Translations under genes and position numbers: made by a program
The notes under the pieces: generated by a model
Told to the model about the DNA's origin: nothing
What the model saw: the letters and a program-made list of their open reading frames with translations, nothing else
Database searches by the model: none
Part shown: in pieces, positions 1-32,347 of the stretch
How positions within the stretch are numbered: position 1 is the stretch's first letter
How the letters are laid out: every line of letters begins with the position of its first letter
Assembly (NCBI RefSeq): GCF_003611635.1
Contig: NZ_RAVZ01000071.1
Span: 1 to 32,347 of the forward strand
Direction: 5' to 3'
Length of the DNA stretch: 32,347 bases
DNA from: Corallococcus terminator
GTDB taxonomy: Bacteria > Myxococcota > Myxococcia > Myxococcales > Myxococcaceae

Positions 1-28
1 CTTCTACCACCGCCGCGCTCGCTGTCAA
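1..28 (-). promoter_or_regulatory. Tandem promoter, leftmost copy, reading leftwards
   Basis: On the minus strand a perfect -35 box TTGACA (positions 28-23) is followed after 16 bases by TAGAAG (6-1). The bases just upstream, near 44-56, are A-rich on the minus strand, as in an UP element. The same TAGAAG occurs in two further copies to the right. Transcription would leave the window at position 1, so the target is not visible. Promoter identity is inferred from sequence only. Confidence 0.55.
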
Positions 29-121
29 CTCCGCGTTGACTGCCCTATTTTCTTGTCGGTGCTGCTCTCTCCCAGAAGTACCTTCCGCGCCAGTGCGCGG
101 GCTTCCGGGTGAGGGGCGCGG

Positions 122-152
122 CTTCTACCACCACCGCCACTTCGTTGATCAA
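122..152 (-). promoter_or_regulatory. Tandem promoter, second copy, reading leftwards
   Basis: The minus strand carries TTGATC (152-147) and TAGAAG (127-122). The 19-base spacer is longer than ideal. The -10 is followed by a GC-rich block, CCGCGCCCC, identical to the one after the third copy; together with the -10 this makes 15 identical bases. The region upstream (about 153-185) is A-rich on the minus strand. Such GC-rich discriminators are typical of rRNA promoters under stringent control; that link is inference. Confidence 0.45.
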
Positions 153-228
153 CTTCTTTCGAGTCGACCTTTGCTGCTTTTCCGCTCGAGCCACCGACCT
201 GCTTCCGTCGGGGTTGAGCGGGGCGCGG

Positions 229-258
229 CTTCTATCTCTTCGCCGCGTTCTGCGTCAA
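229..258 (-). promoter_or_regulatory. Tandem promoter, third copy, reading leftwards
   Basis: The minus strand carries TTGACG (258-253), an 18-base spacer and TAGAAG (234-229), followed by the same CCGCGCCCC discriminator as the second copy. The -10 boxes of the three copies are 121 and 107 bases apart, which argues for a duplicated promoter module rather than chance. Confidence 0.5.
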
Positions 259-337
259 CCGCTCGTTACATCCACGAGCTTTCCTCGGAGAAGCCGGGCG
301 CTGGAACTTCGGCGGCCGGCCTTCGCGGGGAGGGCGG

Positions 338-366
338 CAATAGCACGTGGTTTCCGGCTCACGCAA
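338..366 (-). promoter_or_regulatory. Possible fourth, weaker promoter
   Basis: The minus strand has TTGCGT (366-361), a 17-base spacer and CTATTG (343-338). It lacks the TAGAAG-CCGCGCCCC block of the other copies. It may be chance. The rest of 259-531 holds no open frame with believable protein composition; it is probably leader or spacer DNA. Confidence 0.2.
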
Positions 367-531
367 CATTCCGTCGATGCGCGGATGAGGAAAGAAGACC
401 GGGGCATCACGGGCCTCTTGGTCGGCCGAGGCGGAGCAGCCCCTCTTCTTCTTTCAGGGCGCTGGGATCCGCTCCACCAGCGCCTGCCCAGCATCGACCT
501 GTCCGCGTTCACCTGGGGCTCACTCCGTCCC

Positions 532-2196
532 TCAGCGCAGCGGTTCCGCCTTGTGCTTGCGCGCAGGGTTGTCCTGCCCCACTCGGAACCAGCGGTAGCC
601 GTAGCCCTCCAGCGTCACGACGTGGCGCTTGCCGTCCACGGGTTCGGAGTGGTCCTCGGTCAGCACGTTGTAGAGCGGGCATGCTTCCTCGCCGCCTGTG
701 TCCAGCTTCACGGTGCAGGGCCGGGACGAGAGGTTGTGCAGCACCACCATCGCGTTGCCCTTCCAGTCGTATCGGATGGCGAGCACTCCCTTGTTACTCG
801 TGCGAAGGATCTTCCAGGCCCCCCACCCCAACTCGGGGCACTCCTTGCGCGCTCGGATGATGCGCTCGGTCCAGTTGAGCTGTGAGGCCGGGTCCCTTCG
901 CTGCTGCGCCACGTTCACCTGGGGGAAACCAAACGGTCCCTCCGACACCAGCGGCTTCACCGGCTTGTCCGCCAGCGTGAAGCCTCCGTGCGGCTCCGGG
1001 CTCCACTGCATCGGCGTGCGCACCGACTGACGCTCCACCAAGGCCAGGTTCTCCCCCATGCCCAGCTCGTCGCCGTACCAGAGCACCGGGGTCCCCGGCA
1101 GCGTGAACATCAGGCTGTAGGCCAGTTCGATGCGGCGGCGGTCCCCGTCCAACATCGACGCGAGCCTCCGGCGCAGCCCCCGGTCATAGAGCTGCATACC
1201 CTTGTCGGGCCCCAGCGACTGGAACACCTCCTGCCGGTCCTCGTCCGACAGGCGTCCCAGGTCCAGTTCGTCGTGGTTGCGCAGGAAGTTCGCCCACTGC
1301 GCCGTGTGCGGCAGGTCCGGTGACTCCTTCAGCGCGTCGACGAGCGGCGTCGCATCCCCTCGGGTCAGTGAGAGGTAGAAGTTCTGGTTGGCGAGGAAGT
1401 TGAAGACGAGCTGCATGCGGTCGTTCTTGCCGAAGAACTCCACCACCTCGTCCATCGTGACGTTGGCTTCCGCCAGCAGGATGGCGTCGCCCTTCCTCCA
1501 CGAGAGGAACTCGCGCATCTCCTCCAGGAGGGCGTACGGGTTCTTCACGCCCGGGTTCTTCACTCCCTTGAGCTCCACGAGGAAGGGCACCGCATCCACC
1601 CGGAAGCCGGACACGCCCAGTTCCAGCCAGAAGCCCATCACCTTGAGGATCTGCTCGCGCACCTCGGGATTGGAGACGTTGAGGTCGGGCTGGAAGTCGA
1701 AGAAGCGGTGGAAGTACCAGAGCTTCGCTTCCTTGTCGTACGTCCACGTGGAGGGCTGTACGCCCGGGAAGACCATGCCCTTGTTGGCGTCCTTGGGGCG
1801 CTTCTTCGACCAGACGTAGTAGTCGCCGAAGCGTCCGTCGGGGTCCTTGCGCGCCGCCTGGAACCACGGGTGTTGATCCGACGTGTGGTTCACCACCAGG
1901 TCGATGATGACGCGGATGCCGTGCAGCTTCGCTTCGTGCGTGAAGGCCACGAAGTCGCCCAGGTCCCCGAGCCGGGGATCCACACCGTAGTAGTCGCTGA
2001 TGTCGTAGCCATTGTCGCGGTTGGGCGTGGGCTGGAAGGGCATCAGCCACAGGCAGGTGATGCCCAGGCCCGCCAGGTAGTCCAGCTTGCGCCGCAGGCC
2101 CACGAAGTCCCCGACGCCGTCGCCGTTGCCGTCCATGAACGTCTCGACGTCGAGGCAGTAGATGACCGCGTTCTTGTACCAAAGGTCTTCGATCAT
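532..2196 (-). CDS. GH13 alpha-amylase family enzyme, trehalose-synthase-like
   Basis: A 554-residue glycoside hydrolase of the alpha-amylase (GH13) clan, probably a trehalose synthase-like or alpha-glucosidase-like cytoplasmic enzyme acting on maltose, trehalose or short glucans. The four GH13 signature regions are visible: DLVVNHT (99-105), GFRVDAV with the nucleophile Asp201, the acid/base Glu243 in LLAEAN, and RNHDE with His308-Asp309. The N-terminus (WYKNAVIY) and NRDNGYDISDYYG block are typical of TreS-like members. There is no signal peptide. The ATG at 2196 is preferred over upstream in-frame codons because GGGAG lies before it and homology begins there. It is transcribed away from the LLM oxidoreductase gene. 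From memory, TIGR03885-type oxidoreductases often sit beside such enzymes, which suggests a conserved but unexplained pairing. The exact substrate cannot be read from the sequence. Confidence 0.9.
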   Translation of the reverse strand: MIEDLWYKNAVIYCLDVETFMDGNGDGVGDFVGLRRKLDYLAGLGITCLWLMPFQPTPNRDNGYDISDYYGVDPRLGDLGDFVAFTHEAKLHGIRVIIDLVVNHTSDQHPWFQAARKDPDGRFGDYYVWSKKRPKDANKGMVFPGVQPSTWTYDKEAKLWYFHRFFDFQPDLNVSNPEVREQILKVMGFWLELGVSGFRVDAVPFLVELKGVKNPGVKNPYALLEEMREFLSWRKGDAILLAEANVTMDEVVEFFGKNDRMQLVFNFLANQNFYLSLTRGDATPLVDALKESPDLPHTAQWANFLRNHDELDLGRLSDEDRQEVFQSLGPDKGMQLYDRGLRRRLASMLDGDRRRIELAYSLMFTLPGTPVLWYGDELGMGENLALVERQSVRTPMQWSPEPHGGFTLADKPVKPLVSEGPFGFPQVNVAQQRRDPASQLNWTERIIRARKECPELGWGAWKILRTSNKGVLAIRYDWKGNAMVVLHNLSSRPCTVKLDTGGEEACPLYNVLTEDHSEPVDGKRHVVTLEGYGYRWFRVGQDNPARKHKAEPLR

Positions 2197-2288
2197 CCCG
2201 TCTCCCGGGGCGTGCACCCCGACGCGAGGGACACCCGTTCCCTTTAAGCATCCGGACTTGCCCGGCAGGCCGACGGCTCTCGCGCCGC

Positions 2289-2304
2289 GTGTGGAACCCC
2301 ACAC
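2289..2304. other. Short perfect hairpin in the divergent promoter region
   Basis: GTGTGG (2289-2294) and CCACAC (2299-2304) form a perfect 6-bp stem with a 4-base loop. It lies in the 197-base gap between the divergent GH13 and LLM oxidoreductase genes and may be an operator or RNA leader structure. A second short inverted repeat, CGGGG...CCCCG, lies just before the GH13 ribosome-binding site. Confidence 0.25.
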
Positions 2305-2393
2305 CCGGGGGCTGATGGGCTTTCTTCAGCCAACACTCGCGCGGAGGGAGGCCTCGCGGCGCGGCGGATCCGACGCCAGGGTGGATCCACCCC

Positions 2394-3356
2394 ATGGCAC
2401 TCATCGGATTCCACGCCTCGCACGAACAGTTCACGCCCAGCGAGCTTCTTCGCCTCAGCCGGAAGGCCGAGGGCGCGGGCTTCCAGGCCGCGCTCAACTC
2501 CGACCACTTCCATCCCTGGACGGACGCACAGGGGCAGAGCGGCTTCGCCTGGTCCTTCATGGGCGCGGCGCTCGCCACCACCGGGCTGTCCTTCGGCGTG
2601 GTGAATGCTCCCGGGCAGCGCTACCACCCTGCCCTCGTCGCGCAAGCGCTCGCCACCCTCAATGAGATGTTTCCTGGCCGGGCCTGGGCGGCGCTTGGCA
2701 GCGGGCAGTACCTCAACGAGGCCATCACCGGCACCGGCTGGCCCGCCAAGGATCTGCGCAATGCCCGCCTTCTGGAGTGCGTGGACGTGATGCGCGCCCT
2801 CTTCCGCGGGGAGACCGTTACCCACCGGGGACTCGTCACCGTGGAGGAGGCGAAGCTCTACACTCGGCCGGTGGAGCCCCCCATGCTCCTGGGCGCGGCC
2901 GTCACCGCGAAGACGGCCCGATGGGTGGCGGGCTGGGCGGATGGCCTGCTCACCACCGCCCGTCCTCCCGACGAGCTCCGCAAGGTGGTGGAGGCCTTCC
3001 GGGAGGGCGGCGGTGAGGGCAAGCCGATGTACCTCAAGGTCCAGCTCTCCTACGCGGCCGATGAGGAGCGCGCTCGCGCCGGTGCCCACGACCAGTGGGC
3101 TTCCAACATCTTCGCCAACAGCGTCCTCACCGACCTGCGCACTCCCGCCCAGTTCCAGGAGGCCGCGAGCGTCGTGCAGCCCCATGATCTGGACGGCCCC
3201 CTGCGGGTTTCCAACAGCCTCCAGCAGCACGTGGACTGGCTGGGGGAAGACCTTCGCCTGGGCTTCGAGCGGCTGTACCTGCACAACGTGAACCGGGAAC
3301 AGGACGCGTTCATCGACGCGTTTGGCGCGCAGGTGATTCCGGCCCTTACTCGCTGA
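2394..3356 (+). CDS. LLM-class flavin-dependent oxidoreductase (TIGR03885-like)
   Basis: A 320-residue luciferase-like monooxygenase family protein with the expected single TIM-barrel length. The N-terminus (IGFHASHEQFTP), the NSDHFHPW segment and the GSGQYLNEAITG segment are characteristic of the subfamily annotated as FMN-dependent, non-F420 LLM oxidoreductases; this assignment is from memory. It should bind reduced flavin in the cytoplasm; the substrate is unknown. The ATG at 2394 follows a GGGTGG stretch and starts directly at the conserved family N-terminus. Its stop lies 35 bases before the next gene on the same strand, so the two are probably cotranscribed. It diverges from the GH13 gene. 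Confidence 0.85.
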   Translation: MALIGFHASHEQFTPSELLRLSRKAEGAGFQAALNSDHFHPWTDAQGQSGFAWSFMGAALATTGLSFGVVNAPGQRYHPALVAQALATLNEMFPGRAWAALGSGQYLNEAITGTGWPAKDLRNARLLECVDVMRALFRGETVTHRGLVTVEEAKLYTRPVEPPMLLGAAVTAKTARWVAGWADGLLTTARPPDELRKVVEAFREGGGEGKPMYLKVQLSYAADEERARAGAHDQWASNIFANSVLTDLRTPAQFQEAASVVQPHDLDGPLRVSNSLQQHVDWLGEDLRLGFERLYLHNVNREQDAFIDAFGAQVIPALTR

Positions 3357-3391
3357 CCCTCTGGCGATGCGCCCTGGCTATGCTCGGGCGC

Positions 3392-4495
3392 ATGGCTACC
3401 GAAGTCCTGTCCTCCCAGGCCCTCAACCGGGCCACGCTTGCCCGGCAGTTGCTGCTGACCCGCGAGAAGATGCCGGTGCTGCGTGCCGTCGAGCATCTGG
3501 TGGGCCTCCAGGCGCAGCTCGCGCGCCCTCCGTACCTTGCGCTCTGGTCCCGACTCCAGGGCTTCCAGCGGGACTCGCTCACCAATCTCGCGCACAAGCG
3601 GGACGTGGTTCGCGGCACGATGATGCGCGGCACGCTCCACCTGATGAGCGCGAAGGACTACCTGCGCTACCGCGGCATGTACCGGCCCATGCTCACCGCG
3701 GCCATGAACAGCATCCTCAAGGAGCGTGCCGCGTCGCTGGACCTGCCGGCGCTGCTCGCCACCGCCCGCCCCTTCCTCGATGAGAAACCGCGCACGTTCG
3801 AGGAGGTTCGCGCCCACCTGATGAAGCACCATGTGGATGGCGATGAGCGGGCCATGGGCTTCGCCACTCGCATGCTGCTGCCGCTCATCCAGGTGCCCGA
3901 GGACGGGCTGGACTGGGGGTGGCCAGGCAACTCCGGGTTCACGCTGGCGGAGTCGTGGCTGGGCATGCCGCTGGACACCGATGAGGACGCCTCTCCGCTG
4001 GTGCTGCGCTACCTGGCGGCGTTTGGCCCGGCCACGGTGGCGGACATGCAGACGTGGTCCGGACTCAAGCCCCTGAAGCATGCTTTCGAGAAGGTTCGCG
4101 GCAAGCTGGTGGAGTTCCGTGACGAGAAGAAGCGCGTGCTCTTCGATCTGCCCAAGGCTCCCCGGCCTCCCGAGGACACGCCGGCCCCGGTGCGCTTCCT
4201 GCCCGACTACGACAACCTCATCCTCTCCCACGCGGACCGGACCCGCGTCGTCACCGACGAGCACCGCAAGGCCATGTACACCGGCAACCTGCGCGTGCAG
4301 CCCGTGTTCCTGGTGGATGGGCGCGTCGCCGGCATGTGGTCCACCGAGCGCAAGAAGGGCTCCGCGACGCTGGTGTGCAAGCCGTTCGTTCCGCTCAAGA
4401 AGCCGGCTCGCGACGCCCTCACCCAGGAGGGCGAGGACGTCCTTCGCTTCACCGAGCCTGAGGCCACCTCCGTCGCAGTGAAGTTCGGGACGTGA
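3392..4495 (+). CDS. Winged-helix DNA-binding protein, AlkZ-like
   Basis: A 367-residue member of the HTH_42 (PF06224) winged-helix family, which includes the AlkZ and YcaQ DNA glycosylases that unhook interstrand crosslinks and excise alkylated purines. The N-terminal GLQAQ segment, followed by PYLALWSRL, matches the QxQ active-site motif of AlkZ-like members. The C-terminal half (RFLPDYDNLILSHADR, then GNLRVQPVFLVDGRVAG) is typical of the family. An in-frame ATG at 3380 is possible, but the ATG at 3392 (MATEVLSS) fits the family N-terminus better; neither has a strong ribosome-binding site. It probably shares a transcript with the LLM oxidoreductase. The gene ends only 9 bases from the end of the convergent helicase gene. 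A repair role is inferred from the family. Confidence 0.85.
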   Translation: MATEVLSSQALNRATLARQLLLTREKMPVLRAVEHLVGLQAQLARPPYLALWSRLQGFQRDSLTNLAHKRDVVRGTMMRGTLHLMSAKDYLRYRGMYRPMLTAAMNSILKERAASLDLPALLATARPFLDEKPRTFEEVRAHLMKHHVDGDERAMGFATRMLLPLIQVPEDGLDWGWPGNSGFTLAESWLGMPLDTDEDASPLVLRYLAAFGPATVADMQTWSGLKPLKHAFEKVRGKLVEFRDEKKRVLFDLPKAPRPPEDTPAPVRFLPDYDNLILSHADRTRVVTDEHRKAMYTGNLRVQPVFLVDGRVAGMWSTERKKGSATLVCKPFVPLKKPARDALTQEGEDVLRFTEPEATSVAVKFGT

Positions 4496-4504
4496 CGGCG
4501 GTCC

Positions 4505-7453
4505 TCAGGCGAAGAGCTGGAGCAGGTCCTCGCGGGTGATGGCGGCGGCTCCAGAGGCTTCGCTGAGCGCGGCTTCGAACAGCGCTCGCTTCTTCTCCTG
4601 GAGGCCGAGGATCTTCTCCTCCACCGTGCCCTGGGACACCAGCCGGTAGACCATCACCGGCCGCTCCTGCCCGATGCGGTGCGCGCGGTCCGCCGCCTGC
4701 GCCTCCACCGCCGGGTTCCACCACGGGTCCATCAAGAACACGTGGTCCGCCGCCGTGAGGTTCAGGCCCGTGCCGCCGGCCTTCAGCGACATCAAGAGCA
4801 CCGGGGCTCCGTCCGGCCCCTGGAAGCGCGAGGTCACGTCGCCGCGGTTCGTCGTCGTGCCGTCCAGCCGCTCGAAGGCGATGCCCGCGCCCTTGAGCCC
4901 CGGCTCGATGAGGTCCAACAGCGACGTCCACTGCGAGAACACCAGCGCCTTGTGACCTTCCGCGACCGCCGTCTCCAGCGCGTCCACCAGCGTCTGCACC
5001 TTGGAGGACGTCTTCGCGTGCTGGCCGGGCACGAGCGCGGAATGGCAGGCCGCCTGCCTCAGGCGCAGCAGGGCTTCCAACGCCTTGAGCACGCTGCCGC
5101 CTTCGTTCAGCAGCGCTACGACTTCCGCCCTCGTGGCCGCCATCACCGCGTCGTAGACGCTGCGCTCGCGCTCATCCAACTGCACGTGCATCACCGAGTC
5201 CGTGCGCGGCGGCAGCTCCGGTGCCACGTCGCGCTTCAGGCGCCTCAGGATGAACGGGCGGATGCGCCGCCGCAGGCCCTCCGCCGCTCCCGGCTTGCCG
5301 TCCGCGATGGGCTGCGCCGTCTTCTCCTCGAACTGACGGCGCCCCCCGAGCAGGCCCGGGTTGGTGAAGTGCATCAGGCTCCACAGTTCGTCCAGGCGGT
5401 TCTCCAGCGGCGTGCCGCTGAGCGCGAGCCTCAGGTTCGCCTTGAGGCCAAACGCGGCCCTCGACACCTGGCTCTCCGGGTTCTTGATGGCCTGGGCCTC
5501 GTCCAGCACCACCGCCTCCCACGTGGGCGCTCCCAGCGTCGGCGCGTCCAGACGCAGCAGCGCGTACGTGGTGAGCGTCACGTCCGCCGTGGGGTCCAGC
5601 TTGCGACCGGGGCCGTGGTAGACGCAGACCTTCAACGACGGCCGGAAACGCTGCAGCTCCGCCACCCAGTTGGGCAACACACTCGTGGGACACACCACCA
5701 GCGAGCGCGGGCCCAGGATGCAGATGGTCTGGAGCGTCTTTCCCAGACCCATGTCGTCCGCGAGGATGCCTCCCAGCCCCGCTCCCTTGAGGAACCCCAG
5801 CCAGCTCACGCCCTGCTGCTGGTAGGCGCGCAACGTGGCGTTGAGCTCCGCTGGCAGCACCGGCGGCGGCAGCTTGTCGAAGCCCTCCACCATGGGCGCC
5901 AGCTTGTCCAGGCCCGGGGGCGGCGGCTGATCCAACGATTCGCACAGCGCGGTCAACTCAGGCAACGCGTGGTTCGCGACCCGTCCATCCTCCTGGCGCG
6001 CGGCCAGGAGGTCCGCGACGCGCTGGCCGTTCTTGTCCAGCCACGCTCGCGGCAGCGGCGCCCATCCACCGCCATCCAGCGGCACGAGCCCCAGCCCCTC
6101 GGTCCAGGCCCGCACCACCGCCGCGGCATCCACCGTGCGCGCGCCTCCCTTGCCTCCCTCCACGTCGAACTCCAACGTGAAGCGCACCTGCGGCACGCCC
6201 TCGCCCGACGCGCCTCCCTCCACGCGCAGCGACGGCCTCAGGCGCATGTCCGGACTGACGATGCCCGCCGCGTCTCCTCCCAGGTCGCCTCGCCACTTCC
6301 GCAGCTTGTCCGCGAAGCGCATCATCTCCGGCCCCTGCACCGTGAGCCTTCGTCCGGGCACGAGGTTCAGCTCGTCGCGGAGCTGGTGCAGGAGCTTCGT
6401 CTCCGCGGCTTCGTCGCGCAGGGGCACCGCGCCCCGCAGGTACACCATGCGCCCGTTGTCGATCCGCACCGTGGGCGGCGCGCCGTACACCAGCGTGGGC
6501 AGCACCGACAGGCCCGCGGTGAGCTGGTTCAACTCCAGGAGGATTCGCGGCTTCAGGTCGCGATCCAACGGCGGCAGGCGGCGGCTCTTCACGTCCACCG
6601 GCATGCGCCTCGCCAGCTCCGGCAGCACCTTGGCGGACAGCTCCCCCAACTGCTCCGGCGCGTAGGTGCGCACGAGCGGCAGGTGCTGGAGCCAGGCGCC
6701 CGTCATCGCCGTCTCTCCCAGGCGCACCAGCGAGTCGGACGTCAGCGCGACGCCCGGGCTCACCACTTCCTTGATGCGCGGGTCGCCGGACACCGTCAGC
6801 ACCCACTGCTGACCCCGGTCCTCCACCTTCGCTCGCGGGGGCAGGACCTCGCTGGACACCGCCACCGGACGCCCGTCCAACAGCACGTTGCGCGCGGGCT
6901 CCAGCGCCCGCAGCAGCGCGTCCAGCTTCTCCGCCAGCAGCGGCCCCCGCGTGCGCCGCTCCAGCAGGCGGTCCATGTTCAGGTCCACCTGCTCCACCTG
7001 CAACGTGACGCCGCCCGTGGGCTTCGCGATGCGCCCCGCGAGGCTGTCCTCCAGGGGCTCCTCGGTGCCGTCCGCGTGCGCGAGGACGCGGTGCAGTTGC
7101 AGGCCGCCTTCCACTCGCGTGAAGCGGTACACCACTCGCGACCAGCGCTCCGCCACGGCCTCCAGCGGCGCGTCCTGCTTCTCCGCCTGCTCCAGGGAGA
7201 TGGCCGCCGCGACGACGTGCTCGCAGGGATCCACGCGGCTGGGGCAGTCACACTCCCACGCCTCGTCGCCCGGGTAGAGGACGACGGTGAGGGCCACCGG
7301 TCGGCCCGCCGCCTTCACCCTCAATTCGATTTCAGTGGCCGTGCGCGACTGGAGCGCCACCGCTCCTGCTCGCGCCAGACTCACCCCGTTGGACCAGATG
7401 CCGGGGCGGGCTTCTTTTCGGACGGCTTCGAGGAGCTGGGCGTTCTCGGACAT
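4505..7453 (-). CDS. SNF2-family helicase with N-terminal SWIM zinc finger
   Basis: A 982-residue Swi2/Snf2 (Rad54-like, SF2) DNA-dependent ATPase. A SWIM zinc finger, CxC...CxH, lies at residues 68-79 ([14 protein letters not shown]). The ATPase core is in the C-terminal half: Walker A DDMGLGKT near 563-570, DEAQ near 652, then [18 protein letters not shown]. The second lobe has FSQWTS near 839, [10 protein letters not shown], and the motif VI segment ADRAHRIGQ near 924. The middle region (about 100-520) resembles bacterial SWIM-SNF2 proteins and has no further motif I can name. Such proteins move on or remodel DNA-protein complexes. The ATG at 7453 begins 69 bases after the TonB receptor stop, so it may be the last gene of the kinase-PEGA-receptor run. 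Confidence 0.95.
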
Positions 7454-7522
7454 GGCAGGGGCGTTCCCTACGCCCCGCCACGCCCCCGCGCAACGTCCGA
7501 TGCGGACTGACTGAGCGCTGCC

Positions 7523-9589
7523 CTACTCGTCGTCGTATGCCGGCTCGAAGAGGTAGGTCAGCCGCAACATGAACTCCCTCGTGAACACCGGCAGGGGCGC
7601 GTGGCCGCCGTTGTAGGGCTGCGCCACCCGGAAGTCGCTGCCCAGCAGGTTGTAGACGCCCGCGCCAATCTCCAGGCCCTTCGTGCCCACGTTCTCCGCT
7701 CGCACGAAGAGGTTGAGCAAGAGCCGGGGCGACAGCGTCTGGACCTCCGACACACCCTCGTCGTCCGGGGCCCCGACGGCGAAGCGCTGGCCCACCAGCA
7801 CGGCCGTGGGGCTGATGGACAGCCAGGGGAGGATTTTCGCCGTGCCCGTCAGCGTCGCCTTGTGCGTGGGCAGGCCGGTGAAGGCCTTGGGCTGCCCCGG
7901 CACCAGGTAGTCCTCCACGTCGTTGCGCCCGCCGGGCCGGTAGAACGAATAGCCCACCTGCGCGCGGCCCCAGGGGCCCCGGACGCGGTAGTCCAGCTCC
8001 ACGCCCCGGCTGCCCAGGCGGCCCAGGTTGCGGTACGCCTCGGAATCCGTGTCCGTGTCGTACGAGTAGATGATGGGGTCCGTCACGCCCACGTCGAAGG
8101 CGTTGGCGCTCACCGTCTGTCCCTCGCCCAGGCGCACCGTGGCCTCCAGCTCATACACCGTGGTGCGCTCCGGCCGGACGTCGTCGCCCAGGGAGATGTT
8201 CTCGATGCCGGGCGCCCGGAAGGCGCGGCTGTAGAGGGCCTTGCCGCTCACCGGACCGAAGGACTTGAGCAGCACCAGCCGGGGCACGAAGGAGCTGCCG
8301 AAGAAGCTGTGATCTTCAAACCGCGCGCCCGCCACCACCGTGGCGATGGGGTTGTCCGAGTACACCTCCACGAAGCCCGCGAAGTTGCGGTAGGAGACCA
8401 CGTCCTGGTCGCCGTTGAAGGGCTCCTGCTGGCCGACGCCCGCCGGTCCCAGCAGCTTTCCCTGGTCGAACGCCAGGTCCAGGCCGCCCGTCAGTTGGAG
8501 GAAGTCGAAGGCCGCCCAGCGCGCCAGGGCCCGGCCTCGCAGGCGGCGGTAGCTCTTGTCGTAGAAGAAGTCCGACGTCTCGTCGGAGTCCCGGTACGAC
8601 TCGCCCAGCGTGAGGTTCAGCCGGGGGATGATTTCAATGCGGTCCGTCGGGCGGAAGCGGTCGCTCAGCTCCGCGTGGAAGGACTCGAAGTCGGTGTTGG
8701 CCGGCGTGGGCAGCACCTCGTCCACGGACACGACGGTGGTGGTGTCCTGGCGCTGGTACAGCAGGCTCAGTTGCAGGTCGCGGAAGCCCACGCCCGCCTG
8801 CACCACCGTGGGGTCCAGGCGCGACGCACCGTTCATGCTCGCGGAGTCGCCGTAGAAGTCGTCGAAGATGGCGTCGCTGCGCTGACCCTGTCCCAGCGAC
8901 GCGGAGGCGAAGGCGCTCAGGCCCGGCACGGATTCGAACACCTTGCGCCCGGACAGCGTGAGGCTGCGCCGGCCGTTGCCGTGCGACAACTGCCCGTAGG
9001 TGCCCACCGCCAGCACGTCCGTGCTGCCCTGGATGCCCCGGGTGATGACGTTGATGACCGCCAGCTCCGCGTTGCCTCCGTAGATGACCGAGCCGGGACC
9101 GCGCACCACTTCGATGCGTTCGATGAGCTCCACCGGGAACTCATGGCCCAGTTGCATCGTGGAGTAGAGCTGCTCGTTCATCTCCTTGCCGTCGATGATG
9201 AGCAGCACCTTGCCTTCCTGGCCCCACAGGCCCCGGAAGCCCGGCCCCACCACGCCCGACACGTCCACGCCGAAGAAGAAGCCCGGGACGAGCAGGAGCA
9301 CGTCCATCAGGTCGCGCGCACCCGAGGCGCGAATCTCATCCGCCGTCACCGCCGTGACGACCGCCGGCGAGTCGTGCAGCTTCGTGATGGCGAACGACGC
9401 CACCTGGCTGTGCACCTCCGGCTCGTCCTCCAGCGCCTCCACCCGGGCCTCCTGCTGGGAGGGCGTCTCCGGCGGTCCCGGGTCGATTCCCTGTTCGGGT
9501 TCGCCCTGGGCCCAGCCCGTGCCCGCGCCCAACAGCGCCAGCAACACACCCACACGACGGCCCGACCAGCAGCGCCTGGTGAAACCCAT
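7523..9589 (-). CDS. TonB-dependent outer-membrane receptor
   Basis: A 688-residue outer-membrane receptor for active uptake of an unidentified ligand. A signal peptide (residues 1-28: Arg-rich start, VGVLLALLGAGTGWAQ) is followed by an acidic linker. The plug domain (about 45-170) contains VTADEIRASGARDLMDVLLLVPG, the VLLIIDGKEMNE segment and IERIEVVRGPGSVIYGGNAELAVINVITRG, the classic TonB plug signature. The remainder is a beta-barrel with alternating aromatic and polar residues. I see no clear TonB box. The protein ends LFEPAYDDE rather than in the usual terminal aromatic residue. The ATG at 9589 is chosen because GAGAGG precedes it and the signal peptide begins there; an upstream in-frame extension lacks such features. 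It lies 147 bases downstream of the PEGA gene. No siderophore or cobalamin genes nearby hint at the ligand. Confidence 0.9.
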   Translation of the reverse strand: MGFTRRCWSGRRVGVLLALLGAGTGWAQGEPEQGIDPGPPETPSQQEARVEALEDEPEVHSQVASFAITKLHDSPAVVTAVTADEIRASGARDLMDVLLLVPGFFFGVDVSGVVGPGFRGLWGQEGKVLLIIDGKEMNEQLYSTMQLGHEFPVELIERIEVVRGPGSVIYGGNAELAVINVITRGIQGSTDVLAVGTYGQLSHGNGRRSLTLSGRKVFESVPGLSAFASASLGQGQRSDAIFDDFYGDSASMNGASRLDPTVVQAGVGFRDLQLSLLYQRQDTTTVVSVDEVLPTPANTDFESFHAELSDRFRPTDRIEIIPRLNLTLGESYRDSDETSDFFYDKSYRRLRGRALARWAAFDFLQLTGGLDLAFDQGKLLGPAGVGQQEPFNGDQDVVSYRNFAGFVEVYSDNPIATVVAGARFEDHSFFGSSFVPRLVLLKSFGPVSGKALYSRAFRAPGIENISLGDDVRPERTTVYELEATVRLGEGQTVSANAFDVGVTDPIIYSYDTDTDSEAYRNLGRLGSRGVELDYRVRGPWGRAQVGYSFYRPGGRNDVEDYLVPGQPKAFTGLPTHKATLTGTAKILPWLSISPTAVLVGQRFAVGAPDDEGVSEVQTLSPRLLLNLFVRAENVGTKGLEIGAGVYNLLGSDFRVAQPYNGGHAPLPVFTREFMLRLTYLFEPAYDDE

Positions 9590-9620
9590 ACGCGACAAAC
9601 CTCTCGAAGGCGGAAGGTGC

Positions 9621-9652
9621 GCGCGGCGTCTCGGGGGAGACACCGTCCGCGC
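9621..9652 (-). terminator. Strong hairpin between the PEGA and receptor genes
   Basis: GCGCG (9621-9625) pairs with CGCGC (9648-9652), and an inner GTCTC/GAGAC stem closes a short C-rich loop in the minus-strand RNA. There is no U-tract. It may be a terminator, attenuator or processing site that separates receptor expression from the upstream kinase and PEGA genes. Confidence 0.35.
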
Positions 9653-9736
9653 GAGCCCCCAGTGTACCGGGTCCAGCGCCATCCGAAAGTTCTGGGTTTA
9701 CGTGCACCGCGTCGAATCCCGACGCGCAACTGTGTT

Positions 9737-10831
9737 TCAGCGCACGCGCACGCGGGTGCTGCGGCCCGGCTCGACGTCCACCGTCATGCGCCGCTTCACC
9801 TCGCCGTTGACGCGGACCTCCACGCGCGCGGGCCCCGCCGGCAGCGCCTGCGCGGAGATGGGCGGAAAGCCATACGGACGGTTGTTGATCCACACCTCGC
9901 CGTAGAGCCCCGGCGACGTCACCTCCAGGTCGCCCCGCTGCGCCACCTGCGCCACGGCCGCCTTCGCGACGGACGGCTCCGGCGGCGGCGTGGAGTCTGG
10001 GGACCGGGCCCCCGGCGCGAGCCCTCCGACGGGCGCCGCGGCAACGGGCGGAGCGGAGGACGTCGCCACCACCGGCACCGCGACGGGCGCGGACCTGGAG
10101 GCGGGCGGCGTCAGCTCCGCGGTGAGGTCGCGGTTGAGCGAGCGCACCGAGTCTTCAGCCACCTCCAGCGTTTCCGAGTACAGGTGGCGGTCGCCCTGCG
10201 CGAGCACGACGCGGTGCGAGCCCGCCGTCACGGACAGCCGCGCGGGGGTCATGTCCAGCTCCTTGCCGTCCACCAGCACCACCAGCCCGGGCGGCGTGGA
10301 GGTCACCAGCAGCAGGCCCTTGCGTTCGACTCCCGCTTCGGAGGCCTGGGCTTGCTGCTGCTGCTCCCGGGCCTGGGCGCGCGCGGCGGCGAGCCTGGCG
10401 GCGCGGGTGCGCGGCACGGACTTCGACGTGGACGACTCACGCGGTTCGGGGGCCTTGGTGACGCGCGCCTGTTCACGCGCGCGCAGGTCGGTGGCGATGC
10501 GCAGCAGCTCCACCACGTCGCCGTTGGGATCGTTGCGCAGGCTGAGGGCTTCGGTGAACTCCGTCACCGCCCGGGTGTAGTCGCGGTCCTCCAGCGCGGC
10601 GAGCCCCGACGCGCGCCGGGCCCGGGCGAGGCCGGCCTTCGCATCGTCGGAGGGTGCGGCCACGGCGGGACGCGTGTTTCCGGGCGCGGCCGGATCCACG
10701 CGCGCGACGAGGGGCGTGGACGGTGCGGGCGCCTGCGCGGCACGGCGGGAGCGCATCACCAGGTACGCCCCGGTGTTCACGGCCACGGTGCCCAACAGGA
10801 TGACGGCGACCCAGGTCTTCTGATTCTTCAC
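9737..10831 (-). CDS. Membrane-anchored PEGA-domain protein
   Basis: A 364-residue protein with one N-terminal membrane segment (about 6-26, WVAVILLGTVAVNTGAYLV). A TPR-like stretch follows at 67-125 (ALEDRDYTRAVTEFTEALSL), then an Ala/Gln/Arg-rich coiled stretch at 145-165. A PEGA domain lies at about 172-235 (LLLVTSTPPGLVVLVDGKEL), then a Pro/Ala linker, and a second PEGA-like domain at 299-364 (GEVWINNRPYGFPP). PEGA domains are extracytoplasmic beta-sandwich modules common in myxobacterial cell-surface and kinase-linked proteins. The GTG at 10831 is chosen because GGGA lies 8 bases before it and the membrane anchor starts there; a much longer frame upstream is Arg-rich noise overlapping the kinase gene. 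It lies 43 bases after the kinase stop, so the pair is very likely cotranscribed. Function unknown; possibly a partner or substrate of the kinase pathway. Confidence 0.8.
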   Translation of the reverse strand: MKNQKTWVAVILLGTVAVNTGAYLVMRSRRAAQAPAPSTPLVARVDPAAPGNTRPAVAAPSDDAKAGLARARRASGLAALEDRDYTRAVTEFTEALSLRNDPNGDVVELLRIATDLRAREQARVTKAPEPRESSTSKSVPRTRAARLAAARAQAREQQQQAQASEAGVERKGLLLVTSTPPGLVVLVDGKELDMTPARLSVTAGSHRVVLAQGDRHLYSETLEVAEDSVRSLNRDLTAELTPPASRSAPVAVPVVATSSAPPVAAAPVGGLAPGARSPDSTPPPEPSVAKAAVAQVAQRGDLEVTSPGLYGEVWINNRPYGFPPISAQALPAGPARVEVRVNGEVKRRMTVDVEPGRSTRVRVR

Positions 10832-10874
10832 GTTCGATGTCCCGCTTCCCACGACACGGTGCGCCCCTGCCCCT

Positions 10875-12143
10875 TCATGCCACCAGCAACCAGAACAGCG
10901 CGCTGCCCACCGCGGCGACGCCCGCCGCGGCCGCGAGCCCCCAGGGGAACGCCTCGGACCCGCCCGCCTGTTCCGGCGGAGGCGCGATGATTCCCGTCGG
11001 CGCCGTGCCCGAACCCGTGCCGCGCGGCAGCACACCGGTGACCACCAGCGCGCTGGAGTCCAGCGGTTCGAGGGCCTCCGGCGGCGCGAAGGGCGAAGGA
11101 CTGGAGATGCCCGTGGGCGTGCGCGTGGAGCCCAGGCTGGAGGAGCCTTGCATCGAGCCCGGCACCGACACCGCCGTGGACACCCGGCCCTTGGCATCCG
11201 GCGGGAAGAGCGTGGCCATCAACGTGGCCAGTTCGCGTCCGCCGGAGGTCCAGTGCTGCGTGCTCCGGAAGCGTTCCAGGTCGTCGTGCACTTCGCGCGC
11301 GCTCTGGTAGCGCGCGTCCTGGTCCTTCGCGAGCAGCTTGAGGAGGATGCGCTCCATTTCGGGCGAGAAGCCCGGCGACACCTGCGACGGTGGGGGCACG
11401 TCCCCCTGCGACGCGGCCACGATGGTGGCCTCCATGGTGTCGCGCTTGAACAGGCGCCGGCCCGTGGACAATTCGTAGAGGACGATGCCCAGCGAATACA
11501 GGTCCGAGCGGTGATCCAACTCCCGGTTGGTGATCTGCTCCGGGGACATGTAGGCGTACTTGCCCTTCACCACCCCGGCCACCGTGCGCTCCAGGTTCAC
11601 GGAGCTCTTCACGATGCCGAAGTCCGCCAGCTTCACGATGCCGTCGCGCGACACCAGCACGTTGCCCGGCGTGATGTCCCGGTGCACCAGCTTCAGGGGC
11701 GTGCCGTCCGACAGCGTCTTCGCGTGCGCGTACGACAGCGCGTCCGACATCGCGAGGCCCACATCCACCGTGACGCGGGGGCCCAGCGGGATGGAGGACG
11801 CCGCCGCGTGCCGCATGATGCGATCCAACGACTGGCCCTGAATCCACTCCATCGCCAGGTAGTACTGGCCGTCGATCTTCCCGAAGTCGAACACCTGCAC
11901 GATGTTCGGGTGGGTCAAAAGGGCCGCCACCTTCGCCTCGTCCGCGAACATGCGGCTGAAGGGCTCCAGGTTGGCGTACTCCGGCAGGATGCGCTTGATG
12001 ACGCAGGCCTTGGAGAAGCCGTCCGGCCCGTCGATGGTGGCCAGGAAGATGTGCGCCATCCCCCCCACGGCGAGCCGCTGGAGGATGCGGTACTTCCCGA
12101 AGCGCTCATCGGCTCCAGGTGCGACCGGCGGAGGCGTCACCAT
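10875..12143 (-). CDS. Eukaryote-like Ser/Thr protein kinase with C-terminal membrane anchor
   Basis: A 422-residue Hanks-type protein kinase. The catalytic domain spans about 16-285: glycine loop LAVGGMAHIFLA, ATP-binding Lys50 (VIK), HRD at 154-156 with Asn161, DFG at 174-176, activation segment, and SPE at 200-202. All catalytic residues are present, so it should be active. A Pro/Ser/Thr-rich linker (about 310-395) leads to one C-terminal membrane helix (about 400-421, WGLAAAAGVAAVGSALFWLLV), with the kinase facing the cytoplasm. It has no large periplasmic sensor domain. The glycine loop is reduced to GG rather than GxGxxG, which is common in myxobacterial kinases. The ATG at 12143 (MVTPPP) is preceded by AGGG; an upstream TTG extension is unlikely. 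It heads the run kinase, PEGA protein, receptor, helicase. Confidence 0.95.
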   Translation of the reverse strand: MVTPPPVAPGADERFGKYRILQRLAVGGMAHIFLATIDGPDGFSKACVIKRILPEYANLEPFSRMFADEAKVAALLTHPNIVQVFDFGKIDGQYYLAMEWIQGQSLDRIMRHAAASSIPLGPRVTVDVGLAMSDALSYAHAKTLSDGTPLKLVHRDITPGNVLVSRDGIVKLADFGIVKSSVNLERTVAGVVKGKYAYMSPEQITNRELDHRSDLYSLGIVLYELSTGRRLFKRDTMEATIVAASQGDVPPPSQVSPGFSPEMERILLKLLAKDQDARYQSAREVHDDLERFRSTQHWTSGGRELATLMATLFPPDAKGRVSTAVSVPGSMQGSSSLGSTRTPTGISSPSPFAPPEALEPLDSSALVVTGVLPRGTGSGTAPTGIIAPPPEQAGGSEAFPWGLAAAAGVAAVGSALFWLLVA

Positions 12144-12323
12144 ATCAACCCTGTCCAACTTGTACTCCCAGGACGGAACTCGGAATCCCCGGAAGATATC
12201 GATGACCCGGGGTCCCGACAAGTTTAGCTCTCCCTGTCAACATGTTTTGCGGTGAATCCCCTTTAACGACGTAACGGATGGGGCCTGCGCGGGGCTCCCG
12301 GCATATCCTCCCGGGCCTTGCGC

Positions 12324-13676
12324 ATGGCGACCTCCCCTTCCGACGCTGTATCCGCTTCCGCCGCCTCCCGTCCGCTGACCGCGCGGGACATCCGCACGCT
12401 GGGGCTCGCGGCGCTGGGGGGCGCGCTGGAGTTCTACGACTTCATCATCTTCGTGTTCTTCACGGCGGTGATTGGCCGGCTGTTCTTCCCGCCGGAGACG
12501 GCGGACTGGCTGCGGCAGTTGCAGACGTTCGGGCTGTTCGCGGCGGGCTACCTGGCGCGTCCGCTGGGCGGCATCGTGATGGCCCACTTCGGGGACCGGA
12601 CGGGGCGCAAGCGGATGTTCACGCTGAGCGTCTTCCTGATGTCGGTGCCCACGCTGCTGATGGGCCTGCTGCCCACATTCGCCACGGCGGGATACGCGGC
12701 GCCGCTGGCGCTGCTCACCTTGCGGCTGTTGCAGGGCGCGGCGGTGGGGGGCGAGGTGCCGGGGGCGTGGGTGTTCGTCTCCGAGCACGTGCCCGTGCGC
12801 CGGGTGGGGCTGGCGTGCGGCACGCTCACCGCCGGCCTCACGCTGGGCATCCTCCTGGGCTCGCTGGTGGCCACCGCCATCAACACCGTCTTCACGCCCG
12901 GGGAGGTGGATGCCTTCGCGTGGCGCATTCCCTTCGTGGTGGGCGGCGTGTTCGGCTTCCTCGCCGTGTTCCTGCGCCGGTGGCTCCAGGAGACGCCCGT
13001 CTTCGAGGAGATGCGACAGCGTCACACGCTGGTGCGGGAGCTGCCGCTCAAGGCCGCGCTCAAGGGCCATGCGCCGGCTGTCGCGGTGTCCATGTTGATC
13101 ACCTGGGTGCTCACCGCCGGCATCGTGGTGGTCATCCTGATGACGCCCACGCTGGTGCAGCAGCTTCACGCCATCCCCGCCGCCCGGGCCCTGGGGGCCA
13201 ACAGCGTGGCCACGCTCACGCTCACGGTGGGATGCATCTGCTTCGGCATGCTCGCGGACCGGCTGGGGCCGGCGCGGGCCCTGGCGCTGGGCACGAGCGC
13301 GCTGCTCGTCACCGTGCAGCTCTTCTACCGGGGTGTCGCCCATGCTCCCGGGCAGTTGGTGCCCCTGTACGCGCTGGTGGGCTTCTGCGTGGGCGTCGTC
13401 GGGGTGGTGCCCGCGGTGATGGTGCACGCCTTTCCTCCGGCGGTGCGCTTCTCCGGCATCTCGTTCTCGTACAACGTGGCCTATGCGCTGTTTGGCGGGC
13501 TGACGCCGCTCATCGTCACGCTGGCGATGAAGGAGAACCCCCTGGCGCCCGCGCACTACGTCACGGCGGTCTGCGGCGTGGGGTTGGCGGTGGCGGTGTA
13601 CCTGCTCCGCAAGGCCCCCGCCGGCTCCGACACCCGCTCCGGGGGCGAGGGCGAACACCCGCTGTCGTCGCACTGA
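12324..13676 (+). CDS. MFS transporter, metabolite:H+ symporter (MHS) type
   Basis: A 450-residue inner-membrane transporter with about 12 hydrophobic helices. The first helix region GGALEFYDFIIFVFF and the loop ARPLGGIVMAHFGDRTGRKRM are hallmarks of the MHS family (KgtP, ProP, ShiA, citrate and related symporters). LRLLQGAAVGGEVPGAWVFVSEHVP is the conserved helix 4-5 stretch. The likely substrate is a small carboxylate, betaine or similar compound driven by proton symport, but it cannot be read from sequence. The ATG at 12324 is the first credible start; the ribosome-binding site is weak. It diverges from the kinase gene across 180 bases and is separated from the KaiC-like gene by 213 bases. 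Confidence 0.9.
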   Translation: MATSPSDAVSASAASRPLTARDIRTLGLAALGGALEFYDFIIFVFFTAVIGRLFFPPETADWLRQLQTFGLFAAGYLARPLGGIVMAHFGDRTGRKRMFTLSVFLMSVPTLLMGLLPTFATAGYAAPLALLTLRLLQGAAVGGEVPGAWVFVSEHVPVRRVGLACGTLTAGLTLGILLGSLVATAINTVFTPGEVDAFAWRIPFVVGGVFGFLAVFLRRWLQETPVFEEMRQRHTLVRELPLKAALKGHAPAVAVSMLITWVLTAGIVVVILMTPTLVQQLHAIPAARALGANSVATLTLTVGCICFGMLADRLGPARALALGTSALLVTVQLFYRGVAHAPGQLVPLYALVGFCVGVVGVVPAVMVHAFPPAVRFSGISFSYNVAYALFGGLTPLIVTLAMKENPLAPAHYVTAVCGVGLAVAVYLLRKAPAGSDTRSGGEGEHPLSSH

Positions 13677-13889
13677 CACCCGCCCGTCCGGCCGCCTGGA
13701 AGACGGAGGTGTTCACCGGACGCCGGTGCGCCGCGCCCCACCGAGCGAGGCGCTGGCCCGGGGCCCAGGTGTTCGCTATGCGCCGGAGGCGGAGTTGAAA
13801 TTCGGGCAGGCCGCTTCCGCGATCCCTACCTTGTCCCGGCGCGCGCGCTTTCGAGCGGCAGAGCCTCGCGCGTTGCTTCCCGCCGCCCG

Positions 13890-15371
13890 GTGAACCCAGG
13901 AATGCCAAGCAGCGAACCGCCGCTCTTCAAAAGTGGCATCCCCAGCTTTGACACCCTCCTGGGAGGAGGCATCCCCACCCGACAGTCGGTGATCATCACC
14001 GGCACGCCAGGGTGCGGGAAGACGGTGCTGTGCAGCCAGGTGGCCTTCGAGGCCGCGGCGCGTGGCATCCCGGTGGTGATGGCCACCGTTACCTCGGAGC
14101 CCCATGACAAGCTGATGAGTTCGCTTTCCGGCTTCTCCTTCTTCAAGCCCGAGCTGCTGGGCGAGAAGCTCTTCGTCATCAGCGCCTACTCGGCCCTCAA
14201 GCGCGGACCCAAGGAAGCGCGCGACCTGCTGCTCCAGACGGTGCGCGAGCACAAGGCCGGCCTGCTGTTCATCGACGGGCTGCGCTCCATCCGGGACCTC
14301 TGGTCGGACGAGGCGCGGCTGCGCGAGTTCCTCTACGAGTTGGGCATCGGCCTTTCGGCCGTCAACTGCATTGGCCTGTTCACCACGGAGTACCCGCTGG
14401 ATCGGCTGATGGCGCTGCCGGAGGCCACCACGGTGGACGGCATCGTGGCCCTGTCCATCCAGCCCCAGGGAGCGCGGCGGGTGCGCCGCATCGAGTTGGT
14501 GAAGCTGCGCGGCCGGGCCCACCTCACGGGCGAGCACGTCATGACCATCAACCAGGGCGGCGTGGAGTTCATCCCGCGACTGGAGGCCACACCCCTGGAC
14601 TTCCATGACGCGCCGCCCACGCTGACGCGCAAGGGGTTCGGGCTTCCGGAGCTGGACGCGCTGATGTTCGGAGGGCTGCCCGAGCTCAGCACCACCATGC
14701 TCGCGGGGAGCATGGGCATTGGAAAGACCTTGCTGGCCACCCATTTCGTCGCGGATGGAGCGCGCAAGGGAGAGCACGGGCTCTTCATCTCCTTCTTTGA
14801 TTCGCCCGCCATGCTCACGGCGCGCGCGAAGCGCGTGGGCCTGGACGTGGACGCGCTGCTGCGCGACCGGACCCTGACCGTCCAGCACGAGCCCCCGGTG
14901 GAGCTGGAGGCGGACCTGTTCGTGAGGGATCTGCTGCGCACGGTGGACGCGCGCGGGGTGAAGCGGCTGGTCATCGACGGGCTCAGCGAGCTGGAGCTGT
15001 CCATCCTGGATCCGGCGCGGCGCCGGATGTTCCTCGCCTCGCTGGCGATGCGGCTGCGGATGCGCGGCGTCACCTCCATCTTCACCCGCGAGGTGCCCAA
15101 GGTCGTCGGCACGGAGCTGGACTTCAGCGACGCGCCGGTGGCCATCCTGGGAGAGAACCTGCTGCTCTTGCGCTACGTGGAGCTGCACGGGCAGATGCAC
15201 CGCATCCTGTCCGTGCTGAAGATGCGCGACAGCAAGTACGCCAGCGACCTGCGTGAGTTCCAGATCAACGACACCGGGGTGAAGGTGCTCGCGCCCCTGC
15301 GCTCCGCTGCGGGCCTGCTGACGGGTCAGGCACGGCCCATCGGCGCCACCGTCGGAGGTGGCTTGGAATGA
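13890..15371 (+). CDS. Double KaiC-like (RAD55-family) ATPase
   Basis: A 493-residue RecA-superfamily ATPase with two KaiC domains. Domain 1 (about 11-235) has Walker A GTPGCGKT at 38-45 and Walker B Asp129 (LLFIDG). Domain 2 (about 243-480) has Walker A GSMGIGKT at 273-280 and Walker B Asp363 (LVIDG). The C-terminal block LRYVELHGQMHRILSVLKMRDS matches the end of KaiC domain II. The catalytic Glu pair after each Walker A is altered: Ser69-Glu70 in domain 1 and Phe303-Asp304 in domain 2. By my alignment the KaiC phosphosites Ser431/Thr432 correspond to Ala418-Ile419. So it is not a circadian clock protein, but probably a nucleotide-dependent signalling or scaffold protein. It could start at GTG 13890 or ATG 13902; neither has a good ribosome-binding site. 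Its stop overlaps the next start by 4 bases (ATGA), so the two are translationally coupled. Confidence 0.9.
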   Translation: MNPGMPSSEPPLFKSGIPSFDTLLGGGIPTRQSVIITGTPGCGKTVLCSQVAFEAAARGIPVVMATVTSEPHDKLMSSLSGFSFFKPELLGEKLFVISAYSALKRGPKEARDLLLQTVREHKAGLLFIDGLRSIRDLWSDEARLREFLYELGIGLSAVNCIGLFTTEYPLDRLMALPEATTVDGIVALSIQPQGARRVRRIELVKLRGRAHLTGEHVMTINQGGVEFIPRLEATPLDFHDAPPTLTRKGFGLPELDALMFGGLPELSTTMLAGSMGIGKTLLATHFVADGARKGEHGLFISFFDSPAMLTARAKRVGLDVDALLRDRTLTVQHEPPVELEADLFVRDLLRTVDARGVKRLVIDGLSELELSILDPARRRMFLASLAMRLRMRGVTSIFTREVPKVVGTELDFSDAPVAILGENLLLLRYVELHGQMHRILSVLKMRDSKYASDLREFQINDTGVKVLAPLRSAAGLLTGQARPIGATVGGGLE

Positions 15372-16444
15372 GCCTTGTCCTCATCGCGGAGGATGAAGAA
15401 GCGCTGCTGGAGGTCTTCTCCGAAGTGGTGGAGGACCTGGGCCACCGCGTGGTGCGCGCGCACAACGGCGAGGAAGCCCTGATGCTCGCGCGGACAGAGC
15501 CGCCGGACCTGGTGGTCAGCGACCACATGATGCCCCGCCGCACCGGCATGCAGTTGCTCCACGCCATGCGCTCCGAACCCACCCTTTCGGAGGTGCCCTT
15601 CCTGCTGTTGAGCGCGGCCCGGCCCTCCGGGCGTGAAGCGGCCCAGACGTTCCTGGCGAAGCCGGTGGACCTGGCCACCTTCGAGCACGCGGTGAATTCA
15701 GCGCTCCAGCAGCACGCGACGGTCCGCACGGAGGCGGCCCAGGCCTCGCGCGAGTCGGCCAGCGCTGTGAGCCTGGCGCGCGAGGAGATGCTCAACTGGG
15801 TGGCGCACGAGCTGAAGACGCCCCTGAGCTCCGCGCGGCTCAACACGCAGATGCTGCTGCGCAAGGTGCAGAAGCGCGGCATCGAGGACGAGAGCCGCTC
15901 CGCCGAGGCCATCCTGCGGCAGTTGGACCGGATGAACGGGCTGGTGACCTCCATCCTGGACGCGTCCCGGCTGGCGGACGGAAAGCTGGAGTTGAAGCAG
16001 GTGCCCACGGACCTGGCGCCCTTCCTCCAGGAAGTGGTGCAGGACTGGCGCGAGATGCAGCCGGAGGTGGACTTCACGCTGCAGTTGGGAGAGCCGGTGG
16101 AGCTCCTGTCCCTGGACGCCGAGCGGGTGCGCCAGGTGCTCAACAACCTGCTGTCCAACGCGGTGAAGTACAGCGGGGAGTCGCGGCGCATCGAGGTGGG
16201 CGTGACGCTCAGCCCGGGACTCGTCCTCATCCACGTGCGCGACTGGGGCGTGGGCATCCCCGCCGCCTCCCTGCCCCACATCTTCGAGCGCTTCCAGCGC
16301 GCGGACTCCGACCGGGGTCGGGGACATGGGCTGGGGCTGTTCATCGCCGCCGCGCTCGCGAAGCTGCACGGCGGTTCGCTGTCCGCCCGCTCCACCCTGG
16401 GCGAAGGCTCCACCTTCATCCTGCGACTGCCCCGGCGGAACTGA
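15368..16444 (+). CDS. Hybrid REC-histidine kinase without sensor domain
   Basis: A 358-residue cytoplasmic signalling protein. An N-terminal receiver domain (1-118) has Asp9-Glu10, phosphoacceptor Asp52 (SDHMM) and the conserved Lys98 (AKPV). A HisKA dimerisation domain follows, with phospho-His147 in VAHELKTPLSS. The HATPase domain has the N box NNLLSNAVKYS, G1 DWGVGIP, F box FERF and G2 GHGLGL. There is no membrane segment and no PAS or GAF domain, so the input must come through the receiver or through the partner ATPase. The start overlaps the KaiC-like stop by 4 bases, giving near-equal synthesis of the two proteins. No separate response regulator is in the window. It ends 19 bases before a strong hairpin. 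Confidence 0.95.
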   Translation: MSLVLIAEDEEALLEVFSEVVEDLGHRVVRAHNGEEALMLARTEPPDLVVSDHMMPRRTGMQLLHAMRSEPTLSEVPFLLLSAARPSGREAAQTFLAKPVDLATFEHAVNSALQQHATVRTEAAQASRESASAVSLAREEMLNWVAHELKTPLSSARLNTQMLLRKVQKRGIEDESRSAEAILRQLDRMNGLVTSILDASRLADGKLELKQVPTDLAPFLQEVVQDWREMQPEVDFTLQLGEPVELLSLDAERVRQVLNNLLSNAVKYSGESRRIEVGVTLSPGLVLIHVRDWGVGIPAASLPHIFERFQRADSDRGRGHGLGLFIAAALAKLHGGSLSARSTLGEGSTFILRLPRRN

Positions 16445-16463
16445 AGCGCGCATCCCGGGGAGC

Positions 16464-16489
16464 GGGGCCGGCGGGAAACCACCGGCCCC
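16464..16489. terminator. Bidirectional hairpin between convergent genes
   Basis: GGGGCCGG (16464-16471) pairs with CCGGCCCC (16482-16489). Inside, after one C/A mismatch, GG pairs with CC around a GAAA tetraloop. It lies in the 63-base gap between the convergent REC-kinase and chitinase genes. There is no T-run, which is usual in high-GC genomes. Confidence 0.6.
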
Positions 16490-16507
16490 GTCACGTCCGA
16501 CGGGCGA

Positions 16508-17944
16508 CTACCGCGCTTCCATGCGGAACTGCTGGCAGTCGTTGTTGGACCAGGTCCACTGCTGCAGCAGCGTGCCGTCACCGCTGCCACCCTGGCAGCC
16601 CGTCACGTCCAGCACCTTGCCGCTGTGGCGCGCCTCCAGCCGGACGTAGCCGTTGCCCAGGTCCACCGGCTTGAACTGCTGGTTGCTTCCGTTGGAGTAC
16701 GTCCACTGCTGGAGCCCCGCGCCGTCCGTGCTGCTTGCGTCCTTCACGTCCAGCGCCTTGCCGCTGTGGCGCGACACGAAGCGGTAGTAGCCGCTGTCCG
16801 TCGCCTCCATGGACCACTGCTGGCTTGCGCCCGTGTGGCAGGCCCACTGGTGGATGATGGCGCCATCCGCCGTGCTGGGACCGGAGATGTCCACGCAGCG
16901 GCCGGAGGCCTTGTTGACCAGCCGGTACGCGCCCGTGCCGCCCGTGCCCTGCGCCACCGAATAGATGGCGTTGAGCAGCGACGTGCCGCCGGACGTGTCC
17001 TGGCTCAGCTCCCAGATCATCACGCCGCCGTTCTGCATGCCCAGCCGCGTCTTCGCCTGGATGGTGGAGATGCCGTTGTAATAGACGTCCCCGACGTTGT
17101 CCTTGTAGGGCGCCTGCGAGTCGCGCGCGACCAGCTCCGAGTAGCCCACGTAGCTGGACGGCGAGCGGCCGTAGAACGGCACGCCGAGCACCGCCTTGGA
17201 CGCCGGCAGCCCGCGCCCCTTCCAGTAGTTGAGCGACTGGACGGCCAGGTCATACGTCGAATGCGGCTGGCCGCCGTCGTAGGCCATGAGGTTGAGGAAG
17301 TCGACGTCGCTGAACACCGACGCCGGCACGCCGCCGCCCGTGTAGCCGTTGGCCACCACCGCCGCCGTCAGCAGCTTGCCCCGCGAGTGCATGGCGGTGC
17401 CCAGCTCCCGCATCAGCAGCGCGTAGTTGTTCCCCGACGTGCCGGGGTCCGGGTACTCCCAGTCGATGTCCACGCCGTCCAGACCCACGGCGTTGACGAA
17501 GTTCACCACCGAGTTCACGAACGCGGTGCGCGTGCCCGCGCTCCCGGCCATCTGTTCGAAGGCGCTGTCATTGCCGTCGTTCCAGCCGCCCACCGCGATG
17601 AGCACCTTCACGCCCTGCGCGTGCGCCTTCGTCACCAGCGAGCGCAGCCGCGTGTCCGTGGTGCTCACGCCCGTGAGACCACCCTGCGCCGTGGGCAGCG
17701 CGAACGCGTAGTTGATGTGGCTGAGCTTGCTGTACTGGAGCGTGTCCACGTTGCCCGCCCACGTCGGCAGGTAGCCCACCACGCGCGTCGCCAGCGCCGG
17801 CGACTCCACCGCGCCCAACGGTTCGTCGGACGTCGGAACGTCCCCGGGGCCCGAGCAGCCCCCCAGCGATGCGAGAAACACGGCGCCCAGCGCCAACGTC
17901 CGGAACGGCGTTGCGAAGAGAGACACGGAAGACTCCTGCGTCAT
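16508..17944 (-). CDS. Secreted GH18 chitinase lipoprotein with ricin B-type lectin domain
   Basis: A 478-residue predicted lipoprotein. The signal peptide (1-29) ends in a lipobox-like LGGC at Cys30. The GH18 catalytic domain (about 54-330) has VLIAVGGWNDG and the full DxxDxDxE motif at 156-163 (DGVDIDWE; acid Glu163), MAYDGG and GVPFYGR. A C-terminal ricin-type beta-trefoil (about 336-478) has three QxW/QxF repeats (HQWACH, QQWTYS, QQWTWS) for carbohydrate binding. It should hydrolyse chitin or related beta-1,4-GlcNAc polymers such as fungal or insect cell-wall material, fitting a predatory or saprophytic lifestyle. The start is uncertain: ATG 17944 gives a standard signal peptide but lies 1 base from a long hairpin and lacks a ribosome-binding site, while ATG 17977 has GGAAAG before it and adds 11 residues (MWFYGFSPSKP). 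It lies 71 bases after ybdD on the same strand. Confidence 0.92.
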   Translation of the reverse strand: MTQESSVSLFATPFRTLALGAVFLASLGGCSGPGDVPTSDEPLGAVESPALATRVVGYLPTWAGNVDTLQYSKLSHINYAFALPTAQGGLTGVSTTDTRLRSLVTKAHAQGVKVLIAVGGWNDGNDSAFEQMAGSAGTRTAFVNSVVNFVNAVGLDGVDIDWEYPDPGTSGNNYALLMRELGTAMHSRGKLLTAAVVANGYTGGGVPASVFSDVDFLNLMAYDGGQPHSTYDLAVQSLNYWKGRGLPASKAVLGVPFYGRSPSSYVGYSELVARDSQAPYKDNVGDVYYNGISTIQAKTRLGMQNGGVMIWELSQDTSGGTSLLNAIYSVAQGTGGTGAYRLVNKASGRCVDISGPSTADGAIIHQWACHTGASQQWSMEATDSGYYRFVSRHSGKALDVKDASSTDGAGLQQWTYSNGSNQQFKPVDLGNGYVRLEARHSGKVLDVTGCQGGSGDGTLLQQWTWSNNDCQQFRMEAR

Positions 17945-17945
17945 G

Positions 17946-17973
17946 GGTTTTGACGGGCTGAACCCGTAAAACC
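17946..17973 (-). promoter_or_regulatory. Hairpin abutting the chitinase start codon
   Basis: GGTTTT (17946-17951) pairs with AAAACC (17968-17973) and ACGGG (17953-17957) pairs with CCCGT (17963-17967). This gives 11 base pairs with one bulged base and a 5-base loop. In the minus-strand RNA it ends one base before the ATG at 17944, where a ribosome-binding site should be. It may mask initiation, act as an operator, or lie inside the coding region if translation begins at 17977. Confidence 0.45.
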
Positions 17974-18015
17974 ACATCAAGCAGTCTTTCCGGCAAAACT
18001 CAACGACTCATCGCT

Positions 18016-18222
18016 TCAGCAGCAGCGGCCCCCGCCGCCCCGGTAGCGGGCCTGGAGGCGGTCATTGAAAAACTCCGCATAGGTCATCACCGCGCGGTCC
18101 GGATGGTGACGGAGCATGTGGGCCACATAGGTGTCGTAGTCGGGCACGCCAATCATCTGGCGCGCGATGCGCACGGACTTGCGCCAGCCCTGCTGGAGCG
18201 TCTGGACGAAGTCGGGCCTCAC
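18016..18222 (-). CDS. ybdD: YbdD/YjiX family protein, CstA partner
   Basis: A 68-residue small soluble protein of the YbdD/YjiX (DUF466) family, which accompanies CstA-type transporters. The core ARQMIGVPDYDTYVAHM, the HPD motif and MTYAEFFNDR match E. coli YbdD closely, as does the C-terminal ARYRGGGGRCC with its paired cysteines. It is required for activity of some CstA/BtsT-type pyruvate transporters, so it probably works as an accessory subunit at the membrane. The start is the GTG at 18222, which overlaps the cstA stop by 4 bases (GTGA) and so implies translational coupling. A longer frame upstream is an out-of-frame reading of cstA. The tail CC is encoded by ordinary TGC/TGT codons, not selenocysteine. 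Confidence 0.85.
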   Translation of the reverse strand: MRPDFVQTLQQGWRKSVRIARQMIGVPDYDTYVAHMLRHHPDRAVMTYAEFFNDRLQARYRGGGGRCC

Positions 18223-20285
18223 CGTTGCACCGGGGCAGCGGCGGCCACGTAGGGCGTCTCCTGCGCGGTGGCCACCGTCGAGCGTCGGGCGGCGAGGATG
18301 GCGCGCACGCCGAAGAGGAGGGTGGCCACCACCACGGCCATGAAGAACGCGGTGAGGGCGGCGTCCAGGTAGTCGTTGAAGATGATGCGCTCCATCTCCT
18401 CCACGGACTTCGCGGGGGCGATGACGCGGCCTTCGGCCACCGCCTGGGAGAAGGCCTTCGCGTGGGCGACGAAGCTCACGCGCACGTCGCCGCCGAACAC
18501 CTTCTGGAAGCCGGCGGTGAGCGTGCACAGCACCAGCCACGCGGCGGGGATGCCGGGCACCCACGCGTAGCGTTCACGCTTCATCTTCACCAGCACCACG
18601 CACCCCAGCGTGAGCGCCACGGCGGCGAGCATCTGGTTGGCGATGCCGAACAAGGGCCACAGCGTGTTGATGCCGCCCAGCGGATCCACCACGCCCTGGT
18701 AGAGGAAGTAGCCCCAGGCGCCCACGCACAGCGCGGTGGCCAGCAGGTTCGCGCCCCAGGACTCCGTGCGCTTCAGGGGCGCGTACACGAGGCCCGCAAG
18801 CTCCTGAATCATGAAGCGGCCCACGCGGGTTCCGGCATCCACCGTGGTGAGGATGAAGAGCGCTTCGAAGAGGATGGCGTAGTGGTACCAGAAGGCCATC
18901 ATCCCCTGCCCGGACACGAGCCCGTGGAGGATCTGCGCCATGCCCACCGCCAGCGTCGGGGCACCGCCCGCACGGGACAGGATGGTCGTCTCGCCGATGT
19001 CGCGCGCCGTCTGCTCCAGGATGTCAGGGGTGATGACGAAGCCCCACTGGCTGATGGTCTGCGCCGCCTGCGTCGCGCTGGTGCCGATGAGCGCCGCGGG
19101 CGAGTTCATCGCGAAGTAGACGCCCGGGTCCAACACCGACGCGGCGATGAGCGCCATGATGGCCACGAAGGCCTCCATCAACATGGCGCCATAGCCCACG
19201 ATGCGCGCGTCGGCTTCGCTGGCCAGCATCTTGGGCGTGGTGCCCGACGCGATGAGCGAGTGCCACCCGGACACCGCGCCGCACGCGATGGTGATGAACA
19301 GGAACGGGAACAGGCTGCCGGAGAACACCGGGCCGGAGCCGTCCACGAACTTCGTCACGGCCGGCATGCGCAGGTCCGGTGCCGCCAGCGCGATGCCCAC
19401 CGCCAGCAGCAGCACGGTGCCAATCTTGAGGAAGGTGGACAGGTAGTCGCGCGGCGCGAGCAAGAGCCACACCGGCAGCACCGCCGCGCAGAAGCCGTAG
19501 CCGATGAGCAGCCACGCCAGCGCCTTGCTGTCGAAGGTGAACCAGGGGGCCCAGGTGGTGGACTCGGACACCTGGCCGCCCAGGTAGATGCTCAGCATCA
19601 GGAGCACGAAGCCGACGATGGAGACCTCCAGCACCTTGCCGGGGCGCACGTAGCGCAGGTACAGGCCCATCAGCACGGCGATGGGGATGGTCATGGCCAC
19701 CGTGAAGGTGCCCCAGGGGCTGTGCGTCAGCGCCTTGACGACCACCAGCGCCAGCACCGCGAGGATGATCATCATGATCATCAGCACGCCCACCATCGCC
19801 GTCACGCCGGCCGCCGGCCCCAGCTCCATGCGGACCATGTCGCCCAGCGACTTGCCGTCGCGGCGGATGGACAGGAAGAGCGTCACGAAGTCCTGCACCG
19901 CGCCCGCCACCACCACGCCCACGAGGATCCACAGCGTGCCGGGCAGGTAGCCCATCTGCGCGGCCAGCACCGGGCCCACCAGCGGCCCCGCGCCCGCGAT
20001 GGCGGCGAAGTGGTGGCCGAACACGACCCAGCGATCCGTGGGCACGTAGTCCAGGCCGTCGTTGCGGCGCTCGGCGGGGGTGGCGCGCGTGGGGTCCAGG
20101 CGCAGCGCTTTTTCGGCAATGAACCGGCCGTAGAAACGATATCCCAGCATGAACACCGCGACCGAGGCGACCACCAGCCAGATGGCGTTGATGGACTCCC
20201 CCCGGTGCAGCGCCACCACGCCCAGGCTGAACGCCCCGGCCAGGGCCACCAGCAGCCATCCCAACTTCCGAGCGACTCCACCCAT
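18219..20285 (-). CDS. cstA: Carbon starvation protein CstA-type transporter
   Basis: A 688-residue inner-membrane protein with about 16 hydrophobic helices. It belongs to the CstA/BtsT family of peptide and pyruvate transporters induced on carbon starvation. The signature N-terminal stretch is present: YRFYGRFIAEKALRLD, then DYVPTDRWVVFGHHFAAIAGAGPLVGP, then GYLPGTLWILVG and AGAVQDF. ACGAVSGWHSLIASGTTPKML is another family block. Length matches the longer E. coli-type members. The ATG at 20285 is preferred over an upstream in-frame codon because GGGGAG precedes it. It is followed by ybdD with a 4-base overlap. A role in recovering pyruvate or peptides during starvation fits a developing, predatory bacterium; substrate is inferred from the family. 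Confidence 0.95.
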   Translation of the reverse strand: MGGVARKLGWLLVALAGAFSLGVVALHRGESINAIWLVVASVAVFMLGYRFYGRFIAEKALRLDPTRATPAERRNDGLDYVPTDRWVVFGHHFAAIAGAGPLVGPVLAAQMGYLPGTLWILVGVVVAGAVQDFVTLFLSIRRDGKSLGDMVRMELGPAAGVTAMVGVLMIMMIILAVLALVVVKALTHSPWGTFTVAMTIPIAVLMGLYLRYVRPGKVLEVSIVGFVLLMLSIYLGGQVSESTTWAPWFTFDSKALAWLLIGYGFCAAVLPVWLLLAPRDYLSTFLKIGTVLLLAVGIALAAPDLRMPAVTKFVDGSGPVFSGSLFPFLFITIACGAVSGWHSLIASGTTPKMLASEADARIVGYGAMLMEAFVAIMALIAASVLDPGVYFAMNSPAALIGTSATQAAQTISQWGFVITPDILEQTARDIGETTILSRAGGAPTLAVGMAQILHGLVSGQGMMAFWYHYAILFEALFILTTVDAGTRVGRFMIQELAGLVYAPLKRTESWGANLLATALCVGAWGYFLYQGVVDPLGGINTLWPLFGIANQMLAAVALTLGCVVLVKMKRERYAWVPGIPAAWLVLCTLTAGFQKVFGGDVRVSFVAHAKAFSQAVAEGRVIAPAKSVEEMERIIFNDYLDAALTAFFMAVVVATLLFGVRAILAARRSTVATAQETPYVAAAAPVQR

Positions 20286-20403
20286 GAGGACTCCCCGTCG
20301 CGGGCCCCGCACCGACACCCGGCGCGGGGTTTATAGCGCACCCGTAGTCGCGGTCCGTTGCGTGCGCGATGGGATGTCGGATCCTGAAGGAAGTCCGAGC
20401 GCC

Positions 20404-21822
20404 ATGAACGCTCCCTTCCGCCGACCGCGTGCCGTCCTCCTGTTCCTCCTGGCGGGCCTGCTGACCGCGTGCGCCACGCCGCGCGTCGCCTCGAAGCCCG
20501 TCAGCGCGTCGGGGCCGGAAGTGTGGCGCTCCCGGGGATATGGATGGCTGCTCACCGTGACGCTGGAGGGATTGCGCCTGCACCACGAGACGGCGGCGTG
20601 GTGCTACCCGGATCCCGCTTCGTCTTCGGAGCTGAAGCAGATGTTCGGCGTCCAGGAGCCGGGGCCCTCCGAGGACATCCGGGACTTCTTCGCCGCGCCG
20701 GGGGAGACGCGCTACCGGTTCGACCGCATCGCCGCGCTTCCCGCCGACTGCGACGCGCACCCTGTATGGAGCGCTCCGGAGTTGTTCGACGTGTTCCGGG
20801 CGACCTTCGCGGAGCACTACGCCTACTTCCCCGAACGGGGTCCGGATTGGTTGGCGCGACTGGAGGCGGAGCGTCCCCGGGTGTCGCCGGGCATGGACGA
20901 CCGGGCGTTGTTCACCCTCTTCGCGGAGTCACTCCGCATGCTGGGCGATGCGCATGTGGAGCTGCTGGCGGATGACGCCAGGTCCGACACGCTGACGTAC
21001 GAAGAGCGCGCCACGGGGACGCTCGCGCTGCTGGAACAGGAGGCCCGGCGGACGGGGCGCACCCCAAAGGCCGTGCAGAAGGAGTGGCTGGGTGCGTACC
21101 GCGACGGAATCCTCCAGACGGTGCTGCGCGGCCAGGGCCATCACGTCGCGAACCAGCGCGTGTTCTGGGGCTTCGCCGCGCCGGGCGTCGGCTATCTCAA
21201 CGTGATGACGATGGGCGGCTTCGTCGCCGCGACGGACGGGGACGACGCGACGCCGGAACAGGAGCTGGCCGCGCTGGAGCCGGTGCTGGATGATGCGATG
21301 GCTTCCTTCGCGGGCGCCACGGCGGTCATCGTGGACGTGAGCAACAACCGGGGCGGCCATGATGTCGTCTCGCGGGCGATCGCGGCGCGCTTCGCGGACC
21401 GGCCACGGCCTGCGTATTCCAAGTGGGCTCACGGGGCGAAGCACGTCCCGCCGCAGGAGTTCATCCTCACGCCCACGTCACGACCTGCGTTCCATGGGCC
21501 CGTCCAGTTGGTGACGAGCGACGTCACGGTCAGCGCCGGGGAGGTGTTCACGCTGGCGATGCGCGCCCTGCCCCAGGTGCTCCACGTGGGGACGCGCACG
21601 CGGGGTAGCTTCTCCGATGTGCTCGTCAAACCGCTGCCGAATGGCTGGACGCTCCACCTGTCGAACGAGCACTACACCGACGCTCGGGGCGAGGACTTCG
21701 AGGCACGCGGGGCACCACCCCAGCAGTCCCTGGACGTGTTCCCGGAGGCGGACCTGTCCCACGGGCATGCGCGTGCGATACGGGCGCTGGCCGACTCGCT
21801 CACGGTTCGCGACGCGAAGTAG
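20404..21822 (+). CDS. S41-peptidase-like lipoprotein
   Basis: A 472-residue predicted lipoprotein: signal peptide 1-22 with lipobox LTAC, Cys23. The C-terminal half resembles the S41 (C-terminal processing/tricorn/IRBP-type) serine peptidase domain: GVGYLNVMTMGGF, TAVIVDVSNNRGGHD, the nucleophile region TVSAGE with candidate Ser377, then GTRTRGSFSD and GWTLHLSNEHYTD. The N-terminal half (about 45-260) contains an all-helical region (EHYAYFPERGPDW, then LRMLGDAHVEL) typical of this S41 subfamily. I see no PDZ domain. It should act in the periplasm or at the outer membrane; the substrate is unknown. The ATG at 20404 is chosen because GAAGGAAG precedes it and the lipoprotein signal starts there. 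It diverges from cstA with 118 bases between. Confidence 0.85.
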   Translation: MNAPFRRPRAVLLFLLAGLLTACATPRVASKPVSASGPEVWRSRGYGWLLTVTLEGLRLHHETAAWCYPDPASSSELKQMFGVQEPGPSEDIRDFFAAPGETRYRFDRIAALPADCDAHPVWSAPELFDVFRATFAEHYAYFPERGPDWLARLEAERPRVSPGMDDRALFTLFAESLRMLGDAHVELLADDARSDTLTYEERATGTLALLEQEARRTGRTPKAVQKEWLGAYRDGILQTVLRGQGHHVANQRVFWGFAAPGVGYLNVMTMGGFVAATDGDDATPEQELAALEPVLDDAMASFAGATAVIVDVSNNRGGHDVVSRAIAARFADRPRPAYSKWAHGAKHVPPQEFILTPTSRPAFHGPVQLVTSDVTVSAGEVFTLAMRALPQVLHVGTRTRGSFSDVLVKPLPNGWTLHLSNEHYTDARGEDFEARGAPPQQSLDVFPEADLSHGHARAIRALADSLTVRDAK

Positions 21823-22007
21823 CGACGTGGCCCTGGGGGCATGGGGACCCAGCGCTGGCGGACATCCGGATGCCCTCGAAGACGCCTGGCGTGCCTCCGT
21901 GAAAGGAGACCGGTCAGGGAGGCAACCCGGTGCGTCGTGCCATCGCTTGCGGGCAGACCTAGCTTTTCTCGCGTGGAGCCCACCGGTCCCCACGAGGAGG
22001 ACATCCG

Positions 22008-22541
22008 ATGCCGACCCGTTCCCCCGTCCGCAAGCACGTCACCCGCAGCCGGACGCTGAAGGATCCAAAGGGCGGACTGACCGCGGCGGGCCGCGCCTGG
22101 TTCCATGAGAAGGAAGGCGCGAACCTCAAGCCGGGCGTGAAGGGCAGGGCCGACACGCCGGAGAAGATGCGTCGCAAGGGCAGCTTCCTGCGCCGCCACT
22201 TCACCCATCCCCGGGGGCCCATGATGGATGCGAAGGGCAAGCCCACGCGGCTGGCTTTGTCCGCCCGCGCGTGGGGAGAGCCGGTGCCTCGTGACAACGC
22301 CGGGGCGAAGAAGCTCGCGGACAAGGGAACCCGGCTGTTGGAGCGCTACCATGCGGCCAAGGGGCGCTCGGGCCCGGCGGCGAAGCGCGGGGGCGTGAGG
22401 AAGACGCGGACCGCCGTGGCGGCGAAGCGCACCGGGACCAAGAAGACGCGGACCGTGGTGGCGGCCCGCCGTGTGACCGCGAAGAAGCGCGCTCCGGCCA
22501 AGGCTCGCAAGACCGCGACCCGACGCGTGAAGAAAGCCTGA
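22008..22541 (+). CDS. DUF6321-like small basic protein with histone-H1-like tail
   Basis: A 177-residue very basic protein. The N-terminal part (15-110) has a compact conserved-looking block: LTAAGRAWFHEKEGANLKPG, PEKMRRKGSFLRRHF, then RLALSARAWGEPVP. I recognise it from memory as DUF6321-like, known mainly from myxobacteria and other Gram-negatives. The tail (about 113-177) has no acidic residue and is rich in Lys, Arg, Ala and Thr. Two near-copies of a decapeptide, KTRTAVAAKR (132-141) and KTRTVVAARR (146-155), are visible at DNA level too. Such tails bind DNA or RNA in H1-like bacterial proteins. A strong GAGGAGGA ribosome-binding site sits before the ATG. Nucleic-acid binding is inference; the domain has no known activity that I can cite. 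Confidence 0.8.
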   Translation: MPTRSPVRKHVTRSRTLKDPKGGLTAAGRAWFHEKEGANLKPGVKGRADTPEKMRRKGSFLRRHFTHPRGPMMDAKGKPTRLALSARAWGEPVPRDNAGAKKLADKGTRLLERYHAAKGRSGPAAKRGGVRKTRTAVAAKRTGTKKTRTVVAARRVTAKKRAPAKARKTATRRVKKA

Positions 22542-22581
22542 CACACCAGACGATTCAGGTACGCCATGAGGCGCCCACCGT

Positions 22582-22595
22582 CAGGAAGCCTCCTG
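22582..22595. other. Small inverted repeat in a convergent gap
   Basis: CAGGA (22582-22586) and TCCTG (22591-22595) form a 5-bp stem with a 4-base loop, and a second stem CCCTC/GAGGG (22633-22645) follows. Both lie in the 136-base gap between the convergent DUF6321-like gene and paoC, and may help terminate either transcript. Confidence 0.25.
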
Positions 22596-22677
22596 CCTCA
22601 TGCTGCGCGACCAGGACGCATTCGGTGCCGCCCCCTCAAGGAGGGAGCAGGGCCATGGGTCTCCCTTGGAGGGGTGC

Positions 22678-24879
22678 TCACGACGTCGCGAGCACCTTGT
22701 CCAGGGTGAGCGGCAGGGAACGGATGCGCCGTCCGGTGGCGTGGTGGATGGCATTGGCGATGGCGGCCGTCACACCGGTGATGCCAATCTCCCCGATGCC
22801 CTTGGCACCCAGTTCGTTCACGTGCGGGTCGCTCTCCGGCACGAAGATGATGTCGATGTCCGGCACGTCCGGGTTCACCGGCACGTGGTAGTCCGCCAGG
22901 TCCTGGGTCATGAAGCGTGCCGAGCGCGGATCCAGGTACGTCTCCTCCATCAACGCCATGCCGATGCCCATCACGATGCCGCCCAGCAACTGGCTGCGCG
23001 CCGTCTTCGCGTTGAGCACCGTGCCCACGCCGAACGCGCCGACACAGCGGCTCACGCGCACTTCGCCAAGGTCCGGATCCACGCGCACCTCCACGAAGTG
23101 GGTCCCGAAGGCGTGCATCGCGTACTGGTCCTTCTCCGGCCCCGCCTCCGCGCTCGCCTCCGCGTCCAGGGACGCAAGCCCCTTGCGCTTGAGCAGCGCC
23201 GCGAAGTCCTCGCGCTTGCCGCCGGACACCAGGACGCCGTTCTCCACCGTGACCTGCGCGGCAGGAACGCCGTGCAGGGGCGCGCCCGGATCCGCCACCG
23301 CCAACGCGATAGCCTTGTCACGCAGCGCGAGCGAGGCCTTCTTCACCGCCGAGCCCACGCTCGCCGCCGTCTGCGAACCTCCCGACACCGGTGTCTCCGG
23401 CATCCGCGTGTCGCCCAGATCGAACTTCACCTTCGCCGGCACGAGGCCCAGCGCGTCCGCCGCGACCTGCGTCATCACCGTGTATGTGCCCGTGCCCAGG
23501 TCGTGCGAGCCCGCCAGCACGCGCGCGGTGCCATCCGGCAGGAGCGTGGCCTTCGCGGACGCCTTGGAGCGCAGCGTGGGGTACGTCGCCGTGGCCATGC
23601 CCCAGCCCAGCAGCGTGCGACCGTCCTTCATGGAGCCCGGCGTCGGGTCGCGCTTCGCCCAGCCGAACCTATCCCCCGCCACGCGGTAGCACTCCTTGAG
23701 CGACTTGCTGCTCCAGGGGTGGCCCGTCTCCGGATCCTTGTCCGCGTGGTTCTTCAGCCGCAGCGCCACGGGGTCCATCTTCAGCTTCACCGCCAGCTCG
23801 TCCAGCGCGGACTCGAGGGCGAAGGTGCCGGACGCCTCCCCCGGCGCCCGCATGAACGTGGGCGTGCCCACCGACAGCCGCACCAGCCGGTGCGAGGTGG
23901 TGATGCGGTCGCTGGCGTACAGCATGCGCGTCGACTTGCCGCTGGGCTCGACGAACTCGTCGAACTCCGACGTGCAGCTCACCGTGTCGTGCTTCACGAG
24001 CAGCAGCTTGCCGTCCTCGCGCGCCTGGAGCTGGAGGCGCTGCTGCGTCTCCGGCCGGAAGCCCACCTGGCTGAACATCTGCTCGCGCCGCAGCACCAGC
24101 TTCACCGGCTTCTTCACCGCCTTCGCCGCGAGCGCCGCGAGGACCACGTGCGACCAGGGGGAGCCCTTGGAGCCAAAGCCTCCCCCCACGAACTTGCACA
24201 CCACCCGCACGCTCTCCGGGGGGATGCCAAAGAGGGCCGCCAGCCGCGCGCGCGTCCCGAAGACACCCTGCGTGGTGTCGTAGACCGTGAGCGTCTCCCC
24301 CTCCCACAGCGCCAGGGTGGCGTGCGGCTCCATGGGGTTGTGGTGCTCGTAGGGCGTCACATAGGTGGCGTCCACGGTGGCGGCGGCCTTGTCGGTGGAC
24401 GCCTTGCCCTGATCCATGTCCGCGGGCTTGCCGTTGATCTGCTTCGGCTTGTACGCGCGCGGCTGCTCTGCCTTCACATCCACCTTCGGCTTGCCGGCCC
24501 GGTATTTCACCTTCACCAGCGCGGCCGCGTACGTCGCACGCTCCAGGGTGTCCGCCACCACCAGCGCCACCGGCTGGTTCTGGTACTGCACCTTTCTCGA
24601 CTGGAGGGCGTGCACCACCATGTCCGTAGGGCTCTGCTTCTTCACGGGATCCGCCGCCAGCTTCGGCGCGTCGTCCGGCGTCAGCACGGCCAGGACTCCC
24701 GGCTGGGCCTTCGCGGCCTTCACGTCCACGCTCACGATGGAGCCCGTGGCGATGGTGCTGCCCACGATGACCGCGTGGACGACGCCCTCCTCGGGCATCT
24801 CCGCCGAGTACTTCGCTCCTCCCGTCACCTTGAGCCGTCCGTCCACCCGCCCCAGCGGCTTGCCCACCGACGTGTCCAT
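22678..24879 (-). CDS. paoC: Aldehyde oxidase molybdopterin subunit, PaoC-like
   Basis: A 733-residue large subunit of the xanthine oxidase family, binding the molybdopterin cytosine dinucleotide cofactor. It would oxidise aldehydes to carboxylic acids in the periplasm, passing electrons to the FeS and FAD subunits. The N-terminus (GKPLGRVDGRLKVTGGAKYSAEM) and segments such as YVTPYEHHNPMEPHA, VGGGFGSKG and FMRAPGEASG are typical. The base catalyst is Glu697 in GIGEIG near the C-terminus, equivalent to Glu692 of E. coli PaoC. It has no signal peptide of its own and presumably travels through Tat with PaoA. The ATG at 24879 has AAGGAG 9 bases upstream, 20 bases after the paoB stop. No paoD-like chaperone gene follows. 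Confidence 0.92.
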   Translation of the reverse strand: MDTSVGKPLGRVDGRLKVTGGAKYSAEMPEEGVVHAVIVGSTIATGSIVSVDVKAAKAQPGVLAVLTPDDAPKLAADPVKKQSPTDMVVHALQSRKVQYQNQPVALVVADTLERATYAAALVKVKYRAGKPKVDVKAEQPRAYKPKQINGKPADMDQGKASTDKAAATVDATYVTPYEHHNPMEPHATLALWEGETLTVYDTTQGVFGTRARLAALFGIPPESVRVVCKFVGGGFGSKGSPWSHVVLAALAAKAVKKPVKLVLRREQMFSQVGFRPETQQRLQLQAREDGKLLLVKHDTVSCTSEFDEFVEPSGKSTRMLYASDRITTSHRLVRLSVGTPTFMRAPGEASGTFALESALDELAVKLKMDPVALRLKNHADKDPETGHPWSSKSLKECYRVAGDRFGWAKRDPTPGSMKDGRTLLGWGMATATYPTLRSKASAKATLLPDGTARVLAGSHDLGTGTYTVMTQVAADALGLVPAKVKFDLGDTRMPETPVSGGSQTAASVGSAVKKASLALRDKAIALAVADPGAPLHGVPAAQVTVENGVLVSGGKREDFAALLKRKGLASLDAEASAEAGPEKDQYAMHAFGTHFVEVRVDPDLGEVRVSRCVGAFGVGTVLNAKTARSQLLGGIVMGIGMALMEETYLDPRSARFMTQDLADYHVPVNPDVPDIDIIFVPESDPHVNELGAKGIGEIGITGVTAAIANAIHHATGRRIRSLPLTLDKVLATS

Positions 24880-24899
24880 GGCGTTGTCTCCTTCGCGAC

Positions 24900-25889
24900 T
24901 CAGGCGATTCCGGCGGTGAGGGACAGCGCTCGCACCAACGTGCGCCGCGCGAGGTCCACCTTGAAGGCGTTGTGCGTGCGGGGCTTCGCACCCTTCAGCG
25001 CCGCTTCCGCGGCCGCCTTGAAGTGCACCTCGTCCGCGGGCTTGCCCACGAGCGCGGCCTCCGCCTCCTTGGAGCGCCATGGCTTCGTGCCCACCCCGCC
25101 CAGCGCCACGCGCGCGGCCTTCACGGTGGTGCCCTCCAGTTCCAGCGCCACCGCCGCGGACGTGAGCGCGAACGCATACGCCGCCCGGTCCCGCACCTTC
25201 ACGTAGCGCGAGCGCGCCGCGAACCCCGACGCGGGCAGCGTCACCCCGGTGATGAGCTCCTCCGGCTGGAGCACGCTCTCCTTGTCCGGATGCGTTCCCG
25301 GCACGAGATGGAAGTCGATGAAGGGCACCGAGCGCTCCCCCTTCAAGCCCTGCACGTGCACGCTGGCATCCAGCGCGGCCAGGGCCACGTTCATGTCGGA
25401 CGGGTTCGCCGCGATGCACTTGTCGCTCACGCCCAGCACCGCGTGCATGCGGTTGTAGCCGTCCAGCGCGGCGCAGCCGCTGCCGGGCTCGCGCTTGTTG
25501 CAGGCCTGGGACACGTCCCGGAAGTACGCGCAGCGCGTGCGCTGGAGGATGTTGCCTCCCAGCGTGGCCATGTTGCGCAGTTGCGGCGACGCACCGGCGA
25601 GCAGGGCCTCCGACAGCACGGGGTAGCGCTCGCGCACGAGCGGGTGCTGGGCCAGGTCGCTGTTGCGCACCAACGCGCCGATTCGCAGTCCCCCACCCTC
25701 CACCTCCCGGACCTGGGAGAGCGGCAGCCCGTTGATGTCCACGAGCACCGCGGGGTTCTGCACGTGCAGCTTCATCAGGTCCAACAGGTTGGTGCCGCCG
25801 CCAATGGGCGCGGCCTCCTGGGGCTTCGCGGACAGCCGCTGGAGGGCGGCGTTGGCGTCGGCGGCGGCCACGTAGTCGAGGTGTCGCAT
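24900..25889 (-). CDS. paoB: Aldehyde oxidase FAD subunit, PaoB-like, with extra FeS cysteines
   Basis: A 329-residue FAD-binding subunit (FAD_binding_5 plus CO_deh_flav_C). PIGGGTNLLDLMK (28-40) and the NMATLGGNILQ block (106-116) are the FAD-binding signatures. Four cysteines at 120, 130, 139 and 158 (CX9CX8CX18C, in RTRCAYFRDVSQACNKREPG and SDKCIA) match the insertion that binds a [4Fe-4S] cluster in E. coli PaoB and in the 4-hydroxybenzoyl-CoA reductase group. This distinguishes it from ordinary XdhB/CoxM subunits. The ATG at 25889 follows AAAGGA and is 13 bases after the paoA stop. An in-frame upstream extension is rejected because it overlaps paoA and lacks family homology. Confidence 0.92.
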   Translation of the reverse strand: MRHLDYVAAADANAALQRLSAKPQEAAPIGGGTNLLDLMKLHVQNPAVLVDINGLPLSQVREVEGGGLRIGALVRNSDLAQHPLVRERYPVLSEALLAGASPQLRNMATLGGNILQRTRCAYFRDVSQACNKREPGSGCAALDGYNRMHAVLGVSDKCIAANPSDMNVALAALDASVHVQGLKGERSVPFIDFHLVPGTHPDKESVLQPEELITGVTLPASGFAARSRYVKVRDRAAYAFALTSAAVALELEGTTVKAARVALGGVGTKPWRSKEAEAALVGKPADEVHFKAAAEAALKGAKPRTHNAFKVDLARRTLVRALSLTAGIA

Positions 25890-25902
25890 GGGGCGTCCTT
25901 TC

Positions 25903-26601
25903 TCAGGCCTGCTTGCCGCGCGCGTCCCGGATGGCCGCGACGATGTTGGGATAGGCACCGCAGCGGCAGATGTTCCCGCACATGCCCTCGCGGATGTCCG
26001 CGTCCGTCTTCCCCCAGGGCTCGCGCGTGAAGCCCACCGCGCTCATGATCTGTCCCGGGGTGCAGTAGCCGCACTGGAAGCCGTCGTGTTCCACGAAGGC
26101 GGCCTGCATCGGGTGCAGCGCGTCGCCCTTCGCCAGGCCCTCGATGGTCGTGATGCGCTTGCCCTGCTGCATCACCGCCAGCGTCAGGCAACTGTTCACC
26201 CGACGCTCGTCCACCAGCACCGTGCACGCACCGCACTGGCCCAGGTCGCAGCCCTTCTTCGTCCCCGTCAAGCCCAGGCGTTCGCGGAGCGCGTCGAGCA
26301 GCGTCACGCGCGGCTCCACCTCCAGCGCGTGCTCCTTGCCGTTCACACTCAGCTTGATGGGCACCGCGGGCACCGACGGGCCCTCCAGCCCGGAAGGCCG
26401 GGGGCTCGCGGCGAACGCGGTCTCCGATGTCAGCAGGCCGGAGGCCAGCAGTGCCCCACCCACCACCGCCGTGCCGACGAACTCGCGGCGGGTCGGCCTG
26501 CCGTCCTCCTGCTCCGGGGGCTCGGGGGTTTCAGGCTCCGAGGATGCGGGCGCGGAACACGGGGCTCCGTTGAAGACAGGGGGAGGCTTCGGCTCGGACA
26601 T
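25903..26601 (-). CDS. paoA: Aldehyde oxidase 2Fe-2S subunit, PaoA-like, Tat-exported
   Basis: A 232-residue iron-sulfur subunit. A Pro/Glu-rich leader (1-35) precedes a twin-arginine motif, TRREFVG (Arg38-Arg39), then a hydrophobic stretch ending in AFA. The ferredoxin-type cluster uses Cys118, 123, 126 and 138. The second 2Fe-2S cluster uses Cys177, 180, 212 and 214 (CGYC and ICRC). The export signal places the whole enzyme in the periplasm. The leader before the arginines is about 37 residues, unusually long. The ATG at 26601 (MSEPK) has GGAGG upstream; an in-frame codon 9 bases further up is less likely. This is the first gene of the operon; its promoter region carries repeated GGACA/TGTCC sites. 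Confidence 0.93.
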   Translation of the reverse strand: MSEPKPPPVFNGAPCSAPASSEPETPEPPEQEDGRPTRREFVGTAVVGGALLASGLLTSETAFAASPRPSGLEGPSVPAVPIKLSVNGKEHALEVEPRVTLLDALRERLGLTGTKKGCDLGQCGACTVLVDERRVNSCLTLAVMQQGKRITTIEGLAKGDALHPMQAAFVEHDGFQCGYCTPGQIMSAVGFTREPWGKTDADIREGMCGNICRCGAYPNIVAAIRDARGKQA

Positions 26602-26611
26602 GGGGCACATC

Positions 26612-26644
26612 CTCCAGGTGTTGGGAGGAGTACCGCTCCAGGTG
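26612..26644. repeat. 9-base direct repeat before paoA
   Basis: CTCCAGGTG occurs at 26612-26620 and again at 26636-26644. Read on the minus strand, one copy overlaps the paoA ribosome-binding region (CACCTGGAG), so the repeat could be a translational or operator element. It may be chance. Confidence 0.3.
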
Positions 26645-26663
26645 CCCTTCCGGGAGGGCCTGT

Positions 26664-26719
26664 TGTCCGGGACTGTCCTGATTGCGACCGGGGCCTCCCG
26701 GCACCTGTCGGACAGGACA
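26664..26719. promoter_or_regulatory. Operator-like cluster of GGACA/TGTCC sites before paoA
   Basis: TGTCC occurs at 26664-26668 and 26674-26678, exactly one helical turn apart. A perfect inverted repeat, CCTGTC-G-GACAGG (26704-26716), is followed by another GGACA (26715-26719), so GGACA is tandemly doubled. The array lies 63-118 bases upstream of paoA, where a promoter should be. A regulator binding these sites is inference; no regulator gene is adjacent. Confidence 0.45.
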
Positions 26720-26745
26720 CACCGATACGGATCCGCGCAGTGTGA

Positions 26746-28224
26746 TCAGCCCGTGGCGCGCCGTGCGGAGGTGACGTAGTCGGACGGGTCGAAGTGCTCC
26801 ACGCGCCGTCGGAAGGCGGCGGTGGTGCCGGGCCAGAGGGCGGAGTTGCGCCCCGTGGCATCCATGTACCAACTGCGACAACCGCCCTGGCTCCACACGG
26901 TCGTGGACATCCGCGCATCCAGTTCGTGGATGAAGGCGTCCTGCACCTCCGGCACGGGCTCCAGGGCGGCGCCCGCGCGCGCATCCAAATATCGCAGCGC
27001 GCCCAGCACATGCTCCAACTGGGCTTCCATCATCAACAGCACGGAGGTGTGTCCCAGGCCGGTGTTGGGCCCCTGGAGCAGGAAGAGGTTGGGAAAGCCG
27101 CTCACGGAGGTGCCCAGGTAGGCACGGGGACTTCCCTCCCAGACCTCCGCGAGCGTGCGTCCGTCGCGCCCCCGGATGTGGTGTCCCAGGGGCATGTCCG
27201 TCACCGCGAACCCGGTGCCGAAGACAAGCGTGTCCACCGGGTGCACGGCGCCGTCCTCCGTGACGACCTCGTGCTCGCGCACCTCCCGGATGAGGGGCGT
27301 GACGACCTCCACGTTGGGGCGCGTGAGGGCCGGCAGGTAGTTGTCGGAGATGAGGATGCGCTTGCAGCCCATCGTGTAGCGGGGCGTGAGCTTGTCGCGC
27401 AGCACCGGATCCGCCACGACGCTCCGGAGGTGACGGAGCACCCAACGCTGGGCCAGGCGCAGCACCCACGGGTGCTGGAAGCCCAGGGCGAGGGCATCCC
27501 GCAGCAGGCGCAAGCCCTCACGCAGGAGCCACCGGACACCTGGAACGCGGGTGTACAGCGCCTTGCGCAGCGTCCCGATGGGCTGGTCGCCCCGGGGCAG
27601 CACCCACGCGGGCGTGCGTTGGAAGAGGACGAGCCGCCCGACCACCGGTTGGATCTCCGGGATGAACTGCACCGCGGAGGCGCCCGTGCCCACCACGCCC
27701 ACCGAGCGGCCCTCCAACGCGTACGCCGGGTCCCAGCGCGCCGAGTGCATCACCTTGCCCTGGAAGCGCTCCAGGCCGGGCAGCGCGGGGATGACCGGTT
27801 CGCTCAGCGCTCCCACCGCGGGCACGAAGACGTCCGCGGTGAGCGGCCCCTGGGTGGTTTCCAGCGCCCAGCGGTTGCGCGCGGCGTCCCAGCGCGCGGA
27901 CAGGATGGCGTGCTGGAAGCGCAGGTGCGGCGCCAGGTGGAAGCGCTCGACGCATTCGCGCAGGTAGGCGTGGATCTCCCCGGCCGGGGAATAGACGCGC
28001 GACCAGCCGGGATTCGGCGCGAAGGAGAAGGAATACAGCAGGGACTGCACGTCGCACGCACAGCCGGGATAGACGTTGTCGCGCCAGACGCCGCCCACGT
28101 CGTCGGCGCGTTCAAGGACGAGGAAGTCCTCGATGCCCTCCTGCTTCAACCGGATGGCCATGCCCAGGCCGGCGAAACCGGCACCCGCGATGGCGACATG
28201 CACGTGTGACGGGAGACGGGACAC
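26746..28224 (-). CDS. Baeyer-Villiger-type flavin monooxygenase
   Basis: A 492-residue class B flavoprotein monooxygenase using FAD and NADPH, probably inserting oxygen into a ketone or oxidising a heteroatom. FAD-binding GAGFAG is at 14-19 and the second Rossmann motif GTGASA at 179-184. The type I Baeyer-Villiger fingerprint FxGxxxHxxxW is intact at 154-164 (FQGKVMHSARW). Length is typical. The GTG at 28224 is chosen because AGGAGG lies 8-9 bases upstream; no other start has a comparable site. It is upstream of the pao genes on the same strand, but 144 bases with an operator-like array separate them, so separate transcription is likely. The substrate is unknown. Confidence 0.92.
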   Translation of the reverse strand: MSRLPSHVHVAIAGAGFAGLGMAIRLKQEGIEDFLVLERADDVGGVWRDNVYPGCACDVQSLLYSFSFAPNPGWSRVYSPAGEIHAYLRECVERFHLAPHLRFQHAILSARWDAARNRWALETTQGPLTADVFVPAVGALSEPVIPALPGLERFQGKVMHSARWDPAYALEGRSVGVVGTGASAVQFIPEIQPVVGRLVLFQRTPAWVLPRGDQPIGTLRKALYTRVPGVRWLLREGLRLLRDALALGFQHPWVLRLAQRWVLRHLRSVVADPVLRDKLTPRYTMGCKRILISDNYLPALTRPNVEVVTPLIREVREHEVVTEDGAVHPVDTLVFGTGFAVTDMPLGHHIRGRDGRTLAEVWEGSPRAYLGTSVSGFPNLFLLQGPNTGLGHTSVLLMMEAQLEHVLGALRYLDARAGAALEPVPEVQDAFIHELDARMSTTVWSQGGCRSWYMDATGRNSALWPGTTAAFRRRVEHFDPSDYVTSARRATG

Positions 28225-28542
28225 CGGGTGGACCTCCTGGAGCGGACAGGCCGCCCCTCGGGATGGCGCTCCGCTACGGACCGGAGCAGGACAGGGAAGC
28301 CCATCCTCTCCCCGGGCCGGGCGCGCACGCCATCACCGAACCTCGCGCTTCAACGGATACGGTGACCCCGGTCCAGCGCACGGGCCTGCCTGCCCCCATG
28401 CCGCGCCCGGGGGAGGCGGTGCGCTTGGAAGGACCCGCGCGTCGGGCACCCGCGGGCCACGCCAGGGCGGCCGGAGGCTTCGGGAGGATACTGTCGTCCT
28501 GCCCGCGCATTTCGCGCCGCATCCCAGGACGGTCCCTCCACC
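28225..28542. other. 318-base intergenic region, divergent promoters
   Basis: This gap lies between the divergent monooxygenase and GNAT genes. I see no open frame with plausible composition. A GGATACTGT stretch at about 28485-28493 resembles a -10 box, but no matching -35 is visible. Several G/C palindromes occur, none decisive. Regulatory content is possible but not shown. Confidence 0.4.
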
Positions 28543-29064
28543 GTGACGACTCCCGCGCCCTTCGAACCCCACCTGCGCCCCGTCACGCTCGCAGACGATG
28601 GCTTCCTCTTCACGCTCTACGCGAGCACCCGCGCCCGGGAGCTGGCCTCCTGGGGCTGGAGCGCCGCGCAGCAGGAGATCTTCCTGCGCACGCAGTACCA
28701 GGCCCAGTCGCGTCACTACGCCGCGATCTACTCCCCGGAAGGCCACGCCCTCATCGAGGTGGACGGCGTTTGCGTGGGCCGACAGTGGCTCGTGCGCACG
28801 GACGCGGAGACGCTGTTGGTTGACATGGCCCTGCTGCCCTCGCACCAGGGGCAGGGGCTGGGCACGCGATTGCTGTGCGCGATTCAAGAGGAGGCAACCC
28901 GGGCGCGCGTGCCCGTGCGGCTGAACGTCACGCGCGACAATCCGGCGCTGCGGCTCTACACCCGGCACGGGTTCATGCCCGTGCCGGGAAGTGAGTCGGC
29001 GTCACCGTACCTGGAGCTGCGGTGGCAGGCTCCGGAGGGGGACTCCGGAACCGGCCTCGGGTGA
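28543..29064 (+). CDS. GNAT-family N-acetyltransferase
   Basis: A 173-residue acetyltransferase of the GNAT fold, transferring acetyl from acetyl-CoA to an amine of unknown identity. The acetyl-CoA pyrophosphate-binding motif A, HQGQGLG, is at 101-107 (Q/RxxGxG/A). LRLYTRHGFMPVPG near the C-terminus is the usual motif B. It starts with GTG at 28543, with AGGACGG upstream. From memory, GNAT genes of this type are often found beside tail-collar/MdpB-like genes, as here with the gene at 30967. It converges on the collagen-like gene across 28 bases. Confidence 0.88.
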   Translation: MTTPAPFEPHLRPVTLADDGFLFTLYASTRARELASWGWSAAQQEIFLRTQYQAQSRHYAAIYSPEGHALIEVDGVCVGRQWLVRTDAETLLVDMALLPSHQGQGLGTRLLCAIQEEATRARVPVRLNVTRDNPALRLYTRHGFMPVPGSESASPYLELRWQAPEGDSGTGLG

Positions 29065-29077
29065 AGACCGGCTCCGG
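29045..29077. terminator. Hairpin between convergent genes
   Basis: CCGGAACCGG (29045-29054) can pair with CCGGCTCCGG (29068-29077), 9 of 10 base pairs with one mismatch. It overlaps the GNAT stop codon and lies before the convergent end of the collagen-like gene. No T-run follows. Confidence 0.35.
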
Positions 29078-29092
29078 GATGGGGCCCATCGA

Positions 29093-30781
29093 CTACAGGC
29101 CCAGCAGCGACTCCGGCTCGGGGGCGACCGTCTGGAGGAAGTAGCCGCCCGTACCCCCGCCGGCGTTCCCGTTCGTGGTCGTGCCCGGGATGATGCCGCC
29201 GCCATTGCCTCCCGAACCCCCGCTGCCGCCACCGCCGCCTGCCGTGACGATGCTGGTCCCCGTCTGCGGCGGCGCGCTGTTCCCCGCGCTCCCCCCCGCA
29301 ACCACCACGGAGCCCGTCACGCTGGGGCTCGCGGAGGCGATGAAGTGGACGATGCCACCGCCACCGCCACCACCACCGCCCTCACCCGTGCCGCCGTTGC
29401 CGTTGAAGCCATCCGCACCATTGCCACCCTGCGCGCGGATGGCGCCCCCCAGCGTGATGCTCCCCTTCGCCGCCACCAGGACGATGCCGCCACCGCCGCC
29501 GCCCGTGCCCACGATGGATACGCCCGCGGTCTGCGGGTTCACGCCATTGGCACCGTTCGCGTTGATGGAGCCACCGACGACGATGCGCACGTTGCCCCGC
29601 GCGGCCAGCATCACCGCGCCACCGCCAGCACCACCGTCCGCGCCCGCACCCGCGTAGAGGCGAGCACCCGCTCCACCGGACGCGTTCTGGACTCGCCGCA
29701 CCTGGGAGCCCTGGAACGACGCGAGCCCCACGCCACCGCTGTACAAACCCGCCGCCGTCCGGGCGACTCCGGTGGGAGCCTGACCGCCGCCCAGGTCCTC
29801 CGCCCCCGGACGCACGGTGAGTGTCCCGCTCACGGTGATGTCACCCGAGGAGCGCAGCACCGTGCCGCTGGGCACGAAGAGCGTGCCCACGATGTTGATG
29901 CTGCTGAACTGGAGGTTGAAGCCCGCGGGAAGCTGGGACACGCCCGCGGGGGTGGAGAGGTCCACCGTCTGGCCGGAGGCCACGGTGAACGCGCCCGCCG
30001 AACCGTCGCCGTAGAGGCCCAGCGTGCCCGCCACACCCGCGGGGCCCTGGGCTCCCGCCGCGCCCGTCGGACCCGTCGCTCCCGCCGGACCCGTCGCTCC
30101 CGCGGGGCCCACCGCGCCCGTCGCGCCCGTGGGGCCCGCCGCGCCCGTGTCACCCTTCGCGCCCGTCGTTCCCGCCGGACCCGTCGCTCCGGCAGGACCC
30201 GTGGGGCCCGCAGGGCCGATGGCGCCCGTCGTGCCCGTGTCGCCCTTCGCACCCGCAGCGCCCGTCGCTCCCGTCGGTCCGGCAGGACCCGCCGCGCCCG
30301 TCGCTCCTGGAGCCCCCTCGGGCCCCGTCGCTCCGGCAGGACCCGTGGGACCCGCCGCGCCCGTGTCGCCCTTCGCTCCAGCGGGGCCCGTGTCCCCCTT
30401 GGCGCCGGCAGGACCCGTGGGACCCGCGATGCCCTGGGGACCGCTGAGCCCCATCGGCCCCATGGCGCCTTGCGGGCCCGTCGCTCCGGCAGGACCCGTG
30501 GGGCCCGCGATGCCCTGCGGTCCGGGCTCGCCCGCACCCGCCGGGCCGATCTCGCCCTGAGGACCCATGAGGCCGGGCTCGCCCGTGGCGCCCTTCTCAC
30601 CCTGGGGGCCAGCCGCGCCCGTCGCTCCCGCGGGGCCCGTCGCTCCCGGAGGGCCCTCGGGGCCAACAGGCCCATCCCCCGTCTGCCCCGTACAAGCGGA
30701 CACCATCAAGGTCGCGCAGAGCGACCACACACGGAAGCCTGAGAACTCCCCACGCAGGGGCACGAAGGTTCGAAGTGACAT
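29093..30781 (-). CDS. Collagen-like (Gly-X-Y) surface lipoprotein
   Basis: A 562-residue protein. A lipoprotein signal ends in a perfect lipobox VSAC (Cys30). A collagen-like stretch follows: 15 Gly-X-Y triplets (37-81), one 2-residue break (82-83), then 56 further triplets (84-251). Thr in the Y position and KGDTG modules are frequent, as in bacterial collagens such as BclA. The C-terminal half (about 252-562) is glycine-rich with beta-helix-like repeats ([37 protein letters not shown]) and several runs of 5-9 glycines. It is likely surface-exposed and trimeric, perhaps an adhesin or matrix component; function is unknown. The ATG at 30781 has GGGGGAGGA upstream. It faces away from the tail-collar gene, separated by 185 bases. 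DNA repeats in 30030-30680 encode the triplets. Confidence 0.88.
30030..30680 (-). repeat. Degenerate 9-base-period repeats encoding collagen triplets
   Basis: On the minus strand nearly every third codon is a glycine codon, alternating with Pro, Ala and Thr codons, so the DNA has a strong 9-base period and many longer near-repeats such as the GAKGDTG module. Such DNA is prone to slippage and triplet-number variation. It is coding repeat, not a CRISPR array: there are no fixed direct repeats with unique spacers. Confidence 0.8.
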
Positions 30782-30966
30782 GGATTGGGTCCTCCCCCAA
30801 CAGCGGCGGTGTAGCGACGTGCAGCGTAGGAGAAAACGCCATCACGCTCTGTGAAGCATCGCACACCCCAGGTCGGGTTTCCGCATGACGCGCCACGACC
30901 TTTCTTCAGGAGGGAGAGGCATGTTCTGTTCGGCGCCCGACACGCACCATCCACCCAGGGGGAACC

Positions 30967-31491
30967 ATGTCTGAACCGTACATCGGTCAAATCATCATGT
31001 TCGGAGGTGACTTCGCGCCTCGCGGCTGGGCACTCTGCAACGGCGCGCTGCTCTCCATCGCGCAGAACCAGGCCCTCTTCGCCATCCTGGGCATCACCTA
31101 CGGCGGCAACGGCACGACGACCTTCGCGCTGCCGGACCTTCGAGGGCGCTTCCCCATGGCGCCGGGCCAGGGCCCGGGGTTGGCTCCGCACTCCCTGGGA
31201 GAGGTAGCCGGCGGGCAGTCGGTGACGCTGATCTCGACGCAGATGCCCGCGCACACCCACCCGCTGATGGCCAACATGCAGGAAGGCAACGCGGAGAGCC
31301 CGGAGGGCGCGTACCTCGCCGCCTATCCTCCCGGCACCACCCCGACCCCCTACAACACGACCCCCAACACGGTGATGGGGCCCCAGGCCGTGGGCATCGC
31401 CGGCGGCAGCCAGCCGGTGCCCATCATGAACCCGTACACCGTCGTGAACTTCATCATCGCGACGGAGGGCGTCTTCCCCTCGCGAGGCTGA
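30967..31491 (+). CDS. Phage Tail-Collar domain protein, MdpB-like
   Basis: A 174-residue protein of the Tail Collar (PF07484) / microcystin-dependent-protein MdpB family. It shows the full family pattern: N-terminal MSEPYIGQIIMFGG, RGWALCNG, LPDLRGRFP, AHTHPL, and the C-terminus NPYTVVNFIIATEGVFPSRG. Free-standing bacterial members are usually short single-domain proteins in clusters with GNAT genes; their function is uncertain. No other phage genes, integrase or lysis genes are near, so it is not part of a prophage. The ATG at 30967 follows AGGGGGAACC. Confidence 0.9.
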   Translation: MSEPYIGQIIMFGGDFAPRGWALCNGALLSIAQNQALFAILGITYGGNGTTTFALPDLRGRFPMAPGQGPGLAPHSLGEVAGGQSVTLISTQMPAHTHPLMANMQEGNAESPEGAYLAAYPPGTTPTPYNTTPNTVMGPQAVGIAGGSQPVPIMNPYTVVNFIIATEGVFPSRG

Positions 31492-31502
31492 TGCGTGGCT
31501 TG

Positions 31503-31533
31503 CGCGGGCCCGGCCCCGAAGCAGGGGCCCGCG
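31503..31533. terminator. Strong hairpin between tail-collar and WYL genes
   Basis: CGCGGGCCC (31503-31511) pairs perfectly with GGGCCCGCG (31525-31533) over 9 bp with a 13-base loop; an alternative inner GGCCCC/GGGGCC stem is also possible. It lies in the 45-base gap of convergent genes, so it probably serves both directions. Confidence 0.55.
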
Positions 31534-31536
31534 GCT

Positions 31537-32169
31537 TCACCCCAACACTTCCGCGCGGGTGATGCGGTCCAGCCGGAAGTGGCGCCGTTCGCCGGACGCG
31601 AGGTCCACCGCGTCCAGCCGCGTCTCGTGCCGGTCCATCACCACGGACTCGATGCGCACCTCGCGCACCGTCTCCAGGAAGTTGCCGTCCACGTAGGTGA
31701 TGCGCATCGGCTGGCGCTCGAACCACGCGCGCTCCAGCGATTCACGCACGCCCTTGCGCGTGGGCAATGACGGCACGCCCAGGAAGGTGAGCTCCCGCAG
31801 CCGGGCCAGCAGTTCGCGCTGCGCGGACGTGGAGAGGGCCGAGCGCACCTTGTCGAGCGCCGACTCCAGCGTCCCCGTGAAGGGCAACAGCCGCATGTCG
31901 ATGGCGAAGCGGCCCAGCGCCACCACGAGCGCCGCCTCGCGCGCGGTGAAGTTCACCGGCGGCAGGCTGTAGCTGCGGTCCAACGCGTAGCCGCCGCCCC
32001 GGCCCCGCTCCGCCCCCACCGGCAGGGACGCGGCGCGCAACGTGTCCAGGTCGCGGTAGATGGTCCGCACCGTCACGCCGAAGCGCTCCGCCAGCACCTC
32101 CGCGGTGACGCCGGTACGACGACCCCTCAGGTACTCCGCGAGGGCGAAAAGACGCTCGGTGCGCTGCAT
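31537..32169 (-). CDS. YafY-like HTH/WYL-domain transcriptional regulator
   Basis: A 210-residue DNA-binding regulator. The N-terminal helix-turn-helix (about 20-45, VTAEVLAERFGVTVRTIYRDLDTL) is DeoR/HTH_11-like. GRGGGYALDRSYSLPPVNFT follows, then a WYL-type ligand domain to the end (ITYVDGN, HFRLDRITRAEVLG). The tryptophan and tyrosine of the canonical WYL motif are replaced, and the chain ends soon after that domain, so it lacks the usual C-terminal extension. The ATG at 32169 lies 12 bases from a perfect inverted repeat (32182-32199), which suggests autoregulation and control of the divergent neighbour at the right edge. Ligand unknown. Confidence 0.88.
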   Translation of the reverse strand: MQRTERLFALAEYLRGRRTGVTAEVLAERFGVTVRTIYRDLDTLRAASLPVGAERGRGGGYALDRSYSLPPVNFTAREAALVVALGRFAIDMRLLPFTGTLESALDKVRSALSTSAQRELLARLRELTFLGVPSLPTRKGVRESLERAWFERQPMRITYVDGNFLETVREVRIESVVMDRHETRLDAVDLASGERRHFRLDRITRAEVLG

Positions 32170-32181
32170 GGCCTTGGAATC

Positions 32182-32199
32182 CTGACATACCGCTGTCAG
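32182..32199. promoter_or_regulatory. Perfect inverted repeat, likely operator of the WYL regulator
   Basis: CTGACA (32182-32187) and TGTCAG (32194-32199) are exact inverted repeats separated by 6 bases. Half-site spacing is about 12 bases centre to centre, close to one helical turn. It lies 12 bases upstream of the regulator start and between it and a possible divergent gene, the normal place for an autoregulatory operator. Identity of the binding protein is inferred from location. Confidence 0.6.
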
Positions 32200-32232
32200 C
32201 CGGGGGCCTCAAGCTGGGGGAAAGCGACCGTG

Positions 32233-32347
32233 ATGCGAAGCCCCTTCGACAGCCCGGTGGATCCGCCCACCGCCCGCCCTTGCGAACCCGGCACCGGGGC
32301 GCCTATGAGCACCGGGAGCGCGGCACGCACGCCGCCACGTCCCTCCC
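32233..32347 (+). CDS. Possible 5' end of a gene running off the window
   Basis: An open frame from ATG 32233 (or GTG 32230) stays open to the edge, beginning MRSPFDSPVDPPTARP. A purine-rich GGGGGAAAGCG precedes it. There are only 38 codons, with no recognisable domain. A second in-frame ATG at 32305 could be the true start. Alternatively this is noncoding. Being divergent to the WYL gene, it would be the natural target of that regulator. Confidence 0.25.
   Translation, partial: MRSPFDSPVDPPTARPCEPGTGAPMSTGSAARTPPRPS

Follow-up and report, generated by a model that had tools for sequence, protein, structure and literature searches.

A KaiC-like ATPase with two tandem domains and a histidine kinase with a receiver domain (REC-HK), encoded by overlapping genes in Corallococcus terminator, form an evolutionarily stable pair as judged by sequence comparison. 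The conservation of this pair and of its overlap is far beyond chance, because both are kept in all 46 orthologous loci and the glutamate E70 of the ATPase is present in all 46 orthologues and in all 37 listed rows of the ATPase clade to which it belongs. The genes lie in the window (the whole stretch of DNA that was analysed, 32,347 nucleotides), with the following features:

13890..15371, + strand: two-domain KaiC-like ATPase, starting at GTG 13890 or, more likely, at ATG 13902
13929..14579, + strand: KaiC domain 1, with Walker A K44-T45, T68-S69-E70, D129, E167 and trans K205/R207
14640..15296, + strand: KaiC domain 2, with Walker A K279-T280, F303-D304, D363, E401, A418-I419 and trans K444/R446
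15368..15371, + strand: ATGA shared by the stop of the ATPase and the start of the kinase; ATGA in 44/46 and GTGA in 2/46 orthologous loci
15368..16444, + strand: REC-HisKA-HATPase_c protein with no recognised sensor domain; H147, D52 and K98 present
15368..15712, + strand: receiver domain, resembling the stand-alone receivers that adjoin other ATPases of the same clade

The ATPase open reading frame (13890-15371) encodes 493 residues when counted from the GTG, and that of the kinase (15368-16444) encodes 358. The true start of the ATPase is probably ATG 13902 and not GTG 13890, because the orthologous loci L044 and L051 have a stop codon directly before the equivalent Met. Pfam identifies two KaiC domains (PF06745) in the ATPase, together with weaker overlapping P-loop families. 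In the kinase it identifies REC, HisKA and HATPase_c (the last overlapped by a HATPase_c_2 match), and it recognises no sensor domain. This agrees with the architecture read from the sequence by the first-pass annotation, a double-KaiC ATPase next to a sensor-less REC-kinase, and the overlap of stop and start that it described is the ATGA junction.

We searched for orthologues in 145 genomes of the order, scoring part of each genome's candidates in a protein search, and found close orthologues in 46 of them, the window genome included (44 at no less than 66% identity and 2 at 53%). Some ATPase match at E 1e-40 was found in 83 of the 145 genomes, but these are mostly paralogues. A second search, covering 195 genomes of the phylum that overlap the first 145 and again scoring part of each genome's candidates, returned the same 46 at E 1e-105, all from one family and from 6 of 90 genera. 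The search for the same pair in other Myxococcota, proposed earlier as a check, thus finds it within that family, at 46 loci in these 145 order and 195 phylum genomes. The REC-HK orthologue directly follows the ATPase in 46/46 loci (window included), always with a 4-base overlap, the junction reading ATGA in 44 and GTGA in 2. The first kinase residues fail to align in L039, and the contig ends within the kinase in L020. The nearest named relative among the matches listed is Corallococcus praedator (91%). Also among the matches listed is a metagenome-derived deltaproteobacterial contig (L061, 51%), in which the ATPase is present as two open reading frames followed by a REC-HK.

The genes around the pair are much less conserved. 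Eight loci were analysed over a wider region; the pair is present in all eight, and the genes flanking it in the window are syntenic only in the two loci from the same genus, on both sides in L154 and on the upstream side only in L155. The six from other genera keep the pair with no flank synteny, and two of these six have weak matches (34% and 38%) to the Ser/Thr kinase of the window only. Hence, the unit kept together comprises the ATPase and REC-HK genes rather than a wider cluster.

The structure of the ATPase was predicted with AF2 from an alignment of 28 rows (mean pLDDT 87.4, pTM 0.83), the residues 479-493 being below pLDDT 50. A prediction from the single sequence scored pLDDT 36.9 and was left out of the analysis. 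The best structural match of the model is to KaiC (8zn6_C; Z 37.6, rmsd 3.0 Å over 465 residues), and its best Foldseek E-value is 4.3e-41. This structural alignment, proposed earlier as a check, gives the predicted protein a KaiC fold, and its two tandem RecA-like domains with P-loops are those of the KaiC family. The strand-helix loops that bear the glutamates are both modelled, the domain 1 loop (67-71) exceeding the domain 2 loop (302-305) by one residue.

Both nucleotide-binding sites have the expected core. The Walker A motifs are G38TPGCGKT45 in domain 1 and G273SMGIGKT280 in domain 2, and the Walker B aspartates are D129 and D363, as the first-pass annotation had stated in calling these motifs intact. 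None of the 46 orthologues deviates at K44-T45, K279-T280, D129, K205/R207 or R446; D363 (Asp in 44, Glu in 2) and K444 (Lys in 44, Asn in 2) are less fixed. The active-site residues are also conserved in the 28-row alignment, which reaches down to 28% identity. In KaiC, according to the available text of PMC2777353, K224/R226 and K457/R459 touch the ATP from the neighbouring subunit; they are kept in the window protein as K205/R207 and K444/R446. The same text assigns the first glutamate of each KaiC pair as general base (E77/E318) and the second as Mg ligand (E78/E319), and mentions a third glutamate nearby in CI, E183, whose role is unclear. The Glu-Glu pair that the KaiC clock protein has in both domains is absent here. 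Each domain retains one acid. In domain 2 this acid occupies the second position of the pair, as alignments to solved KaiC structures place F303-D304 there. In domain 1 the register is uncertain by alignment: the pairwise alignment to 8zn6 is ungapped and puts T68-S69 on the Glu pair with E70 one residue later, whereas in the family alignment the clade has one extra residue and S69-E70 falls on the pair. The earlier assignment of the pairs therefore stands for F303-D304, and for S69-E70 in the family alignment but not in the pairwise one. The T68-S69-E70 motif is invariant in 46/46 orthologues; at position 304, 32 of them have Asp and 14 have Glu.

The KaiC phosphosites Ser431/Thr432 align to A418-I419 in both the pairwise and the family alignments, and the Ala-Ile reading made at first sight was accurate. 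Among the 46 orthologues, 5 have Ser at 418 and 9 have Ser or Thr at 419. Because the phosphosites and the general-base glutamate are absent, KaiC-type autokinase activity of the ATPase is unlikely on sequence grounds. Other acids are candidates for replacement catalytic carboxylates. E167 aligns with the CI glutamate of KaiC that we take as E183 (the number is from the available text of PMC2777353), and E401 occupies the matching place in domain 2. E167 is Glu in 46/46 orthologues and, among the listed rows, in 17/37 of the clade and 5/9 outside; the corresponding counts for E401 are 44/46, 32/37 and 2/9. The orthologues G080 and G082 have Lys at 401 and Ser or Ala at 303, so that of the positions 303, 304 and 401 only 304 carries a Glu in them.

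To place the ATPase among its relatives, we built a tree from 46 rows, 7 of them among the 46 orthologues and 39 other open reading frames, from 56 loci (4 in the window genome and 52 among the matches listed). Rows had to have a KaiC span of 400-560 residues, which removed single-domain, triple-domain and split proteins (e.g. L061, L083 and C88 of the window genome). Of these 46 listed proteins, 37 group together (SH-aLRT 96, quick method). Among the matches listed, this clade spans several phyla and includes the window family, three paralogues from the window genome, rows from Myxococcus xanthus, Pseudomonas, Burkholderiales, Alphaproteobacteria and Chloroflexota, and others; the nine rows outside it include one long-branch outlier, L102. 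An extra residue and the motif [SAGT]-E in the catalytic loop of domain 1 are found in all 37 listed clade rows, window included, and the extra residue is missing in 8 of the 9 listed rows outside. As for domain 2, 3 of the 37 listed clade rows retain the first Glu, and 35 have an acid at the second position. This does not support the label "degenerate" of the first-pass annotation, since the pattern is clade-wide, with E70 unchanged in orthologues and listed clade rows alike. A degenerate copy was considered and ruled out, the motif being invariant over both sets.

The members of this clade are associated with receivers. Removing the 7 orthologues and two others, L059 and L060, that are also orthologues from the 37 rows leaves 28 non-orthologous members. 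By a strict rule (a REC domain within 400 bases of the ATPase on the same strand), a REC adjoins the ATPase in 24 of these 28 listed rows and in 0 of the 9 outside the clade; the exceptions within the clade are L063, L080, L081 and L082. The REC is directly downstream and stand-alone in 19 of the 24 and upstream in 5, and in these 19 the REC match begins between -15 and +29 bases relative to where the ATPase open reading frame ends. A looser rule, by which any REC-bearing open reading frame within 400 bases counts, hybrid histidine kinases included, gives 26/28 against 2/9 among the listed rows. REC-bearing proteins near KaiC are therefore not exclusive to the clade, because hybrid histidine kinases lie downstream in two rows outside it, L090 and L086_657. 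The window also has the clade's arrangement, with a REC gene adjoining the ATPase. Among the matches listed, the order HK-KaiC-REC, with a histidine kinase gene upstream, occurs in L062, L065, L067, L076, L078 and C31 of the window genome.

By its sequence, the REC-HK resembles a functional kinase whose receiver can be phosphorylated, because its orthologues have kept the REC and kinase motifs intact. The residues D9, E10, D52, S82, K98, H147, N264 and D292 are kept in all 46 orthologous kinases, and G319, G321 and G323 in 45, the remaining row being cut by the end of a contig. The protein carries the catalytic His, N-box, G-boxes and receiver Asp and Lys of a histidine kinase with a REC domain. 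By sequence resemblance, it is probably a fusion of a kinase with the receiver that normally partners KaiC, because the receiver resembles KaiC-linked stand-alone receivers. A profile built on 16 KaiC-linked receivers of other species was searched against the window genome (150 scored of 300 candidates); the genome's own three stand-alone KaiC-linked receivers rank 1, 2 and 4, C265 ranks 5 and the window receiver ranks 12. When the same genome is queried with the window receiver, the top match other than itself is C265 (55%), and the KaiC-linked receivers take places 6, 7 and 23 of 128, self included. The contig of C265 has no KaiC family match.

We also inferred a receiver tree of 68 rows, whose background consists of the 40 best-ranking other receivers of the profile search and is not random; its bootstrap had not fully settled. 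The 19 KaiC-linked receivers, 8 fused ones and C265 group with only 4 of these 40 background receivers (87/94). The fused receivers, C265 and the background receiver C810 join a KaiC-linked receiver of Hydrocarboniphaga (99/93), and one from Chloroflexota branches next (85/82). AU tests reject neither of two alternatives, one in which the fused receivers fall outside the KaiC-linked group (p 0.238) and one in which all KaiC-linked and fused receivers are separate from the background (29.7 log units lower, p 0.075). A fusion is thus likely rather than proven, because these tests leave the exact branching unfixed. We also considered a special kinship of the histidine kinase half with the histidine kinase beside C31 of the same genome and rejected it, as the latter comes 24th among the 90 matches listed for this genome, self included.

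The association of KaiC with histidine kinases and receivers is itself already in print. The available text of PMC3164672 reports that almost all bacterial kaiC genes outside cyanobacteria adjoin signalling genes, that kaiC-HK operons and their cotranscription occur in Ramlibacter, and that in a third kaiC context a receiver gene often follows kaiC. The window ATPase shares clade, motif and an adjoining receiver with the KaiC-like ATPases followed by a stand-alone receiver, that is, its own paralogues C31, C466 and C332 and this third context as described there; it differs from them in that its receiver is joined to HisKA-HATPase_c. In the second context of the same text, KaiC is paired with Nt_HK (Rta_04330/Rta_04340), whose N-terminal domain is weakly similar to a receiver (19% identity), SasA (16%) and KaiB (10%). 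Going by this published description, Nt_HK may be distantly comparable to the REC-HK of the window, and a receiver-like histidine kinase that reads KaiC is foreshadowed by it, because its N-terminus weakly resembles both a receiver and SasA. The likeness is one of description: the N-terminus of Nt_HK was read as SasA-like, whereas that of the window kinase is a Pfam REC with all catalytic residues, and nearly all KaiC of the second context keep the phosphorylatable residues, unlike the window ATPase (PMC3164672, available text). Many myxobacterial KaiC homologues lack phosphosites according to the available text of PMC11832031, and PMC5847659, in its accessible part, is relevant here for archaeal KaiC-related work.

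A soluble REC-HK without a sensor has a precedent in AsgA of Myxococcus xanthus, which is not known to be paired with a KaiC-like ATPase. The accessible parts of PMC5520375 and PMC6378743 contain nothing on a pair of KaiC-like ATPase and REC-HK. In the literature on KaiC with kinases, receivers, Myxococcota and Pseudomonas, which included few subscription journals, we found no KaiC-like ATPase overlapping a true REC-HK; within this same scope, the clade motif and the E401 substitution were not found described.

Could the pair be part of a Kai clock? Relative to KaiC of Synechococcus elongatus and its relatives, the ATPase has the same tandem RecA-like domains, P-loops, Walker B Asp, trans Lys/Arg and predicted fold; it differs by the absence of the first Glu of each pair, the extra loop residue in domain 1 and the absence of phosphosites. 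A KaiC-type timer, either a circadian clock or an hourglass, with the REC-HK as a SasA-like output would fit the fold and the neighbouring histidine kinase, and Myxococcus macrosporus has rhythmic fruiting rings and several kaiC homologues (PMC11832031, available text). However, neither KaiA (PF07688) nor KaiB (PF07689) has a match at E no greater than 0.001 in the window genome, whose assembly of 863 contigs is given as 99.99% complete. The ATPase, with 143.9 bits, is far below the curated NCBIfam cut-off for the clock protein (TIGR02655), 546.25. The KaiC-type phosphosites and general base are missing, and the kinase bears a REC where SasA bears its KaiB-like domain: no SasA-type KaiB-like domain was found in it, the N-terminus matching Response_reg in Pfam. 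A timer of either type is left with next to no probability. The clock reading is rejected for the missing phosphosites together with the lack of a KaiA or KaiB match in the genome, and a Kai clock at this locus is very unlikely because KaiA, KaiB and the KaiC phosphosites are all absent. The ATPase would not run the KaiC phosphorylation cycle either, since it lacks phosphosites and a general base where KaiC has one, and the genome gives no KaiA or KaiB match.

We give an even chance to the view that the ATP-bound ring and the REC-HK make up one signalling complex, with the receiver as interface and the state of the ring coupled to the kinase. By its fold and conserved trans residues, the ATPase would form an ATP-bound double ring, presumably hexameric, like that of KaiC, because these residues point to ATP bound at the interface of neighbouring subunits, as it is in KaiC. 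The usual partner of such ATPases appears to be a receiver, a separate small protein in most relatives and here joined to a soluble histidine kinase. Since the receiver is the clade's usual companion, it is the part of the REC-HK most likely to bind the ring and may dock on it. The nucleotide state of the ring (ATP or ADP, with slow turnover) would then be coupled to the phosphorylation state of receiver and kinase. No other sensor is recognised in the kinase, which makes the ring its likeliest input, and the direction rests only on that; feedback from the phosphorylated receiver may also occur. The initial proposal that the ATPase acts as input or scaffold is one of two readings that fit the evidence alike, the other being a ring that is an effector controlled by the receiver. 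We slightly prefer the ring as input, and control of the ring by the receiver is nearly as likely.

Under that second reading, which we regard as possible though tentative, the phosphorylated receiver would dock on the ring and switch its ATPase activity or its binding of downstream partners. The receiver would be phosphorylated by its own kinase or another, the fused kinase replacing the separate one of relatives. Among these, the receiver stands alone beside the ATPase with no output domain, which makes the ATPase its natural target, and several loci among the matches listed have a separate histidine kinase gene upstream (HK-KaiC-REC). Phosphotransfer inside the REC-HK is also possible because D52, K98 and H147 are all present. 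However, this reading leaves the sensor-less kinase without an input. A pseudo-enzyme scaffold that binds ATP with very slow or no hydrolysis, compatible with the ring as either input or output, seems somewhat unlikely to us. It is suggested by the loss of the KaiC general-base glutamate (E77/E318 in the available text of PMC2777353), which is Ser or Thr in domain 1 depending on the alignment and Phe in domain 2. It is opposed by the invariant E70 in the listed clade rows, an acidic residue at 304 in 46/46 orthologues, the retained trans Lys/Arg and the candidate carboxylates E167 (46/46) and E401 (44/46). In view of these kept residues, slow or absent hydrolysis is possible rather than established. 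That the genes are co-transcribed for convenience and their proteins have no contact is improbable given the pair's presence in 46/46 orthologous loci, its persistence without flank synteny in six loci of other genera and the clade-wide pairing of ATPase and receiver among the matches listed.

Returning to the ring as input, a broader version is that a ring clade spanning several phyla moved the catalytic carboxylate of domain 2 from the place of E318 to that of E401 and has a dedicated receiver as its standard partner; in Myxococcaceae this receiver would have become joined to a kinase, which would sense the nucleotide state of the separate ring. We consider this scenario doubtful.

Homologues of KaiC occur widely in the absence of KaiA or KaiB, and what they do other than in clocks is poorly understood. 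Such rings can be set apart from clock KaiC by sequence, using the clade motif, whose glutamate may have been relocated. A stable pair of ATPase and REC-kinase with intact kinase motifs is a two-protein system in which the partners of non-clock KaiC rings can be probed, and it suggests that an ATP-binding ring and a kinase act here as one signalling unit and not as a clock.

Elsewhere in the genome that contains the window, three loci carry genes related to the pair of KaiC-like ATPase and REC-HK (a histidine kinase with a receiver, REC):

L009:6002-9672, contig C88, triple-KaiC protein and histidine kinase gene pair
L010:4543-7887, contig C31, REC-HK, then KaiC-like ATPase, then stand-alone REC
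L111:5444-6451, contig C265, gene paralogous to the REC-HK of the window

The C88 ORF encodes 731 residues with three KaiC domains, and its end shares 4 bases with the beginning of the adjacent kinase gene. That kinase has 492 residues, the first ~250 of which have no Pfam family match at E 1e-5. On C31, it is the ATPase and the stand-alone receiver genes that share 4 bases. In the window itself, the ATPase/REC-HK pair is adjoined, in convergent orientation, by the first of two genes:

16508-17980, (-), glycosidase of the GH18 family, carrying ricin-type lectin repeats
18219-20318, (-), CstA carbon starvation protein, neighbour of the glycosidase

Among the matches listed, the second, acidic position of the domain-2 Glu pair is Lys (as Glu-Lys) in only 2 of the 37 ATPases of the clade, those of Massilia (L081) and Duganella (L082). 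A hybrid histidine kinase lies downstream of the Massilia ATPase; neither receiver nor kinase was detected within the stretch fetched from Duganella. One further ATPase is divided by a stop codon into two ORFs in one frame, which may reflect either a real split or a sequencing error:

L061:1672-3135, ATPase split in two ORFs, metagenome-assembled deltaproteobacterium

In the receiver tree, four receivers of the window's own genome (L114 on C97, L123 on C161, L138 on C810, and L141 on C375) cluster with the KaiC-linked receivers, although these four contigs yielded no match to a KaiC family. Nor did C265, whose REC-HK paralogue has a receiver 55% identical to that of the window REC-HK. This paralogue has no HisKA match, and the place of the phosphoacceptor lacks a His (VARTLQGPL, against VAHELKTPL). 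Judging from its sequence, it is likely a pseudokinase.
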